Shown here: positions 1 to 64,000 of the stretch, piece after piece
How positions within the stretch are numbered: the stretch's first letter is position 1
Layout of the letters: each line of letters opens with the position of its first letter
Assembly (NCBI GenBank): GCA_036946405.1
Contig: JAQIJC010000001.1
Span: forward strand, 2,927,501-2,991,500
DNA length: 64,000 nucleotides
Source of the DNA: Sphingomonas phyllosphaerae
Lineage (GTDB): Bacteria > Pseudomonadota > Alphaproteobacteria > Sphingomonadales > Sphingomonadaceae
Direction: 5' to 3'
Notes under the pieces: model-generated
What the model was told of the DNA's origin: nothing
What the model saw: only the letters and a program-made list of their open reading frames with translations
Database searches by the model: none
Program-made: the position numbers and the translations under genes

Positions 1-459
1 GGGCCCGCCGAAGGATCGCTCGCCGGACCGCTCAAGGCCTTGGCGGATCTCCAGCGCCAGGGGCTGGTGCGCCATATTGGGCTGAGCAACGTGACGCCGA
101 CGCAGTTCGAGGAGGCGCGCGGCGTCGCCGAGATCGCCTGCGTCCAGAACCAGTACAACCTCGCCCACCGCGACGACGATGCCTTCATCGACGCGCTGGC
201 GGCGGAGGGCATTGCCTATGTGCCCTTCTTCCCGCTTGGCGGGTTCAGCCCGCTCCAGTCGGCGGCGCTCTCCGACGTAGCCGCGCGGCTCAAGGCCACG
301 CCGATGCAGGTGGCGCTCGCTTGGCTGCTCCAGCGCTCGCCCAACATCCTGCTGATCCCGGGCACCTCGTCGGTGGCGCATCTCCACGAGAACCTCGCTG
401 CGGCATCGCTGACGCTGCCGGAGGATGCGGTGGCCGAACTCAACGCGATCGGCGGATAA
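1..459 (+). CDS. aldo/keto reductase, C-terminal part (5' end outside window)
   Basis: The frame is open from base 1 and ends at a TAA at 457-459, so the N-terminal half lies upstream of the window. The visible 152 residues contain the segment GLVRHIGLSNV and, further on, VQNQYNLAHR and PLGGFSP, which are typical of the C-terminal half of the (beta/alpha)8 aldo/keto reductase barrel. LLIPGTSSVAHLHEN near the end matches the family's NADPH-binding 'IPG(T/A)' motif. The family reduces aldehydes and ketones with NADPH in the cytoplasm; the substrate cannot be read from the sequence. The catalytic Asp/Tyr/Lys lie in the missing part. It converges on the ArsR gene, whose stop codon follows directly. 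Confidence 0.93.
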   Translation, partial: GPAEGSLAGPLKALADLQRQGLVRHIGLSNVTPTQFEEARGVAEIACVQNQYNLAHRDDDAFIDALAAEGIAYVPFFPLGGFSPLQSAALSDVAARLKATPMQVALAWLLQRSPNILLIPGTSSVAHLHENLAAASLTLPEDAVAELNAIGG

Positions 460-771
460 TCAGGCCGGTCGGTTGGCGAGCACCGCATCGAGCAGGCCGG
501 GGAACCGCTTGTCGAATTCGGCGCGGCGCAGCGTGTTGATCATTTCCCGCCCGGCCTGTGTCGTCTCGATCAGTCCGGCCGCGCGCAGCAGCTTCAGGTG
601 GTTGGACACCGTGCTCTTCGGGATCGTCTCGCACGGCGCGGCATCGGTGCAACTCAGCCGCTCGGTCGCGGCGAGCCGCGCCACCATGGCCAGCCGATTG
701 GGATCGGCCAGCGCGTGCAGCGCCAGATCGAGCGGAACGTCCTCCAACCGGGGATGGGTGAAGCGGGGCAT
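460..771 (-). CDS. ArsR-family winged-helix transcriptional regulator
   Basis: A protein of 103 residues. The ATG at 771 begins MPRFTHPRLEDVPL and gives the usual ArsR length; the frame also runs upstream to 864, but that stretch has no family character. HALADPNRLAMVARL at the N-terminus is the classic ArsR entry helix. STVSNHLKLLRAAGLIETTQAGR is the recognition helix and wing. No CxC metal-binding motif is seen (only one CTDAAPC-like pair), so metal sensing is not supported; it may be a ligand- or redox-responsive member. It is divergent from the SDR gene at 903 with about 130 bp between, the usual arrangement for a local repressor of that gene, which is inference. Confidence 0.92.
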   Translation of the reverse strand: MPRFTHPRLEDVPLDLALHALADPNRLAMVARLAATERLSCTDAAPCETIPKSTVSNHLKLLRAAGLIETTQAGREMINTLRRAEFDKRFPGLLDAVLANRPA

Positions 772-902
772 GCGACAGATATAAGGCTTCACAGTAAATT
801 TAATAGTTCGGGAATATTGAACTGTTGAACCGTACTCCCATCTTCCCGCCTGCCGACAGCGCACGATGCCGTGATCGCGGGCCTGATTTTTGGAGAATGC
901 AT

Positions 903-1637
903 ATGTCAGTTCAGGGCAAGACAGCGCTCGTCACCGGCGGATCGCGCGGCATCGGCTCGGCCATCGCCAAGCGGCTGGCGGCCGATGGCGCGACTGTGGC
1001 GATCACCTATGCCGGCAATAAGGCGGCTGCCGACGCTACCGTGGCGGCGATCGAGAGCGCGGGCGGCACCGCTTTCGCCTTCCAGGCCGATGCCGCCGAT
1101 CCGGCCTCGCAGCGCGCGGGCGTCGAGCAGGCCGCCGCCGCCCTGGGCGGGATCGACATCCTCGTCCACAATGCCGGTGTCGCGGAATTCTCGACCATCG
1201 CCGAGGATACCGACGAAACCTACGACCGCCAGTTCGGCGTCAATGTGAAGGGCCTCCACGTCGGCACCCGCGCCGCCCTGCCGCATCTTCGCGACGGCGG
1301 GCGGATCATCCTGATCGGCAGCATCTCGGGCGAAATGGCCTTCCCCGCGACCACGGTCTACAGCGCGACCAAGGCGGCGGTGGCGGCACTGGCGCGCGGC
1401 TGGGCCAAGGACCTCGCCTCGCGCAACATCCTGGTAAACACCGTCCAGCCGGGGCCGATCGACACCGACATGAACCCCGCCGACAGTGAATTTGCCGGAC
1501 AGGTAGTCGGGGCTATTCCGCTCGGCCGCTACGGCAAGGTCGAGGAGATCGCGGGCGCGGTCGCCTTTCTCGCTGGGCCGGATGCGAGCTATATCACCGG
1601 CACGACGCTCAACATCGATGGCGGTGCGACGGCCTAA
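903..1637 (+). CDS. SDR family NAD(P)-dependent oxidoreductase
   Basis: A classical short-chain dehydrogenase of 244 residues. The TGGSRGIG nucleotide-binding motif is at about residues 13-20, the NAG motif follows, then the catalytic Ser of IGSIS and the YSATK active-site Tyr/Lys. It ends with the common GTTLNIDGG. The start at 903 is preferred because GGAG at 892-895 lies seven bases upstream; an ATG at 897 is too close to that site. The substrate is unknown; the FabG/glucose-dehydrogenase-like tail is not specific. It is divergent from the ArsR gene at 460-771, which probably controls it. A strong hairpin follows the stop codon. Confidence 0.93.
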   Translation: MSVQGKTALVTGGSRGIGSAIAKRLAADGATVAITYAGNKAAADATVAAIESAGGTAFAFQADAADPASQRAGVEQAAAALGGIDILVHNAGVAEFSTIAEDTDETYDRQFGVNVKGLHVGTRAALPHLRDGGRIILIGSISGEMAFPATTVYSATKAAVAALARGWAKDLASRNILVNTVQPGPIDTDMNPADSEFAGQVVGAIPLGRYGKVEEIAGAVAFLAGPDASYITGTTLNIDGGATA

Positions 1638-1648
1638 GGGATAGCACG

Positions 1649-1677
1649 GGCGTGCCGGCCGCAAGAGCCGGCACGCC
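1649..1677. terminator. bidirectional hairpin terminator between convergent SDR genes
   Basis: The arms GGCGTGCCGGC (1649-1659) and GCCGGCACGCC (1667-1677) are perfectly complementary over 11 bp with a 7-nt loop. It lies between two convergent stop codons at 1637 and 1685. There is no long T tract, so rho-independent function is likely but not certain. Confidence 0.7.
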
Positions 1678-1684
1678 AACGCCT

Positions 1685-2410
1685 TTACATGTCCGCCGCG
1701 GTGGGGCGGACGATCACCTCGTTGATGTCGACACCCTCGGGCTGCTCCAGCGCATAGCGGACCGCCCGCGCGATCGCATCCGGGGTCAGCGACTTCTTTC
1801 GCCACCCCGTCAGCGCCGTTGCGACGTCGGGATCGGTGATGTCGTGCCCCAGTTCCGTGGCGACCACGCCCGGCGAGATGAGGGTCGACCGGATCTCGTC
1901 ATGCTCCTGCCGCAACCCCTCGGTGATGGCGCGCACCGCATGCTTGGTGCCGCAATAGACCGCCGCGGTGGGCATCACCATGTGGGCGGCGACCGAGGCG
2001 ACGTTGACGATATGGCCGCCCTTCTGCGCCACGAACCGGGGCAACACTGCGGCGATGCCGTTGAGGACGCCGTGGATATTGACGTCGACCATCCGTTTCC
2101 ACTCGTCCCGCTTCAGCGCGGCGAGCGGCGACAGCGGCATTATCCCGGCATTATTGACCAGCACGTCGACGCGCCCGAATTGCGCTTCGGCGGCCTCCAC
2201 GAAGGCGTCGAAGTCGGTGCCGTCCGTCACGTCGAGCGTGCGCCACGCGACGGTCTCGCCCAGTTCCTCCGCCAGTGCCTGCAACCGTTCCCCGCGCCGC
2301 GCGCCGATGAAGAGGCGCGCGCCGGTTGCCGTCAGTTCGCGCGCCGTCGCCTCGCCGATCCCGCTCGAAGCCCCGGTGATGAGGACGACCTTGTCGATGC
2401 TGGCTGTCAT
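1685..2410 (-). CDS. SDR family oxidoreductase
   Basis: A short-chain dehydrogenase of 241 residues. The ATG at 2410 starts MTASIDKVVLITGASSGIG. It has the TGASSGIG cofactor motif, NNAGIMPL, a VASVA segment around the catalytic Ser, and YCGTK as the active-site Tyr-x-x-x-Lys. The tail GVDINEVIVRPTAADM is typical of the YdfG/clavaldehyde-dehydrogenase-like group. An Arg-rich segment after beta-2 (GARRGERL) suggests NADP(H). It is divergent from the AraC regulator at 2524, a pairing very common in proteobacteria, so AraC control is likely. The substrate is unknown. Confidence 0.93.
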   Translation of the reverse strand: MTASIDKVVLITGASSGIGEATARELTATGARLFIGARRGERLQALAEELGETVAWRTLDVTDGTDFDAFVEAAEAQFGRVDVLVNNAGIMPLSPLAALKRDEWKRMVDVNIHGVLNGIAAVLPRFVAQKGGHIVNVASVAAHMVMPTAAVYCGTKHAVRAITEGLRQEHDEIRSTLISPGVVATELGHDITDPDVATALTGWRKKSLTPDAIARAVRYALEQPEGVDINEVIVRPTAADM

Positions 2411-2523
2411 GATGCTATCCTTGCCTTGAAGTGACGACCCGCAAGATGATGCCACAGCGTCGGGCAGCGGTAGAGCGATCGTCCTAACGCTTTGCACGAT
2501 CCTCCAGAACCCGCCACGCCCGC

Positions 2524-3456
2524 TTGCGCATGTCGATGGTCTGGCGGATGACGATCGGCATGGACCGGATCACCGAACTTGCTGCCGTCATTGATCGTCA
2601 TGTCACCGGATCAGGCATTTGCACGACCGCGATGCCGCATGTGTCACTGATCCGGGCCGATCAACCGAGCACCCCAACGCCGGCTGTGTACGAGGCATCG
2701 CTTTGCCTGATCGCCCAGGGATCGAAGCGCGTCTCGATAGGCGACCATAGCGTCGTCTACGACGCCGCGCATTATCTCCTGGTTTCTGTCGACCTCCCAT
2801 TGGTCGGCCATGTGATCGATGCCAGCCCCGACCGCCCGTATCTCTGCTGCAAGATCGACCTCGATCCCGCGATGCTGTCCGACCTGATGGTGGCGGAGGG
2901 TGGCGCTGTGCCGCACACCAACCTGCCGGTCTTGGGCGTCTATCCCAGCGACCCCGACCTGATCGACGCCGCATGCCGGCTGGTCGGACTGCTCGACCGG
3001 CCGGACGCGATCCGCGCCCTGGCGCCCCTGATCGAACGGGAAATCCTCTACCGGCTGCTCACGGGGCCGCACGGACCGATGCTTCGCCACCTCGTGACAG
3101 CAGGTAGTCACCTCAACCAGATCAGCCGCGCCATCGCCGTGATCCGTCGCCGGTTCGACGCGCCGATCCGCATCGACGAGGTCGCCGCCGAGGCCGGCAT
3201 GAGCCCCTCCTCGCTCCATGCGCATTTCAAGGCGATCACGCGCATGACCCCGCTCGAATATCAAAAGCAGTTGCGCCTGCAGGAAGCGCGCCGGCTGATG
3301 CTGATCGGCGGCGCGACGGCGGGCACAGCGGGGTTCGCGGTCGGCTATGAAAGCCCGTCGCAGTTCAGCCGCGAATATCGCCGCCTGTTTGGCGCGCCGC
3401 CGCGTCAGGACATCGAACGGCTGCACGCCGCCCCTTCGGCAGGGATCGCCCTCTGA
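2524..3456 (+). CDS. AraC-family transcriptional regulator
   Basis: About 310 residues if started at 2524; ATGs at 2548 and 2560 are alternatives and none has a strong ribosome-binding site. The N-terminal half (roughly residues 30-190) resembles the AraC_N cupin-type domain found in regulators next to SDR or aldo/keto reductase genes: SLCLIAQGSKRVSIGDH, then YLLVSVDLPLVGHV. The C-terminal 100 residues carry the double helix-turn-helix: IDEVAAEAGMSPSSLHAHFK, then the second motif in VGYESPSQFSREYRRLFG. It is divergent from the SDR at 1685-2410, its probable target. The ligand is unknown. Confidence 0.93.
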   Translation: MRMSMVWRMTIGMDRITELAAVIDRHVTGSGICTTAMPHVSLIRADQPSTPTPAVYEASLCLIAQGSKRVSIGDHSVVYDAAHYLLVSVDLPLVGHVIDASPDRPYLCCKIDLDPAMLSDLMVAEGGAVPHTNLPVLGVYPSDPDLIDAACRLVGLLDRPDAIRALAPLIEREILYRLLTGPHGPMLRHLVTAGSHLNQISRAIAVIRRRFDAPIRIDEVAAEAGMSPSSLHAHFKAITRMTPLEYQKQLRLQEARRLMLIGGATAGTAGFAVGYESPSQFSREYRRLFGAPPRQDIERLHAAPSAGIAL

Positions 3457-3715
3457 TTTTGACCGACGCTCGCGATGATTCATCGCGGTGGTTGCGCCGA
3501 ATGAGGCGCTCCGCTGGCGTTTGTCGCCGCACAAGCAAAATGACCCAGAACCGGACATCGACCACCGAATCTTCGCTGCTTGAAACCTGCCAATCATTCA
3601 GTTCGCCGAGAGCGCCGCTGAATGTCGCGCAGACACCATGCTCTACTGGCGGGCGAACAATGTCGACGATGCGCCGCTGCCCTGGCTCGCGTTCAGGTGC
3701 GATAAAATCCCACCT

Positions 3716-4828
3716 CTAATGCGTGTATCGATGGCTCAAGAAGTCGAACGCCGGAAGCGCTTCCGTTCGACGGTAATCGAACCACGCCGCATTCTCCCAG
3801 TTCGACCCCTTGCCCCAGCGGGTGCCGCAGCGCGTTGAGACCCAGTTCGGCTCCCAATAGACGACCCCCACGCCGCCGCCGTCCACCACCGTCTGGGTCA
3901 GGTCGATCAAATAGCGGCGCTGCCCGTCCGGCGTCGCCGGATACCCCGCGACCAACGTATCGAGGCCGAGCAGATTCGGCGACGCATCGGCATTCTCGTT
4001 GGTGAACGGATAGGCCGTCTCGACCACGATCACGTCCTTGCCATACCGCCGACGCACGCGGGTGATCGTGTCGCCCAGCTGCTTCATCGATTGCGTCGAC
4101 CATTTCTTGTAATAGCTGACGCCGATCACGTCGAAGTCGCGAACGCCGGCTTTGGTGGCGGCATCGAACCACGGCTCGACATTCTCGGGCTGGGCGATGT
4201 GGAGCATGATCCGGGGGGCGATCGTCGCGGCTTTGCCCGCGTCGCGGACCGCGCGCAGCCCGGCGTCGAACAATCGCGCATTGCGCGTCCAGTCGATGGG
4301 CCGCTCCTTCACCCCGCCCATCAGTTCGGGGTTGGTTTCGTTGCCGACCTGCACCATCTCCGGCATCAGTCCCTGCGCATCCAGCCTCGCGAGCACGTCG
4401 CGCGTATAGGCGTAAAGCGCAGCCGCCTGCGCTTCAGTGTCCTTCCCCGCCCATGCCGCCGGAGCGCGTTGTTTGTCGCCATCGGCCCAATCGTCCGAAT
4501 AATGGAAGTCGAGCAACACCTGCATCCCCGCCGCCTTCGCGCGGCGGATCGTCTTGGTGACGTCGGCAAGGTTCGAGTACTGCGTCCAGCGCGCATCGTT
4601 CCAGATCCGCACCCGGACGATATTGCCGCCCTTGTCGGCCAGCAGCGCGAAGGGATCGACCGGCTGGCCGCCGCTACGGTACACCGCGCCGCAATCCTCC
4701 ATCTCGTTCACATACGACAGATCGGCGCCCAGATAGAGCCCGCTCTTCGGCGGTGGTGCGCGATCCCCCGCCTGAACCGGCGACGCAGCGAGGACGGCGA
4801 ATGCCGCCGCGAGAACGGACACACGCAT
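3716..4828 (-). CDS. GH53 arabinogalactan endo-beta-1,4-galactanase
   Basis: A protein of 370 residues with a cleavable signal peptide ending near A20. The GH53 barrel begins at GLYLGADLSYVNEMED. VGNETNPEL contains the acid/base Glu (about E164) and IVVETAYPF the nucleophile Glu (about E270), both in GH53 context. The family cuts beta-1,4-galactan side chains of pectin, here probably in the periplasm or at the cell surface. Its ATG overlaps the TGA of the upstream TBDR gene by one base (TGATG at 4826-4830), indicating translational coupling. It is therefore the last gene of the sigma/FecR/TBDR operon, which points to galactan or galacto-oligosaccharide as that receptor's substrate. Confidence 0.94.
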   Translation of the reverse strand: MRVSVLAAAFAVLAASPVQAGDRAPPPKSGLYLGADLSYVNEMEDCGAVYRSGGQPVDPFALLADKGGNIVRVRIWNDARWTQYSNLADVTKTIRRAKAAGMQVLLDFHYSDDWADGDKQRAPAAWAGKDTEAQAAALYAYTRDVLARLDAQGLMPEMVQVGNETNPELMGGVKERPIDWTRNARLFDAGLRAVRDAGKAATIAPRIMLHIAQPENVEPWFDAATKAGVRDFDVIGVSYYKKWSTQSMKQLGDTITRVRRRYGKDVIVVETAYPFTNENADASPNLLGLDTLVAGYPATPDGQRRYLIDLTQTVVDGGGVGVVYWEPNWVSTRCGTRWGKGSNWENAAWFDYRRTEALPAFDFLSHRYTH

Positions 4829-7809
4829 CAGAACTGATATCCCACGCCGAAGAGGAAGCGCCGCCCGAAACGTTCGTAACGACCCTGCAAGCGCCGATCG
4901 CCATAATAGGTCTCGAACGGCTCGTCGGTCAGGTTATTGGCCTGGAACAGCAGCTTGACCCCATCCAGCCGCGAGCCCTTGGCGAATTCGTAGCTGGTCT
5001 GAAAATCCAGCACCGACTCCGGCGCAGTGAACAGGATGCGGTCGGTATCGCCCAGCTCGGTGGCGTAGCTGGAGCGATACCGGAACGCGACACGCGCCTC
5101 GAACCCGGACTTGCTGTAGTAGAGCGTCGCGTTGCCGACGTGCTTGGACAGGCCCGGCAGCTGGATCGCGCCAATCGCATTGTCGTCCTCGCGCACGCGG
5201 ATGTTGCTGTCGGTGTAGCTGTAGTTCAGGTACACGCCCAGCCCGTCGAACGGCGCCGGCAGGAAGGTCAGCGCCTTCTGGAACAGCACCTCGACGCCCT
5301 TGATCGTCCCGCCTGATCCGTTGATCGGTTGGCGGAACGTCCCCTCCAGATCGGGCCCGCCCGCCGGATTGGGCACGGTGATCGGCGTGACCTGCTGGAC
5401 GATGAAGGTGCTCAGATCCTTGTAGAAACCCGAGATCGTCAGGGCGCTGTCGCGATCGAAATACCATTCGACGGTCGCGTCTAGCTGCTTGGCGCGGAAC
5501 GGCTCGAGCAGCGGATTGCCCCCGAACGCCGATGGCGCGCCGAACGTGAACAGGCCGACCCCCGCGCTCAGATCGTCGAGTGGCGGACGTGAGATCGCCT
5601 GGCTGGCGCCCAGACGCAACTGGAGCTTGTCGGTCGGCTTGAACGTCAGGTTCAGGTTGGGCAGCCAGTCGGTGAAGTCGTTCTTCACTGCGATCGGCGT
5701 AACGACCGTCGTCACCGATCCATCGGGCTGCTGGGTCTGCGTCAAGTCGACGCTCTTCGACAGCGTCTCGGTGCGAATGACACGCAGCCCCAAATTGCCA
5801 GTGAACGGCATTCCGAACAGATTGCCGCCCAGATCGAGCTGCGCATAGCCGGCATAGGTCGTCTCGCCGACCTTCCAGCTCGAACGGCGATCGTCGTCGG
5901 AGGTGGTGGGCGCAATCGGGCCGAACAATTGCTCGACCGCCTTGGTGATGTCGATCGACTGCACCGCCGGCAGCCCCGCGAACGCACCGGCGAACGTATA
6001 GGGCGTGTTCAACAGCGCCGCCGGGGTTGCGGTGCGCGCCGCCGGATCGATGAAGCCAAACTGCGTGCGCTGCGTATAATCCTTCGACCGGTCAGTATAG
6101 CGCATGCCGAACCGCAAGGCGGCGAGCGGCCCCTGCCCGATCTCGCGCGTCGCATCCAGGCTGCCGGTCCACAATTCGTCATTGATGAGCGGCGCACCAC
6201 CACCGTTCGACGGGATCTGGAAATCGGCGATGCGGAAGACCGACGGATCGGAGAGATCGGCGCCGACGCTCATCTGCGGCACCGTATTGCGCGCGGACAG
6301 GAAGCTGGTGGTCGGCACCACCCCGAACGGCTCGGTGCGCAGCGTCAGGAACTGCTGATCGCGGTGCGTGGTCGAATAACCGATGTCACCGACGATCGCC
6401 CAGCCGTCCGGTCGCCACGCCGCGTTGATCCCGCCGGCATACAGATCGTCCTTGAAGAAGAACGTCTCGTTCACCCCGCGCACGACCTGTCCGAAGCTGG
6501 TGTTGGCGTTGGTCGTGGTGATCCCGGTCACATAGTCGCGCGGCGTGCCGTCATTGTCGATCGTGACGCCGGTGCCGCCCGTCAGCGTGTTGCCGAACGG
6601 CAGGTTCTCGACGCGGAAGCCGCGCTGCGTCTCGTCGAACTTAACGTGGCTGTAGAAGAAGTCGCCGTTCACCTCGAACCGGTCGCTCGGCCGCCATTGC
6701 AGTGCCGCCAGCGCGCCGTGACGGATGTCGTCGCCGCCGCGCGCCAGCCCTTCGAAGCCGTAAGGGATGTTGTCGTTCGACTGGCCGTTGCCGGTCAGGT
6801 CGGCAAAGCTGTTGGTGTAGCGAAAGATGTTCGTGCGCACCGTCGCCACCGACTGGCGCCGCCCCGAATAGCCGATCGCCAGCCCCAGCGTGTCGTCGAA
6901 GAATTGCGTCACCAGCGACGCGCTGGCGATATAGCCCCACGGGCTGGTGTCCTGCACGTCCTCGGCCAGATCGCTGTAGATCGCCCGCGCGTTCAGCACG
7001 ACGCGCGTTTCCTTGTAGTCGAGCGGCTTCAGCGTGCGCAGATCGACCTGCCCGGCGATCGCGCCCTCCACCTGCGACGCGGTCGGCGACTTGAACACCG
7101 ACGCACCGTTGATGAGTTCGGCCGGATACTGCTCGTAGCGGACGTTGCGGCTCGCCTCGGCCGAGACGATCTCGCGCCCGTTGAGCAGCGTGTTGACGAG
7201 GTTCGGCCCCAGCCCGCGGATCGAGATTTGCGTTCCGTTGCCCCGATCGCGATTGGTGGCGAGCCCCGGCAGCCGCGCCAGCGATTCCGCAATGCTCGCC
7301 TCGGGCAGCTTGCCGATGTCTTCGGCGGCCAGCACCTCCTGCACCCGGTCGGCGGCGCGCTTCTGGTTGATCGAGGTGCGCAGCGACTGGCGGATGCCGG
7401 TGACGACCACGTCGTCGGCGGTGTCCTGTGGCGCGCCGTCCTCGGCGGGCGTGCCGGCGGCCGCGGTCGCTACCTGCGTCAACGCGACCGGCTGATAGGG
7501 TGACGTGCCGAGCACGACATAGGTCTGCGGGCCGCTCTGCTGCGCGTGCAGCCCGGTGCCGTCGAGCAGCCGGTTGAGCGCCGCGTCGGCGGTCATCGCG
7601 CCGCGCACCGCGTTGGTGCGCTTGCCGCGACTGAACGACCGCGCGACGACGATCTGGATCCCGGCCTGTCGCGCCAATGCGGTGATCGCGGTTTCGGCGG
7701 CCTGCGCCGGAATGTCGAACTGCTTGGCCTGCGCCACCGCCGGCTGGCTTATGGCCAGCACCGCCGCGCCTGTCGCGAGCAGCACGTGGCGATTTAACCC
7801 CCTCGTCAT
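4828..7809 (-). CDS. TonB-dependent receptor with N-terminal STN signalling domain
   Basis: A protein of 993 residues with a signal peptide ending around AVAQA. It carries an STN (secretin/TonB N-terminal) domain at about residues 30-95 (FDIPAQAAETAITALARQAG... LLDGTGL), a TonB-box/linker region, a plug (VVVTGIRQSLRTSINQKRAAD... QISIRGLGPNLVNTLLNGREI) and a long beta-barrel ending in an aromatic residue (LFGVGYQF). The STN domain is what contacts a FecR-type anti-sigma regulator. FecR and an ECF sigma factor lie immediately upstream and a GH53 galactanase is coupled downstream. The likely role is outer-membrane import and sensing of galactan-derived oligosaccharides. Function in sugar rather than iron uptake is inferred from the galactanase. 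Confidence 0.96.
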   Translation of the reverse strand: MTRGLNRHVLLATGAAVLAISQPAVAQAKQFDIPAQAAETAITALARQAGIQIVVARSFSRGKRTNAVRGAMTADAALNRLLDGTGLHAQQSGPQTYVVLGTSPYQPVALTQVATAAAGTPAEDGAPQDTADDVVVTGIRQSLRTSINQKRAADRVQEVLAAEDIGKLPEASIAESLARLPGLATNRDRGNGTQISIRGLGPNLVNTLLNGREIVSAEASRNVRYEQYPAELINGASVFKSPTASQVEGAIAGQVDLRTLKPLDYKETRVVLNARAIYSDLAEDVQDTSPWGYIASASLVTQFFDDTLGLAIGYSGRRQSVATVRTNIFRYTNSFADLTGNGQSNDNIPYGFEGLARGGDDIRHGALAALQWRPSDRFEVNGDFFYSHVKFDETQRGFRVENLPFGNTLTGGTGVTIDNDGTPRDYVTGITTTNANTSFGQVVRGVNETFFFKDDLYAGGINAAWRPDGWAIVGDIGYSTTHRDQQFLTLRTEPFGVVPTTSFLSARNTVPQMSVGADLSDPSVFRIADFQIPSNGGGAPLINDELWTGSLDATREIGQGPLAALRFGMRYTDRSKDYTQRTQFGFIDPAARTATPAALLNTPYTFAGAFAGLPAVQSIDITKAVEQLFGPIAPTTSDDDRRSSWKVGETTYAGYAQLDLGGNLFGMPFTGNLGLRVIRTETLSKSVDLTQTQQPDGSVTTVVTPIAVKNDFTDWLPNLNLTFKPTDKLQLRLGASQAISRPPLDDLSAGVGLFTFGAPSAFGGNPLLEPFRAKQLDATVEWYFDRDSALTISGFYKDLSTFIVQQVTPITVPNPAGGPDLEGTFRQPINGSGGTIKGVEVLFQKALTFLPAPFDGLGVYLNYSYTDSNIRVREDDNAIGAIQLPGLSKHVGNATLYYSKSGFEARVAFRYRSSYATELGDTDRILFTAPESVLDFQTSYEFAKGSRLDGVKLLFQANNLTDEPFETYYGDRRLQGRYERFGRRFLFGVGYQF

Positions 7810-7888
7810 CCTCTTCCCCTTTTATCGCGGGCTGTTGCCCTGCCCTCGAAGAGACGTCGGCAATCGATTTCCCTCCGCACCGCGCGAT

Positions 7889-8827
7889 TTATTTTTGCGC
7901 GCGCCCGATGCGGATCACATCGTCGCCGGCCAGATCGACCTCCACGTTGAAGCTGGCGTGGATCGCGCGCGCGAACCCTTCGGGATCGTCTGTATGGAAC
8001 AGCCCGTCGATCTGCTCGCCCGCCAGCCGGGGATCGGCGAGCACCAGCTTGCGGCGGTTGTAGCGGTTGAACTCGCCGACCGCGGTGGCCAGTGTCTGCC
8101 CGTTGAGGTCGATCGCACCGGTCCGCCACGCCAGCGTGCGATCCACCGCGGAAGGCGCATCCTTGTGCAACTGAACCGCGGCATTGTCGCCGATGAAGGC
8201 GCTTTGCCCCGCCGACAGGCTGGTGCGATAACCGTCCGCCTGCGCCGTCCATACCTCGACCACGCCCTCGGTCACCAGCACATCGGCACCGTGCGCCCGT
8301 CGCCGGACCGAAAAGGCGGTGCCGACCGCCTGCACCACAATCGGGCCGGCCTCGACGACGAACGGGCGCGTCGGGTCTTTGGCCACGCGGAACCACGCCT
8401 CGCCCTGCGCGATCGTCACCATGCGACGGCGGTCGGCAAGCGTTACCTGCACCTCGGAGCCGGTGTTGATCGTCGCCGTCGATCCGTCGGCCAGCGGCAC
8501 GCGCCGGATCTCGCCCAATTGCGTGCGGTAAATGGTGCCGCGCGTCAGCAGGAACACGCCACCCGCCAGCGATGCCGCCAGCGCGCCGCCTGCCGCCTTC
8601 ATCATCGTCCGCCGCTTCATCGACGCCGGCCGGACGATCGCGGAACGCGGCGGGTCGAGTGCGATCCAGGTCGCCTGCGCCCGCAGCAGCGCGCCTCGTC
8701 GCCGCGGATCACCCGCCAGCCAGCGCTCCAGACCGATCTCGTCGGTTTCGCTCCACCCTTCGGCATCCATTTGCGCCACCCAGGCGGCGGCCTCGTCGGC
8801 GATGGCCGCCGCGTCCTGCCTGTTCAT
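7889..8827 (-). CDS. FecR-family anti-sigma / signal-transducing regulator
   Basis: A protein of 312 residues starting at the ATG at 8827, whose A is also the last base of the sigma factor's TGA (TGATG). Residues about 1-60 form the cytoplasmic DUF4880-like helical region that binds the sigma factor. One membrane segment follows at about residues 75-95 after KRRTMMK. The periplasmic FecR domain contains RVPLADGSTATINTGSEV and GEAWFRVAKDPTRPFVVEAG. A C-terminal DUF4974-like region includes AVGEFNRYNRRKL. It relays the ligand-loaded state of the STN-type receptor downstream to the ECF sigma factor. The 79-bp gap to the receptor gene contains no other gene. Confidence 0.94.
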   Translation of the reverse strand: MNRQDAAAIADEAAAWVAQMDAEGWSETDEIGLERWLAGDPRRRGALLRAQATWIALDPPRSAIVRPASMKRRTMMKAAGGALAASLAGGVFLLTRGTIYRTQLGEIRRVPLADGSTATINTGSEVQVTLADRRRMVTIAQGEAWFRVAKDPTRPFVVEAGPIVVQAVGTAFSVRRRAHGADVLVTEGVVEVWTAQADGYRTSLSAGQSAFIGDNAAVQLHKDAPSAVDRTLAWRTGAIDLNGQTLATAVGEFNRYNRRKLVLADPRLAGEQIDGLFHTDDPEGFARAIHASFNVEVDLAGDDVIRIGRAQK

Positions 8828-9414
8828 CAGCGACGTCCTCCGCGTCGTTCGGCGACGGTCATGCGATCGTCCGCTTCCTGTTCCGCACGGCTCCACGCGT
8901 CGCGCAATGCGCGCACGCCGAGCCAGATCTGCTTCTCGACCGCCTTCTCGGTGGTGCCGAGATGCTCGGCGATCCGGCGCTGCGACCATCCCTCGATCTT
9001 GCGGAGCTGCACGATCCGGCGGCAGCGTTCGGGTAAGCAGGCAATCAGGTCGAGCGCTTTGGCATAGGCCATCCGCCCTGCGGCGGTCTGCTCCGGCGAA
9101 GGGCGGTCGTCCTGCCACGCATCCACCTCGGCGATCGTCTCCAGCGGTACGATCCGCTGCCGCTTCAGCCGGCGCACCAGCAGATTGCGAACGATCGAGA
9201 AAAAATAGGCGTGGCCATTGTCGATGTGGTCAACATCCTCGAGCATCGCGAGCCTGCAATAAGCCTCCTGAATGATCTCGTCGGCATCCTCGCCAGAGAT
9301 GCGCGCGCGGTTCAGCCATTGGCGAACGCGATGTTCATGCGGCAGAACCTCGCGCGCCACCCAGGTGGCCAGCGCAGCACGATGCCCTCTCTTGGTCTTC
9401 ACATCGATGCGCAT
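8827..9414 (-). CDS. FecI-like ECF sigma factor
   Basis: A protein of 195 residues. Sigma region 2 spans about residues 25-95 (ADEIIQEAYCRLAML, then AYFFSIVRNLLVRRLKRQRI). Region 4 spans about residues 125-175 (LPERCRRIVQLRKIEGWSQ, then RIAEHLGTTEKAVEKQI). There is no anti-sigma or SnoaL-like extension, so it matches the FecI subgroup. It is the first gene of a coupled operon with FecR, a TBDR and GH53. By analogy with known FecIR and carbohydrate TBDR systems, sugar binding to the receptor would release it to activate this operon. Confidence 0.95.
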   Translation of the reverse strand: MRIDVKTKRGHRAALATWVAREVLPHEHRVRQWLNRARISGEDADEIIQEAYCRLAMLEDVDHIDNGHAYFFSIVRNLLVRRLKRQRIVPLETIAEVDAWQDDRPSPEQTAAGRMAYAKALDLIACLPERCRRIVQLRKIEGWSQRRIAEHLGTTEKAVEKQIWLGVRALRDAWSRAEQEADDRMTVAERRGGRR

Positions 9415-10111
9415 ATATCCAAGAGCCGCTCGTGAGCCATTTTTTGTACGTCAGAGATCAAGAGACCCGGAAGCCTCACATCCTTCCTGCAAAAAAGCGC
9501 TGTGGTTCAAGCTCGTTGGCGAGGTTATTTCTGGCCGTTCAGCAGACTGTGAGAGCTCCTGATCCAGGAACGGAGCCTCAACCCGCCCGAGAAATGCAGG
9601 TGTCGCTATTGAAGGGTTGCAACACCGGCTGATCAGCTGCTCGCCGCTGCAATGACCCAATTATGGACATTCCACGCGAGCGGGTGGCTGAGACTTAATG
9701 ACGCTGTCTTAAAACCCATGCCAGGGAAGTTGCGCCCCGTCGCCACATCTCTGAGGGCGTTGAACCCGCGCATTTCTTCAATCAGAAAGATTAGAACTTT
9801 GCTTTGCCGATCAAAGCTTCTATATACTCACCTGTAATTGCGCGATCATCGGCCCCGTTCATCATAAGATTGATCTGCACCAAGAAATGCACCTTACAAA
9901 CCCTTGCTCCGCTTACACCCTCCATGCGATTACATTTCTAAGATGCGATCTCCATGAAAACGAGCAATAGACCCCAGATGCCGGCGAAGTGGAGCACTGA
10001 AGCCTTTCGCGCGAACAAAAAATTCAATTAGCAATATTTTATAAGCAACCCTAGATCTCAAATCGGATCAGATGTCAGCCACTCAATATGCACGTCCAGA
10101 TAATACGCAAA
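9415..10111. other. non-coding region upstream of the sigma-factor operon
   Basis: About 700 bases lie between the start of the sigma factor and the end of the LacI gene. No frame here has coding character or a recognisable family. From roughly 9640 onward it is clearly more AT-rich than the genes around it. It must contain the promoter of the sigma/FecR/TBDR/GH53 operon close to 9415, but I cannot point to a convincing -35/-10 pair. Confidence 0.5.
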
Positions 10112-11143
10112 CTATATCTTTGGGACACCTCCTTTATGACTGTCCCGTAGTAGAATGTGCAGGGGCCAACGAGATGAATTTGTTTCGGTGTGGCCGTCCT
10201 CATTCTCTACTATCGACACTAGTTTACCTGCAAGAGCTAGACCCAAGGCGTTTAAATCAAGCGTGAAGCACGTAAGCTCGGGTGACAAGGCTTGGCACAT
10301 GGGGTTGTTGCGCAGACCAATCACCGCAATATCTCGTCCAGGCTCCTGACCCGCGTCGCGGAGTGCTCGATACGCGCCCACCGGCGCTGTTTCGCCCATC
10401 AGCAACAACGCCGACGGTGGTTGCTCCAGCGCCATCAGCTCGCGTGTCGCAGCCTCGCCGTCATGCTCGTCTGTGTCGCCGCGGTGGATCAGCGCTTCAT
10501 CCGCCGCAAGTCCGGCCCGGCCGAGCGCCGCACGATATTCGGCGACGACGATGTGGCTGTTGTTGATCGTCGCGGGGGGCGTGACCAGCCCGATCCGGCG
10601 GTGACCGTTGGCGAGCAGCAGTGCCATCGCCTCTGCGACGACACCTTCGAAGTCGAGGTCAATCCACGAATAATCATCAATCGACGCGGTACGTCCGAGC
10701 GCAACGAAGGGAATACGACGTTCCGACAGTAACTTGATGCGGGCATCCTCATATTGCGTGCCCGACAGCAACCAGCCATCCACCGTGCCGCGGGCGATAT
10801 GGCGGCGCAGGAAGGTTTCGCCGTCCTCGCCCTTGCGCGCGAGCAGGATCACCAAATCGAGGCCGTGGTCGACCAGCCCGGCCTGCACGCCTTCGAGGAG
10901 CGCCATGAAGAACGGATCGCCGTGGACCGCGCTATCGTGTTCCAGCGTCAGCATAAAACCGATCGTGGCCGTTCGCCCAATTCGCAGCGTCCGGCCGAAT
11001 TGATTGGGCGTGTAGCCCAATGCCGACGCCGCCTCCAGCACACGCTGCCGGGTTAAGGGACTGACATCCTTCCGATCATTCAGCGCGCGCGACACCGTCC
11101 CGATCGACAAGCCCAGATGGCCGGCAAGCGCCCGAATGTCCAT
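10112..11143 (-). CDS. LacI-family transcriptional regulator
   Basis: A protein of 343 residues starting at the ATG at 11143 (MDIRALAGHLGLSIGTVSRAL), which puts the LacI helix-turn-helix at the very N-terminus as in the family. The hinge helix region NQFGRTLRIGRT leads into the periplasmic-binding-protein-like sensor domain, with SALLLMGETAPVGAYRALRDAG and a D/R-rich sugar pocket. The first C-terminal subdomain begins at ATIGFML. It is divergent from the GH31 gene at 11264. A 16-bp palindrome at 11214-11229 sits between them and is a good operator candidate. It probably represses the downstream glycosidase/transporter/TBDR genes until an oligosaccharide breakdown product binds. Confidence 0.95.
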   Translation of the reverse strand: MDIRALAGHLGLSIGTVSRALNDRKDVSPLTRQRVLEAASALGYTPNQFGRTLRIGRTATIGFMLTLEHDSAVHGDPFFMALLEGVQAGLVDHGLDLVILLARKGEDGETFLRRHIARGTVDGWLLSGTQYEDARIKLLSERRIPFVALGRTASIDDYSWIDLDFEGVVAEAMALLLANGHRRIGLVTPPATINNSHIVVAEYRAALGRAGLAADEALIHRGDTDEHDGEAATRELMALEQPPSALLLMGETAPVGAYRALRDAGQEPGRDIAVIGLRNNPMCQALSPELTCFTLDLNALGLALAGKLVSIVENEDGHTETNSSRWPLHILLRDSHKGGVPKI

Positions 11144-11213
11144 CCGCGCCTGATCGCCGCCGCGCGCCGGCGACGCAAGAGCCTTGACAGACACCGACCC
11201 GACAAGCACAAGA

Positions 11214-11229
11214 CCGGAAACGTTTACGG
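11214..11229. promoter_or_regulatory. candidate LacI-family operator
   Basis: CCGGAAACGTTTACGG is an inverted repeat with one mismatched pair out of eight and a perfect AAACGTTT centre, the central-CG palindrome typical of LacI/GalR operators. It lies between the LacI gene and the GH31 start (11264). A TTGACA hexamer at 11184-11189 could be a -35 element, but no clear -10 follows. Confidence 0.6.
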
Positions 11230-11263
11230 CTCGGAATTGCCGAGCGGGGAGAGAAAGAAAAGC

Positions 11264-13324
11264 GTGGATACGCTGACGCTTGAGGAGCGCGCGATCGTCT
11301 GGGCCTATGATGGCGACTGGGTGCGGATCGAGGCGCATGGGCCGAGCGGATTGCGGCTACGCGCCTCGACCTATGCCCCCCGCCCCGCCGCGCCGGGTGC
11401 GTTGCTCGACATCGAGCCGGTTGCCGCCTCGATCGAACGGGACGGTTCGGTAGCACGAATTCGCAGCGGCGGGATCACGGCGGAGCTGGATTTACAAGGC
11501 CGCGTGCGCCTTCTGGATCATGCGGGACGCGTTCTGCTCGAGGAAAAATGGCGGCAGCGCGATACGGTCACCAGATTCTGGACAATCGGCAGCGAGACGG
11601 TCGAGACGATCAGCGCGCTGGGTCTGGCCGGGCGTGAATTCCATCCGCTGCCGGGCGGGGCGGCGCGAATCACGGTGCGGTTCGAGGCGAAACCCGGCGA
11701 GCGGCTGTACGGCATGGGCCAGTACCAGCAACCCAACCTCGACCTCGCCGGCTGCGTGCTCGAACTGGCGCAGCGCAATTCGCAGGCGAGCGTGCCCTTC
11801 GTCGTCTCGAGCCACGGCTACGGGATGTTGTGGAACAGCCCGGCGGTCGGCGAGGCGTGTTTCGCGGCCAATGGCGCGATCTGGACCGCGCATGCCGCGC
11901 ACGAGATCGATTACTGGATCACCGCCGCCGACACGCCCGCGCAGATCGTGCGCAACTATGCGCAGGTCACCGGCACCGCGCCGATGATGCCCGATTATGC
12001 GCTGGGATTGTGGCAGAGCAAGCTACGCTACCGCACGCAGGACGAGCTGCTGGCAGTGGCGCGCGCCTATCGCGACCGAGGGATCCCGCTGGCGGTGATC
12101 GTCGCCGACTTCTTCCACTGGCCGGTACAAGGCGACTGGCGGTTCGATGCGCGCGAATGGCCTGACCCCGCCGCGATGTGCGCCGAGCTGGCGGCGATGG
12201 GCACCGCGCTGATGGTGTCGGTGTGGCCGACCGTCGATCCGCGTTCGGAAAACTACCCGACGCTCGCCGAGCGCGGCTATCTGGTGCGCGCCAACCGCGG
12301 CGTCGACGTGCAGCAGGAGTTCCTCGGCAACACGCGCTTCCTCGACGTCACGCATCCCGGCGCGCGCGACTTCCTGTGGCAGACGCTGAAGCGCAACTAT
12401 CGCGACAAGGGCGTGACGTTGTTCTGGCTCGACGAGGCCGAGCCAGAATATGGCGCCTATGACTTCGACAATTATCGCTATCATGCCGGCGAGGTGCTGG
12501 CGGTCGGCAACGCCTATCCGCTGCATTATGCGCAAGCGCTCCACGACGGGCTGGCCGCCGAGGGCGCGGGCGAGACCGTCAGCCTGGTGCGCTGCGCCTG
12601 GGCGGGGAGCCAGCGTTATGGCGCGCTGATCTGGTCGGGCGACATCCACAGCTCGTTCACCGCGATGCGCAACCAGCTGAGCGCCGGGCTCAACATGGCA
12701 ATGGCCGGCATCCCGTGGTGGACGACCGATATCGGCGGCTTCCACGGCGGCGATGTCGCCGATCCGGCGTTCCACGAGCTGATGATCCGCTGGTTCCAAT
12801 GGGCGGTGTTCACCCCGGTGCTGCGGATGCACGGGCATCGCGACCCGATCACCCCACCCGCCGAGCCGTTCCGCGACGGGGTGGCGCAATGCGACACCGG
12901 CGCGGGCAACGAATTGTGGAGCTTCGGCGACGACGTGTTCGCGATCCTGCGCCGCTACGCCGGCTTGCGCGAGCGGCTGCGGCCCTATGTCGCCGGGCTG
13001 ATGCGCGCCGCGCACGAAGCGGGCGACCCGCCGATGCGGCCGATGTTCTACGATTATCCCGAGCAGCCGCGCAGCTGGGAAGTTGACGACCAATATATGT
13101 TCGGTCCCGACCTGCTGGTCGCGCCGGTCACCGCGGCGGGCGTCGACGCGCGCGACGTGTGGCTGCCGGCGGGCGCGTGGGTCGACGCCTGGACCGGGGC
13201 GGAAGTGGCGGGCGACGCGACGCTCCGCTGCGCCGCGCCGCGCGACCGGCTGCCGGTGTTCGTCCGCGCCGGCGCGCGCGTCGCGGACGCGTTCGGGGAC
13301 AGGCCGAAGGACGCTGGGGCATGA
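11264..13324 (+). CDS. GH31 alpha-glycosidase (alpha-xylosidase/alpha-glucosidase-like)
   Basis: A protein of 686 residues. The GTG at 11264 is chosen because GGGGAGAG at 11246-11253 precedes it by about ten bases; the frame is open further upstream but runs into the regulator's control region. The N-terminal beta-sandwich (to about residue 210) precedes the catalytic barrel, which starts at PDYALGLWQSKLRYRTQDEL. FWLDEAEPE holds the nucleophile Asp (D390) and WSGDIHSSF the acid/base Asp (D460). FGPDLLVAPV marks the C-terminal sandwich. No signal peptide is visible, so it is probably cytoplasmic, acting on sugars imported by the coupled transporter. Alpha-xylosidase is a guess within GH31. Its stop overlaps the next ATG (ATGA). 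Confidence 0.93.
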   Translation: MDTLTLEERAIVWAYDGDWVRIEAHGPSGLRLRASTYAPRPAAPGALLDIEPVAASIERDGSVARIRSGGITAELDLQGRVRLLDHAGRVLLEEKWRQRDTVTRFWTIGSETVETISALGLAGREFHPLPGGAARITVRFEAKPGERLYGMGQYQQPNLDLAGCVLELAQRNSQASVPFVVSSHGYGMLWNSPAVGEACFAANGAIWTAHAAHEIDYWITAADTPAQIVRNYAQVTGTAPMMPDYALGLWQSKLRYRTQDELLAVARAYRDRGIPLAVIVADFFHWPVQGDWRFDAREWPDPAAMCAELAAMGTALMVSVWPTVDPRSENYPTLAERGYLVRANRGVDVQQEFLGNTRFLDVTHPGARDFLWQTLKRNYRDKGVTLFWLDEAEPEYGAYDFDNYRYHAGEVLAVGNAYPLHYAQALHDGLAAEGAGETVSLVRCAWAGSQRYGALIWSGDIHSSFTAMRNQLSAGLNMAMAGIPWWTTDIGGFHGGDVADPAFHELMIRWFQWAVFTPVLRMHGHRDPITPPAEPFRDGVAQCDTGAGNELWSFGDDVFAILRRYAGLRERLRPYVAGLMRAAHEAGDPPMRPMFYDYPEQPRSWEVDDQYMFGPDLLVAPVTAAGVDARDVWLPAGAWVDAWTGAEVAGDATLRCAAPRDRLPVFVRAGARVADAFGDRPKDAGA

Positions 13325-14709
13325 CGACGATCGCGCAACAGGGCGACGCCGCGCCGGTCCACCCCGCCCCGGCCCCGGCCGCGCGCGTGCCGTTCGGCGA
13401 GAAGGTCGCCTACGGCTTCGGCGACGCCGGCGGGACGATCATCACCGGGCTGATCGCCAATTTCCTGACCTTCTATTACACCGACGTGTTCGGGATCGCG
13501 CCGGGCGTGGTCGGCATCCTGTTCCTGTCGCTGCGCATCTTCGACGCGATCTCCGACCCGCTGATCGGGATCATGGCCGACCGCACGAAGACGCGCTGGG
13601 GGCAGTTCCGCCCGTATCTGTTATGGACCGCGATCCCGGTCGGGCTGAGCTGCTTCCTGACCTTCCAGTCGCCCGATCTTGGGCAGGACGGCAAGGTCGC
13701 CTATGCCGCGATCACCTATTTCCTGCTCGCCTTCTCCTATTCGCTCAACAACGTGCCCTATTGCGCGCTGGTGACGCGGATGACCGACAGCGCCGAGGAA
13801 GGCGTCGCCTGCCAGTCGGTGCGGTTCGCGATGGTGGCGATCGCCTCGTTCACCGTCTCGGTCGGGCTGCCGATCATGGTGCGCGCGCTGGGCGCGGGCG
13901 ATGTCGCGCGCGGCTATCGCGACGGCGTGGCGATCCTGAGCCTCGCCGCGGTGGCGATGTTCCTGATCTGCTTCCTGTTCGTGCGCGAGCGCGTCACCTT
14001 CGCGGCCGTGGAGGAACCGCCGCTGCGCGTCGCGATCGCCAATACGCTGAAGAACGACCAGTTACGCATCACCTTCGCGATGACATTGCTGCTGATCGCG
14101 ATCTTCAACACCAAGGGCGGCGCGGCGCTGTACTTCATCACCTATGTGCTGAACGGCGGAACGACCTATCAGGCGTTCTTCTTCGGCATCGCGACGATCG
14201 GCGGGTTCATCGGCTCGATCGTCGTCACCTTCTTCACACGCCGCTATGACGTGCGAACGATCTATATCTGGGTCAATCTGATCCTCGTCGCCGGGCATGT
14301 CGCCGCCTTCTTCGTGCCGGGCGATTATCCGACCTTGTGGCTGGTGCTGGTCGGGCTGTGCTGCATCGTGCTGGGCTGCACCTTGCCGCTGCACTTCACG
14401 CTGATCCAGCTCGCCGACCAATATGGCGAGTGGAAGCTGGGGATGCGCTCGTCGGGGATGAGCTTCGCGTTCAACCAGTTCTTCGTGAAGCTGGCGTGGG
14501 CGGTCGCGGGGGCGCTGATCAGCGCGGTGCTGGTGCTCGTCTCCTACAAGGCCGGCGCGAACAACCAGACGCCCTTGTCGCTGACCGGCATCCGCGCGCT
14601 GTCGACGCTGGTGCCGGCGGCGATGCACCTGCTGCTCGCCTTTACGATCAGCCGGCTGATCCTCAACCGCGCGACGATCGCGCGCATGAACGCGGCGCGC
14701 GCGGCATGA
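13321..14709 (+). CDS. GPH-family sugar:cation symporter (MFS)
   Basis: A protein of 462 residues starting at the ATG at 13321, which overlaps the GH31 stop by four bases. It has about twelve hydrophobic segments. The N-terminal pattern FGEKVAYGFGDAGG and the motif IMADRTKTRWGQFRPYLLW after the second helix are hallmarks of the glycoside-pentoside-hexuronide (MelB/XylP/YicJ) family. It should carry a glycoside or oligosaccharide through the inner membrane with H+ or Na+. Pairing of a GPH symporter with a GH31 enzyme mirrors the yicJ-yicI pair of E. coli (alpha-xyloside use). The 3' end overlaps the next possible start codon. Confidence 0.94.
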   Translation: MTTIAQQGDAAPVHPAPAPAARVPFGEKVAYGFGDAGGTIITGLIANFLTFYYTDVFGIAPGVVGILFLSLRIFDAISDPLIGIMADRTKTRWGQFRPYLLWTAIPVGLSCFLTFQSPDLGQDGKVAYAAITYFLLAFSYSLNNVPYCALVTRMTDSAEEGVACQSVRFAMVAIASFTVSVGLPIMVRALGAGDVARGYRDGVAILSLAAVAMFLICFLFVRERVTFAAVEEPPLRVAIANTLKNDQLRITFAMTLLLIAIFNTKGGAALYFITYVLNGGTTYQAFFFGIATIGGFIGSIVVTFFTRRYDVRTIYIWVNLILVAGHVAAFFVPGDYPTLWLVLVGLCCIVLGCTLPLHFTLIQLADQYGEWKLGMRSSGMSFAFNQFFVKLAWAVAGALISAVLVLVSYKAGANNQTPLSLTGIRALSTLVPAAMHLLLAFTISRLILNRATIARMNAARAA

Positions 14710-14741
14710 CCGCCGCGCCGCCCCTCCCGGAGTTTCGCCCG

Positions 14742-17294
14742 ATGCGTGCCCTCGCTTTTGCCGCTCTGCTCGCCACCACCGCCGGCCCCGCGCTGGCGCA
14801 GGATGCCCCCGAACGGCTGACCGTCGACATGGGCAGCGACACCGGCGCGTTCCACGGCGGGGCGTCGGGGACGCTCTACGGCCTGTACGATGCGCGGCTG
14901 CCGCACCCCAATCTGCTCGAAGGCATCAAGCTGCGCACGGTATCGACCAAGGCGCAGGACGGGCCGCAGCATCCCGGCGCGGACGCGCTGGAGGTGTCGA
15001 CGCTGCTGACCGATGCGTCGGGCGGCGACACCTATATCTACATGACCGACATCTTCCGCGAGTTTCCGTACAAGTGGAAGAGCGGCGACTGTGCCCAGTC
15101 GGTGACCAACTATATCGAGGTGCTGAAGCGGCAGGCCGCGCAGGTCCGCGCGCTGCTGCCGCGCTATCGCGACCGGATCGTGTTCGTGCCGTTCAACGAG
15201 CCCGACGGCAACATGTTCAGCGCCGATGCCAAGAGCTGCACCGGGGTCAGCTGGCTCAAGCAGCCGGCGGTGTTCCTCGACGCCTGGGACCGAGCGGTGC
15301 GCGCGCTGCGGCAGGCGGCGCCGGGGACGCGGATCGCCGGGCCGAACACCAGCATCCTGTTCGATCAGGTAGAGGGATTCCTGCGCCACGCGATCGCCGC
15401 TGACACGATGCCCGACGTTGTGACGTGGCACGAGCTGAGCGATCCGGCGACGGTGCGGACCAGCGTGCGAAAGTATCGTGCGTGGGAGGACCGGCTGTTC
15501 GCGGGGACGAAGTGGCAGGGGCGGCACCTGCCAGTCAACATCAACGAATATGCCTATAACTATCACACCTCGGTGCCGGGGCAGATGATCCAGTGGGTCG
15601 CGGCGATCGAGGACGCCAAGGTCGATGCCGACATCGCTTACTGGAACATCGACGGCAATCTGAGCGACAGCGCGGTGCAGGCGAACCGCGGCAACGGGCA
15701 ATGGTGGCTGCTCAACGCCTATGCGACGATGAGCGGGCACACGCTGGCGGTGACGCCGCCGCACCGCGACCAGAGCTATACGTTGCAGGGCGTCGCGACG
15801 CTCGACCCGGCGCGGCGACAGGCGCGCGTGCTGCTCGGCGGCAAGAGCGGTGCAGCGACGGTGACGCTGACGAACGTGCCCGCGCTGTTCGGCGCGGCGG
15901 CGCAGGTGCGCGTGCGCGAGATCGCGTGGACCGGGCAATTGGGCGACGCCACCCCGCCGGTCATTGTCGCCGACCAGCGCGTGCGAGTGACGAACGGTGC
16001 GATCGCTTTGTCGTTCGGGCGCGGCGACTTGCCGGCGCTGCGTGAGGAATCGGCGTACGAGTTGGTCGTCACCCCGGCCGGGACTGCCCTGCCCGCCCCG
16101 CCTGCACCGTGGCGGCAGGATTATGAGGCGGAGACAGCGACGCGGCGCGGCAGCGGCTTGAAGGTGCGCGGGCCGGAGGGATCGCCCAAGGATGTGTCGC
16201 GCTTCCACACCTCCGGGGGCTATTCGGTCGAGGGGTTCGCGGGCGGCAACGATGCGGCGCTCGACTTTGCGGTGCAAGTGCCACGCGCGGGTCGCTATGC
16301 GCTGCGCGTGCTCGCCAGCACCTTCAACAAGGATCCGCTGGCTGAGGCGCAGGGCGCGACCAACGTCTTCCTGCGCGTCGACGGCAAGGAAGTCGGCGAA
16401 CTGTATCTGCCGCTCGGCTACAAGCCGGCGGTGCTCGATCATGCCGATATCGAGCTGACGCTGGGCGCGGGGCGGCATGTGGTGACGCTGGCGACGCGCA
16501 GCCGCGACGGGCGCGCGCGGACGCAGGGCAATGCTTTGGTCGACCGGATCACGCTGACCGAGGCGGTGGGCCTTGCCGCGCAGGTCTATGACGCGCGCGA
16601 TGCGAAGCGCGACGGCGCGGCGGCGACCTATTGGGTCTATGCCGCCACCGACGGGCCGGCGCGGCTGGCGACGGCGGGCGGACGCGTCCTGCGCGTCAAC
16701 GGGCGCACGGTGCGCGGCGACCGCGCTTTTCTGCTCGGCGGCATCAACAAGGTTGAGGTCGCGGGCGATAGCGGGCTGACGGTGACGCCGACCCCGTCGG
16801 TCGGTGCGCAGCATTACGAAGCCGAGGCGGCGCAGGTCGCGGGCCATGCGCGGGTCGCGGCGGCGTCGCGGGCGAGCGGCGGCCGGGCGGTGTTCGACAT
16901 CGGCGGCGCGCCGGGCAATGGCAACACGCTGACCTTCCCCGACGTGCGCGTCGCGCGGGCGGGCACCTACGCGCTGACGCTGCGCTTCTCGAACGACGAA
17001 CAGTCGAAGGCGACGCACTACAATCCCGATCCGCTGGCGCGGGTCGCGCGGATTGCGGTCAACGGCGCGGTGCCGGTGCTCGCGACCTTCCCCAACAGCT
17101 TCCACCGCAACAATTGGTGGGAGATGACCGTGCCGGTCACGCTACGCGCCGGGCGCAACACAGTGCGCATCGCCGGCGAGGAACAGCCGAACTGGGACGG
17201 GAAGAGCTATGCCTCGCAGGTGTGGCCCGACGTGCTGCTGCGCTCACGCTTCGCCCCCAACATCGACCGGATCACGGTAACGCCGATGCCGTGA
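14742..17294 (+). CDS. secreted clan GH-A-like glycosidase with two C-terminal carbohydrate-binding modules
   Basis: The ATG at 14742 follows GGAG at 14729-14732 and begins a clean signal peptide (MRALAFAALL..., cleavage near ALAQ). A longer form from 14706 would hide the signal peptide. The mature protein begins with a barrel-like region whose VPFNEPDGNMF gives a probable acid/base Glu (about E153) and whose VNINEYAYN gives a probable nucleophile Glu (about E269), the spacing expected in clan GH-A. I cannot assign a GH family with confidence. After about residue 460 come two beta-sandwich modules each opening with 'YEAE' (near residues 460 and 690), like CBM6/CBM35. Total 850 residues. It lies in the LacI-controlled cluster, so it probably cleaves a plant polysaccharide in the periplasm or outside. 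Confidence 0.85.
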   Translation: MRALAFAALLATTAGPALAQDAPERLTVDMGSDTGAFHGGASGTLYGLYDARLPHPNLLEGIKLRTVSTKAQDGPQHPGADALEVSTLLTDASGGDTYIYMTDIFREFPYKWKSGDCAQSVTNYIEVLKRQAAQVRALLPRYRDRIVFVPFNEPDGNMFSADAKSCTGVSWLKQPAVFLDAWDRAVRALRQAAPGTRIAGPNTSILFDQVEGFLRHAIAADTMPDVVTWHELSDPATVRTSVRKYRAWEDRLFAGTKWQGRHLPVNINEYAYNYHTSVPGQMIQWVAAIEDAKVDADIAYWNIDGNLSDSAVQANRGNGQWWLLNAYATMSGHTLAVTPPHRDQSYTLQGVATLDPARRQARVLLGGKSGAATVTLTNVPALFGAAAQVRVREIAWTGQLGDATPPVIVADQRVRVTNGAIALSFGRGDLPALREESAYELVVTPAGTALPAPPAPWRQDYEAETATRRGSGLKVRGPEGSPKDVSRFHTSGGYSVEGFAGGNDAALDFAVQVPRAGRYALRVLASTFNKDPLAEAQGATNVFLRVDGKEVGELYLPLGYKPAVLDHADIELTLGAGRHVVTLATRSRDGRARTQGNALVDRITLTEAVGLAAQVYDARDAKRDGAAATYWVYAATDGPARLATAGGRVLRVNGRTVRGDRAFLLGGINKVEVAGDSGLTVTPTPSVGAQHYEAEAAQVAGHARVAAASRASGGRAVFDIGGAPGNGNTLTFPDVRVARAGTYALTLRFSNDEQSKATHYNPDPLARVARIAVNGAVPVLATFPNSFHRNNWWEMTVPVTLRAGRNTVRIAGEEQPNWDGKSYASQVWPDVLLRSRFAPNIDRITVTPMP

Positions 17295-17343
17295 TCCGCG
17301 CCGCCGGACGACAAGCAGAAACGACAAAAATGGGAGGATTACG

Positions 17344-20082
17344 ATGTTCATGCTGACGAACGCGCGCCTGCTCGCCTCGAGCGCCGCACTGGCGATCACC
17401 GTCGCCGCGACCACCGCCGCCGCGCAGACCGCACCCGAGCCGGGCACCACGCCGCCGTCCGGCGACGCGCCCGCCGCCTCCGACGAGATCGTCGTCACCG
17501 GCATCCGCCAGAGCCTGAGCAGCGCGCAGAACATCAAGCAGAATTCGGACGCGATCGTCGATGCGCTGGTCGCCGAGGACATCGGCAAATTCCCCGACAA
17601 CAACGCGTCGGAGGCGATCGCGCGGATCACCGGCGTGCAGGTGACGCGCTATCTCGACGAGGCGAACGGCGTGCTGATCCGCGGGTTGCCCAACGTCCAG
17701 ACGACCGTCAACGGCCGCGAGATCTTCACCGCCGACGGTCGCTCGGTTGCGATCCAGGACTTTCCGGCGCAGGCGGTGGCGCGCGTCGACGTGTTCAAGG
17801 CGGTGACCGCGCAGAATCTGGAGGGCGGGATCGCCGGACTGCTCGACGTCGGCTTGCGGCGGCCGTTCGACTTCAAGGGCTTCGAGCTCGCCGGCGCGCT
17901 ACGCGGGGTCTATAACGACCAGAGCCGCAAGCTCGACCCGATCGGCAGCCTGCTGGTCAGCGACCGCTGGCAGACCGGGATCGGCGAGATCGGCGCGCTG
18001 CTCAACGTCTCGTTCACGCAGACGCGCTACCTCAATTCGGTCCGTTACCAGGGCTTTCAGGACAATGTTCCCGCCGCGCAGGCGATCCTGCCCGCGTCGG
18101 TGGGGCGCGACTTCACCTTCCCGCAGGACATCGGGCTGTTCTACGGGCGCGGTACGCGCCAGCGGCCGTCGGTCAACGGCTCGCTGCAATGGCAGCCGAC
18201 CGACAATCTGATGATCTACGCCGACGGGCTGTGGCAGGCGTATCGCAACAAGAACGCCAACGACTTCTTCGGCGTGCCGATCCAGTCCAGCACCACCGGC
18301 GGCACCCCGCCGACGATCCGCAACGCGGTGCTGACCCCGGACGGTACGACGCTGGAATCGTTCGACATCGATCTCGGCATCGTCAACGGCCCGACCAAGG
18401 AGTTCGGCGACAGCAGCACCGACACCTATCAGGGCGCGCTGGGCGCAAAATGGGAGGTCGCCAATGCGGTCTTCACCACCGATCTCGCGTACACGCGCTC
18501 GGTGGTGAGCAACACCTTCGGGCGTTTCGAGACGCAGACCGTGTCGCCGCTATCGCTGGCGGTGCGGCTCAACGACCAGCGCAGCGTCAACTTCGTGCCG
18601 AGCGGGGTCGACTTCGCCAATCCCGACAGCTTCTACGTGCGCGGCGTCTATGACGAGCGCCGCCGCTCGGAGGGCAGCCAGTGGCAATGGCAGGGTAATG
18701 CGCTGATCGACACCGGCTCGGCCTTGTTCCCCAAGTTCCGGCTCGGCGTCCGCTACGCCGACCGCAACGCGCGCTCGCAGTTCGGCGGGCGCTACGCCGG
18801 GCTCTCGGGGCTGCGCGACGTCATCAGCAAGGTGCCGACCGTGTCGCAGGGCGGGATCATCGAAGCCGGTTTCCGCGGCGACGACGTCCAGCAGTTCCGC
18901 AGCTGGTACGCGCCCGACGCCTATCTGTTCAACGACAAGCTCGACGACGTGCGCGGCTATGTCCGCGACGGTCTGGCGCGGCTCAACGCCGATGCCGGAA
19001 CGCAGGCGGCATGGGTGTCGGACGAACCGCGCTACGATCCGCTCGCGTCGTTCCGCGCCCGCGAGCAGGTGTTCTCGGGCTATGCGCAGCTCGACTATGC
19101 GTTCGACATCGGCTTCCCGATCGACGGCGTGATCGGCACGCGCGTCGTCGTCACGCGCAACCGCCTCGACGGCACCAACTCGCTGCCGATCCCCGGCACC
19201 GGCCAGACGCAGCTCGTCCCGATCGACTCCTCGACGCAATATGTCGACGTGCTGCCGAACATCAGCGCGCAGCTGCATTTCACCGACCGGCTCAAGCTGC
19301 GGCTGTCGCGCACCGAGGCGCTGACCCGCCCCGGCTTCAACCAGATCAACCCGACGCTGACGATCACGCAGGGGACGATCGGCGGCAACATCTCCTACAC
19401 CGGCAATGGCGGCAATCCCGAGCTGCAGCCGATCCGCTCGAACAATTACGACGCGTCGCTGGAATATTATTTCTCGCGCACCGGATCGGTGTCGGTCGCC
19501 GGTTTTTATCGCGAGATCGAGGGGTTCATCAATTCGCTGCCGCAGGTCGTCAACGTCCAGCCGTTCGGCAACATCCTCGTCTACCGCCCGTCGAATTCCA
19601 GCTCGGGGACGATCAAGGGGATCGAGGCAGCGGCGACGACCTTCTTCGACTTTCTGCCCGGCGCGCTGCGCGGGCTCGGCGCGCAGGCGAACTTCACCTA
19701 TATCGACGGCGAGCAGGTCGTCCCCGCCGCCGCCAATTTCGCGGGCGGGCGCAACACGCTGCCCGGCGTCTCGAAGTACAGCTTCAACGTGATCGGGCTG
19801 TATGAGCTGGGGCCGGCGAGCGTGCGGCTCGCCTATAATTACCGCAGCGCCAACGTCGACGGCTTCGGCGCGCCGGGCGTGTTCACCACCGTCTATTCGG
19901 ACGCGGTCGGGCGGCTCGACCTGTCGGCGAGCTACAACGTCAACGACAACATCACGCTGACCGTCGACGCCACGAACCTGCTGCGCACGCCGTACCACAG
20001 CTACGTCAAGGACCCGCGCTATCCGCGCGACGTGCGCTGGGAGGCGAGCCTGTTGTCGGCGGGGGTGCGCTTCCGATTCTAG
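17344..20082 (+). CDS. TonB-dependent receptor (carbohydrate type)
   Basis: A protein of 912 residues. GGGAGG at 17332-17337 lies six bases before the ATG. A signal peptide ends near TAAAQ. The plug begins EIVVTGIRQSLSSAQNIKQNSD and includes AEDIGKFPDNNASEAIARITGVQVTR, characteristic of the large sphingomonad/xanthomonad TBDRs linked to glycan use. The barrel ends AGVRFRF with a terminal Phe. No STN domain is present, so it is not directly coupled to a sigma/anti-sigma pair. It lies 49 bp after the GH-A/CBM gene and before the GH43 gene, so it probably imports the oligosaccharides those enzymes make. Confidence 0.95.
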   Translation: MFMLTNARLLASSAALAITVAATTAAAQTAPEPGTTPPSGDAPAASDEIVVTGIRQSLSSAQNIKQNSDAIVDALVAEDIGKFPDNNASEAIARITGVQVTRYLDEANGVLIRGLPNVQTTVNGREIFTADGRSVAIQDFPAQAVARVDVFKAVTAQNLEGGIAGLLDVGLRRPFDFKGFELAGALRGVYNDQSRKLDPIGSLLVSDRWQTGIGEIGALLNVSFTQTRYLNSVRYQGFQDNVPAAQAILPASVGRDFTFPQDIGLFYGRGTRQRPSVNGSLQWQPTDNLMIYADGLWQAYRNKNANDFFGVPIQSSTTGGTPPTIRNAVLTPDGTTLESFDIDLGIVNGPTKEFGDSSTDTYQGALGAKWEVANAVFTTDLAYTRSVVSNTFGRFETQTVSPLSLAVRLNDQRSVNFVPSGVDFANPDSFYVRGVYDERRRSEGSQWQWQGNALIDTGSALFPKFRLGVRYADRNARSQFGGRYAGLSGLRDVISKVPTVSQGGIIEAGFRGDDVQQFRSWYAPDAYLFNDKLDDVRGYVRDGLARLNADAGTQAAWVSDEPRYDPLASFRAREQVFSGYAQLDYAFDIGFPIDGVIGTRVVVTRNRLDGTNSLPIPGTGQTQLVPIDSSTQYVDVLPNISAQLHFTDRLKLRLSRTEALTRPGFNQINPTLTITQGTIGGNISYTGNGGNPELQPIRSNNYDASLEYYFSRTGSVSVAGFYREIEGFINSLPQVVNVQPFGNILVYRPSNSSSGTIKGIEAAATTFFDFLPGALRGLGAQANFTYIDGEQVVPAAANFAGGRNTLPGVSKYSFNVIGLYELGPASVRLAYNYRSANVDGFGAPGVFTTVYSDAVGRLDLSASYNVNDNITLTVDATNLLRTPYHSYVKDPRYPRDVRWEASLLSAGVRFRF

Positions 20083-20102
20083 CGATCAGCCAGCCATTAT
20101 CC

Positions 20103-20186
20103 GTCGCCCCGGACTCGATCCGGGGCCCCGCTTCCTCTTGTCGCGTGGGAAGAAGAAGCGGGATCCCGGATCAAGCCCGGGAGGAC
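20103..20186. repeat. long imperfect inverted repeat, terminator-like
   Basis: The arms 20103-20134 and 20155-20186 are imperfect inverted copies of about 32 bp, built around CCGGACTCGATCCGGGG on one side and CCCGGATCAAGCCCGGG on the other. A shorter related palindrome occurs at 62530-62560. It stands just after the TBDR stop codon and could end transcription or act as a REP-like element, separating the TBDR gene from the GH43 gene 222 bases downstream. Confidence 0.7.
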
Positions 20187-20304
20187 GAGGTGTGGCTGGC
20201 GAGCTGTGAAGATCGGTCGATACAGGGCTTCGACTTCGATGAATCAACACCCTAGAGACGATCGCGACCCGGCGGATCGACCGCCGCCGATCGGGAGATG
20301 ATGG

Positions 20305-23300
20305 TTGGATTGCATGTCAGGGTTTGCCCGCCCGCTGCTGCTGCTCGCCGCGCCGATCGCACTGACCGGTGCGACGCCGCCGGCCGAGCCCGTCGCGCCC
20401 GCCCCCATCGGTGCGGCCTATCTCTTCGTCTACTTCACCGAAAACACGATCGACGGCGAGAAACTGCGCTTCGCGATCTCCGACGGCAACAATGCCCTGC
20501 AGTGGAAGACGCTCAACGACGCGCAACCGGTGCTGCAATCAAGCGAGGGCACGCGCGGGCTGCGCGATCCGTTCATCATGCGCTCGGCGGAAGGTGACCG
20601 CTTCTTCCTGCTCGCCACCGATCTGTCGGCGGCGCGCAGCGGCTGGGGCGACGCGACGCGCCACGGCAGCCGCTATCTCGAAATCTGGGAATCGACCGAC
20701 CTGATCCACTGGGGCAAGCAGCGCCACGTCCGCGTCAACCTGCCCGCCGCCGGCATGACCTGGGCACCCGAGGCGAGCTACGACCCGACGATCGGCGCCT
20801 ATGTCGTGTACTGGACCTCCACGCTCTACAAGGACGCCGCGCACATGGTCGAGGATGGCGAGGGGCCGCAGATCCTGAGCGCGATCACCCGCGACTTCCG
20901 CACCTTCACCACCCCGAAACCGTGGTTCAAGGCCGCAGACGTGCCGGGCGCGGTGCGTGCGAAGGGGATGATCGACGCCACCGTCATGAAGGACCGCGAC
21001 CTTTATTACCGCTTCACCAAGATCAGCGACGCGCAGGGGTGTGCCTCGAGCGACATCCTGGCGCAGGTCTCGCCGGCGCTGCGCACGGACGGCGCATCGG
21101 GACAATGGAAGATCCTCGATCGCTGCATCGGCCGCCGCGCCGGCACGCCCGAGGTGGAGGGGCCGACCGCCTTCGTCGCCAATCCGGGCGACACGAGCGG
21201 GTTCAAATACTTCCTGTGGGTCGATGACTATGGTGGCGCCGGCTATATCCCGCTCGCCACCAATGCGCTCGACGGCACGATCGCCTGGACCTATCCACGC
21301 GACTTCCGCCTGCCGCCGTCGCCGCGCCACGGCACCGTGCTGTCGATCACCGCCGCCGAGCGCGACCGGCTCGAAGCGCATTGGCGCCGCGCCACGCCGG
21401 ATTCCGCCGACACCGCGGCGCGCTGGGTGGTCCCGCCGGTGCTGGCATCGGGGACGCGGCTGCCGGTGCCGGACGGCTTCGTCGCGACGTGGCGTGCCGA
21501 CGGGCGGGTGGTGCGCGACGGGGTGCTCACCAACCGCGGCGCGGCGGCGCGCCTCGTCCGGCTCCACGGCAGGCTGACCCGCGCGGACGGGACGACGCTC
21601 ACCAAGCGCTTCACGGTCCGCGTGCTCGGCAGCGGTGCGCGGCGGCTCGAAGCCTATGCGCGCACGCCGACCGACGCGCATGACGCCAACCAGCCAACTG
21701 TCGCGCGCAGCGTGCATCTCGCGCTCAGCGGCCCGGACAGCCGGATGACGCCGCTCAACGAGGATGACGGCGTGGTGTTCGCGAAGGGCGATTACATCGG
21801 GGTCGATCGGGTGACGTTGCGCGGCGTCGCCGATCCGTCGCTCTTCTATTTCGCCGACGGCGCGCTCGGCGTGATCGCGACGCGGGTCGATATGGCGGGC
21901 ACGCCCGATCCCGCAGCGACAGCGACCGTCATCTTCCGCAGCGATCCCGCGCGGCCGGCGGAGTTCGAGGAAATTGGGACGCTCGACCTGCGCAGCGCCG
22001 ATGGGATCGCGCAGCCGCACGCGGTGTGGGACAGCGCCGCGCGCCGCTATCTCGTGTCATGGACCGACCGGGAGGCGCGGCAGCGCTGGACGACGGTCGC
22101 CGATCTGGCGCGGACCGAGTGGCAAACCGCGACGTGGCAACCGGACAACAGCGGCCGACGCCGGCGGATCGTCTCAGGCGACAACGTCGGCAACGCGCGG
22201 ATTGGCGCGGTCGCCATCCCCGCTACGCTGGCGATCAGCGCCGACACCGCGGCCACCCTCACCCGTCGCTTCGGCCGGGTCGTCAACACCAGTGCGACGG
22301 TCGCGAAGCGGACGATCGCCGTGGGCCGCAGCGCCGATATTCGTAACGCGCGGGTGACGCTCGGCTATTCGGACGGCTCCACCGCGACGCGTGCGGTCGA
22401 CTGGGATGCCGCCGACTTGGCGAAGCTCACGCGGCCCGGCCGCTATCTGGTCCATGGCACGATCCGCCAGCGGCGCTATCCGGCGATCTTCGCCTACAAC
22501 CGCGCCGATCCCGACATCTATCGCTGGGAGAAGGACGGGCGGGTGCGCTATCTGCTCACCGCGACCGACGACACCGACAATGACAATGTCGGCTCCGTGC
22601 ACCTGCCACTGCGCGTCGCCGATCGGCTCGAGGATCTTGCCGACGCCAATGGCGGTCGCGCGCGCGAGGTCGACCTGCTCAACCGCCGCACCCGCCGCGA
22701 TCGAACCACCGAGGGCCGCGTGATCGCCGGCTGCTATTGGGCACCCGAAATCCACGAGATCGGCGGCAAGCTGTCGATCCTGTTCGCGCCGTGCTTCAAC
22801 CCGAAGGACGATCAGTCGAACGAGGGAGGCGCATGGTCCCGGGTCGCCTCGCACCTCATCCAGTTGCGCGACGGCGGCGATCCCGCCAATCCCGCCGACT
22901 GGTCCCGCCCGGCCGCGATCCTGAAGGCCGACGGCGCACCGCTCGGCCGCGCCGAGATGCCGGCGAACATCAGCCTCGATATGTCGTTCTTCACGGTCGG
23001 CGAACGTGCTTATTATACTTGGTCGCAGCGTTATCTGCCGGCGTCCGGCACGCTCGGCGATCCGCTGACGTGGATCGCGCCGGTCGAACCTGCGCATCCG
23101 ACGCGGCTGGCCGGCACGCCGACCCCGATCATCGCGCCGCAAACCTCGGTGGAGGAGAACCTTGCCGAGGGCGCGTTCGCGCTCAGCCACGACGGGCGGC
23201 TGACGCTGGTCTATTCCAGTTCGGGGGTCAGCCCGACCTATGTCGTCAACGGCATCTCCGCGCCGTTGGACGCCGATCTCACCCGGATCGATGCGTGGCG

Positions 23301-23586
23301 TAAATGGTCGGCGCCGCTCCAGAAGAGCGTGGCGATGCCGGCCGGGGTCACCGACTATCGCCGCTACGAACAGGGGCCGGGGCATGGCGCCTTCACCACC
23401 GATGAGGACGGCAATCCGCTCTACGTCTACCATGCTTGGGGCAATGGCGTCGGCGGCGACGGACGCGATGCACGGGTTCGCCGCGTGCATTGGGCCGCGG
23501 ACGGTCGCCCGCTGCTCGACATGACCGGTGACGAGGAGGTCGCCCCCGCGAACCGTCGCGTCACAATGACGGTCACGATGTTGTAA
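20305..23586 (+). CDS. multi-module GH43 protein (arabinosidase-like)
   Basis: About 1,093 residues. The TTG at 20305 has GGGAG seven bases upstream; an ATG at 20314 is equally possible and keeps the same signal peptide (LLLLAAPIALTGATP). The N-terminal propeller (about residues 35-345) has the GH43 pattern GLRDPFIM (D88) and MTWAPEASY. A middle part (about 490-620) again shows GVADPSLFYF (D510) but is too short for a five-bladed propeller. A bacterial Ig-like stretch follows (about 660-720), then a second full GH43-like domain (about 725-1090) with RADPDIYRW (D735) and YWAPEIHEI. GH43 enzymes include alpha-L-arabinofuranosidases, beta-xylosidases and exo-galactosidases. In this cluster, arabinan or arabinogalactan is the likely target. 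Confidence 0.88.
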   Translation: MDCMSGFARPLLLLAAPIALTGATPPAEPVAPAPIGAAYLFVYFTENTIDGEKLRFAISDGNNALQWKTLNDAQPVLQSSEGTRGLRDPFIMRSAEGDRFFLLATDLSAARSGWGDATRHGSRYLEIWESTDLIHWGKQRHVRVNLPAAGMTWAPEASYDPTIGAYVVYWTSTLYKDAAHMVEDGEGPQILSAITRDFRTFTTPKPWFKAADVPGAVRAKGMIDATVMKDRDLYYRFTKISDAQGCASSDILAQVSPALRTDGASGQWKILDRCIGRRAGTPEVEGPTAFVANPGDTSGFKYFLWVDDYGGAGYIPLATNALDGTIAWTYPRDFRLPPSPRHGTVLSITAAERDRLEAHWRRATPDSADTAARWVVPPVLASGTRLPVPDGFVATWRADGRVVRDGVLTNRGAAARLVRLHGRLTRADGTTLTKRFTVRVLGSGARRLEAYARTPTDAHDANQPTVARSVHLALSGPDSRMTPLNEDDGVVFAKGDYIGVDRVTLRGVADPSLFYFADGALGVIATRVDMAGTPDPAATATVIFRSDPARPAEFEEIGTLDLRSADGIAQPHAVWDSAARRYLVSWTDREARQRWTTVADLARTEWQTATWQPDNSGRRRRIVSGDNVGNARIGAVAIPATLAISADTAATLTRRFGRVVNTSATVAKRTIAVGRSADIRNARVTLGYSDGSTATRAVDWDAADLAKLTRPGRYLVHGTIRQRRYPAIFAYNRADPDIYRWEKDGRVRYLLTATDDTDNDNVGSVHLPLRVADRLEDLADANGGRAREVDLLNRRTRRDRTTEGRVIAGCYWAPEIHEIGGKLSILFAPCFNPKDDQSNEGGAWSRVASHLIQLRDGGDPANPADWSRPAAILKADGAPLGRAEMPANISLDMSFFTVGERAYYTWSQRYLPASGTLGDPLTWIAPVEPAHPTRLAGTPTPIIAPQTSVEENLAEGAFALSHDGRLTLVYSSSGVSPTYVVNGISAPLDADLTRIDAWRKWSAPLQKSVAMPAGVTDYRRYEQGPGHGAFTTDEDGNPLYVYHAWGNGVGGDGRDARVRRVHWAADGRPLLDMTGDEEVAPANRRVTMTVTML

Positions 23587-23644
23587 CAGGATCGGGCGAT
23601 TTTACCCCACAAGGCGACATTCAGCGCCTCCGATCGTGTCTCCG

Positions 23645-24205
23645 GAAGCAGGCATCCATCCGGGTCGAGCTGGAACGGCGCTTGCAAGCCGCGGCCGACG
23701 CTGGCGATGCCAAGGTCCTGATCGTCCGCGCTGGGGACTATTTTGGCCCGGGCGCCGCAAACAACTGGTTCGGCCAGGGAGTGATCGCGCCCGGCGCCCG
23801 CCCCCGCGTGATCCGTAATCCCGGCACGCGCGGCGTCGGTCATCAAGGGGCGTACCCCCCGACGTCGCCGAGGCGATGGCGCGCTTGCTCGACCGGCCCG
23901 CCCTGCCCGCCTTCGCGCGCTTCCATATGGACGGCCATCGGGACCCGGACGGCCGCCACATGGTCGAGGCGATCGCCCGCGTGCTCGGCGATCCGGCCGT
24001 GCCGATCCGCCCCCTGCCCTGGTGGCCGCTTCGCGTGGCCGCGCTGTTCGCCACGGCGCCACGCGAGTGGATGGAAATGCGCTATCTCTGGGAGCAGCCG
24101 GTGCGTCTGGCGAACGATCGGCTGGTGGCGGAACTCGGACAGGAACCCCGTACGCCCCTCGACGAAGCGGTGCGGGTGGCGCTGGCGGGCCTCGGCTGTC
24201 TCTGA
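23645..24205 (+). pseudogene. NAD(P)-dependent epimerase/oxidoreductase remnant, 5'-truncated and frameshifted
   Basis: The first frame reads ERRLQAAADAG and VLIVRAGDYFGPGA, the middle of an atypical extended SDR. At GVGHQ the reading continues sensibly only in another frame (EAMARLLDRPALPAF ... VRVALAGLGCL). The break falls at a run of six C at 23855-23860; one more base would restore the family-like text. The N-terminal Rossmann domain with its GxxGxxG motif is missing, because the fragment begins right after the GH43 stop. About 190 of roughly 300 expected residues remain. It is therefore a decayed gene even if the C-run is an assembly error. Confidence 0.8.
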
Positions 24206-24267
24206 CGGCGGGTGACGTGGGGGCCGCCATCGGCTATACCAGTGGCGAGACCGAAGGAGCCACGACC

Positions 24268-24372
24268 ATGAACGACCGGAAGATCAGCGCCATCCAGCCT
24301 GTCCTTTCCGTCCGTCACGGTGTTCATGTCGAACTTCCTCACTCTCTCCAACCTTTCCGCCGCCACGCCTGA
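24268..24372 (+). CDS. possible leader peptide ORF preceding and overlapping the ABC-F gene
   Basis: A 34-codon frame begins with ATG at 24268, preceded by a strong GAAGGAG (24253-24259) eight bases upstream. It ends at a TGA at 24370-24372, overlapping the first 47 bases of the ABC-F gene in another frame. The peptide (MNDRKISAIQPVLSVRHGVH...) has no recognised domain. ABC-F genes are often controlled by short translated leaders, so ribosome stalling or coupling here could govern the downstream start. This is inference; the strong ribosome-binding site could equally be a remnant of a decayed gene. Confidence 0.4.
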   Translation: MNDRKISAIQPVLSVRHGVHVELPHSLQPFRRHA

Positions 24373-25936
24373 CGGCCGACCGCTCTTCCATGATCTGACC
24401 TTTTCGGTCGGTGCCGAGCGCATCGGCTTGGCCGGACGCAACGGATCGGGCAAGTCGACGCTGCTGCACATCATTGCGGGCGAAGCGCTTCCTCTGTCCG
24501 GCACGGTCCACCGCGCGGGCACGGTCGACCGGCTTGCGCAGCTTTGGCATGACGGGGATAGCGTCGCCCAGGCGCTCGGTGTCCACGGCCCGCTGTCGAT
24601 CCTGGCAAGGATCGAAGCCGGGGACGGCACCGCTGCGGACTTCGAAGTCGCCGACTGGACGCTACCCGCCGCGATCGATGCCGCGCTCGCCGATGTCGGC
24701 CTCGACGGCATCGCCCTGAAGCGCCCGATGGGAAGCCTGTCCGGCGGCGAGCGGACGCGGGTCGGCATGGCCCGGCTGGCGATCGCCAAGCCCGACCTGT
24801 TGCTGCTCGACGAACCGACCAACAATCTCGACGCCGAAGGCCGAGCCGCCATCGAACGCTGGATCGCGGGTTGGCGCGGCGGCCTGTTGGTCGCCAGCCA
24901 TGATCGCGCGCTGCTCGAAACCATGGACCGCATCGTCGAATTGAGCCCGATCGGTAATCGCATCGTCGGCGGCGGCTGGTCGGTCTTTGCGGCGGCACGC
25001 GATGCCGAACGGTTGCGTGCGGAGGCCGAACAGACCCGCACCGATGCCGCCCTTCGCACCACGCGCCTGGCCGCCCAATCCGCCCGCGAGGCCAAGGACC
25101 GGCGCGACAAGGCCGGGCGCAGCTTCGCCGCCAAGGGATCGGAGCCGAAGATCCTGCTCGGTGCCCGCGCCGAGCGCGCGGAGAACAGCGGCGGACAGGC
25201 CCGCCGCCTCGCCGAACGACAGATCGAGGAGGCCGTGCAAGCCCGCGACGCTGCCCAAGCGCGGGTCGAGGTGCTGACGCCGCTGACGATCGATCTACCG
25301 GCTACCGGTCTGCCGTCGCAGGCGGAGGTGCTCGCGATCGAGCAAGCGACCGTCGCATATGGCGACCGACATTTCGGCCCCTGGTCGCTGACGATCTGCG
25401 GGCCCGAGCGTGTCGCGCTGACCGGCCGCAACGGTGCCGGCAAATCGACCCTGCTCCGCCTCGCCAAGGGCGACCTCGCGCCTGCCAGCGGCACGATCCG
25501 CCGACGCGCCGATCGGATCGCCATGCTCGACCAGCATGTCGGCCTGCTCGACGCCGCCGACACCATCGTCGGCAACCTGCGCCGCCTCCAACCCACGCTG
25601 GACGAAGAGGCGGTCCATGCCGCCTGCGCGCGCTTCGCCTTTCGCAACCGTGATGCCCAGCGGCTCGTCGGTACGCTGTCGGGTGGAGAACGGCTGCGGG
25701 CGGGATTGGCCGCCGCGCTCTCCGGACCGCAGCCGCCCTGGCTGCTGATCCTCGACGAGCCGACCAACCATCTCGATATCGAGTCGATCGAGGTTCTGGA
25801 ACGCGCGCTTCAACGGTTCGACGGAGCGCTGCTGGTGGTCAGCCACGACGCTCGCTTCCTGAACGCGATCGGCATCGAGCGGTCCGTGGCCGTCACCAGC
25901 ATCAAAGAGGATGCCGCCACGCCCGAGCCCGGTTAG
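24326..25936 (+). CDS. ABC-F family ATP-binding protein
   Basis: A protein of 536 residues from the ATG at 24326 (a GTG at 24320 is an alternative). It has two ABC domains in tandem and no membrane segments. Walker A motifs are GRNGSGKST (about residues 37-45) and GRNGAGKST in the second half. The signature LSGGE occurs twice, and Walker B is LLLLDEPTNNLD and LLILDEPTNHLD. A charged linker rich in R, A and E joins the halves. ABC-F proteins bind the ribosomal E site and act in translation control or antibiotic resistance. This compact form resembles the Uup/YheS-like housekeeping groups as much as resistance proteins. A possible leader ORF overlaps its start. Confidence 0.95.
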   Translation: MSNFLTLSNLSAATPDGRPLFHDLTFSVGAERIGLAGRNGSGKSTLLHIIAGEALPLSGTVHRAGTVDRLAQLWHDGDSVAQALGVHGPLSILARIEAGDGTAADFEVADWTLPAAIDAALADVGLDGIALKRPMGSLSGGERTRVGMARLAIAKPDLLLLDEPTNNLDAEGRAAIERWIAGWRGGLLVASHDRALLETMDRIVELSPIGNRIVGGGWSVFAAARDAERLRAEAEQTRTDAALRTTRLAAQSAREAKDRRDKAGRSFAAKGSEPKILLGARAERAENSGGQARRLAERQIEEAVQARDAAQARVEVLTPLTIDLPATGLPSQAEVLAIEQATVAYGDRHFGPWSLTICGPERVALTGRNGAGKSTLLRLAKGDLAPASGTIRRRADRIAMLDQHVGLLDAADTIVGNLRRLQPTLDEEAVHAACARFAFRNRDAQRLVGTLSGGERLRAGLAAALSGPQPPWLLILDEPTNHLDIESIEVLERALQRFDGALLVVSHDARFLNAIGIERSVAVTSIKEDAATPEPG

Positions 25937-25945
25937 GCTGGTGCC

Positions 25946-27145
25946 ATGCAGCGTCTTCACATCGCCATAGCGGGCTGTGGCCCGGCGGGTCTCGCCACGG
26001 CGTTGCTGCTGCATCGCGACGGCCACCATGTCACGCTGTTCGAGCGGTTCGATGCGCCCCGCCCGGTGGGATCGGGGCTGATGATCCAGCCGACAGGCTT
26101 TGCCGTCCTGCGTGAACTTGGGTTGGCCGACGCGCTGCTCGACCACGGTGCGCGCATCGATCGCCTCCACGGCGAGGCGGGAAGCAGCGGCCGGGTCGTT
26201 CTCGACGTCCGCTATGCCGCGCTTGGCAAAGGCGCAGGGTTTGGCATCGGCGTCCACCGCGCAACCTTGTTCGCCGTGCTGCATGATGCCGTCGCTGCCG
26301 AGCGGATCGCGATCGAAACCGGCTGCGCGGTGACGGGGAGCGAGACGGCAGCAGACGACCGCCGCTTCCTGCTGCTGGAGGGCGGTCGCCGCGTCGGGCC
26401 ATTCGACCTGATCGTCGATGCGCTCGGCACGCGGACGCCGCTGGCGCCGCCCTGCGGTCGCAAACTGGCCTATGGTGCGCTCTGGGGCACGTTGGATTGG
26501 CCCGCCGATGCCGGTTTCGATCCCGGCGCACTAGAACAACGCTATCGGCGCGCGAGCGTGATGGTCGGCGTCCTGCCCATCGGGCGGTTTCCCGGCGCCC
26601 CCCGCCAACAGGCCGCGCTGTTCTGGTCATTGCGCGCGGATCGGCTGGCAGAATGGAGGGCTGCCGGGCTCGACGTCTGGAAGGCCGAGGTATCCGCACT
26701 ATGGCCAGCAACGCGAGGACTGCTCGACCAGATCCGATCAGCCGATCAACTCACCTTCGCCCATTATGCACATCGTACGTTATCGACGCCTGCGGAGGCG
26801 GGCATGATCCACATCGGTGACGCCTGGCATTCGGCCAGCCCCCAATTGGGCCAAGGGGCGAACATGGCGCTGCTTGATGCCTATGCCCTGGCGCTGGCAT
26901 TGCGGCGATCGCCGGATGTCGCAGCGGCGCTCGGTTCGGCGATCGCGATGCGGCGGCGGCATGTCCATTTGTACCAGGCGCTGACCGCGCTGTTCACCCC
27001 CGTCTACCAGTCCGACAGCCGGGCGATCCCGTTCGTGCGCGACCGCATCGTCGGGCCGTTGTCGAAGCTCTGGCCAGCCACCCGCATCCAGGCGGCCATG
27101 GTCAGCGGCCTTATCGGTAATCCTCTGAAGCCGCTGTTCGGTTAG
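25946..27145 (+). CDS. FAD-dependent monooxygenase/oxidoreductase
   Basis: A protein of 399 residues starting nine bases after the ABC-F stop, so possibly co-transcribed. The N-terminal dinucleotide fold is IAIAGCGPAGLATALLL (GxGxxG), followed by the acidic FER end of beta-2. A second FAD motif, HIGDAWHSASPQLGQGANMALLDA, is the GD motif plus helix of the p-hydroxybenzoate-hydroxylase-type flavoproteins. The DG motif in between is degenerate (IVDALGTRTPL). Such enzymes hydroxylate aromatic or polyketide-like substrates with NAD(P)H and O2; nothing nearby identifies the substrate. The length is normal for the family. Confidence 0.93.
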   Translation: MQRLHIAIAGCGPAGLATALLLHRDGHHVTLFERFDAPRPVGSGLMIQPTGFAVLRELGLADALLDHGARIDRLHGEAGSSGRVVLDVRYAALGKGAGFGIGVHRATLFAVLHDAVAAERIAIETGCAVTGSETAADDRRFLLLEGGRRVGPFDLIVDALGTRTPLAPPCGRKLAYGALWGTLDWPADAGFDPGALEQRYRRASVMVGVLPIGRFPGAPRQQAALFWSLRADRLAEWRAAGLDVWKAEVSALWPATRGLLDQIRSADQLTFAHYAHRTLSTPAEAGMIHIGDAWHSASPQLGQGANMALLDAYALALALRRSPDVAAALGSAIAMRRRHVHLYQALTALFTPVYQSDSRAIPFVRDRIVGPLSKLWPATRIQAAMVSGLIGNPLKPLFG

Positions 27146-27360
27146 CGAGCCCGTGCATCGGAATGGACAGATGCAGTGTGTGGTCTCCGACCAATCGTTG
27201 GCCATCGCTCACGACGACCGCTGGTTCGAGGGGATATAGGACTTTCTCATACCCTATACGGGCAAGACGGCGTATGCGGACACAGACGGCGAAAATATAT
27301 CCGCGGCCGTCCGAATTCGCTGGCTCGTCCGTATTGGGTGATAGACCTCGACCGGATCGG

Positions 27361-27690
27361 TCAGGCGGCCTGCGCCCCCAGCGTGCACTGCGCGGCGTCA
27401 TATTGGATGTCCGGCCGCGTGACCTGTCGGTTCAGCCAGGCGCTGGCGCGTTCGATGCCGTCGCTCAGATCGTCGGCGAGCTTGCTGTCGATGTGCACGA
27501 TCTCGCGCGGCGCGAGGCGGAAATACCCACGCACATGGGCCTGCGGCAGGATCAGCCCGCGGCTGCCCGCCTTCGACAGCCACAGGCGGCAGCCGCTCTG
27601 GATGTGGCAGCGGCCATCGCGCGGCCGAAACAACGCGATGCCGATCAGCGCCGGGTGCCATTCAGGCCGCCGCCGCCCTGACGCACCATC
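27361..27690 (-). pseudogene. C-terminal fragment of an unidentified protein
   Basis: A continuous frame on the minus strand ends with TGA at 27361-27363 and reads, for example, LILPQAHVRGYFRLAPREIV and KLADDLSDGIERASAWLNRQ. Its composition and codon pattern look like real protein and not noise. There is no credible start codon with a ribosome-binding site, and at its 5' side it runs directly into an SDR fragment in a different frame. I do not recognise the family. I read it as the 3' remnant of a gene lost by rearrangement in a region full of such fragments. Confidence 0.45.
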
Positions 27691-27746
27691 TGGTTGGCCG
27701 CGGCCTGCACCATGTGGAACGCACCGTGCAGGTTGACGCGCATGGT
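27664..27746 (-). pseudogene. short-chain dehydrogenase fragment
   Basis: Reading on the minus strand gives MRVNLHGAFHMVQAAANQMV followed by RQGGGG, the helix of a short-chain dehydrogenase that carries the conserved Asn just before the catalytic Ser strand. Both the N-terminal cofactor motif and the YxxxK active site are gone. It abuts the unidentified fragment at 27361-27690. L-rhamnose and L-fucose 1-dehydrogenases belong to this fold, which would fit the rhaT and lactonase remnants beside it, but the fragment is too short to prove this. Confidence 0.6.
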
Positions 27747-27834
27747 CGGTGGCCGCTGTCGAGCGACCTTGGCCGGCCCGCGAATCGGTCGATTGATGCT
27801 ATTAATTCCATTTTGTAAGACAGTTACTCAATAT

Positions 27835-28344
27835 ATGGAAAGCAATCCGTGGCAGGCCGGCTTCGCACTGCTGGCGCGCCATGGCCTTTCGTTCGATCTG
27901 CAATGCTACCCCCTTCAGATGCCGGCGATGGCGACGCTGATCGCCCGGCACGCCGAGGTGCCGGCGATCGTCAACCACCTCGGGATGCCGGTGCTCGCCG
28001 ATCCGGACGGGCTGGGCGAGTGGCGCACCGGCCTTCGCGCGCTGGCCGCCCTGCCCAATACCGCGATCAAGCTCTCCGGGCTCGGCTTCGTCGCACGCGA
28101 CTGGACCGAGGCGCTCGTCCGCCCCTTGCTGGCGGAGACGATCGACCTGTTCGGCCCGGCGCGCTGCCTGATCGCGAGCGGCACGCCAACCGACACGTTG
28201 TTCGCGCCGTTCGATCGCTGCCTGGGCGTGCTGGCCGAGGCTACGGCGCCCGTCTCTCTCGACGAGCGACGCGCGATGTGGGGGCGAAACGCCGACCGCA
28301 TCTACCGTCTGGAGCTTGGCACCCGGCTCGACGCCGCCACCTGA
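27835..28344 (+). pseudogene. amidohydrolase_2 family (sugar lactonase-like), C-terminal half only
   Basis: The frame reads NPWQAGFALLARHGLSFDLQ, then VPAIVNHLGMPVL and TAIKLSGLGFVARDWTEALV, a clear match to the C-terminal part of metal-dependent amidohydrolases of the L-fuconolactonase/L-rhamnono-lactonase type. The N-terminal HxH metal site is missing, and the usual catalytic Asp context near the C-terminus is altered (IASGTPTDTLF). About 170 of roughly 280 residues remain. The ATG at 27835 has no ribosome-binding site and lies at an abrupt junction with AT-rich sequence. It would have hydrolysed a sugar lactone in the non-phosphorylating L-rhamnose or L-fucose route and is probably non-functional. 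Confidence 0.8.
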
Positions 28345-28358
28345 ACGCGGAGGACCTC

Positions 28359-29210
28359 ATGTCGAATCCCCTGATCGGAGTCTTCTACCACTGGCTGGGC
28401 GGACTGTCCTCGGCCAGCTTCTACGTCCCGTATCGCGGGGTGCGGGGGTGGAACTGGGAAGTGCTGTGGCTGACCGGCGGGCTGTTTTCCTGGCTGTTCG
28501 CGCCATGGCTGTTCGCGCTGGTGATGACGCACGATCTTTTCGGGGTGCTCGCACGGGTGCCGGCGTCGACCGCGGGCCTGTACATGCTGTTCGGTGCGCT
28601 ATGGGGCTTCGGCGGGCTGACCTACAGACTGACGATGCGCTATCTGGGCCTGTCGCTCGGGATAGCGGTGGTATTGGGGCTGTGCACGGTGTTCGGCACG
28701 CTGATCCCGCCGATCGTCGCGGGCGATTTCGCCGGCAGGTTGCTCGGCACGGCCAGCGGGCGGATCATCCTGCTCGGGCTGGCGGCGACGCTCGCCGGGA
28801 TCGTCGTGGTGGCCGCGGCGGGTGCGCGAAAGAATGCGGCGCTGGACGATGTCGCGAAGGAAGCGGCCGTCGCGGAGTTCGCTTTCCGCAAGGGGATCGG
28901 CATCGCGATCTTCTCGGGGGTCATGTCCTCGTGCTTCGCGTTCGGGCTGGCGGCGGGCGAGCCGGTCAGGGCCTTGTCCGCAGCGGCCGGAACGCGGCCA
29001 TTGTGGACGGGGTTGCCGGTGCTGTGCCTCGTCATGCTCGGCGGCCTCGTCACCAACGCCTTGTGGTGCGCGGCGTTGATCCTGCGCAACCGCTCGGGCG
29101 GGCAATGGCTCGGGCGCGCCGCCGCGACGAGGGAGCGCCCGGCGCTGGCCCGCAACTACCTGCTCGCCGCGCTGATGTCCTGCTGCCCTCGCCCCGTCGA
29201 TCCATCCTAA
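28359..29210 (+). pseudogene. rhaT: L-rhamnose-proton symporter RhaT, 3'-truncated
   Basis: The ATG at 28359 has a good GGAGGA at 28349-28354. The text follows RhaT closely: GVFYHWLGGLSSASFYVPYR, then GLYMLFGALWGFGGLTYRLT and FRKGIGIAIFSGVMSSCFAF, with about eight membrane helices. After NYLLAAL the expected final helices are replaced by a short unrelated tail (MSCCPRPVDPS) and a stop. The product is 283 residues where RhaT is about 340. Loss of the last helices should inactivate the carrier, though I cannot exclude residual function. It would have taken up L-rhamnose released by the GH78 enzyme at 34529-37156. Confidence 0.85.
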
Positions 29211-29263
29211 GGCCCCACCACACAAGGCGATGGGGCCGATCGTCAGATCAGGAATTGGATCGA

Positions 29264-32050
29264 TCAGAACTTGTACCGCACGCTGCCACCGTAGGTCCGC
29301 GACTGATAGATGACTTCGCGGGGCTGATCGGGGAAGCCGTAGAACGTCCTCCGGGTGCTTGCCATGATATTCGAGACCTGGCCGCTCAGGATCAATCCCT
29401 TGAATGGACCATTCTTGAACTCGTAATTGACGGCCGCATCCATCCAGTCGACCGGCAGCATATATTGCGACAGGTAGAGCGGGTATTGGATCCCGGTCAA
29501 TATCTTCCCGCGCCAGTTGTACGACAGTCGTGCGTTCAATCCATCCCGCTCGAACAATCCGACCAGATTGAAGACGTTCTTGGCGGTATTGGTGAGCGGC
29601 GTGCTGGACGGCGGATCGTTTTCCGCACCGGGGACCTTGTCCCATTCGAGCTTCGAATCGGTGTAGGTGTAGTTTGCCTGTACACCGAAGCTCTTCATGA
29701 TCCCCGGCAGGAAGGAGAAGAATGTCTGCCCCTGCACCTCGAACCCGCGTCGATAACCCTTGCCGGCGTTGTAGGGCCGCAACACGTCGTAAAGGCCCGC
29801 ATCGGCGTAAAGCTGCTCCTGAATGTAGAAGTTCGTGATCGCTCCCTTCAGCTTCCAGTAGAAGGGGGCGATGGTAATCAAACCCGTCTTGCCGAAATAG
29901 AATTCGAGCGATGCGTCATATTTCGTCGAGCGCTCGGGCTTGAGATCAGGGTTGCCTGCGCTCGCATATTCGTTCGCGTCATAAACGTCGATGCTCGACG
30001 ACATGGAGAACAACGAGGGCCGTCGGAAATCCTGAGTATATCCCAAGCGCAGCTGCACCGGATCGGCAAAGTGCACGATCGCGTTGAGGCTGGGCAGGAC
30101 GGAGAGATAATTGCCGTGCCCTACGATCGGCGCGATGTTCAGGACGGTCGCATTGGCACCGTTGACCACGCCGGGTTGCCGACGCCGTTGGAAAGATCGC
30201 ATCTGCACATCGGTATTGGAAATTCGCACGCCCATTACGCCGTCGATCGGGAACAGGACCTTGATGGCATAATGAAGTTGGCCGTAGCTCGAAAAGGTAT
30301 ATTCCTTCCCGTCGAAGAAATCGCTCTGGCTCAGAGGCGGAAGCGGCGTCTGGAAATCGGCGGACTTCTTCCACAGGAAATCATAGAGCGCCGGCATGGC
30401 GGCAGTGACGGTGTCGAAATCATAACTCAGCCAGCGCGCGTTGTTCTGCACGCCCGTACCACGAAAACCCTCCGCGATCGGGATTAGATTCTGAAAACCT
30501 TCGGGCATATCGCTTGCCGGGATCAACAGATTCCCGAAACTGCGCGCGCGCACCCGGCGCTTGTACCGCTTCTGCTCCCAACGCATGCCGACCTGAAGCC
30601 AGTCGAGACTGTCCCAGAAGGTTCTCAGCGTCAGGTCGCTCTGGCCGGCGGCCGTGACGTTGTTGTTGGTCCGGATCGATTCGTCGAACTGCGCAAAGCG
30701 ATATTGCTTCGGATCGAGCAGATCGACGTTGCGAAAGTTCGCGTTCATCATGGGATAGCGGAATTTATCGCTCGCAAATTCGATGTCGAATTCCGGCCGG
30801 TTGACGAAGCGATTGCGGATGTTCCGGTCTTGCAGCGTGTTGATGGACTGCGAAACGGAAATCGCGGTTTTCAGCGTGAACCGTGGCGTATCCCACACAC
30901 CGCTCAACTGGCCGACGAGGCTGTCGTTCGGGTTATTGTAGGGTGACGTAATCGGACCGAACTGGGTGACCGGCGACACGGTCACCGACGCCAGGCGGTT
31001 CGTTCCCGGGACCAACTTGATGTTGCTCAGGGCTGGCGCGGTGTTGTTGGCGCTCGACAGGACGGGCACGTAGAGCTGCGCCGTGTTGCGTTGCCAGTCG
31101 ACATGCGTGTAGCTGCCCTCGAGGACGAGGCTGACGTTATCCTCCGGCTTCCATTGCACGGCCCCCGAATAGGCGATCGTGTCACGATGCCCGGTGACAT
31201 AGGTGAACGCTGCCTGATACGGCCCGATCAGGGGGAACGGCGTAAGCTGCGATCCGACGACCTGCCGCGGCGACAGGGTCGTGGCGCTATCGTTCAACGC
31301 CCGTGATTCGAGGAACGGATTGGCATTGTAGGTGACGTTGAGCAGCACGCCGACCTTACCGATCGACGTATCGGCATTGTAGTTGAGGATGCCGGTATAG
31401 TTTTGATTGACCTTGCCGGCCTGCTGAACGTAGCGGGCCTGTCCGATCACCGTCCCGGAGAAGCCGAGCCGGAAATCGGTCGGACGGCGCAGGGTCACGT
31501 TGATTGTTCCGGCGCCGCTGCCCTCCGGCTGATCGGCGGTGCGCGTCTTGTATACCTCGACGCTCTTGACCAGATCGGCGGGCAATTGCTGGAAGGCGCC
31601 GGTGCGGTCGAGTGAATTGGTGATGGGAACGCCGTTCACCGATGTCTGGATGTCGCCCAGACCGCGCAGCTGGATGCCGTTCCCGCTCGGCGGCGCGATG
31701 CCGCCCTCGTCGCGCGTGACCTGGATGCCCGGGATGAGCGACACGACATCGGCCACCGTGTTGTTGGGCAGCTTGCCGACGTCCTCGGCCTTGACGACGT
31801 CGACGATCTGAGCCGCATTGCGCTTCTCGTGCCGCGCGGCGCTCAGGCTGTTGCGGACGCCGACGACCTGGATGGTGTTGGGATCGTCGTCGACCTGGCT
31901 CTGCGGCGCGCTTTTGGCCTTCTTGTCCTTGACACGCTTCTTCTCGGTATGCCCCGATGATGGCGACACGCTCTGCGCCGCGGCATCCGCCGCCGCCCCT
32001 GCCACGATGAGCGCGAGCGCCGACACCCGCACGATCAGATTGCTCCGCAT
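29264..32050 (-). CDS. TonB-dependent receptor, third gene of the ferritin-like operon
   Basis: A protein of 928 residues. The ATG at 32050 is chosen because AGGGGAG lies about eight bases upstream; a TTG two codons earlier is possible. It has a signal peptide (ALALIVAGAAADAAAQ) and then a Lys-rich linker (KKRVKDKKAK) before the plug VVGVRNSLSAARHEKRNAAQ. The plug contains IPGIQVTRDEGG and IQLRGLGDIQTSVNG, and the barrel ends YGGSVRYKF. It follows the two ferritin-like protein genes at 33187-34125 and 32138-33160 with short gaps, suggesting one transcript. The ligand is unknown. The GH78 rhamnosidase upstream suggests a glycan; the ferritin-like proteins could suggest metal. Confidence 0.94.
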   Translation of the reverse strand: MRSNLIVRVSALALIVAGAAADAAAQSVSPSSGHTEKKRVKDKKAKSAPQSQVDDDPNTIQVVGVRNSLSAARHEKRNAAQIVDVVKAEDVGKLPNNTVADVVSLIPGIQVTRDEGGIAPPSGNGIQLRGLGDIQTSVNGVPITNSLDRTGAFQQLPADLVKSVEVYKTRTADQPEGSGAGTINVTLRRPTDFRLGFSGTVIGQARYVQQAGKVNQNYTGILNYNADTSIGKVGVLLNVTYNANPFLESRALNDSATTLSPRQVVGSQLTPFPLIGPYQAAFTYVTGHRDTIAYSGAVQWKPEDNVSLVLEGSYTHVDWQRNTAQLYVPVLSSANNTAPALSNIKLVPGTNRLASVTVSPVTQFGPITSPYNNPNDSLVGQLSGVWDTPRFTLKTAISVSQSINTLQDRNIRNRFVNRPEFDIEFASDKFRYPMMNANFRNVDLLDPKQYRFAQFDESIRTNNNVTAAGQSDLTLRTFWDSLDWLQVGMRWEQKRYKRRVRARSFGNLLIPASDMPEGFQNLIPIAEGFRGTGVQNNARWLSYDFDTVTAAMPALYDFLWKKSADFQTPLPPLSQSDFFDGKEYTFSSYGQLHYAIKVLFPIDGVMGVRISNTDVQMRSFQRRRQPGVVNGANATVLNIAPIVGHGNYLSVLPSLNAIVHFADPVQLRLGYTQDFRRPSLFSMSSSIDVYDANEYASAGNPDLKPERSTKYDASLEFYFGKTGLITIAPFYWKLKGAITNFYIQEQLYADAGLYDVLRPYNAGKGYRRGFEVQGQTFFSFLPGIMKSFGVQANYTYTDSKLEWDKVPGAENDPPSSTPLTNTAKNVFNLVGLFERDGLNARLSYNWRGKILTGIQYPLYLSQYMLPVDWMDAAVNYEFKNGPFKGLILSGQVSNIMASTRRTFYGFPDQPREVIYQSRTYGGSVRYKF

Positions 32051-32137
32051 CGTCAAAACTCCCCTATCGTCTTGTCCGGCAGCCGCGCTGCCCCCCTGTT
32101 GATCCAGCCCGTTGCGCGCCTTCGCGGCGCTGTGCGG

Positions 32138-33160
32138 TCAGGTATCGATGCTGCTGCGGATCGCGCCGTTGACGCCGGCGGGAAAAAAGCCGCCGCCCTC
32201 GCCCCTCGTCCGGCGCGCGTAGACGGTGTTGAGCGTCAGCTGCGGCAGCCGCGCGAAGACGACGCCTTCGCTGTCGGTCGGCACGATGTTCGCGACCGTG
32301 CCGGGCGTCTTGACCGATCCGGCCGTCACGCCCTGATCGTCGTCCGACGGCGCAAACTGGTCGCGCCAGTCGCTGAGCCGCAAGCTCGCGAGCCGAAGCG
32401 TCGTGCCGGTAGCGCCGTCGCGCAGATAGATCTGGCTGCGCACCACCGCCGCGTGATGCGCGGCGGCCGACAGCAATCCGCCGATCAGACCGGTGGTCGC
32501 ACCGGCCTGCACCATCTGCAAATGGCCCTTCAGCGCGTTGACCGCGACATCCTCGAGGATGAAGGCGCCCTGCAACAGCAGGTTCTGGTCGGCGTAGACG
32601 TCGAACAGCGCCGGCGCCTTGACCACTCCCGCATTGCGGGCAAAGACGGTGAAGACGCCGGTATCCGTCGTCGCCAGGTCGATGGCCGGCGCCGCCGTCG
32701 CCGCACCGCCCAGCGCCGCGCGCAAGCGGGTGACCTGGGCGATCTTGCCCAGCGCGATCTCGGCCAGCATTTCGCCCAGAACGCTGTCCGCGATCGTGGC
32801 CTGCCGCGCGCCCGTCGCGGTGCCCGCCGTTCCCGTGCCCGACGTCAGCGCGGCCGGCAGCGGCACGCCCAGGACGGCGATCGAGTAGAATTGCGCCTGA
32901 AGATACGCGATCTGCAGCGACAGGTTGAGCAGGTCATTGTCGCTTACGCTGGTGAGGGTCGGCGTGGGGGTGGGCGTCGGCGTGGGCGTCGGCGATCCGC
33001 TGGGCGTGGGCGTCGGGGTTCCCGCGAGCGGCGAATCTTCGCTGCCGCAACCGACGAGCGTCGCCATGCCGCCGATCGCGGCAGCCATGCCGAGCACCCG
33101 ACGCCGACCGAGGACGGACGCGGGGGAGCCTCCGGTGTCACCGGATACACGATTGTTCAT
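32138..33160 (-). CDS. Tat-exported lipoprotein with ferritin-like domain
   Basis: A protein of 340 residues. The N-terminus has a twin-arginine motif (GRRRVLGMAAAIGG) followed by a lipobox-like ATLVGCGS, so it is probably a Tat-exported lipoprotein. A proline/threonine linker of PT repeats (about residues 48-68) tethers the domain. The helical domain contains LNLSLQIAYLQAQFYSIAVL and AFILEDVAVNALKGHL, typical of the 'ferritin-like domain' family of exported desiccation-related proteins. It ends GGGFFPAGVNGAIRSS, nearly identical to the tail of its neighbour at 33187-34125, so the two are paralogues. Function is unknown; conserved E and H residues in the helices could bind metal. Confidence 0.88.
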   Translation of the reverse strand: MNNRVSGDTGGSPASVLGRRRVLGMAAAIGGMATLVGCGSEDSPLAGTPTPTPSGSPTPTPTPTPTPTLTSVSDNDLLNLSLQIAYLQAQFYSIAVLGVPLPAALTSGTGTAGTATGARQATIADSVLGEMLAEIALGKIAQVTRLRAALGGAATAAPAIDLATTDTGVFTVFARNAGVVKAPALFDVYADQNLLLQGAFILEDVAVNALKGHLQMVQAGATTGLIGGLLSAAAHHAAVVRSQIYLRDGATGTTLRLASLRLSDWRDQFAPSDDDQGVTAGSVKTPGTVANIVPTDSEGVVFARLPQLTLNTVYARRTRGEGGGFFPAGVNGAIRSSIDT

Positions 33161-33186
33161 GGTTCCTGGTTCCTTGAAAGCGCCGC

Positions 33187-34125
33187 TCAGGCGGCGGTGC
33201 TGCTGCGGATGGAGCCGTTTACGCCGGCCGGGAAAAAGCCCCCGCTCGTCGCCTGCCCGGAGGACTGATAGAGAATGCGCAGCAACTGCTGCGGCGTACG
33301 TCCCGGAACGTCACCATCGCCGTCCGTCGGCGTGATATTGGCGACCGTGATCGTCACCGGGCCGTTGGCAGCCTCGTATTTCCGCGACGTCGGCGCGACG
33401 CCCGTGAACAATCCGCCACCCGCCAGCTTCTGGCACATCGCCGCGATCGCCGCCGCATTGTCGCGCAGCCGCGCCACCTTGGCACCACGGCTGTACAGGA
33501 ACGAGCGGATGGTGGCGTGATGATAGCTCTCGGTAGCGAGGATGCCGGCCAGCAGCGCCGCCACCACCCGGTTTGATGCCGTGGCCAGCAGGCCGCGATA
33601 GGCAGAGACGCTGATCCCCTTCAGCAGGAACGCTGCATAGAGGAAATTCTCTTCCGAAGCATAGGGATCGAAGGCGGCGCCACTACCGACCAGGCCCGCC
33701 CGCTGCATGGCGACCGAAAACGCGCCGGTCGCATCCGCCGACAGATCGAGCGCCGGTTGCGAGATCGCCAGTGCGCCGATCACGGTCTTGATGGGATTGA
33801 AATGCGCGCGATTGTCGGCCGCCATCTCCGTGACGATCGAGGATAGCATCGTATCCGAGAAGGTGACCTTCCGCCCGGGCTTGACGGTACCTGGATCCGT
33901 GGCGCCCGCCAGCGAGGAGGTCGCCAGTCCCTGTCCAGTCGTCACATAAGTTAGAAATTGCGCATTCAGATACTCGACGTTGAGCACAAAGTTCAGCGCG
34001 TCGATATCGCCTGACGATTGGGCCTGCGCACCCTGCGCAGTCATCGCAATTAGCGACGAAGCCACACCAATACTCAGCGCCGCGCGTAATGCACCGCGAC
34101 GATCGGATGTGATCGTGTCCATCAT
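33187..34125 (-). CDS. exported ferritin-like domain protein
   Basis: A protein of 312 residues with an N-terminal export signal (DRRGALRAALSIGVASSLIA, possibly Tat because of the RR-like start) cleaved near GAQAQ. The helical domain includes DALNFVLNVEYLNAQFLTYV, with E/H positions that recur at ILATESYHHATIRSFLYSRG, a pattern able to form a di-metal site. It ends GGFFPAGVNGSIRSS like the next gene, 26 bp downstream. It is the first gene of the run that leads through the second ferritin-like gene to the TBDR. GGGAGAGGGGG precedes the ATG at 34125; an ATG one codon further in is also possible. Confidence 0.88.
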   Translation of the reverse strand: MMDTITSDRRGALRAALSIGVASSLIAMTAQGAQAQSSGDIDALNFVLNVEYLNAQFLTYVTTGQGLATSSLAGATDPGTVKPGRKVTFSDTMLSSIVTEMAADNRAHFNPIKTVIGALAISQPALDLSADATGAFSVAMQRAGLVGSGAAFDPYASEENFLYAAFLLKGISVSAYRGLLATASNRVVAALLAGILATESYHHATIRSFLYSRGAKVARLRDNAAAIAAMCQKLAGGGLFTGVAPTSRKYEAANGPVTITVANITPTDGDGDVPGRTPQQLLRILYQSSGQATSGGFFPAGVNGSIRSSTAA

Positions 34126-34528
34126 GCCCCCTCTCCCTGTTTACGGAGAGAACGGTAACGCAAACTAATTTATATGACAAGTTTGTTGTATAATATATTT
34201 AATTTTGCCCCAAGTGTCGTCTAAGACGTTATTTTAGCGTCAGAATTCTGCACTCGAAAGACTCTAAAGCTGATGCGAACGATCTCGTGGCCGTGTTGCG
34301 GAAGGCCAGCAAAGTGCGTCGGAAGCCGGGCGCATCATCTTTCCGCAAGCACCTGCCATGCACCATTCGTCTGAAAACAGGGGCCGTGCTTGGCACAAAC
34401 TGAGGAAATTGCTCGAACGCACCGGGTGTCGCGGAACCGACTCCAAATGTCTTGAAACCGGCATCATGTCGGACGAACCTTTCCGCGTTGCCCGGCGTGT
34501 GGCCGGCTTCCCCATTCGGCACGGCTGC
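34126..34528. other. AT-richer intergenic region, promoter of the ferritin-like operon
   Basis: This 403-base gap lies between the GH78 stop and the start of the first ferritin-like gene. The part at about 34160-34230 is markedly AT-rich and should hold the promoter of the ferritin-like/TBDR operon; on the minus strand TTGTCA near 34180 is a possible -35 element. A minus-strand frame at 34229-34522 is open but has no recognisable family and poor start context, so I do not call it a gene. Confidence 0.45.
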
Positions 34529-37156
34529 TCAGCGCGCCGGAGATCGAAGCACGGCCGTCAGCACGCGTTCGCCGCCGAGTCGCGCCGCTACGCCGCCATC
34601 CCTCATGATCTCCCGCCCGCTCGCGCCGACGATGGACAGGCGGGCGGGATCGGCACCGGCAAGCAGGCCCGTCGACAGTTCGACCGTGGCATCGACGTTG
34701 GCTGGCGCCCGTATGGACACCTTGTCGCCGGCATATTCGACCAGCACCGGCCCGCGGATCGTCGGAATATGCGCGGTAAAGCGGGAGAGTCCGGCGGGTT
34801 CCGGACGGATACGCAGCGCGGCTGCACCGGGAGCGGTCATTTCCACCCCGGCGATGAACCGCGCGACGATATTGGCGGGCGCGCTGCCCCATGCGTGGCT
34901 GAACGTGGTGTTCGGCTTGATCGCCGGATCCCAGGCCTCCATCGCGATCGTCGCCCCGAGGTCGTCGATCATATGCAACCACGAGAAGCGTGTGCGACTG
35001 GTCATCAATGCCAGGGCAGCGCGCGGCTGCCCGGCCTGGAACAGCGCCTCCAGCAAGAATTGCGCCCCATAGACGCTCATCCGCATTCCTTGCGCGGCCA
35101 GCACCCGGCCGGCGGCGAGCCGGTGGCTGTCGGGCACCACGCCAAGCGCGACCGCAAAGGCGGTGGCATGTTGTGAACGATGATCGGCCCCGATCCCGTC
35201 CGCATAGCTGCCGTCCGGAGCCAGAAGCCGCGCATTGATCGCCTCGCGCAACCGACCGGCCTGCCCGGCAAAGCGGGTGCGATCCCCCGTCCGCCCCACC
35301 ACATCCGCAATATTCGCCAGCGCGACGAGCGCAGCATATTGCCAGCAATTGACCACCGTGTTGACGCGCGTGAAGACATAGCCGTCACGATTGGCGACGG
35401 GCCAGTCGACCAGATCGCCCTCGGCCTGGCTCGATGCACCCGGGTCCTTCTCGACCAGTCCCTCCGCATTGATGCGGTCGGGCAGAAAGCGGGCGACCAT
35501 CGCCGCATAATTCTCGGACAGTACGGCCGGATCGCCGGTCGCCATATAGTCGCGCCACGCGAGCACCGGCGTCTGCATCCGGTATTCGGTCGGCCATGTC
35601 GGGCGTCGCGCGAGATAGCCGGTCGCATAGCGCGCCAAGCCATAGCTACGCTGCGTCGCGAATTCTGACAGCTGATTGACGATCGCATCGCCCTCATACG
35701 GGCCGCGCTCGCGCGTGGGCGTGTCCTGATACAGATCGAGCCGAAGCGCCTCGATCGAATAGCGACACATCGCCCAGACACGGTCGAGATCGGCGTCGGA
35801 GCTGGTGAAGGCGGCATCGTCGTCGCGCCACGGCAACGCCAGGCGACATCCCGTGACCGCGTCGGTCAGGTCGAGCGCGGGGTCGGTCAGCACCTCGACC
35901 CACCGAAAGGCACGATAGCCCCAATGTTGCAGGGACTGCGGGCCATCGCGGAGCGTCCAGACCTCGCGATATTGCTGCGACGCGCGCAGCTTGTAACGGG
36001 CACCTCCGTCCTCGCCACGTTCCTCGCCAAGGCGGAGCTCGACGGTCTGGCCGGCGGTTCCGACGATCGACAGGCGGACGCCGCCGACGATCTCGCGCTG
36101 CATGTCGAAGAGCCAGCGACCCGGCGCGAGGCGCCTCGCCAGCGGTTTGACAGAAGTCTCGACGACCGGATCGACACGCTCGGGTTGCAGGGCAAGGCCC
36201 AGCGTCGCGGACGCGGGGGCGGCCCAACCGCGGGCATCGAAGCCGAGGCGATCCCATCCGACCGGCTCCGCGCGGGCGTTGATGAATTCCTGCGGCGCGG
36301 CATAATAGCCGCCACCCGTGCTGCCGGAAGCGGGTCGCCAGCGATCACCCGTCGCGACGCGCCAGCCCGTATCCGGTCCGGTGCCGATGACGATCCGTTC
36401 GCCACTGGTGCGCACGATGGTGAGTTGCGCGAGAAACGCGTGCCCCTCCGTCGCGTAGCACAGCGCGCCGAGGACGTTGGCACCGGGGCGAAGCCGATCG
36501 GTCAGGTCGAAGGTGGCGTACCGCAGTTCCGCGACGGGATCGTAGGAGCGCACCGGGCCGACGCCGACGAACGTGCCGTTGAGCGTCAGGCGAAAGACAT
36601 ATTGGCGCGCCGGTTCGGGCGAGGCGGCAGTGACGTGGAGCCACGCCGCCTCGACGTCGCCGGGCACGTCGAAGGCGAGGCGGGCCAGCAGCCAGTCGCC
36701 GGGCGTGGGCGTCCAGACCGGTCGCGCCGCCCAGGTTTCAGGGGCGGCACCGATCAGGCGCTGCGGCGCGCTCCATTGCGAGGCACGACCTGCCTCGTCC
36801 CAGCTTCGCACGCGCCAGAAGGTATGATGTCCTCGCGCCACGATCGGAAAGGGCATGATGACGCTTGTGGTCGCACGCTCCGCAATCCGGCCGGTATCCC
36901 GGTCGGGTTGGTCGTTGAGCAGGCGGCGGCGAGACGTGGCGGCCTGAACCTGCCAGCCGGTCTGGACGCCGCGGGTGCCGGCGGGCGCAGTCCAGCTAAG
37001 CCGGGCCGCTTCCGGAAGGATGCCCGCCGGCTCCTCCCGCAGATCGACCAGCAGCCCTTCCGGGGCTTCGCCGCCGGAGCCGGCGCGGGCGGCGCCGGCG
37101 AGCGGAAGAGCGGCAGCGCCGCCAGCCGCGGCGATCAGTTCGCGCCGGCTTAGCAT
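34529..37156 (-). CDS. GH78 alpha-L-rhamnosidase
   Basis: A protein of 875 residues starting MLSRRELIAAAGGAAALPLA, a Tat signal peptide (SRREL). The order follows GH78: N-terminal fibronectin-like region, a beta-sandwich with YVFRLTLNGTFVGVGPV and QYREVWTLRDGPQ, then the (alpha/alpha)6 barrel. The catalytic signature is DTPTRERGPYEGDA, corresponding to the family's D-x-x-x-R-x-E-x-x-x-x-GDA pattern with the acid Glu. The C-terminal sandwich includes HAWGSAPANIVARFIAGVE and RPEPAGLSRF. It removes alpha-L-rhamnose from rhamnogalacturonan or glycosides in the periplasm. The remnants of rhaT and a lactonase nearby suggest this strain once also catabolised the rhamnose. Confidence 0.94.
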   Translation of the reverse strand: MLSRRELIAAAGGAAALPLAGAARAGSGGEAPEGLLVDLREEPAGILPEAARLSWTAPAGTRGVQTGWQVQAATSRRRLLNDQPDRDTGRIAERATTSVIMPFPIVARGHHTFWRVRSWDEAGRASQWSAPQRLIGAAPETWAARPVWTPTPGDWLLARLAFDVPGDVEAAWLHVTAASPEPARQYVFRLTLNGTFVGVGPVRSYDPVAELRYATFDLTDRLRPGANVLGALCYATEGHAFLAQLTIVRTSGERIVIGTGPDTGWRVATGDRWRPASGSTGGGYYAAPQEFINARAEPVGWDRLGFDARGWAAPASATLGLALQPERVDPVVETSVKPLARRLAPGRWLFDMQREIVGGVRLSIVGTAGQTVELRLGEERGEDGGARYKLRASQQYREVWTLRDGPQSLQHWGYRAFRWVEVLTDPALDLTDAVTGCRLALPWRDDDAAFTSSDADLDRVWAMCRYSIEALRLDLYQDTPTRERGPYEGDAIVNQLSEFATQRSYGLARYATGYLARRPTWPTEYRMQTPVLAWRDYMATGDPAVLSENYAAMVARFLPDRINAEGLVEKDPGASSQAEGDLVDWPVANRDGYVFTRVNTVVNCWQYAALVALANIADVVGRTGDRTRFAGQAGRLREAINARLLAPDGSYADGIGADHRSQHATAFAVALGVVPDSHRLAAGRVLAAQGMRMSVYGAQFLLEALFQAGQPRAALALMTSRTRFSWLHMIDDLGATIAMEAWDPAIKPNTTFSHAWGSAPANIVARFIAGVEMTAPGAAALRIRPEPAGLSRFTAHIPTIRGPVLVEYAGDKVSIRAPANVDATVELSTGLLAGADPARLSIVGASGREIMRDGGVAARLGGERVLTAVLRSPAR

Positions 37157-37508
37157 GCCGGTTCGATAACCGTCGGCGCGCTGGTGGCCGATCGCCTGCT
37201 GCCCGTCATCGACATCGCCCGTCCCCCGCTATCTTTTCACTCTATCGCACAACTCGTCACGATATGGAACACACTTGCCTGTCCCGACGCGTGCGATTCG
37301 TCGCGGGTGAGCGGCCAGGGCCGGACCGCCGGAGTGTTCGATCGTGACCCATCCACCGCCAACCACCTCTTTCATCCGGACATTCCGCCCTTCTCCGTTC
37401 CCTATTGCAGAGAATCTCATATGTGGATATCTTGTTTCAATAAATGAAATTACACAGCTGCAACCCCCGGGGCGGGATCGGGCAGCGGGGTGACATGGAG
37501 GGGAATCG
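37157..37508. other. divergent promoter region between GH78 and TBDR genes
   Basis: This 352-base region separates the divergent starts at 37156 and 37509. No coding frame is convincing. The last 70 bases before the TBDR gene are AT-rich, with a partial dyad around CATATGTGGATATC at about 37419-37432, and probably carry its promoter. GAGGGGAA just before 37509 is the TBDR ribosome-binding site. Confidence 0.45.
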
Positions 37509-40400
37509 ATGATGAAGCGTCGTGGTACGTGGCTTGCGGCAGTTTCGCTGATGGCAGTCGCCGCGCCGGCGGGCGCGCAGACCCAGTCGATCGATCGCTC
37601 CGATTCCGTGACATCGCAGTCCGATCGCACCCCTGCCCCGGTGCGTGACACCGATCCGCAAGGCGTGGACGCGAACGCCACTTCGCAGGCGGACGCCAAC
37701 GCGGCCGGCGACATCATCGTCACCGGCATCCGCCAGAGCTATGCCAATGCGCTGGCCACGAAGCGCGAAGCGGTCGGCGTGACCGACGGCATTTCGGCCG
37801 ACGGCATCGGTCGGTTCCCGGATCTGAACGTCGGCGAAGCGTTGCAGCGCATCCCCGGCGTCCAGATCAACCGCGAGGCGGACAGCCGTGATGCGACGAT
37901 CAACCTGCGTGGCCTGCCCGGCACCTATGCGCGCACGACGTTCAACGGCAATGCGTTCGCCGATCCGGTGCTGGACGGCTCGAGCCCGCTCGGCGCGTTC
38001 GAATCCGACGTGTTCAGCGCGTTCGTCATCATCAAGTCGCCGTCGGCCGCCGACCAGCCGGGCGGGATCAGCGGCAATGTCGACCTCCAGACGCAGCGCG
38101 CGCTGGCGCGCAAGGACGGCGCCCTCTCCGCCAAGCTCATGGGCGTATATGAAGAGACGACGAAGACGTTCAACCCGGCGGGCAGCGCGTCCTGGTCGAA
38201 ACATTTTCTGGACGACACGCTCGGCTTCTATGTGACGGGTGCGTGGTCGCAGCAGAATTTTCGCCGCGATTCGATCAGCTTCAACCAATATACGCCGCTA
38301 TCGAAGACGACGACGCCCGATTATGCGACGCGTTACGGCACCGGCAACGTACTCTTTCCTTCCGACGTGCGTCAGTTCACCAAGACCAACAAGGGTGATC
38401 GCTACACAATCGCGTCGGGCGCGGAATGGGCGGCGACCGACAGGCTAACCTTCGGCCTGAACGGCATCTACACGCAGCGCAATTATCGCGACGCAACGAC
38501 TTTGCTGAGCGAATATGACATGCGCGCCGGCCAGACGGTGGTCAATCCGACCGGCGACACGTTCAAGCTGGCCGATGGCAACACCTACATCAACAAATAC
38601 GATTATCGGAACGCCCGCGTGTTCGGATCGAGCCGGTCGGAGCCGTCGATGGTCCGCGCGCTCGGGCTTTATGGCGACGTCGGCTATAAGGATGACGACT
38701 GGCGGCTGCTGACCACCTTCTCCTTCTCCAATGCGCGCAACTCGGTGGTCCAGACGCAGTTCGACTATCGCAAGCTGCCCAGCGACGCCGGCAATGGAAC
38801 CAGCGGATCGATCGCCTCGGGCGGCGCCAACATCAGCGACTTCCTCGCGACCGTCTCGCCCAGTCCGGCGCTGACCTTCACGCCGGGGCCGTGGACGACG
38901 ATCAGCGCGAACGAGCTGCGCAACCCGCAGGGCGACGTGTTCATCGTGGCGGGTAGCGAAGGGATCGCGACGAACCGCCTTTATGCCGGCCAGTCGGACA
39001 TCGAACGCTATTTTTCCAGCGACATCATCAAGAGCTTCCAGGCCGGCGTGCGCGCCGAGCGGACGGAATTCAGTTCGCAGCAATATCGCTCGACCGTCTA
39101 TGGCGTGCAGAGCCAGAACATCAGTTCCGCGCTGATCGTACCGGCGCCGTTCAATGACAATTTCTTCGGCGGCAAGGTCGACGGGTTCAACCGCAACTGG
39201 CAGGTGATCGACATCGCCGCCGCCAATGCGGCGCTCAAGCCGGTAACGGTCGGCCCTGGCCAGACGCTGACCGCCAACGGCTATATCAACAACACCTCCG
39301 ATGGCGGCGTCGGGCAGCTCAATTTCGCGCTGAACAACGATGTGATCTCGGCCTATGGCATGGCTAAGCTGGAGACGCAGCTGGGCGGCATCCGGGTGCG
39401 CGGCAACGTCGGCCTGCGCTATGAACACACGCGCAGCGAAACGATATCGACCCAGTATCTGGCGGGCGTTCCCTCGACGGTCCGGCAAACGCAGGACTAT
39501 GGCGAGTGGCTGCCGTCGGCGTTGATCGCAGCGGACCTGACCGACAAGCTGGTCCTGCGCGGCGCCTATTACCGCTCGTTCGTTCGCCCGCAACCGCGGC
39601 AGGTGTCGCCCGCCACGGTGATCTCGGGCAGCGGCGCGCTCTATAACGTGTCGTTGGGCAATACCGAGATCGAGCCGTTCACCGCGGACTCGGTCGACGT
39701 GTCGCTGGAATTCTATAACCGGCCGGGCGGCAACATCTCGGTCGCGGCGTTCCAGAAGCGGATCTCCGGGCTGATCGGCCCGATCACCGATCGGTCGCAG
39801 CTGTGTCCGGCGAACGGCGGGTCGTTCGGCCTCGGCCCGCTGCAACTGGTCGGCGACACCTGTCAGTCGACGACGCGGGTGTTCAACGGGCAGCCGGTGC
39901 AGGTGATCGTCTCGGGCAACGCCAACGCCGCCAGCCCGATCACCGTGCGCGGCATCGAATTCTCGATCCAGCAGAACCTCGACTTCCTGCCCGGCGTGCT
40001 GTCGGGGCTGGGCGGCGCGTTCAACTATTCGTTCACCGACGTCAGCGGCCGGGCGAGCAACGGCACCGATGCGATCCTGCCCGGCGTCTCGCGACATACG
40101 GCGAACCTGATCGGCTATTACGAGACCAAGCTGTTCGGCGTTCGCGTGACATACAATTACCGCAGCAAATATGATCTGCCCGCAGGCGGCACCTTCGCCG
40201 GCGCGGCGCGGCAGGTGAAGGAGCGTGGGCAGCTGGACGCTTCGGCCTCGCTCAACATTTCGGAAACCATCTCGCTGACTGCGGACGCCTTCAACCTGAC
40301 CAATGCCGAGCGGATCGAATATCAGAATTCGCCGCTGATGCCCCGCCGCGCCGACTTCGACGGGCGGACGTATCAGGTCGGCGTCCGCGTTGCCTTCTGA
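37509..40400 (+). CDS. TonB-dependent receptor
   Basis: A protein of 963 residues starting MMKRRGTWLAAVSLMAVAAP with a signal peptide ending near AGAQ. The plug starts DIIVTGIRQSYANALATKRE and includes GRFPDLNVGEALQRIPGVQI and a short DGSSPLGAFESDVF segment. The barrel closes YQVGVRVAF with terminal Phe. No STN domain. Its plug belongs to the same broad class as the sugar-linked receptors elsewhere in the window. It is divergent from the GH78 rhamnosidase and convergent with another TBDR, with a terminator between. A glycan substrate is likely but unproven. Confidence 0.95.
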   Translation: MMKRRGTWLAAVSLMAVAAPAGAQTQSIDRSDSVTSQSDRTPAPVRDTDPQGVDANATSQADANAAGDIIVTGIRQSYANALATKREAVGVTDGISADGIGRFPDLNVGEALQRIPGVQINREADSRDATINLRGLPGTYARTTFNGNAFADPVLDGSSPLGAFESDVFSAFVIIKSPSAADQPGGISGNVDLQTQRALARKDGALSAKLMGVYEETTKTFNPAGSASWSKHFLDDTLGFYVTGAWSQQNFRRDSISFNQYTPLSKTTTPDYATRYGTGNVLFPSDVRQFTKTNKGDRYTIASGAEWAATDRLTFGLNGIYTQRNYRDATTLLSEYDMRAGQTVVNPTGDTFKLADGNTYINKYDYRNARVFGSSRSEPSMVRALGLYGDVGYKDDDWRLLTTFSFSNARNSVVQTQFDYRKLPSDAGNGTSGSIASGGANISDFLATVSPSPALTFTPGPWTTISANELRNPQGDVFIVAGSEGIATNRLYAGQSDIERYFSSDIIKSFQAGVRAERTEFSSQQYRSTVYGVQSQNISSALIVPAPFNDNFFGGKVDGFNRNWQVIDIAAANAALKPVTVGPGQTLTANGYINNTSDGGVGQLNFALNNDVISAYGMAKLETQLGGIRVRGNVGLRYEHTRSETISTQYLAGVPSTVRQTQDYGEWLPSALIAADLTDKLVLRGAYYRSFVRPQPRQVSPATVISGSGALYNVSLGNTEIEPFTADSVDVSLEFYNRPGGNISVAAFQKRISGLIGPITDRSQLCPANGGSFGLGPLQLVGDTCQSTTRVFNGQPVQVIVSGNANAASPITVRGIEFSIQQNLDFLPGVLSGLGGAFNYSFTDVSGRASNGTDAILPGVSRHTANLIGYYETKLFGVRVTYNYRSKYDLPAGGTFAGAARQVKERGQLDASASLNISETISLTADAFNLTNAERIEYQNSPLMPRRADFDGRTYQVGVRVAF

Positions 40401-40523
40401 ACGGATCAATCGTCGCCGGTCGGGGCAACAATCACGGGGGGATCGATCTTGGCCTCGTCCTCGCCACAGGTTGTTCGATGAGGAGAAGGCGTGTCCCGGA
40501 CGGCCGAGTTGCGGCCAAAAGAA

Positions 40524-40547
40524 CCTCCCCGGTGGATGCCGGGGAGG
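40524..40547. terminator. terminator between convergent TBDR genes
   Basis: CCTCCCCGG (40524-40532) and CCGGGGAGG (40539-40547) form a perfect 9-bp stem with a 6-nt loop. On the minus strand it is followed by a T-rich stretch (TTCTTTTGG), so it suits the receptor gene ending at 40563 best, and it may also stop the plus-strand gene ending at 40400. Confidence 0.8.
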
Positions 40548-40562
40548 CAGGAGGGGAAGGCG

Positions 40563-43385
40563 TCAGAAGCGCGCCCGGACACCGAACAGGTAACGGGCAC
40601 CGGTGTTCTGGAGCAGCAGGAAGCGTTCCTCGAGCACCGAATAATCGTGAACATAGGCGCTGGTGAGGTTCACACCCTGCGCATAGACCTGAACTTCAGG
40701 TGTGATGTCATAGGCCAGGCTGGCGTCCAGCTGGCCATAAGCGGCGCGGTTTTCCGACCGCGATGCCGCGCCGAAGCATTGGCGCAGGGACGACGACCGC
40801 CAACTGTACGAGACGCGCGCCTGAAGGCCGAACTTTTGGTAGAACACGCTGCCGTTGGCCGAATGCGGCAACAGATCATTATAGCCACACTGCGTGTCGC
40901 TGGTGCCGGAGCTGCGCGACACGCTGCTGGTCACATAGGTGTAATTGCCGGCATTGCCGAAGCCCGAGAGGGCGCCGGGCAATTTGTCAAACGCATATTG
41001 GCCGCCGATATCAACACCCGCGATCGAGCCGCTCTGGCCGTTGCGAGTACGGGTGTCCTGGAAGGTGTAGCCCGCGAACGCCACAGGCAGGGTCTGGCTC
41101 TCCAGGAAGTCGGAGACCTGCTTGTAGAAGCCGGACATGCTGACATAGCTGATGTCGTTCAGATAATATTCGTAGGACAGATCGTAGTTAGTCGAACAGA
41201 ACGGCTTGAGCAGCGGGTTGCCGCCGCCCGATGTGGCCGCCGTGATCCGCCCCGAATAGCTGTTGTCGACGCCCAGCGAGGTCAACGTCGGCCGTGTGAC
41301 GGTCTTCGACACCGCGGCACGCAGGAACATCCGCGACGTCAGGTCATATTTCAGGTACGCGGACGGCAGGAGGTCGGAATAATGATTGTCCACCTTGATC
41401 GCCTGCGGCGCACCGAAGGTGAATTTCAGATTGTCGTCACCGGGATTGACGAAGATGCTGACCACCTGCTGGCCGAACCCGCGCGAGGTGACGCGCGTGT
41501 CGATGAAGCGCGCGCCGACGTTGCCCGACCAATTGTCGCCGCCGAAGTTGGCATTGACGTAGCCGGCGACGACTTTCTCCTGCACGTCCAGCGTCTGTGC
41601 CGGGCGGTTACGTAGGCCGTACGGCCCTCCCGCGAGCGCTTGTACGCGCGCCGCTTCGGCGGCCTGCTCCGCTGCGGTACGTCCCTGCCGCGGCGTCGCG
41701 AGCACGGAGGGTTGGGAGATGTAGGCAAACACCGCCGCAGGGTCGAAGGTGAAGAACGACCTGGGGATGTTCTCACTGCCCGACGCTTTGGACAGGAATC
41801 CGTCGAGCGTGTAGGGAGTGACCAGATTGGCCGGGATCGGCACGTCATAGCCGCAATAGGTACAGACCGAGTCCGAATTGTCGGCCAATGTGCGGGTCTT
41901 GCGGCGCTGATTGTAGGCGGCGCCGAACATCAGCGATTTAACGATTCCATTGTCGATCTTGTACGTGCCGTCGGCGTGGAGTTCGACGCCCTTGTCCTTG
42001 ACGCGAACGAATTCGTTCAGGCCGTAGTGCGCCCGCATCAGGCTGGCGTCGGTGATCGGGCCGAGGTTCGATGCGGTCGGCAGATCATTCTCGGGCGTGA
42101 GGTCGAACCGCGGCGAGGTCTGCGCAAGTGAGCCGACGACCAGGAAGTAGCGCGGCTGGTTGCGGGTGGCCTGCGTCGCGGAGGCGTCGAACTTCAGCTG
42201 AATCCGGTCGCTGACGTCCCAGGCCAGGTTGGTCCCGATCTGGAAGCTCTCGGTCTTGCGCTGTTGCCCGGTGACGATGTTGTCGTTCTGCGACAGCGTC
42301 ACGCGATCGTCCTTCAACGACGGATCGGTCAGCGCCGGATTCGCCGCGAGGAACTGCGAACCGGGGCGGTTGAAGCCGGTGACGGTGCCGTTGGCATCGG
42401 TGGTCACGCCGATGAAGCGCGGCGTGTAGAAGATGCCGAAGAAGCGGTTCGTGCTGGTGACGTTGAATCGCGAATAGAGCCCGTCGACGGTCAGCAGCAG
42501 GTTGTCGTTGATCTGCGACTGGATCGAGCCCGACAGGTTGATGCGTTCGCGGTCGTTGGCTTCGCGGTTGAAGTTCAGGTTGCGCGGGGTGTGGATGCCG
42601 TCGCGCGTGATGAGCGACGACGCACCCAGCCCTGTCGAACTGGCCGTACCGTTGATCACCCCTTCCGGGCCGTAGATCCAGCCGTTGAGATCGACGAAGT
42701 CGCGCTGGCTCTTGCGGTCAGTATAGGACGCCGACAGCAACGCGCCGAACGTCTTGTCCTCGTTCGTCCAGCTGATGACGCCCGACACGTCCGGGCTCAG
42801 CTTCTTGGCAAGTCCGTCATAGATGCCGCCGGCCGCCGCCGCGACGTGCAGGCCCGACTTGCCGTCGAGCGGTCGCGCGGTGACGACGTTGACGGTCGCG
42901 CCGATGCCGCCTTCCTGCAATTGCGGCAGCGACGATTTATAGACGTCGGTGCGCTGGATCATGTTCGACGACAGGACGTCGAACGAGAATTCGCGTCCGT
43001 CATTGTCGGTCGCCATGATGCGGCCGTTGACGAGCTCGGTGTTGAACTCCGGGCCGAGACCGCGAACCGTGATGAACTGTCCTTCACCACCCGACCGGTC
43101 GATCGCGACGCCGGTGATCCGCTGGAGCGATTCGGCTACGTTATTGTCCGGGAACTTGCCGGTGTCTTCGGCGGAGATGGAATCGACGATGTTTTCGGCG
43201 TTGCGCTTGGTCGCGACGGAGGAGCGGAGACTGCTGCGAATACCGGTGACGACGATGTCGTCGGGGTTGCTGACCTCCGATGGCGCTTGCGGCTGTTGCG
43301 GCGTGTCTGCCAGCGGTATTCCCGTCTCAGCGACAGCATTTGCGTTCAAATGTGCGTGAGCAGGAACCCCGTCGCAGACAAGCAA
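40563..43385 (-). CDS. TonB-dependent receptor, start region probably frameshifted
   Basis: The continuous frame gives about 940 residues: plug DDIVVTGIRSSLRSSVATKR, then AEDTGKFPDNNVAESLQRIT and a barrel ending YLFGVRARF. The only in-frame start, a TTG at 43385, has no ribosome-binding site and yields a protein with just half a signal peptide (LLVCDGVPAHA). Upstream, at 43420, an ATG has an excellent AGGAGGGG site and reads MKAALHN before a stop. Joining the two with a one-base shift near 43395-43405 gives a complete signal peptide. The gene therefore appears to carry a frameshift within its first ten codons. It may be inactive, phase-variable, or mis-assembled at this AT-rich spot. It shares class features with the sugar-type receptors. 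Confidence 0.88.
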   Translation of the reverse strand: MLVCDGVPAHAHLNANAVAETGIPLADTPQQPQAPSEVSNPDDIVVTGIRSSLRSSVATKRNAENIVDSISAEDTGKFPDNNVAESLQRITGVAIDRSGGEGQFITVRGLGPEFNTELVNGRIMATDNDGREFSFDVLSSNMIQRTDVYKSSLPQLQEGGIGATVNVVTARPLDGKSGLHVAAAAGGIYDGLAKKLSPDVSGVISWTNEDKTFGALLSASYTDRKSQRDFVDLNGWIYGPEGVINGTASSTGLGASSLITRDGIHTPRNLNFNREANDRERINLSGSIQSQINDNLLLTVDGLYSRFNVTSTNRFFGIFYTPRFIGVTTDANGTVTGFNRPGSQFLAANPALTDPSLKDDRVTLSQNDNIVTGQQRKTESFQIGTNLAWDVSDRIQLKFDASATQATRNQPRYFLVVGSLAQTSPRFDLTPENDLPTASNLGPITDASLMRAHYGLNEFVRVKDKGVELHADGTYKIDNGIVKSLMFGAAYNQRRKTRTLADNSDSVCTYCGYDVPIPANLVTPYTLDGFLSKASGSENIPRSFFTFDPAAVFAYISQPSVLATPRQGRTAAEQAAEAARVQALAGGPYGLRNRPAQTLDVQEKVVAGYVNANFGGDNWSGNVGARFIDTRVTSRGFGQQVVSIFVNPGDDNLKFTFGAPQAIKVDNHYSDLLPSAYLKYDLTSRMFLRAAVSKTVTRPTLTSLGVDNSYSGRITAATSGGGNPLLKPFCSTNYDLSYEYYLNDISYVSMSGFYKQVSDFLESQTLPVAFAGYTFQDTRTRNGQSGSIAGVDIGGQYAFDKLPGALSGFGNAGNYTYVTSSVSRSSGTSDTQCGYNDLLPHSANGSVFYQKFGLQARVSYSWRSSSLRQCFGAASRSENRAAYGQLDASLAYDITPEVQVYAQGVNLTSAYVHDYSVLEERFLLLQNTGARYLFGVRARF

Positions 43386-43638
43386 TGCCGCTATACTATA
43401 TTATGCAATGCCGCCTTCATATTTCCCCTCCTGTTGCTGCCCATCATTATTTGGCGACATAGTCATTTTATGTGTCGGACTTTTATAGGTTAATATCCTA
43501 TAGCAACTGCTTTATTATAGCAAAGTGATTATTTTTCCCGGTATTGAGTTGTTTTGGGCGATCACTCCGCATTTACGTAGTCGGATAAATCAATGATCTG
43601 CAGTCCGGCAGCTGACAACTTCCAGGGGGAGCGTAATA

Positions 43639-44901
43639 ATGGATAAGCTGGAAATCAGCCGCCGTTAGACACTTGCCGGAACGATCTTGGTCGGGGGCAC
43701 CATGCTGGCGAACGTGCCGGGCGCGCATGCCGCGGGTACGCCGACGCTGCTGGCGCCGCGCCCTCCGATGGGCTGGAACAGCTGGAACAGTTTCGCGACG
43801 ACGATCACCGAGGCGCAGGCGCGCGAAACCGCCGCGATCATGCGCGCGAAGTTGCTGCCGTTCGGCTATGACGTCTTCACCGTCGACATCCAGTGGTACG
43901 AGCCCGAGGCGTCGAGCTACACCTACAATGCCAAGCCGACGCCGGCGATGGACGGTTATGGCCGGGTTATTCCGGCGCCGAACCGCTTCCCGTCCAGCGC
44001 GGACGGATCGGGCTTCACGAAGCTCGCCGCCGACGTTCATGCGATGGGCATGAAGTTCGGCATCCACGTCATGCGCGGCATCCCGCGGCTGGCGGTCGAG
44101 AAGAACCTGCCGATCCTCGGCACCCGTTATCGCGCCGCCGATGTCGCGGACAAGAACAGCATCTGTTCGTGGAACCCCGACATGTACGGCGTCGACATGA
44201 CGAAGCCGGGCGCGCAGGCCTATTACGACAGTATCTTCCGCCTTTATGCCGATTGGGGCGTCGACTTCGTCAAGATGGACGACATGAGCCGCCCCTATGA
44301 CGCACACGCGCCGGAGATCGAGGCCGCGCACAAGGCGATCGTCAACAGCCGACGCGCGATCACGCTCAGCCTGTCGCCCGGCGAGACGCCGGTGGTCCGC
44401 GGCGGGCATGTCCGCGAATATGCGCAGATGTGGCGCATCTCCGACGATTTCTGGGATGATTGGGGGATGCTGGAGGCGCAGTTCACGCGGCTCGAGAACT
44501 GGAACCCGTGGCGCCGCCCCGGCGCGTGGCCCGATGCCGACATGCTGCCGCTCGGCCGGCTCGCGCTCGGCCAACGCGACACGAAGTTCACGCCTGACGA
44601 ACAGCGGACGTTGATGACCCTGTGGTCGATCGCGCGCTCGCCGCTCATCATGGGCGGCGACCTGCGCCACCTCGACGCCCCGACGCTGGCGTTGCTCACC
44701 AACCGCGCGGTGCTGGCGGTCAATCAGGCGTCGACCGGCAACCAGCCGCATTTCATCGCGGACGGCACGCGGATCTGGTCCGCGCGCCCCGAGGATGCGC
44801 CCGCCCGCTTGGCGGTGTACGGTTATCCAGGAAAGCGCGACGGTACAACGCAGTACGAACGATGGCGTCGCTTGAGGCTATGCCCGCAGAAAACGCATTG
44901 A
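43639..44901 (+). pseudogene. GH27 alpha-galactosidase with amber codon in the Tat signal and altered C-terminus
   Basis: An ATG at 43639 behind AGGGGGA starts MDKLEISRR, then TAG at 43666-43668, then TLAGTILVGGTMLANVPGAHA in the same frame. This is a textbook Tat signal whose x in SRRxTLAG is a stop (CAG to TAG would explain it). The rest is a good GH27 barrel: PPMGWNSWNSFATTI, VDFVKMDDMSRP (nucleophile Asp in KMDD) and RISDDFWDDW. After WSARPEDAP the text becomes unrelated (GYPGKRDGTTQYERWRRLR), so the C-terminal beta domain is missing. Internal starts at 43687 (TTG) or 43702 (ATG) could only make a protein lacking the Tat motif. It is probably a recent pseudogene. GH27 removes alpha-galactosyl residues. 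Confidence 0.88.
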
Positions 44902-45108
44902 AGGAGCCACGGGCACTCTGCGCCATCTGCCATGCCAGATACGGGTTGATGCTGGTAGTGACACCCGACCAATCAGAAGCGAGACTGCAAACCGCTTGCG
45001 GCAGGCCTGATTGTCGAACGCCGCGCTGTGCAGAACCGCCACGGTGACGACCGGAATCGATTTCGACAGGCCTCGGTAGCGCGCGAGGCGCGACCGAGAA
45101 GCCCGCCA

Positions 45109-47352
45109 TCAGAATATCGCTCGCACCCCAAGGGCCAGCGCACGGCCGGGCAGCGGCGCGCGCAGTCGCAGGAAGGAATTGTGCAGCCGCGCCTCCGTAT
45201 TGCGCAGGTTGGTCGCGTCGACGAACAGCTCATAGCGGGCCTGCATTCCGAAGCGGTAAGCGGCATGGGCGTCGACCAGCGTGAAGCCGTCGGATACCGG
45301 TTCGCTCTTGGCGACATCCGCCTGTCGGAGGTAGTGGACGGCCCCGACCGACGAGCGGAGCGTACCGCTGTCCCAGCCCAGATCGCCACCATAACGCGAC
45401 ATTGGCGTGCGCGGGAGAAAATCGCCGTCGAGCCGCTGCCGGAAATATTGTCGGTCGAACGCCGCCGTCGCGCCGCTGGCAAACGGGCTATAGCCGTCGG
45501 GCAAGGTAAAGACCGGGCGGACCTGCACATAATCGCCAAAGCCATGCAGCGCTAATTGGCCGATGCCCGTCGTCGCGCGGATCGTCGCCTCGCCCTCGAT
45601 GCCACGGAAGCGGGTGTCGCCCTGTCGCCATTCGCGGACCGGCAGGGTCCGCGACACGCCGGTGTTGCCGAGATAGATATAGTCCGAGAATGTCGTGCTA
45701 TAGGCGGACACCGCGGCGGTCAGCCAGCGCGCGTCGATGCCACCCCCGACCTCGATCGTCTCGGCCCGCTCCTTGCGCAACCGCGCGTCGCCCTGCTCCT
45801 CGGTCAGGATCGAGAAGTGATTGCCGTTGGCGTAAAGCTCGTTGACGCCCGGCGCCCGTTCGGCATGGGACCAGCGTGCGTTCAGGTAGAGGACCTTGAA
45901 CAGTGACAAGCGTGCGCCGACATCGCCGCTCAGCAGGTGGAAGTCGGTATCGCGGGCGTAGACCGCGCCCTTCCCCCGCCCCGCCCGCACGCTGGCTTCG
46001 TCCAGGTCGTAGCGCACCCGATCATAACGGATGCCGCCATTCAGGATCAGCGGCGACAGCGTCAGCCGCTCGGTCAGGAAGGCGGAGCGTTCGGCGGTGA
46101 CGACGCTCGGCAGATAGGAGGTCGTCTCGGCGGTACGCAGGCCGTGATCGGCGATCTGCCCGCCGATCGAGCCACTGAGCGGGCCGAGCGGTCGGTGCGC
46201 GATCTCGATGCGCGCCTCCTCGCCGGTGCCGTCGAAGCGGCTCCAGTCGCGATCGGGCAGGCGTTCGCGGTCGCGCGAACGGACATGCGCCGCACGCAGC
46301 GTCACCGTCGCGATACCGGGCAGGGGGTCGTAGAGCGCGCCTTTCAGGTCGAAGCGCGTCTGGCCGACGCTGACGCCGATCGGGCTCCCGCCGGTGCGTG
46401 ACGCGGTGATCAGCGTAAAGCCGGGCACGCCATAGCTGTTGTCGTATCGGCCGATCGACAGGCCCAGAAAACCGCCATCGACGATCAGGCTGCCGCCCGC
46501 CGTCACCGCGCCGGTCCGGATCGCGCTATTGGGCAGCCGTCCGTCGGCATCGCCCATTGGGTCGAGCGCGGTGATGACCTGTCCCGATACCGGTGTCGCG
46601 TCGACATAGCGTTTGAGCGTCGGATCCAAGACATAGGTCGGTTTGGCCAGCCGGACTTGGCAGAGCGCCTGCAGCGGCGCGGCAGAAACGAGCGCCTTCC
46701 AGCTGCGGCACGTATCGGCCTTGGCGCGACCGGGGATCGCTTGATCGCCCTGATACCGATACAGCCCGTCGAGGTGCCACGCGAACGCGCCATGCCCGCC
46801 GTCGAGCCGCGTCATCGTCGTCACGCCGACATTATCGCCAGTGCGCACCTCGGCCCGCCCGGTCGGTGCGCCGTCATGCCGCAGCGTGGGGATGCGGCCG
46901 TCGACGAGGTTCACCGCGCCGCCGATCGCCGCGCCGCCATAGGGGACGGCGGCGCTGCCCTTTCGCACCTCGATCCGCTCGGCGAGGAACGGCTCGATCG
47001 CGGCGGCATGTTCGGCGCCCAGGCCCGCCGCATCGCGGGTCGGCAGGCCGTCCAGCAGGGTCGCGACCCGCCCGCCGGTCTGGCCACGTATCGTCGGGCG
47101 ACCGACCGCGGGACCGAAATAATCGTTGTGGACCCCCGGCACACGCGCCAGCGTCTCGCCCGGCGTCGCCGCCTTGCGGCGGTCGAGTTCCGCGCCTTCG
47201 ATCGCCTCACCGACAGCGCCGGGCACACCCTTGACGTCGCCGATATCGGCACGCTGTCCTTCGACGACGATCGTCGACGGCACCTTCTCGGCCAACGGAT
47301 ATGCGGCGCTCGTCCCTGCGGCAGCTGCCAGCAGGATCAATTCAGAGACCAT
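45109..47352 (-). CDS. TonB-dependent receptor, probable zinc (ZnuD-like) transporter
   Basis: A protein of 747 residues, shorter than the glycan-type receptors here and with a different plug: STIVVEGQRADIGDVKGVPG, ETLARVPGVHNDYFGPAVGR and PTIRGQTGGRVATLLDGLPT. The barrel ends ALALGVRAIF. The start at 47352 gives a short signal peptide (ELILLAAAAGTSAAYPLA). It is divergent from a COG0523 GTPase/DUF1826 pair, and two Zur-like boxes lie in the 150-bp gap (47393-47409 and 47462-47478). That context strongly suggests uptake of zinc across the outer membrane under zinc limitation. The metal is inferred from context and not from residues in the protein. Confidence 0.93.
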   Translation of the reverse strand: MVSELILLAAAAGTSAAYPLAEKVPSTIVVEGQRADIGDVKGVPGAVGEAIEGAELDRRKAATPGETLARVPGVHNDYFGPAVGRPTIRGQTGGRVATLLDGLPTRDAAGLGAEHAAAIEPFLAERIEVRKGSAAVPYGGAAIGGAVNLVDGRIPTLRHDGAPTGRAEVRTGDNVGVTTMTRLDGGHGAFAWHLDGLYRYQGDQAIPGRAKADTCRSWKALVSAAPLQALCQVRLAKPTYVLDPTLKRYVDATPVSGQVITALDPMGDADGRLPNSAIRTGAVTAGGSLIVDGGFLGLSIGRYDNSYGVPGFTLITASRTGGSPIGVSVGQTRFDLKGALYDPLPGIATVTLRAAHVRSRDRERLPDRDWSRFDGTGEEARIEIAHRPLGPLSGSIGGQIADHGLRTAETTSYLPSVVTAERSAFLTERLTLSPLILNGGIRYDRVRYDLDEASVRAGRGKGAVYARDTDFHLLSGDVGARLSLFKVLYLNARWSHAERAPGVNELYANGNHFSILTEEQGDARLRKERAETIEVGGGIDARWLTAAVSAYSTTFSDYIYLGNTGVSRTLPVREWRQGDTRFRGIEGEATIRATTGIGQLALHGFGDYVQVRPVFTLPDGYSPFASGATAAFDRQYFRQRLDGDFLPRTPMSRYGGDLGWDSGTLRSSVGAVHYLRQADVAKSEPVSDGFTLVDAHAAYRFGMQARYELFVDATNLRNTEARLHNSFLRLRAPLPGRALALGVRAIF

Positions 47353-47392
47353 CGGTCGTTCATTCCCCCTTGAAACTCGGCGGGCTTATGGG

Positions 47393-47409
47393 ATGGTATA
47401 TTGTATCAC
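47393..47409. promoter_or_regulatory. Zur-like operator upstream of the zinc TBDR
   Basis: ATGGTATATTGTATCAC is a partial 17-bp dyad matching 12 of 16 positions of the pattern ATGTTATA-N-TATAACAT, which I recall as typical of proteobacterial Zur sites. It is 41 bases upstream of the TBDR start at 47352. It agrees with the second box at 47462-47478 at 12 of 17 positions. Confidence 0.6.
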
Positions 47410-47461
47410 TCAAGTGTCTGACTTTCACGCCTGACCCAAAACGACCAACTGGACGAACGTG

Positions 47462-47478
47462 ATGTTACAGTATATCAT
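47462..47478. promoter_or_regulatory. Zur-like operator upstream of the COG0523 GTPase
   Basis: ATGTTACAGTATATCAT matches ATGTTATA-N-TATAACAT at 14 of 16 positions and is an inverted repeat about a central G. It ends 24 bases before the preferred GTPase start at 47503, so a repressor bound here would block its promoter. Zur would dissociate when zinc is scarce, inducing the operon. Confidence 0.68.
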
Positions 47479-47502
47479 TGCAATGTAGAGATGGAGAAAG
47501 TG

Positions 47503-48738
47503 ATGGTGCCCGAGTTCATCCACGATACGCGCCTGCCGGTGACGGTGCTGTCCGGCTTCCTCGGGGCGGGGAAGACGACGTTGTTGAACCACATCCTCGC
47601 CAATCGTGAGGGGCGTCGCGTCGCGGTGATCGTCAACGACATGTCCGAGGTGAACATCGACGCCGATCTCGTCCGGGGCGGAGAGGCGGCGCTGTCGCGG
47701 TCGGAGGAGGCGCTGGTCGAGATGACCAACGGCTGCATCTGCTGCACGCTGCGCGACGACCTGCTGGCGGAGGTCCGTGCGCTCGCCGAGGCGGGGCGAT
47801 TCGACTATTTGGTGATCGAGAGCACGGGCATCTCCGAGCCGCTGCCCGTCGCCACCACCTTCTCCTTCCGCGACGAAGCGGGCGTGTCGCTGGGCGATGT
47901 CGCCCGGCTCGACACGATGGTGACGGTGGTCGACGCACTCAACCTGCTCGCCGACTATTCCAGTCAGGACTTTCTGGCCGATCGCGGCGAAACCCTGGGC
48001 GAGGACGATACGCGCAGCCTCGTCGGCCTGCTGGTCGAACAGATCGAGTTCGCCGATGTGGTCGTCGTCAACAAGGCGTCGTCGGTATCGGCGGAACAGC
48101 TGGTGATCGTGAAGAAGCTGGTCGCCAGCCTAAACGCCGATGCGATGATCGTTACTGCCGATCACGGCCGCGTCGATCTCGACCTCATCCTCGCCACCGG
48201 GCTGTTCGATGAGGAGAAGGCGTCGCGCCATCCCTTGTGGGCGAAGGAACTCTACGGCTACGCCCATCATCAGCCCGAAACCGAGGAATACGGGATCGAG
48301 AGCTTCGTCTATCGCGCAAAGCGACCGTTCGATCCGGCGAAGTTCCATGCCTTTCTTACGGATGGCGGCCTCGACCATGTCGTCCGCGCCAAGGGGCATT
48401 TCTGGCTGGCGACGCGGCCCGACTGGGTCGGCGAACTGGCGGTGGCGGGCAGCCAGACCGAAACCGCGCGTATGGGCCGCTGGTGGGCGAGCATCCCGAA
48501 GAACCAATGGCCCGATGACGGCCGCTTCGAAGACTTCGTGGCGAAGCACTGGGACGCGATCTGGGGCGACCGGCGACAGGAGCTGGTATTCATCGGCATC
48601 GGCATGGATGAGGCGCGCATCCGCGCGCGGCTCGATGCCTGCCTCGTCCCAGCCAGCGCCTTCACGCCCATGCTATGGACGGGCTTGCGTGATCCGTTCC
48701 CGGCATGGGGTGAGCGGCAGCTGGAAGCCGCCGAATGA
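47503..48738 (+). CDS. COG0523 (CobW C-terminal) GTPase, zinc metallochaperone-like
   Basis: 411 residues from the ATG at 47503, which has GGAG six bases upstream; an ATG at 47491 would add four residues but sits almost on the Zur box. The G domain has Walker [10 protein letters not shown], the metal-binding CxCC motif in [11 protein letters not shown], and a Walker B-type [12 protein letters not shown]. The usual NKxD is replaced by NKAS in [11 protein letters not shown]. The C-terminal CobW_C region contains [10 protein letters not shown] and FWLATRPD. The family includes ZigA and YeiR, which help deliver zinc to client enzymes during scarcity. Its stop overlaps the next ATG (ATGA). Zur boxes and the zinc TBDR lie divergently upstream. 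Confidence 0.94.
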
Positions 48739-49307
48739 ACCTCGACACCATGGCGCGCGACGTGGCGGTCGGCGCGCAGGTGGAAGTGCTGGAGGGCATC
48801 GGGCATGAAGACACCGCATTGGCGATATGGGAGCGTCCCGCGCTTCCCGCGCTGCACGCGGCACTTACGCTACTCGACCTCGACGCGGTCGACGATGTTG
48901 TTGCCGAGATCGCCACCAATGCCGCGCTGGATGATCTTCTGCGCGCCGCCGGATACCCGGAGGCCGTTGTCGATGCGATCGCCGCCGACATCGTCCTGCT
49001 GGCCCACCACCATGCCGAACTGACCGATGCCGATCGCCTGTCGCTGAAGCTGGAGGTGGTGGAAACCGACGCCTGCCGCCGCTTCCACGCCGATTACGTC
49101 ACGCTACGGATGCTGTGCACCTATGTCGGTCCCGGAACCCAGTGGCAGCGCGTCGCCGATCCCGACACGATTGGCCAAGTGCCGACCGGCGCGGTCGCGG
49201 TGTTCAAGGGCCGACTGCTGCTCGACCCGCCGGCGGTGCTGCACCGCTCGCCCCCGATCATCGCCAGCGGCGAGCGCCGCCTGCTTCTCGCTATCGATCC
49301 GGCCTAA
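48735..49307 (+). CDS. DUF1826 family protein
   Basis: A protein of 190 residues starting at the ATG overlapping the GTPase stop by four bases. The conserved core is [20 protein letters not shown] followed by PGTQW, the hallmark of DUF1826. An N-terminal acidic helical part precedes it, and VAVFKGRLL with AVLHRSPPI follows. His and Cys residues in the core (CRRFHADY) could bind a metal or be catalytic. DUF1826 genes frequently sit next to COG0523 GTPases under Zur, as here, so a part in zinc homeostasis is likely. Its biochemical role is not established. Confidence 0.9.
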
Positions 49308-49320
49308 GGGGGCGGGAACC

Positions 49321-50370
49321 ATGCTGAAGATGCTCACCCGCTGTCTGGCGATCATACTCGTGGCGGTCGCTAGCCCCGCCATTGCCGCGCCCTCGCCTAC
49401 CGCCCTTGCCGACGGAACGGTCGTCTCGCGCGAAGCCTGGCGCACCCCCTTCGCGACGCGGGCGGAATGGCTGGCGTTCGTCGGCGGCACGCCGGACGGA
49501 GCGGAAGCGGCCCGGCGCTATGACACGCTCTACCCCGAAGGCGATTTCAATCGATGGACGCAGGGCAGGACGATCGGGATCAGCCGCATCGTCTATCGCA
49601 GCGGCGGGCTGGCGATTCGCGGCTTGCTGCTCGAACCCCGCACGCCCGGCCATCACCCCGTCCTGATCTTCAATCATGGCGGCGTCGGTGAATGGGGACG
49701 GATCGTCGTCCCGGACATACTGGAGATGAGCCGGCTGGCCGAGCGCGGCTATGTCGTCCTTGCCTCGGCCTTTCGCGGCGAAGGTGGCAGCGAAGGCAAA
49801 CCCGACATGGGCGGCGGCGACATCGACGATGCGCTGGCGCTGATCGACGTCGCCGCGACCCTGCCGACCGCCGACGTTACCCGCGTCGGCATGTGGGGCT
49901 TCAGCCGCGGCGGGTTCACCACCTATGGCGCGCTGGCGAAGAGCCGCCGCATCGCCGCCGCGGTGATCGAGGGCGGTCCCACCGATCTCGTCCACGCCGC
50001 CCGCCGCGCCGAGTTCGACCGCCACGTCTATCCCGACGTGATCCCCGGCTATGCCGGCGACAAGGATGGCGTGTTGGCGCGGCGGTCGCCGATCAATTGG
50101 CCCGAGCGGCTTTCGCCCGGCACCGCGATCCTGATCCTCCACGGCGGCGACGATCCGCGCGTCGAGCCGACCGACGCCTTGCGCATGGCGGCCGCGCTAC
50201 AGCGGCTGAAGCGATCCTATCGACTCAAGATCTATGAAGGCGGCGGCCATGACCTGATCGCGGACATGGTCGACGTCCGCGCGGAGATGGACCGCTTGTT
50301 CGACCGCTACGTCCGCGACCGCGTGACGCCGCCCATGAATGCCGCTGTGCCGGTGGCGGACGGACCGTAG
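49321..50370 (+). CDS. exported alpha/beta hydrolase (prolyl oligopeptidase/dienelactone hydrolase-like)
   Basis: 349 residues from the ATG at 49321, beginning with a signal peptide (MLTRCLAIILVAVASPAIAA). The hydrolase fold has the oxyanion region LIFNHGGVGEWGR, the nucleophile Ser in MWGFSRGGFTTYG, an Asp in HGGDDPRVEP and the catalytic His in EGGGHDLIAD. A peptidase S9-like or esterase activity is plausible; the substrate is unknown. It follows the DUF1826 gene by 13 bases, so it is probably co-transcribed and Zur-controlled. Why a periplasmic hydrolase would be in a zinc-limitation operon is unclear. A hairpin downstream ends the unit. Confidence 0.9.
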   Translation: MLKMLTRCLAIILVAVASPAIAAPSPTALADGTVVSREAWRTPFATRAEWLAFVGGTPDGAEAARRYDTLYPEGDFNRWTQGRTIGISRIVYRSGGLAIRGLLLEPRTPGHHPVLIFNHGGVGEWGRIVVPDILEMSRLAERGYVVLASAFRGEGGSEGKPDMGGGDIDDALALIDVAATLPTADVTRVGMWGFSRGGFTTYGALAKSRRIAAAVIEGGPTDLVHAARRAEFDRHVYPDVIPGYAGDKDGVLARRSPINWPERLSPGTAILILHGGDDPRVEPTDALRMAAALQRLKRSYRLKIYEGGGHDLIADMVDVRAEMDRLFDRYVRDRVTPPMNAAVPVADGP

Positions 50371-50393
50371 TTCGGGAGCGGTTCCGACCGCCG

Positions 50394-50431
50394 GGGAAGC
50401 CGACCCCACGAGGACGGGTGGACGGCTTCCC
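50394..50431. terminator. hairpin between convergent hydrolase and methyltransferase genes
   Basis: GGGAAGCCG (50394-50402) pairs with CGGCTTCCC (50423-50431) around a 20-nt loop, followed by TCGTCTTTGG. It lies between the stops at 50370 (+) and 50463 (-). The large loop makes it a moderate-confidence terminator. Confidence 0.55.
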
Positions 50432-50462
50432 TCGTCTTTGGTCACCGCATCATTTCTCGGCG

Positions 50463-51314
50463 CTACGGCGCGGCGGATGTGAACAACGCGCAGCTATATA
50501 CGGGCCGCCCGGTGACCAACCTGTACAGATTGCTGATGATATACGACATGGCCCCGGATCGGCTCGCGACGTCATAGATCGCAGCCAGCGTCAATCTTGG
50601 CGCAAGCCGCGACAGGTCGGCGGGGCTTGGTACGCCCCACAAGAAGGCGGCCGTCGTCTTGCCCACGCTGGGGTTGCGCCGTCCGTGCCGCGCCATCAGC
50701 GGCGAGGCGAGGTCGAGCGCAAAGGTCAGCGGCGATGCTCGGTGTCGGGCTTCCTCCACCAGATCGCGGACCCACGCCTCTCCCCGGCCCGGATCGAGAT
50801 ACATGGAGACGCCCTCGGCCAGCACCAGAAGCGGCCTGCCTTGTTCCCAGTCCACGCGCTTCGTCCATTCCGCGACCTCGATGCCGTCACCGGCGAGGTG
50901 TCGGACGTTGGGCAACGAAGGCACCAGCGCCTCACGCAAGGCGACGACTTCGGCGAAGTCGATGTCGATCCACGTAATGCCCGGCGGCGGCACGATCCGG
51001 TTGGCGCGGGTGTCGAGGCCAGACCCGACCGAGACGACGAGGCCATGCGGATACTCCGTCACGAATTGCCGCGCGACGCCATCGAACCACAGCGAACGGA
51101 CGATCGATCCGCGCATACTGGCCCGGTCCCCGGCGAAGCGGGCGGGGTCGAAGGCGAGCGCCTCGCCCACCACCTGCGCCGCCGGATCGACGAAGCCGAG
51201 GTCGGGATTGTCCCGCGCCGCCACCAGCCGCGCGGCGAGCGTGATCAACAGGGTTTCCGGCACGCCGGAAAGTTGTGGCGAGAGTTGCCCAGCGATCGCG
51301 GTCACAGCTTCCAT
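50463..51314 (-). CDS. class I SAM-dependent methyltransferase (PPM/LCM-like)
   Basis: A protein of 283 residues starting at the ATG at 51314, inside the last codons of the upstream TBDR gene (13-base overlap). Motif I is VVSVGSGLDTRANRI, followed by the acidic ITWIDIDFAEVVALREAL and the later LVLAEGVSMYLDPG. This set matches the leucine carboxyl methyltransferase/polyketide-associated PPM group. These enzymes methylate carboxyl or hydroxyl groups of small molecules; the substrate is unknown. Its fusion-like overlap with a TBDR gene and an AraC regulator next door suggests a role tied to the receptor's ligand, for example modification of a siderophore-like compound, which is inference. Confidence 0.9.
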   Translation of the reverse strand: MEAVTAIAGQLSPQLSGVPETLLITLAARLVAARDNPDLGFVDPAAQVVGEALAFDPARFAGDRASMRGSIVRSLWFDGVARQFVTEYPHGLVVSVGSGLDTRANRIVPPPGITWIDIDFAEVVALREALVPSLPNVRHLAGDGIEVAEWTKRVDWEQGRPLLVLAEGVSMYLDPGRGEAWVRDLVEEARHRASPLTFALDLASPLMARHGRRNPSVGKTTAAFLWGVPSPADLSRLAPRLTLAAIYDVASRSGAMSYIISNLYRLVTGRPVYSCALFTSAAP

Positions 51315-53482
51315 CCCAATTCGACGCCCGCCTGTCGCCCGCGGCCGACCGGCGCATACCAATTGCCGTCATTGCCGAACGCCAGGTTGCGGAAGGCGAG
51401 ACCCGAGGCGCGGCGGACGTCGGTCAGGTTTTCGACAAAGGCCCGCGCCGACCAGCGCGGTCCTTCATAGCCCGCCTGCAATCCGACCGTCTGCGTCGCG
51501 CCCTGCACCGCCTGCCCGAGGCTTTCGAGCGCCTCCTTGCCGGTCAACGACACTTCGCCGCGCGCGAACAGGCCACCGGGCAATTGATAGCGCGCGGCGA
51601 GATAGCCATCATAGGCGGGCACCAGCTTGACGCGACGGCCGCGCACATTGGTGGTCGCATTGACCTGAAGGTCGCGGTAGCGCGCGTCCGAATAGCCGAG
51701 ATTGGCGGTCAGCGTCAGCCCGCGCACCGGATCGGCCGAGGCTTCCAGCTCGAACCCCTTGCTGTCGATCGAGGCGTTCGCGCCAATATAGTCCGACGAG
51801 ATGATCCGGCCATTGGCGTCGGCGGCGACCTGGATTTCCTGCCAGTTGTTCGAACGGATATAGAAGCCCGCCCCCGCCAGCCGCAGCCTGCCGTCCGCCG
51901 AGCGCCATTTGAACCCGCCCTCGCGGCTCCACATCGTCTCCGACGCGAAGCGCAATATGTCGTCGGACAGATTGGCCTGCGCCGCGGTCAGGTTGAAACC
52001 GCCGGGGATATAGCCCTTGGCGGCATTGGCGTAGAAGGTGAGCTGCGGCGACGCCTTGTAGCGGATGGAGAAGCGCGGCAGCACGGCGTGGAAATCACCG
52101 CCCAGTTCGGCGTCCCGATATATGAACAGGCTGCCACCGCCCAGATCGAGCTGCCCGGCATTCTGCTTCGCCGTGCGATGGGCATGATCGTAGCGGATAC
52201 CGGCGCTCAATGTCAGGGCCGGCAGGAACAGCGGCGACCAATTGGCCGAGCCGAACACGCCCCAGTCGCGCGAATGGGCGAATTGATGCGGCGCGGGCTG
52301 GTAGCTGGCAAGCGTCCCGACGCCGAGAAAAGTCGTCTGGAAGCGGTCGTCGTCCTCGCGATAATGGGTGACGCCGACGATATAGTTGAACGGTTCGCTC
52401 GCGGGCGAGGCGAAGCGCAGCTCGGCATTGTAGAAATCGCGCTTCTTGGCATCCTGACCGGCGACGGTCGGCAGTGCGGTGAAGTCGAAGTCCAGCCCCT
52501 TCGCGTCGCTCTGGAAGTGGCGATAGGACAGCGCCAGATCGATCGTGCCGTAACCCGGATCATAGCTGGCGGACAGGCCGGACACGATCTCGCGCTGGGT
52601 CGTCAGCTTCGGGGCATCCTCCAGATAATCGAAACGCCCGATCCGCCGCCCGCCGTTGAAGCGATCGGCATAGCTGCGATTGTAGAGCTCGATATCGAGC
52701 GGGACATATTGCTGGTCGAAAATGCCGGGCGCGTGCTTGTCGAGGATATAGGCGGTGCCGTTGACGGTCAGCGCGTCGACCGGATGCCAGCGCAGGCGGC
52801 CCTGCAGGAACAGCTCCCGCAGCGACCCGCCGGGTTGGCCGGGCTGGCGGTTGGGCAGGAAGCTGTCGCCCTGCGCCGCTTTCCACGCCACCGATCCCGC
52901 CAGCCCCTCGCCGAGCGGACCGCCGAGAAAGCCGTCCACCGCGCCGTTGATCCCGCCGCGATAGCCGGTGCCGGTGCCGCGCGCCTCCGCCACCACATGA
53001 TCGGTCGGCGCGCGCGTGTTGATGACGATCAGGCCCGACTCGCTGTTCGCGCCGTAGAGCGTCGCCTGCGGCCCGCGCAGCACCTCGACCGATTCCACCT
53101 GATTGAGGACGGCATTGGACAGCTCACGGAACGGAATGCCGTCGATATAGACTGCCGCGCGGTTGACGATGAACGGATTGGACTCGATCCCGCGGATCGA
53201 AATGAAGGTGCTGCCCAGCTGGCCGCTTTCGTTGAACTGGACATTGGGCACCGCCGCATCGAGTTGGCGGACGTCGCGGATGCGCGCCTCGTCCAGTGCC
53301 TTGCGGTCGAGGACCGTGACGGACACGTCCGCATCCTGCAGCTTCGTGTCGCGGCGGGTGCCGGTGACGACGATGTCCGTTGGCGACTCCGGCGCGGCTG
53401 TCGCGTCCTGCGCCTGGGCTGAAAACGGCAGCGAGCAGGCGATGGCGACTGACGAGACGACGTAAAGAGACAGAAAGCGCAT
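51302..53482 (-). CDS. TonB-dependent receptor (siderophore-type plug)
   Basis: A protein of 726 residues with signal peptide (VVSSVAIACSLPFSAQAQ). The plug is TDIVVTGTRRDTKLQDADVS, then RQLDAAVPNVQFNESGQLGS and VLRGPQATLYGANSESGLIV. The 'LRGPQ-T-LYG' signature is typical of siderophore and cobalamin receptors and differs from the glycan-type receptors in this window. The barrel ends GVELGWKL. Together with the overlapping methyltransferase gene it forms a two-gene operon divergent from an AraC regulator of the PchR kind. Iron-chelate or another cofactor is the likely ligand. Confidence 0.94.
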   Translation of the reverse strand: MRFLSLYVVSSVAIACSLPFSAQAQDATAAPESPTDIVVTGTRRDTKLQDADVSVTVLDRKALDEARIRDVRQLDAAVPNVQFNESGQLGSTFISIRGIESNPFIVNRAAVYIDGIPFRELSNAVLNQVESVEVLRGPQATLYGANSESGLIVINTRAPTDHVVAEARGTGTGYRGGINGAVDGFLGGPLGEGLAGSVAWKAAQGDSFLPNRQPGQPGGSLRELFLQGRLRWHPVDALTVNGTAYILDKHAPGIFDQQYVPLDIELYNRSYADRFNGGRRIGRFDYLEDAPKLTTQREIVSGLSASYDPGYGTIDLALSYRHFQSDAKGLDFDFTALPTVAGQDAKKRDFYNAELRFASPASEPFNYIVGVTHYREDDDRFQTTFLGVGTLASYQPAPHQFAHSRDWGVFGSANWSPLFLPALTLSAGIRYDHAHRTAKQNAGQLDLGGGSLFIYRDAELGGDFHAVLPRFSIRYKASPQLTFYANAAKGYIPGGFNLTAAQANLSDDILRFASETMWSREGGFKWRSADGRLRLAGAGFYIRSNNWQEIQVAADANGRIISSDYIGANASIDSKGFELEASADPVRGLTLTANLGYSDARYRDLQVNATTNVRGRRVKLVPAYDGYLAARYQLPGGLFARGEVSLTGKEALESLGQAVQGATQTVGLQAGYEGPRWSARAFVENLTDVRRASGLAFRNLAFGNDGNWYAPVGRGRQAGVELGWKL

Positions 53483-53544
53483 GATCCCCCATTTTGCGCT
53501 GAGCAGCGCGCTTGTTGCGAATTGTTCGCATGGTATAAGGTCTC

Positions 53545-54429
53545 ATGCCTGCTACGCCGCTCCGATCCGCGACCAATCGCTCCGATCCGCGAATTATTCC
53601 GGCGGCCCTCACAGAACAGCTCGCGATCGCAGGTCATGTCGGCTCCGGCGGCGCGGCGCATCGGTTATCGAATCAGACCGGTCTGCTCCTTCATGCCCGT
53701 TATCCCGCGTTCGAAGGGCCCATCGAAAACGGCCCGCATCTGCGGGTCGGGCTTTGCCTGGGCGCGGGAACCCGGCTTGTGCAAAGCGCGGGCACGACGC
53801 GGCTGGAGGGGCTGTGGCGTCGCGGCACCCTGACGATCACGCCGCCGGATTGCACCGGCTTTGCCGCCTGTGGCGCGACCGAGATGATCGGGTTGGCGAT
53901 CGTGACCGACGCGATCGACAGGGATCGAGTCCATGATCTGGCAAGCCGATTCCACGACGACGCGCTAATCGTCTCGGTGCTGACCGCCCTGCATCACGAG
54001 GCCGATGTGCACGGCACCACGACCGCCTTTTTCGAGCATGGCATCGCGCTGGTGCTGAACAGGCTGAACGAGTTGCACAGTACGCCGTCGAACCGCCGGG
54101 CGGTCCGCCCATTGTCGCAAGCTCGATATGACCGGCTGGTCGATCAGGTCCGGGGGCGGCTTGGTGACGATCTATCGGTTGCCGAACTGGCGGCAGCGGC
54201 GGGTATGGACCCGAGTGGCTTCACCCGCGCGATGCGTGCGCGCACCGGCCTGGCGCCGTTCGCCTGGCTGACCCGATGCCGCATGGAGGAAGCCGCGCGG
54301 TTGCTCGCCGGCGGCCTGACGGTGACGTGGGTGGCGAGCCGGGTCGGCTATGCCAATGCCAGCAAGTTCGCCGCCGCCTTCCGCCGCTTGCACGGGATGG
54401 CGCCGTCGCGGTGGCAGGCAGATGCATGA
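53545..54429 (+). CDS. AraC-family transcriptional regulator
   Basis: A protein of about 294 residues. The C-terminal 100 residues hold both helix-turn-helix motifs: LSVAELAAAAGMDPSGFTRA, then WVASRVGYANASKFAAAFRR. The N-terminal ligand domain resembles regulators of iron/siderophore uptake (PchR-like): HLRVGLCLGAGTRLVQSAG and GTLTITPPDCTGFA. It is divergent from the TBDR/methyltransferase pair 62 bp away and probably activates it. The N-terminal codons contain a 15-base direct repeat with a 20-base period (53558-53572 and 53578-53592), so the exact start and reading of the first 15 codons are uncertain. Confidence 0.92.
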   Translation: MPATPLRSATNRSDPRIIPAALTEQLAIAGHVGSGGAAHRLSNQTGLLLHARYPAFEGPIENGPHLRVGLCLGAGTRLVQSAGTTRLEGLWRRGTLTITPPDCTGFAACGATEMIGLAIVTDAIDRDRVHDLASRFHDDALIVSVLTALHHEADVHGTTTAFFEHGIALVLNRLNELHSTPSNRRAVRPLSQARYDRLVDQVRGRLGDDLSVAELAAAAGMDPSGFTRAMRARTGLAPFAWLTRCRMEEAARLLAGGLTVTWVASRVGYANASKFAAAFRRLHGMAPSRWQADA

Positions 54430-54463
54430 CCGCTGGTTGCCGGCCTCGAATATCGGGCGCGCG

Positions 54464-54655
54464 TCACCGCTTGACCCGCAGACGCGCGGAACACTTCTTC
54501 ATCCAGATCGCAACACCCGTGACGCTGAGGATCACGACCGTCACGCCGAAGATCGAAGCGAAGATGCGATAGACCAGTCCGAAGACTTCGTCCCGGTGCA
54601 ACAGATTGGCCCATTGGGTGACCGCATCGGCGGCAAGGCGGAGCCGGGCATGCCG
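54464..54655 (-). pseudogene. PepSY-associated membrane protein, C-terminal remnant
   Basis: On the minus strand a frame ending with TGA at 54464-54466 reads RLAADAVTQWANLLHRDEVF, then GLVYRIFASIFGVTVVILSV and TGVAIWMKKCSARLR. This is the last membrane helix and tail of PepSY-TM proteins, which are often encoded beside siderophore TBDRs and reduce or process ferric complexes. Only about 60 residues remain, and the 5' side runs into a transglycosylase remnant. It was probably a partner of the TBDR at 51302-53482. Confidence 0.7.
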
Positions 54656-54659
54656 AGAC

Positions 54660-55137
54660 GATCATTACGAAGACGCCTTGAAACGGCGACCGTATACTGC
54701 TGCTGCCGCCACAACCGGGGACGATGAAAACGTCCGATAGCGTTCCATATGCCACCGTAGCGGTCGAGATCCTTAAGCAGGATGTATCGAGCGGCCTCGA
54801 CACTGAAGCAGGCATCCTGCTGGAGTTATTGTTCAACATCTCTTTGCGGTCGGCCAAACAATTTGGCAAATCTCGGCACCTACCAACTGTTGATCTGCAT
54901 GAGACTGAGGTCCCGGCTACCGTTTTGGTTGCGCACGTAAGCTCCGATCCAGCCGCCTTCCTGCGTCCGGAGCGCCGCCAAGGTCCTCTCCAGCCAAGGC
55001 TTGCCGACGGCGGCCTGATGAATGCAGCGCGCGATCACACGCTCTTCCACAACTGCCGCTCGCCCCTGCGGCCGCGCGAGCGCGGTGCCGGGAGCTGCAC
55101 CCATGAGGACGACGAGCAGGATCGCCCTGCCCCTCAC
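54660..55137 (-). pseudogene. lytic transglycosylase (VirB1/TrbN-like) with two in-frame stops
   Basis: The GTG at 55137, preceded by GGAGGG, begins a signal peptide (VRGRAILLVVLMGAAPGTAL). The SLT domain follows: VVEERVIARCIHQAAVG, ALRTQEGGWIGAYVRNQNGS and DLSLMQINSW. A TAG at 54880-54882 stands where the family has a second Trp. The frame then goes on as VPRFAKLFGRPQRDVEQ, hits TAA at 54826-54828, and continues LQQDACFSVEAARYILLKDL. So one ancestral gene carries two nonsense mutations (TGG to TAG and probably CAA to TAA). Such enzymes open peptidoglycan for conjugative machines, so it is likely debris of a conjugative or integrated element. Confidence 0.78.
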
Positions 55138-55338
55138 TTCGCCCTCCCGCCGGTCGTAGACGACGCGCCGATAACCAGCGCCAGCGGCCACCGGCCCCAG
55201 AGTATCTCCACTGCGGCATGATCCGCACAGATGTCGCGGCTCATCCCGCCGGTACGGCCAGTATGGATGAAGAGCCCAGGTTTGATCTTCCCCCGTTTTG
55301 ACCGACACCGATGATAGGCTCTCCGGGCCAGGAGGTGC

Positions 55339-55719
55339 ATGATGGCGAGTACGACAAAACGTCGGTTCACGGACGAGTTCAAGCGCGAGGCGGTGGCGCT
55401 GTGGGAGACGAGCGGTCGCTTGCAGACCGAGGTGGCGGCGGAGCTGGGGATCATGCCGACGATGCTGCGTCGCTGGCAGCGAAAGCAGCAGGAGAGCAGC
55501 GCCCCGCCGGCAAGCCCGGCGGCGAAGCCGCCAGTATCGACCATGGCGTCGCCAGCGGATCAGGCGTCCGAGATTGCGCGGTTGCGGCGCGAGCTGGACC
55601 GTGCGCGACATCTTAAAAAAAGCCGTCGGCATCCCTTCGACTTCGCTCAGGACAGGCTTTGCGGAGATGCCGCGGGAAGTTCGCCTTTATCGAGCAGCAT
55701 GCGTCCACCTGGCCGGTGA
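55339..55719 (+). CDS. IS3-family transposase OrfA
   Basis: The ATG at 55339 follows GGAGG (55331-55335). The protein starts MASTTKRRFTDEFKREAVAL and contains a helix-turn-helix (TEVAAELGIMPTMLRRWQRK) followed by a helical, leucine-zipper-like stretch (SEIARLRRELDRARHLKK). It binds the IS ends. At the A7 run (55615-55621), a -1 slip moves ribosomes into a frame open right through orfB, giving the OrfAB transposase. In the zero frame the product continues through the inserted repeat to 55719, making a tail (FDFAQDRLCGD) that is not part of the family. Confidence 0.9.
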   Translation: MMASTTKRRFTDEFKREAVALWETSGRLQTEVAAELGIMPTMLRRWQRKQQESSAPPASPAAKPPVSTMASPADQASEIARLRRELDRARHLKKSRRHPFDFAQDRLCGDAAGSSPLSSSMRPPGR

Positions 55720-56537
55720 ACGTCATGTGCCGCATGCTCGGCGTGTCGCGCAGCGGCTTTTACGACTGGCGTAGTCGCGCACCGAGCGCTCGGACGACAG
55801 CAAACCTGGCCCTGCTGCAAGATGTCCGCCGCCTTCAGGCGCGCCATCATGGACGAGACGGCTCGCCGAGGATACATGCCGCCCTGCGGGCGGAGGGCTA
55901 TCAGTGCAGCCGTGGCCGCGTTGAACGGCTGATGCGCCGCCATCGGATCCGCGCGCTGGCAGGCCGCCGGTTCCGGCCCTGCACGACCGACAGCCGCCAC
56001 TATCTGCCGATCGCGCCGAACCTGCTGGCGCAGTGCTTCGTGGCAACCGCACCGGACCAGATCTGGCTTGCCGACATCACCTACATCGCGACCGGCGAGG
56101 GCTGGCTGTATCTGGCCGCGGTACTCGACCTGGCGACACGCAAGATCGTTGGTTGGTCGATGCGCGATCACATGCGAACCGAACTGCCGCTCGCGGCGAT
56201 GATGATGGCCGCTCAGCGGCAGCGTCCGGCGCCCGGCCTCATCTGCCACTCGGATCGAGCGTCGCAATACGCAGCCGGGGCCTATGTCGATTCCCTGTCG
56301 GCGAACCGCGCCGTGCCCTCGATGAGCCGCACCGGCAATTGCTACGATAATGCCCCGATGGAAAGTTTCTTCCACACCCTGAAGGTCGAGCTGGTCCATC
56401 AATGCCGATGGGCGACCCAGTCGGAAGCCCGACAGGCGCTGTTCGGATACATCGAAGGCTACTACAATCGGCATCGGATGCATTCGGCCCTCGGATATCT
56501 AACCCCCGAGCAAGCCGAGCAGCGCATGACCGGCTAA
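55659..56537 (+). CDS. IS3-family transposase OrfB (DDE integrase domain)
   Basis: 292 residues counted from a TTG at 55659. It is normally made as OrfAB through frameshifting and not from its own start. It opens GKFAFIEQHASTWPVNVMCR, followed by LGVSRSGFYDW and the HTH_21 segment. The rve catalytic core has D in QIWLADITYIATG, D in ICHSDRASQYA and E in YDNAPMESFFHTLK. The DDE triad is complete, so the transposase could be active. It ends YNRHRMHSALGYLTPEQAE, standard for the family. Confidence 0.92.
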   Translation: MRRCRGKFAFIEQHASTWPVNVMCRMLGVSRSGFYDWRSRAPSARTTANLALLQDVRRLQARHHGRDGSPRIHAALRAEGYQCSRGRVERLMRRHRIRALAGRRFRPCTTDSRHYLPIAPNLLAQCFVATAPDQIWLADITYIATGEGWLYLAAVLDLATRKIVGWSMRDHMRTELPLAAMMMAAQRQRPAPGLICHSDRASQYAAGAYVDSLSANRAVPSMSRTGNCYDNAPMESFFHTLKVELVHQCRWATQSEARQALFGYIEGYYNRHRMHSALGYLTPEQAEQRMTG

Positions 56538-56705
56538 CCCAGCGTGTCCGTCAAACCGAGGGAAGATCAGCGCCGCGGCGATAGACATGCTGGACCGAGG
56601 CCACGGAGCATCCGACCTTCCGGACAGACGATTGGCACAGTCGATGGCACAATCGTTCCGTCTCACGAGCGAGAAGCCAGCGAGATCAAGTCCTTAGGTG
56701 CGAAT

Positions 56706-56780
56706 TGGCTGGGGCGGCAGGATTCGAACCTGCGAATGCCGGTACCAAAAACCGGTGCCTTACCGCTTGGCGACGCCCCA
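56706..56780 (-). tRNA. tRNA-Gln (anticodon TTG)
   Basis: The minus strand reads TGGGGCGTCGCCAAGCGGTA at the 5' end and finishes GCCCCAGCCA. The acceptor stem pairs TGGGGCG with CGCCCCA, the anticodon stem CCGGT/ACCGG encloses the loop TTTTGGT with TTG, and the T arm carries GGTTCGAATCC. The CCA is encoded. It matches tRNA-Gln of other proteobacteria closely. It lies just downstream of the IS3 element and the decayed conjugation-type gene, and tRNA genes are common integration sites. Confidence 0.95.
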
Positions 56781-56816
56781 ACGAGCCGCGCGCCTTAGCG
56801 GGGCGCGCGGGAAAGC

Positions 56817-57914
56817 TCAACCGATACGATGCAACCAGCCGTGCGAATCTTCGGCGCGGCCGCGCTGGATCGCGCTGAGCCGCTCGAGAAAATGCGCGGT
56901 AAGCTGGCCGGTGCCGCCGCTGCCGATCGTGAAGTCATAGTCCGGTCCCGCGACCCGGCCGATCGGTGTCACCACTGCCGCCGTGCCGCACGCGAAACTC
57001 TCGACCAGCCGGCCGCTTGCCGCATCGGCGCGCCAGTCCTCGATCGCGTACGGCGCTTCCTGTACCGCAAGCCCCTGATCGCGCGCGATCCGGAGGATCG
57101 AGTCCCGCGTGATGCCGGGCAGGATCGTGCCGGTCAGCGGCGGAGTACGCAGCGAACCGTCCTCGAAGACGAAGAAGATGTTCATGCCGCCCAGTTCCTC
57201 GATCCAGCGCCGCTCGGCAGCATCGAGGAACACGACCTGATCATAGCCGCGGCGGATCGCTTCCTGCTGCGCGATCAGGCTGGTGGCGTAATTGCCCCCG
57301 CATTTGGCGGCCCCGGTGCCGCCCGGCGCCGCGCGCGTATAGTCGTGGCTCACCCACAGCGACACTGCGCGCGCGCCCCCCTTCCAATAGGCGCCGACCG
57401 ACGAGGCCAGCACCATGTAAAGATATTCGGCCGAGGGCTTGACGCCGAGGAACGCCTCCGACGCGATCATGAACGGACGCAGGTACAGAGAACCGCCCTC
57501 GACGCTCGGCATCCACTCGCGCTCGGTCAGGACGAGCCGCTCGACCGACTCGAGGAACAGTTCCTCCGGCAGCGCGGGCATCGCCATCCGCTGCGCCGAG
57601 GCATTGAAGCGGCGGGCGTTGGCATCGGGACGGAACAGCGCAAGTCCGCCATCCTCAAGTCGATAGGCCTTCAGCCCCTCGAAAATTTCCTGCGCATAAT
57701 GGAGCACCGACGACGCCGGATCCATGGTCAGCGGCATCCGCTGCGAAATCCGCCCGTCGTGCCAGCCCCGTCCTTCGGAATAATGGAGCACCGCCATATG
57801 GTCCGTGAACACGCGCCCGAAACCGGGATCGACCAGCCGCGCGGCGCGCTCATTGGCGGAAACGGGCGACGGATGCGGTTCGAACGCGAAGTTCACAGGA
57901 CCTCCAAAGATCAC
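56817..57914 (-). CDS. ilvE: branched-chain amino acid aminotransferase
   Basis: A protein of 365 residues, class IV PLP aminotransferase. Features seen: MPLTMDPASSVLHYAQEIFE, then FEGLKAYRLEDG, SLYLRPFMIASEAFLGVKPS and the active-site Lys in GTGAAKCGGNYATSLIAQQE. Further on come QVVFLDAAERRWIEELGGMN and GTILPGITRDSIL. It reversibly transaminates leucine, isoleucine and valine with 2-oxoglutarate in the cytoplasm. The length is normal for the bacterial BCAT group that resembles the eukaryotic type. It is divergent from a MarR gene with a 51-bp gap. Confidence 0.96.
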   Translation of the reverse strand: MIFGGPVNFAFEPHPSPVSANERAARLVDPGFGRVFTDHMAVLHYSEGRGWHDGRISQRMPLTMDPASSVLHYAQEIFEGLKAYRLEDGGLALFRPDANARRFNASAQRMAMPALPEELFLESVERLVLTEREWMPSVEGGSLYLRPFMIASEAFLGVKPSAEYLYMVLASSVGAYWKGGARAVSLWVSHDYTRAAPGGTGAAKCGGNYATSLIAQQEAIRRGYDQVVFLDAAERRWIEELGGMNIFFVFEDGSLRTPPLTGTILPGITRDSILRIARDQGLAVQEAPYAIEDWRADAASGRLVESFACGTAAVVTPIGRVAGPDYDFTIGSGGTGQLTAHFLERLSAIQRGRAEDSHGWLHRIG

Positions 57915-57965
57915 GGGCGCGCAACCATTTGGTCGACGTGCCGGGGTTGCAGCGGCCTAGGGCGG

Positions 57966-58472
57966 ATGGCAAAGCGGGTCAACATGGCTGCCTCAACGCA
58001 TTCCGCCTCGCCGCTTTTCCTGCGCGAAACCGAGATTCGTCGCGGGCTGGAGCTGCTGTATTTCGGCAACGCGCACATCACCCGATCGATCGATCGCGGC
58101 CTTGCGCGACAGGGGCTTGGTCGCGCGCACCACCGCGCACTCTACTTCATCGCGCGCAAGCCCGATATGCCGGTCAGCGATCTGCTTGCGCTGCTAGCGA
58201 TCACCAAACAGTCTTTGGGACGCGTTCTCAACGAGTTGATGGAGCGCGGACTGGTCGAAACACGCGCAGGCGACCGCGACCGCCGCCAGCGCCTGCTGCG
58301 ACTGACCCCCGACGGCGTCGCGCTGGAAAGCAGCCTGTACGAAGCGCTGCGCGAGAAACTGTCTGCGGCCTATTCGCGCGCCGGACAGGGCGCGGTAACG
58401 GGCTTCTGGGCGGTGCTGGAGGGCCTGATCCCCGATGACGAGATCGCGCGGGTCGAGGCGTTGCGCGGGTAG
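57966..58472 (+). CDS. MarR-family transcriptional regulator
   Basis: 168 residues from the ATG at 57966; an ATG at 57984 is an alternative. The winged helix reads MPVSDLLALLAITKQSLGRV and LNELMERGLVETRAGDRDRR, then QRLLRLTPDG, which is the usual MarR recognition helix and wing with DxRxR. Dimerisation helices are at both ends. Its target is unknown; divergence from ilvE suggests it may be autoregulatory or control a nearby gene. A REP-like palindrome follows 19 bases after the stop. Confidence 0.92.
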   Translation: MAKRVNMAASTHSASPLFLRETEIRRGLELLYFGNAHITRSIDRGLARQGLGRAHHRALYFIARKPDMPVSDLLALLAITKQSLGRVLNELMERGLVETRAGDRDRRQRLLRLTPDGVALESSLYEALREKLSAAYSRAGQGAVTGFWAVLEGLIPDDEIARVEALRG

Positions 58473-58490
58473 CGGGCAGATCGACCAGCA

Positions 58491-58557
58491 CCGTTCGTGC
58501 TGAGCCTGTCGAAGTACGTGCCCGGAACACGCCCTTCGACAAGCTCAGGACGAACGG
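58491..58557. repeat. sphingomonad REP-like palindrome, terminator-like
   Basis: CCGTTCGTGCTGAGCCTGTC at the left and CGACAAGCTCAGGACGAACG at the right are near-perfect inverted copies (arms of about 24 bp, ~19-nt centre). The motif CTTCGACAAGCTCAGGACGAACGG recurs in many sphingomonad genomes as a dispersed element, by recollection. It separates the convergent MarR and proC genes and may end transcription from both. A related half-copy lies inside the IS3 element. Confidence 0.8.
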
Positions 58558-58615
58558 GTTTCAGCCGGGCGAGCCGCCGAACAAGCCCGGATCGCAGCGG
58601 GGTGACGAGAAGCGC

Positions 58616-59401
58616 CTAAACCTTCGCCATTTCCGCCCCGCGCATCGCCGAAGCTGAAAGCGTCCGCTCCAGTAACGGCACGAGCCCTCCGGCCTCATCA
58701 AGCACGTTCAGGCCGGCGCGGGTCATCCCGCCGGGGCTGGCCACCGCATCCGCCAGCGCACCGGGTGAGCGGTCGCTCGCGGCCGCCATCGCCGCCGCCC
58801 CCTCGACGGTCGCCAGCGCCACCGCCGCAGCCTGTGCCGGGTCGAGGCCGATCGCGATCCCGCCGGCGGCCAGCGCATCGACGAAGCGGAACAGGAACGC
58901 CGGCCCACAACCTGACAGCGCGCCAGCGGCGGCAAAGCGCGCGGGATCGTCGAACCACTCGACCAGGCCCAGCGGCTTCATCAGCCGACCGACCGTCGCC
59001 CGCGCATCGGCTGGCGCGGCGGGCGCATGGATCGCGACGACCCCGCGCCCGAGTTCGACCGGAAGGTTCGGCATCGTCTGGATCGTGACCGGGCCGGGAA
59101 AGGCGGCGGATAGCCGCGCGGGATCGGGGCCGGCAAGCATCGACACCAACAGCGGAACTTCCCGCACCCGCTCCCGATGAACCGCAGCGACCTCGTCAAG
59201 CTGCTGCGGCTTGATCCCCAAGATGACGATGTCGGGCGGCGGACCATCGGGCAGGTGCCGCGCCTGTCGTACGTTGCCGGGCAGCACGCGATCCTGCCGG
59301 TTGACGACATCGACATCGGCGGCCGCCACGACGCCGCTCTCCAGCCAGCGCCGCAACATCGCCGACGCCATGTTGCCGCATCCGATCATCCACAGTCGCA
59401 T
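58616..59401 (-). CDS. proC: pyrroline-5-carboxylate reductase
   Basis: A protein of 261 residues. The N-terminal MRLWMIGCGNMASAMLRRWL is the NAD(P)-binding fold of ProC. VILGIKPQQL, TIQTMPNLPVELGRG and the C-terminal signature SGCGPAFLFRFVDAL follow, along with VASPGGMTRAGLNVLDEAGG, which is the ProC dimerisation/active-site region. It makes proline from pyrroline-5-carboxylate with NAD(P)H in the cytoplasm. It follows the YbjN-like gene by only seven bases and is the last gene of a minus-strand run that starts near tlyA. Confidence 0.95.
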   Translation of the reverse strand: MRLWMIGCGNMASAMLRRWLESGVVAAADVDVVNRQDRVLPGNVRQARHLPDGPPPDIVILGIKPQQLDEVAAVHRERVREVPLLVSMLAGPDPARLSAAFPGPVTIQTMPNLPVELGRGVVAIHAPAAPADARATVGRLMKPLGLVEWFDDPARFAAAGALSGCGPAFLFRFVDALAAGGIAIGLDPAQAAAVALATVEGAAAMAAASDRSPGALADAVASPGGMTRAGLNVLDEAGGLVPLLERTLSASAMRGAEMAKV

Positions 59402-59408
59402 CGGCGCT

Positions 59409-59915
59409 TCAGGCCTCGCCCTGCGTCTCGACCATCGCCGCGGCGATCGCCTCGGCGGGCGACTTGCCGCCCCACAGCACGAACTGGAACACCGGATAGA
59501 AGCGCTCGCACTCGTCGATCGCCGAATCGATCAATAGTTCGGCGGTCGCCAGCGACATCGTCGCCTCGCCCTCGCGCGTCTCGATCGCGGTCGCGCAGCG
59601 ATAGAGCAGGATCCCGCTCGACGACCACATCTCGAAATGACCGAGCCACAATTGTTCGTTGATGAGCCCGAGCGTCTCATAGATCTTGCCGCGCCGCCCC
59701 TCCGCGACCTTGACGTCCGGAAAGGCGAGCATCTGCACCACGCCATCGTCCTCGCGCCACAATGCGCGAAGCTCATATTCGGTCCAGCTGCCCTTTATGG
59801 TGGCGGTGATCTCGTCCTCGTTCCGCTCGCACGGCCAGCCGTGCGCGACGAAATAGGATTCGAGCGTGTCGAGCGGTGCCTCTGGCTCGGCAAATTGGTC
59901 GGCTTCGTCAAGCAT
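59409..59915 (-). CDS. YbjN domain-containing protein
   Basis: 168 residues from the ATG at 59915 (MLDEADQFAEPEAPLDTLES). The fold is like the type III secretion chaperone-related YbjN family: YFVAHGWPCERNEDEITATI, GSWTEYELRALWREDDGVVQ and LWLGHFEMWSSSGILLYRCA. E. coli YbjN influences motility, stress and surface properties, but the molecular role is unclear. Proteins of this type lie next to proC and ubiK in many alphaproteobacteria, as here, so it is probably a housekeeping gene of this group. Confidence 0.9.
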   Translation of the reverse strand: MLDEADQFAEPEAPLDTLESYFVAHGWPCERNEDEITATIKGSWTEYELRALWREDDGVVQMLAFPDVKVAEGRRGKIYETLGLINEQLWLGHFEMWSSSGILLYRCATAIETREGEATMSLATAELLIDSAIDECERFYPVFQFVLWGGKSPAEAIAAAMVETQGEA

Positions 59916-59979
59916 CACGATCTTATCGCACGACCGTCGTCGTGCGTCATCCCCGGCAGCGATCTGGGCAAAGGAAGGA

Positions 59980-60240
59980 TCAGGCGGTCGGCCGGGCTGC
60001 CAGCGCAGCCTCGAGCTTCTCGATCCGTGCACGCAGCGCGTCGTTCTCGTCCCGCGCGGCGACCGCCATCGCCTTCACCGCCTCGAACTCCTCGCGCGTG
60101 ATGAAGTCGAGCCCGCCGATCCATTCGCGGGCGCGGGCACGGGCGTTGGCCTCGGCCTCGCGGCCCATGCCCGCGATCGTACCGGCGGCGCCGTTGAACA
60201 GCTTGGCGACGTCGCCGAACAGGGGGTTCTCGGATTGCAT
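59980..60240 (-). CDS. ubiK: UbiK/BMFP-type accessory factor
   Basis: A protein of 86 residues. It opens MQSENPLFGDVAKLFNGAAG and ends with a coiled coil (FEAVKAMAVAARDENDALRA, RIEKLEAALAAR), the exact pattern of the BMFP (DUF526) family. UbiK from E. coli binds lipid and helps the ubiquinone hydroxylation complex under aerobic conditions; the same fold was studied in Brucella as a membrane-fusogenic protein. It is 28 bases downstream of tspO and probably co-transcribed. Confidence 0.92.
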   Translation of the reverse strand: MQSENPLFGDVAKLFNGAAGTIAGMGREAEANARARAREWIGGLDFITREEFEAVKAMAVAARDENDALRARIEKLEAALAARPTA

Positions 60241-60268
60241 GGCGAATCGTCCTGCGTGAGCAAAAGGG

Positions 60269-60751
60269 TCAGCGGATCACTTGGGATGCCGCAGGCGCTT
60301 GCACAACCCGTTCCGCATCCGGATTGAGCCGATCGATTTGCCAGTTGAGCGCACCGGCGACGCACAGCCACGCCAGATACGGCACCATCAACCATGCAGC
60401 GACGCGGCGGATCTGCGCGAAGACGATCGTCGTCAGCACCGAAAGGCCGAAGATGGCGACGATCAGCAGGAACGCCGCCGCGACACGATGCGCGCCGAAG
60501 AACAGCGGCGTCCATGCGAGATTGCCCGCCAGTTGCGCGATGAACAGGGCGATGCCCAGCCCGCGCAGACGCGCACCGCGCGCGCTGAGGACCAGCGCGA
60601 GAGCAAGTCCGAGCAGGACGTAGAGCACCGACCAGACGACCGGAAATGCCCAGCCGGGCGGCGTGATCTCGGGCTTGGCGAGCACGGCATACCAGCCATT
60701 CTGGTCGCCGGACGGCACGGTGCGTCCGGAAAGGAAGCCAAGCAACAGCAC
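60269..60751 (-). CDS. tspO: TspO/MBR family protein, probable frameshift near the start
   Basis: The continuous frame is 160 residues if the GTG at 60751 is used, starting inside the first membrane helix (LLLGFLSGRTVPSG). Family hallmarks are WYAVLAKPEITPPGWAFPVV, NLAWTPLFFGAHRVAAAF, LMVPYLAWLCVAGALNW and five membrane helices. A far better start, ATG at 60824 behind GAGGGAG, reads MGELASKGQLRASFF and loses the frame at a run of six A (60780-60785; T6 on the coding strand). With five T's the sequence would continue RYAAVTVPAVLLLGFLSGR, a complete TspO. So it is either frameshifted or mis-assembled. TspO is a tetrapyrrole/isoprenoid-binding membrane regulator. Confidence 0.88.
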   Translation of the reverse strand: MLLLGFLSGRTVPSGDQNGWYAVLAKPEITPPGWAFPVVWSVLYVLLGLALALVLSARGARLRGLGIALFIAQLAGNLAWTPLFFGAHRVAAAFLLIVAIFGLSVLTTIVFAQIRRVAAWLMVPYLAWLCVAGALNWQIDRLNPDAERVVQAPAASQVIR

Positions 60752-60888
60752 CGCCGGGACGGTGACCGCCGCATAGCGGAAAAAACGATGCCCGCAGCTG
60801 CCCTTTCGACGCCAACTCGCCCATGCTCACTCCCTCGTTCCGTGTGGTCGCACCGACACTGCGCAAAGCGCTTCAGAAAGCGACAGGT

Positions 60889-61632
60889 TCAACCGCGATG
60901 CGCCGCCAGGAGGAACTCGACATTGCCCTCCGGCCCGGTGATCGGGCTTTCGGCCACGCCCTCGACCCGCCAGCCGCGGTCGGCGAACCACGCGGCAACC
61001 TCGCCGCAAACCCGCGCGTGGATCGCGGGATCGCGGACCACCCCGCCCTTCCCGACCTCGCCCCGCCCGGCTTCGAATTGCGGTTTGACCAGCACCAGCG
61101 CGCGCGCGGCCTCGCGGACGAAGCCGAGCGGCACCTCCAGCACCTTGGCCAGGCCGATGAAGCTGGCGTCGCAGACGACCAGATCGACGGGCTCGGGAAT
61201 ATGCGCGGCAGTGAGGACGCGCGCGCTGGTCTGTTCGTGGACGATCACCCGTTCGTCCTGGCGCAGCTTCCATGCGAGCTGGTTGGTGCCGCTGTCGACG
61301 GCGTAGACGCGCGCCGCGCCGCGCGTGAGCAGCACGTCGGTAAAGCCGCCGGTCGACGAACCGACGTCGATCGCCACGGCGTCGGCGACGTCCCAGCCGA
61401 AGTGATCGAGCCCGTGCGCCAACTTGATCCCACCACGCGACACCCACGGATGGTCGCGCCCGCGAACATCCAGCAGGGTATCGACGGCGACCGGCTGCCC
61501 CGGCTTCTCGATCTTGCGCTCACCCGCGAAGACGAGCCCCGCCATCACCAAAGCCTGCGCGCGGGTGCGCGACTCGGCGAGCCCGCGATCCACCAGCAAC
61601 TGGTCGACCCGCTGTTTGGTTGGCGCTGACAT
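60889..61632 (-). CDS. tlyA: TlyA family RNA 2'-O-methyltransferase
   Basis: 247 residues from the ATG at 61632 (MSAPTKQRVDQLLVDRGLAE). The S4 RNA-binding domain spans about residues 6-60 (SRTRAQALVMAGLVFAGE). The FtsJ-like Rossmann domain has AVAIDVGSSTGGFTDVLLTR as the SAM motif, DLVVCDASFIGLAKVL, and LVKPQFEAGRGEVGKGGVVR near the end with the catalytic Lys. TlyA methylates ribosomal RNA (16S and 23S in mycobacteria; 23S in the shorter type); which site applies here is unknown. It heads a minus-strand run with tspO, ubiK, ybjN and proC. Confidence 0.94.
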   Translation of the reverse strand: MSAPTKQRVDQLLVDRGLAESRTRAQALVMAGLVFAGERKIEKPGQPVAVDTLLDVRGRDHPWVSRGGIKLAHGLDHFGWDVADAVAIDVGSSTGGFTDVLLTRGAARVYAVDSGTNQLAWKLRQDERVIVHEQTSARVLTAAHIPEPVDLVVCDASFIGLAKVLEVPLGFVREAARALVLVKPQFEAGRGEVGKGGVVRDPAIHARVCGEVAAWFADRGWRVEGVAESPITGPEGNVEFLLAAHRG

Positions 61633-61756
61633 GGCCGCCGCTATCGCGCGCACGACGCGCCACCGCAAGCGGCGACAACGCCTCGTCGCCCCCACCGCTC
61701 ATCCCGTGCGATTTGCTGCGCTGCACGATTGCCCATCGATCTAATAGGGATTACCT

Positions 61757-61819
61757 GTGCAATCGAGGCCGCGGCGCGCCCGACCCCTAGACTGAGCCGC
61801 GGCCTCGCCCCGATTGCAC
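61757..61819 (+). promoter_or_regulatory. stable hairpin immediately upstream of the hydrolase ribosome-binding site
   Basis: GTGCAATCG (61757-61765) pairs with CGATTGCAC (61811-61819) and AGGCCGCGGC (61766-61775) with GCCGCGGCCT (61796-61805), leaving a 5-nt bulge (61806-61810) and a 20-nt loop. The 19-bp stem stops five bases before the AGGAGG (61825-61830) of the next gene. It could be a 5'-UTR control element, a mRNA stabiliser, or an upstream terminator. Confidence 0.5.
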
Positions 61820-61836
61820 GCAACAGGAGGTACGTC

Positions 61837-62499
61837 ATGGGACATGCCAACTACGATTTGTCGGTTCAGCCGACCGTGCTGACCGTTCCCGGGCTTGGCG
61901 GATCGGGCCCTGCGCATTGGCAGACGTTGTGGGAGCGCAGTCGCCCGGATACCGCCCGTATCGAACTGGGCATGTGGGATCGTCCGCATCGCAACAGCTG
62001 GGTGACCAAGATCGATCAGGCGGTCGCGTCGGCCCGCGCGCCGGTGATCCTCGTCGGACATAGCCTGGGCTGCGTCGCGATCGCCTGGTGGGCCTCGATG
62101 AGCCCGCAGCCTTATGGCTGGCCCGTCGCCGGCGCACTGCTGATCGCCCCGGCCGACGTCGATCGTGCTGGCGTCGCGAGTGAATTGGCGCCGTTCGCTC
62201 CCGCGCCGAAGCTCGCGCTGCCGTTCCCGTCGATCCTGGTCGCCTCGACCGACGACCCATGGGTTTCGATCGAGCGCGCACACAGCATGGCGGTCGATTG
62301 GGGCAGCCATTTCATCGATTATGGCGCCTATGGTCATATCAACGCCGCCAGCGGTCTGGGACATTGGCCGGAGGGGCTGGAACTGCTCGACCGGGTGATT
62401 GCGGCGGCGGGTGGCCCTCATGGCGAGGTTCGCTCGCCGGGCGATGCACGCGCGATCCTTTCGCGGCGTACGGACGACGATCGCCGCCTCCACGCCTGA
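61837..62499 (+). CDS. RBBP9/YdeN-family alpha/beta hydrolase
   Basis: 220 residues from the ATG at 61837, with AGGAGG six bases upstream (61825-61830). The family entry is TVPGLGGSGPAHWQTLWERS, the nucleophile Ser is in PVILVGHSLGCVAIAWW, and the distal Asp and His appear in ILVASTDDPWVSIERAHSMA and DYGAYGHINAASGLG. RBBP9-like serine hydrolases are small cytoplasmic enzymes of unknown natural substrate. A large hairpin precedes the ribosome-binding site, and a terminator shared with pgk follows. Confidence 0.94.
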   Translation: MGHANYDLSVQPTVLTVPGLGGSGPAHWQTLWERSRPDTARIELGMWDRPHRNSWVTKIDQAVASARAPVILVGHSLGCVAIAWWASMSPQPYGWPVAGALLIAPADVDRAGVASELAPFAPAPKLALPFPSILVASTDDPWVSIERAHSMAVDWGSHFIDYGAYGHINAASGLGHWPEGLELLDRVIAAAGGPHGEVRSPGDARAILSRRTDDDRRLHA

Positions 62500-62529
62500 G
62501 CTACGTCTTGCCGAAACGATGTGTCGAAT

Positions 62530-62560
62530 GCCGTCGCCCCGAACCTGATCCGGGGCGACG
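62530..62560. terminator. bidirectional hairpin terminator
   Basis: CCGTCGCCCCG (62530-62540) and CGGGGCGACGG (62550-62560) form a perfect 11-bp stem with a 9-nt loop, between convergent stops at 62499 (+) and 62571 (-). The sequence is related to the longer inverted repeat at 20103-20186, so it may be a captured dispersed repeat. Confidence 0.8.
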
Positions 62561-62570
62561 GTAAACGGCT

Positions 62571-63761
62571 TTACCGCGCGAGCGCCGCTACGCCCGGCAG
62601 CTCACGGCCTTCCATCCATTCGAGGAACGCGCCACCCGCCGTCGAGACGAAGGTGAAGGAATCGCCTACACCCGCCTGATTAAGCGCGGCGACCGTGTCG
62701 CCGCCGCCCGCAACCGACACCAGCCCGCCTTCCTTGGTCAGCGCTGCCGCGGTGCGGGCCAGCGCCACCGTCGCCGTATCGAACGGCGGCGTCTCGAAGG
62801 CGCCGAGCGGGCCGTTCCACACGAGCGTCCGGCAGTTCTTGAGCACGTCGCCCAGCGACTCGGTCGCCGCCGGACCGATGTCAAGGATCATCTCGTCTGC
62901 GGCAACTTCGTGAACATTGACGGTGCGCGTCGGTGGGTTTGCTTTGAATTCCTTCGCGACGACAACGTCATACGGCAAATGGATCGTGCAGCCCGCTGCC
63001 TCGGCGGCGTCGAAGATTTCGTCGGCGGTGCCGGTCAGCTCGTGCTCGCACAGGCTCTTGCCGACATCCACACCGCGCGCCGCGAGGAAGGTGTTGGCCA
63101 TGCCACCGCCGATGATGAGGTGATCGACGCGCGTGACCAGATGCTTGAGCACCGCCAGCTTGGTCGACACCTTCGCGCCGCCAACCACCGCGGCGACCGG
63201 ATGCTCGGGCTTGCCGAGCGCCTTTTCGAGCGCATCCAGCTCCGCTTCCATCGCACGGCCTGCAAAGGCGGGCAGCTTGTGCGCCAGCCCCTCGGTCGAG
63301 GCATGCGCGCGATGCGCCGCGGAGAAGGCGTCGTTGACGTACAGGTCGCCAAGCGCCGCAAACCGCTCGATCACCGCCGAATCGTTCTTCTCTTCTCCAC
63401 CGAAGAAACGCGTATTCTCCAGCACGCCGATGTCACCCGGCTGGAGCGCCGCGATCGCATCGGCTGCGCCTTCCCAGTCAATGTATCGCACAGGACGGCC
63501 GAGCACCGCCTCATAGGGCTTTACGATCTGCGCCAGCGACAGCTCGGGCGAGGGCACGCCCTTGGGCCGTCCGAAATGCGCCAGCACCAGCACGATCGCA
63601 CCCTTGTCGGCCAGCTCCGCGACCGTCGCCACCGTGGCGCGCAGCCGGGTGTCGTCGCTGACCTGCCCGTCGTGAAGCGGGACGTTCAGATCCTCGCGCA
63701 CCAGCACGCGCTTGCCGGTGACATCGCCGATATCGTCGAGCGTCCGGAACGACTTGGTCAT
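62571..63761 (-). CDS. pgk: phosphoglycerate kinase
   Basis: 396 residues from the ATG at 63761 ([20 protein letters not shown]). The sequence has [20 protein letters not shown] with the substrate-binding RxDxN region, [47 protein letters not shown] and the nucleotide-binding [11 protein letters not shown] and [12 protein letters not shown]. It transfers phosphate between 1,3-bisphosphoglycerate and ADP in glycolysis. The ATG overlaps the stop of the upstream MOSC gene by four bases, so the two are coupled. A terminator follows the gene. Confidence 0.97.
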
Positions 63762-64000
63762 GCTTCCTCCATCCTGATCTCGTCGCCGACCGCGATCCGG
63801 CCGCCGCTTATCACCATCGCGCACGCGCCGCCGCGCCAGTCGGGCGTCATCGCGGCGCGAAGTCCCTCGGCCAGCGCTTCCATCCGCTCGCACGGATCGC
63901 ATTCGCGCGTGATCTCGAGCACGACCTCCGCACCGATCCGCACGCGCACCCCGGCGGTCTGCGGCAGGTCGAAGCCGTCGACCAGCAGGTTGGCACGCCG
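63758..64000 (-). CDS. MOSC domain-containing protein, C-terminal part (5' end outside window)
   Basis: The minus-strand frame is open to the edge of the window: [20 protein letters not shown], then [20 protein letters not shown] and [20 protein letters not shown]. The conserved Cys in DPCERM (the MOSC sulfur-carrier position) and the final 'G.I.VGDE' strand identify the MOSC fold, related to YiiM and molybdenum cofactor sulfurase tails. The 81 codons seen are the C-terminal half of a normal MOSC domain. The stop overlaps the pgk start (ATGA). The substrate is unknown. Confidence 0.88.

Follow-up and report, generated by a model that had tools for sequence, protein, structure and literature searches.

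The window analysed here, a stretch of 64,000 nucleotides from Sphingomonas phyllosphaerae, contains three collinear genes on the minus strand, which encode two exported ferritin-like proteins, here called FerA and FerB, and a TonB-dependent receptor (TBDR). This order and the gaps of 26 and 87 bp had been described in the initial annotation and were confirmed, the second gap presuming that the receptor starts with the ATG at 32050 rather than with the TTG at 32056 of the mechanical open reading frame. The trio is flanked by two genes of rhamnose metabolism and transport (Table 1). A scan for promoters and terminators yielded results near chance level.

Table 1. Genes and sequence features of the locus, in positions of the window
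Feature	Position	Strand	Remark
L-rhamnose/H+ symporter RhaT, convergent neighbour	28371..29210	+	PF06379 166 bits; start approximate
TonB-dependent receptor, Ferritin_2-linked clade	29264..32050	-	TIGR01782 475.8 bits; ATG start, alternative TTG 32056
FerB, exported Ferritin_2 lipoprotein, 340 aa	32138..33160	-	PF13668 63.2 bits
FerB tail GGFFPAGVNG	32165..32194	-	family-wide; ordered in model
FerB codon K139, at bridging Glu of helix 2	32744..32746	-	K in 4/4 collinear FerB
FerB Pro-Thr linker	32951..33022	-	read from sequence
FerB lipobox Cys38 (LVGC, +2 Gly)	33047..33049	-	read from sequence
FerA, exported soluble Ferritin_2 protein, 312 aa	33187..34125	-	PF13668 93.4 bits
FerA tail GGFFPAGVNG	33214..33243	-	family-wide; ordered in model
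FerA codon K169, at metal Glu of helix 3	33619..33621	-	K in 4/4 collinear
FerA codon N105, at bridging Glu of helix 2	33811..33813	-	
GH78 alpha-L-rhamnosidase, neighbour	34529..37156	-	Bac_rhamnosid6H 147 bits

The receptor lies well above the curated cut-off of 310 bits for TIGR01782 (TonB-Xanth-Caul), and its Pfam scan yielded the plug (PF07715) and the barrel (PF00593) and otherwise only one sub-threshold match. It resembles other TIGR01782 receptors in this respect and differs in that, among those tested in Sphingomonas, only one clade adjoins pairs of Ferritin_2 genes. In a TBDR profile search over 295 Sphingomonas genomes with a threshold of E<=1e-190 (at least 636 bits), 13 places in 12 genomes passed. 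A FerA-FerB pair adjoins all 13 of them, four in the collinear and nine in the divergent arrangement, whereas no Ferritin_2 gene was found within 1.5 kb of any of 24 lower-scoring TBDR loci tested (337-508 bits). A fourteenth module is annotated on a plasmid of Sphingomonas parapaucimobilis. The linked receptors form one clade (support 99, starred). The linked FerB proteins of both arrangements group together (support 94), and the linked FerA proteins of the two arrangements did not group in a quick tree; these trees, like the lipobox counts below, were made with a smaller protein set (127 unlinked proteins, the FerA of L069 being absent). The linkage of the pair to this TBDR clade is thus real and specific, although the 13 of 13 do not stand for 13 independent events, as the linked loci are few (four plus nine in 295 genomes) and share descent. 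Since the linkage is so strikingly conserved and the genes stay together in relatives, the view that the three genes act as a functional unit is supported, a unit for which, as noted in the initial annotation, no role has been assigned.

Both ferritin-like proteins exceed the gathering cut-off of 24.7 bits of the Pfam family Ferritin_2 (PF13668), as do all ten other linked proteins which were scanned and both proteins of locus L242. The FerA orthologues of loci L068, L069 and L187 are 50-53% identical, and orthologues of FerB 46-50%. FerA and FerB share 35% identity across 275 columns (single-comparison E 3e-35), a likeness which, judged from the alignment, is homology with chance excluded. 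The export signals noted earlier for both proteins could be read again from the sequence: both have a twin arginine, in FerA with AQAQ at the end of the leader, and FerB has in addition a putative lipobox and a Pro-Thr run. The lipobox pattern is present in 12 of the 13 linked FerB proteins and was not found in that of L212. Pro-Thr linkers are common among Ferritin_2 lipoproteins of Sphingomonas, and pairs of a soluble and a lipoprotein Ferritin_2 with such linkers are also common there and not special to the trio. AlphaFold models of FerA and FerB (pLDDT 90 and 85) predict a four-helix bundle like that of RvFeMP-1 (8KCE), which was the top solved structure for both with Z scores of 18.6 and 18.1 (next protein 13.8 and 13.1). 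Here the comparison of folds was decisive, as RvFeMP-1 matched the family profile by sequence only with an E of 0.11; a search of PDB sequences with FerB alone gave chance matches only, and Foldseek alone gave an E of 5e-3 with FerA as query. Four divergent modules gave, in comparisons among themselves, dN/dS values of 0.08-0.18 for FerA and FerB, and the two proteins are under purifying selection there.

By Pfam family and predicted fold FerA and FerB thus resemble RvFeMP-1 and DRB0118 of Deinococcus radiodurans, which are metal-dependent metabolite phosphatases of PF13668; PCC13-62, a protein of unknown function, is another member of this family. DRB0118 is 32% identical to FerA and has the same C-terminal tail. 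That FerA and FerB have a near-identical GGFFPAGVNG-IRSS ending in common, as noticed in the initial annotation, was borne out by alignment. It had been taken as a hint that, through this strictly conserved tail, the two proteins dock onto a partner, perhaps the TBDR or a pilus- or curli-like one. However, the tail is equally conserved in pairs without a detected adjoining TBDR, where it was present in 42 of 42 proteins from 20 pair loci which came from a whole-protein or family search, with GGF and GxN in all, and in DRB0118. It is furthermore an ordered part of both predicted folds, with block means of pLDDT of 95-98. A further scan of 80 loci had GFFPAG[LV]N among its two search patterns, so its tail counts are not independent evidence, and the argument is based on the loci which whole-protein, family or TBDR searches had found. 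Being generic to bacterial Ferritin_2 proteins regardless of context and ordered in the models, the tail common to both proteins gives no indication of docking onto the TBDR, which is extremely improbable, and a pilus- or curli-like partner found no support.

What sets the trio apart from the Ferritin_2 phosphatases is, besides the coupling to a TBDR, the change of the metal ligands. DRB0118, which the annotation of its neighbourhood shows as a single gene, keeps all six ligands; such dinuclear ligands on all four helices were found in neither FerA nor FerB. Position 105 of FerA is asparagine in three and serine in one of the four collinear orthologues, and glutamate in 38 of 42 canonical proteins. 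Collinear FerA proteins keep four of the six ligands (E51, H108, E199 and H202, the same letters in all four), and could, to judge from these residues, hold one metal. FerB has A85, K139, Q142 and A233 at ligand positions and retains two of six ligands, the exchange of histidine for glutamine at position 142 being found in all four collinear FerB proteins. Among the 18 divergent linked proteins no ligand is kept in 15, one in two and two in one. Altogether all 26 linked proteins have altered ligands, compared to 21 of 170 unlinked complete ones, all six being kept in the other 149; an unlinked protein cut by a contig end (L114) and two short fragments of reading frames from linked loci were left out of this count. 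Linkage therefore tracks the loss of the dinuclear metal site. A loss unique to TBDR-linked pairs was rejected: metal loss does not need the TBDR, because the 21 unlinked proteins changed too, in L083, L126, L143, L146 and the second pair of L076 even in both members of the pair. A comparable case in the ferritin superfamily are the R2 subunits of class Ie ribonucleotide reductases, which are metal-free, with carboxylate ligands replaced, among others by lysine, and the fold kept. These are cytosolic radical enzymes, and no homology beyond the superfamily is claimed.

Two readings which leave FerA and FerB their metal or their chemistry have to be weighed against these data. An ordinary, stress-related phosphatase pair with a transporter merely adjacent could be imagined, as FerB-like Ferritin_2 proteins are common (matches with E<=1e-20 in 112 of 151 Sphingomonas genomes) and as the Deinococcus relative contributes to desiccation survival according to PMC11616004. 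This is already disfavoured and very unlikely in view of the 13 linked loci versus none of 24 and of the metal site altered in every linked protein. Alternatively the pair may still be catalytic or carry metal, its site having been remodelled, for instance to a mononuclear one, or it may deliver a metal or cofactor imported by the TBDR. The four ligands retained in collinear FerA would fit this, as would the metal dependence of the characterised family members described in PMC11616004 and the twin-arginine leaders, typical of proteins exported folded, which persist in all eight collinear proteins. The reduction of collinear FerB to two ligands and the almost complete loss in the divergent proteins argue against it, and it is considered unlikely.

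Functional coupling of FerA and FerB to the TBDR is well supported by genomics, and the linkage, the ligand loss, the selection and the single clade of linked receptors, all obtained by computation, form the ground for the explanation preferred here, for which chances are about even: a phosphatase-type gene pair would have been exapted to encode accessory proteins, now metal-free, for a single clade of receptors, with a SusD-like capture of substrate as a plausible role. The ancestor would have been an ordinary two-gene cassette of Sphingomonas from the metal-dependent metabolite-phosphatase family of RvFeMP-1 and DRB0118, encoding a soluble Ferritin_2 protein and a Ferritin_2 lipoprotein, both exported. 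After coupling to one TBDR clade both would have lost the dinuclear centre but retained the helical bundle, the leaders for export, the C-terminal tail and, in FerB, the lipid anchor, and selection would have kept the proteins. FerA, FerB and the TBDR would now act as one functional unit, in which the pair assists the receptor without catalysing a reaction. The lipid and the flexible linker would hold FerB at the outer membrane, and together with soluble FerA it may bind the receptor's substrate and pass this to or from the TBDR. Substrate capture is what we infer for the pair; serving the TBDR in another way, by assembly, gating or as a scaffold on the periplasmic or peptidoglycan side, would agree with the same linkage data, with the correlation of 0.94 between FerB and TBDR distances over 13 loci, which shared descent alone could produce, and with the lipid anchor and flexible linker, which would suit a scaffold equally. 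A partner site was not identified in this analysis, and we know of no assembly factor with a ferritin-like fold, which counts against assembly; these roles are regarded as improbable.

For substrate capture the SusC/SusD complexes, which take up glycans in Bacteroidota, offer a model. The likeness consists in a TBDR and a lipoprotein encoded side by side, with glycan genes around the module of the window. Differences are the trio with an unrelated ferritin-type bundle, the two accessory proteins and the occurrence in Alphaproteobacteria. The carboxypeptidase-regulatory-like domain which SusC-type receptors carry at the N-terminus was absent from the TBDR in the Pfam scan, and the scan of FerA and FerB gave no match to a SusD family, only Ferritin_2 at E<=1. 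Their function would be SusD-like without kinship to SusD. The de-metallated ferritin-type pair may even be an independent counterpart of SusD, a substrate-capturing TBDR partner of Alphaproteobacteria that moves with its receptor as a portable module of three genes in either arrangement, which we put forward only tentatively. As to the substrate, carbohydrate genes adjoin all four collinear modules, and for the module of the window the substrate would probably be a rhamnose-containing plant glycan fragment. Glycan genes lie near three of the nine divergent modules (L208, L212 and L214) and were not seen among the few neighbours tested of the other six, so that a glycan cannot be taken as the general substrate, and the glycan context was not accepted as proof of function.

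Among the titles and abstract openings which searches of open-licence literature listed, none connects Ferritin_2 with TBDRs; the matching passages of PMC10040529 and PMC6337780 are table lines. The receptor clade described here, coupled to two exported proteins of known fold, offers a concrete partner pair that can be tested. To our knowledge, TBDRs of Proteobacteria are generally without SusD-type partners, and little is known of the way in which they collect bulky substrates. The family is moreover a case in which metalloenzymes lost their catalytic centre as they became coupled to a transporter. This is also a warning for annotation, as the label of a ferritin-like domain here implies neither iron nor phosphatase function. 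Because the receptor-linked pair has lost its metal-binding centre, the data suggest that an ancient enzyme fold was put to new use, in proteins that assist the uptake of nutrients.

Three adjacent minus-strand genes in the window, with intergenic gaps of 26 bp (FerA/FerB) and 87 bp (FerB/TBDR), encode an exported soluble Ferritin_2 protein (FerA), an exported Ferritin_2 lipoprotein (FerB) and a TonB-dependent receptor (TBDR), and the coordinates bear out the initial annotation in this point. FerA and FerB are 35% identical, the C-terminal tail lying within the alignment.

Genes of the Ferritin_2 and receptor module
Gene	Position	Strand	Family
FerA	33187-34125	minus	Pfam Ferritin_2
FerB	32138-33160	minus	Pfam Ferritin_2
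TBDR	29264-32050	minus	TIGR01782 member

This trio is real, conserved and specific. A FerB profile search of 295 genus genomes yielded four proteins at 494-632 bits, from the window, G394 (Sphingomonas sp. Leaf17), G357 and G396, the remainder scoring 297 bits or less; draws of 397 family genomes (E 1e-100) and 289 class genomes (E 1e-90) gave no further members. Gene order and strand are identical in all four, with gaps of 19-30 bp and 74-90 bp. A TBDR profile built from three of these receptors and run on the same 295 genomes (E<=1e-190, best three candidates per genome scored) gave 13 sites spread over 12 genomes: the four collinear modules and nine receptors at 636-716 bits. All nine were unexpectedly found to adjoin a FerA-FerB pair directly, on the opposite strand, and linkage thus extends to 13/13 top receptors in two arrangements, collinear and divergent. 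The control set was drawn from 30 genus and 199 family genomes and took in all other receptor loci scoring 337-508 bits there (G346:C8, which had no locus, left out); receptors between 508 and 636 bits were sampled in these genomes only. Ferritin_2 was present within 1.5 kb in none of these 24 lower-scoring loci versus all 13 top ones, so that the genes do not come apart in relatives, a possibility the initial annotation had considered. In the reverse check, a relative of the window TBDR was found in one of 80 loci from the FerB scan, the Leaf17 module itself. The window genome contains three pairs of this type (six domains); the other two, L007 and L008, have no adjoining TBDR, and at L008 a partial TBDR match lies several kb away.

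All 13 linked receptors fall into a single clade (99, starred) in a quick tree built from 40 receptors, and each arrangement is supported at 100. A quick tree of 62 Ferritin_2 proteins, with ligand columns removed and FerA of the collinear locus L069 left out, groups the linked FerB of both arrangements together (94) and does not bring the FerA of the two arrangements together. These groupings favour a single coupling event for the receptor and FerB. FerB and TBDR diverge in step across the 13 loci, their pairwise distances having a correlation of 0.94, a value which shared descent alone could yield. Within the loci inspected the sole constant neighbours of FerA, FerB and TBDR are one another, and the pair is very probably coupled functionally to the receptor. 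The divergent form also occurs on a Sphingomonas parapaucimobilis plasmid, where two annotated ferritin-like domain-containing proteins face a TonB-dependent receptor split in two CDS (L242:8746-11615); the linked TBDR of G396 is broken into two frames close to its end (L187:6650-9434).

The shared tail had been proposed as a docking element, perhaps for the TBDR, which did not hold. Searches with Ferritin_2 or with whole proteins gave 20 pair loci (L007, L008, L070-L087), none with a TBDR detected beside the pair, and their 42 proteins carry GGF and GxN in 42/42, P in 41/42 and FF in 40/42. The characterised metal-dependent phosphatase DRB0118 ends in GGFFPDGLTG plus a few further residues, and the tail block means of pLDDT are 95-98 in AlphaFold models of both FerA and FerB. 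Equally present in pairs with no TBDR detected alongside and in DRB0118, and ordered in the models, the tail is rejected as a docking signal for the receptor; generic regardless of context, it is a structural feature typical of the bacterial Ferritin_2 family and not a badge of the trio. The layout of a soluble protein and a lipoprotein with Pro-Thr linker is common in the genus, with FerB-like matches at E<=1e-20 in 112/151 genomes. Outside Sphingomonas a single Ferritin_2 gene was detected at L099, L104, L109, L118, L122, L132, L140, L145, L148, L155, L159, and L162 (Comamonas, Delftia, Caballeronia, Acidovorax, Roseateles, Kineococcus, Williamsia, and Frigoribacterium), and the pair therefore looks like a sphingomonad trait. 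Pairs are present at L113 and L156, labelled Microvirga, the label of L113 being probably wrong.

The AlphaFold models (mean pLDDT 90.1 for FerA, 84.6 for FerB) have as closest solved structure another phosphatase of the family, RvFeMP-1, with Z 18.6, rmsd 2.2 and 168 aligned residues for FerA (next protein Z 13.8) and Z 18.1, rmsd 2.1 and 163 for FerB (next Z 13.1). Canonical Ferritin_2 ligands, the same in DRB0118, are Glu in helix 1, Glu-x-x-His in helix 2, Glu in helix 3, and Glu-x-x-His in helix 4. RvFeMP-1 is reported to use Glu51, Glu90, His93, Glu132, Asp135, and Asp162 as ligands and to lose its activity upon replacement of the third-helix Asp135 (PMC11616004). As the latter has no obvious equivalent in the bacterial proteins, it was left out of the ligand count. 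A recount over 113 loci found the six ligands intact in 149 of 170 complete, distinct unlinked proteins and changed in 21; in the subset from family or whole-protein search alone all six were kept in 38/42. All 26 linked proteins have changed ligands. In all four collinear FerA the bridging Glu is replaced by Asn or Ser and the helix-3 Glu by Lys. In all four collinear FerB, Lys replaces the bridging Glu and Gln the helix-2 His, with two more ligands altered. The 18 divergent proteins keep none (15), one (2) or two (1) ligands. Fisher's exact test of linkage against ligand change, which ignores kinship, gave 1.4e-19 in the first count and 8.5e-21 in the recount, whose table still held two slivers and one cut frame. 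The 80 FerB-scan loci were partly chosen by a helix-1 pattern admitting changed letters, a bias running against an association of linkage with metal loss. The linked proteins are not decaying and stand under purifying selection: comparison of four divergent modules gives FerA and FerB a dN/dS of 0.08-0.18, with some dS near saturation.

Ferritin_2 pairs with changed ligands in both members, and with no relative of the window TBDRs found, occur at L076:10800-13039, L083:7940-10116, L126:9860-11804, L143:8896-10969, and L146:9854-11895, as further losses. Lipoprotein-side members at seven Sphingomonas loci (L089, L091, L094, L096, L120, L151, L154) share one pattern of altered ligands, A (helix 1), T (bridging Glu position) and K (helix 4), and look like a second lineage with a changed metal site, with no TBDR detected nearby. 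The window genome's L007 (8389-11918) holds a ligand-complete canonical pair which, judged by eye, is divergent to an ECF sigma factor-like gene (10640-11224), behind which lies a probable anti-sigma gene (11214-11918), an arrangement suggestive of a stress regulon.

The window module is flanked by a GH78 alpha-L-rhamnosidase and the rhamnose symporter RhaT, with GH31, GH43, GH27 and several more TBDRs also in the window; a large glycan locus spans 11117-47352 (GH31, a CBM35 protein, GH43, GH78, GH27, RhaT, and five TBDRs, of which the linked receptor is one). Neighbours are GH43, GH2 and a BD-FAE esterase in Leaf17, KduI, DUF2264, DUF4861 and an MFS carrier in G357, and GH43 in G396 together with DUF4861 and DUF2264 assigned by eye from likeness to the G357 proteins. 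Carbohydrate-type genes occur at three of nine divergent modules: L208 has an alpha-L-arabinofuranosidase domain protein and others, L212 a GH3 directly behind FerB, and L214 DUF2264. Tested neighbours elsewhere were RlmJ (L209), a kinase and an MFS carrier (L210), acyl and carboxyl transferase domains (L213), a PLP enzyme and an amidohydrolase (L215), and an integrase (L216); at L211 the one ORF searched gave no match. G357 holds both arrangements (divergent L216, collinear L069) plus a canonical pair (L081), and the divergent L216 beside an integrase hints at transfer of the module as a unit.

The pair has probably lost phosphate ester hydrolysis and would now serve the receptor by binding or as a scaffold, a reading which draws on the observed co-occurrence, the one receptor clade, the loss of the metal site, the retained fold, leaders and tail, and purifying selection. 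The ancestral catalysis is likely to be absent. The residue after the lipobox Cys sets membrane sorting (Lol rule); since it is Gly, Ser or Asn in 12/13 linked FerB, those with a recognised lipobox, the lipid anchor would be placed in the outer membrane, with the linker providing reach. The metal pocket of RvFeMP-1 is open to the surface (PMC11616004), and the corresponding pocket, its metal gone, could hold a sugar. Capture of substrate in the manner of SusD is conceivable, though rather less probable than not. The module is a TBDR with dedicated accessory proteins, a known type, and its unexpected part is the Ferritin_2 fold.
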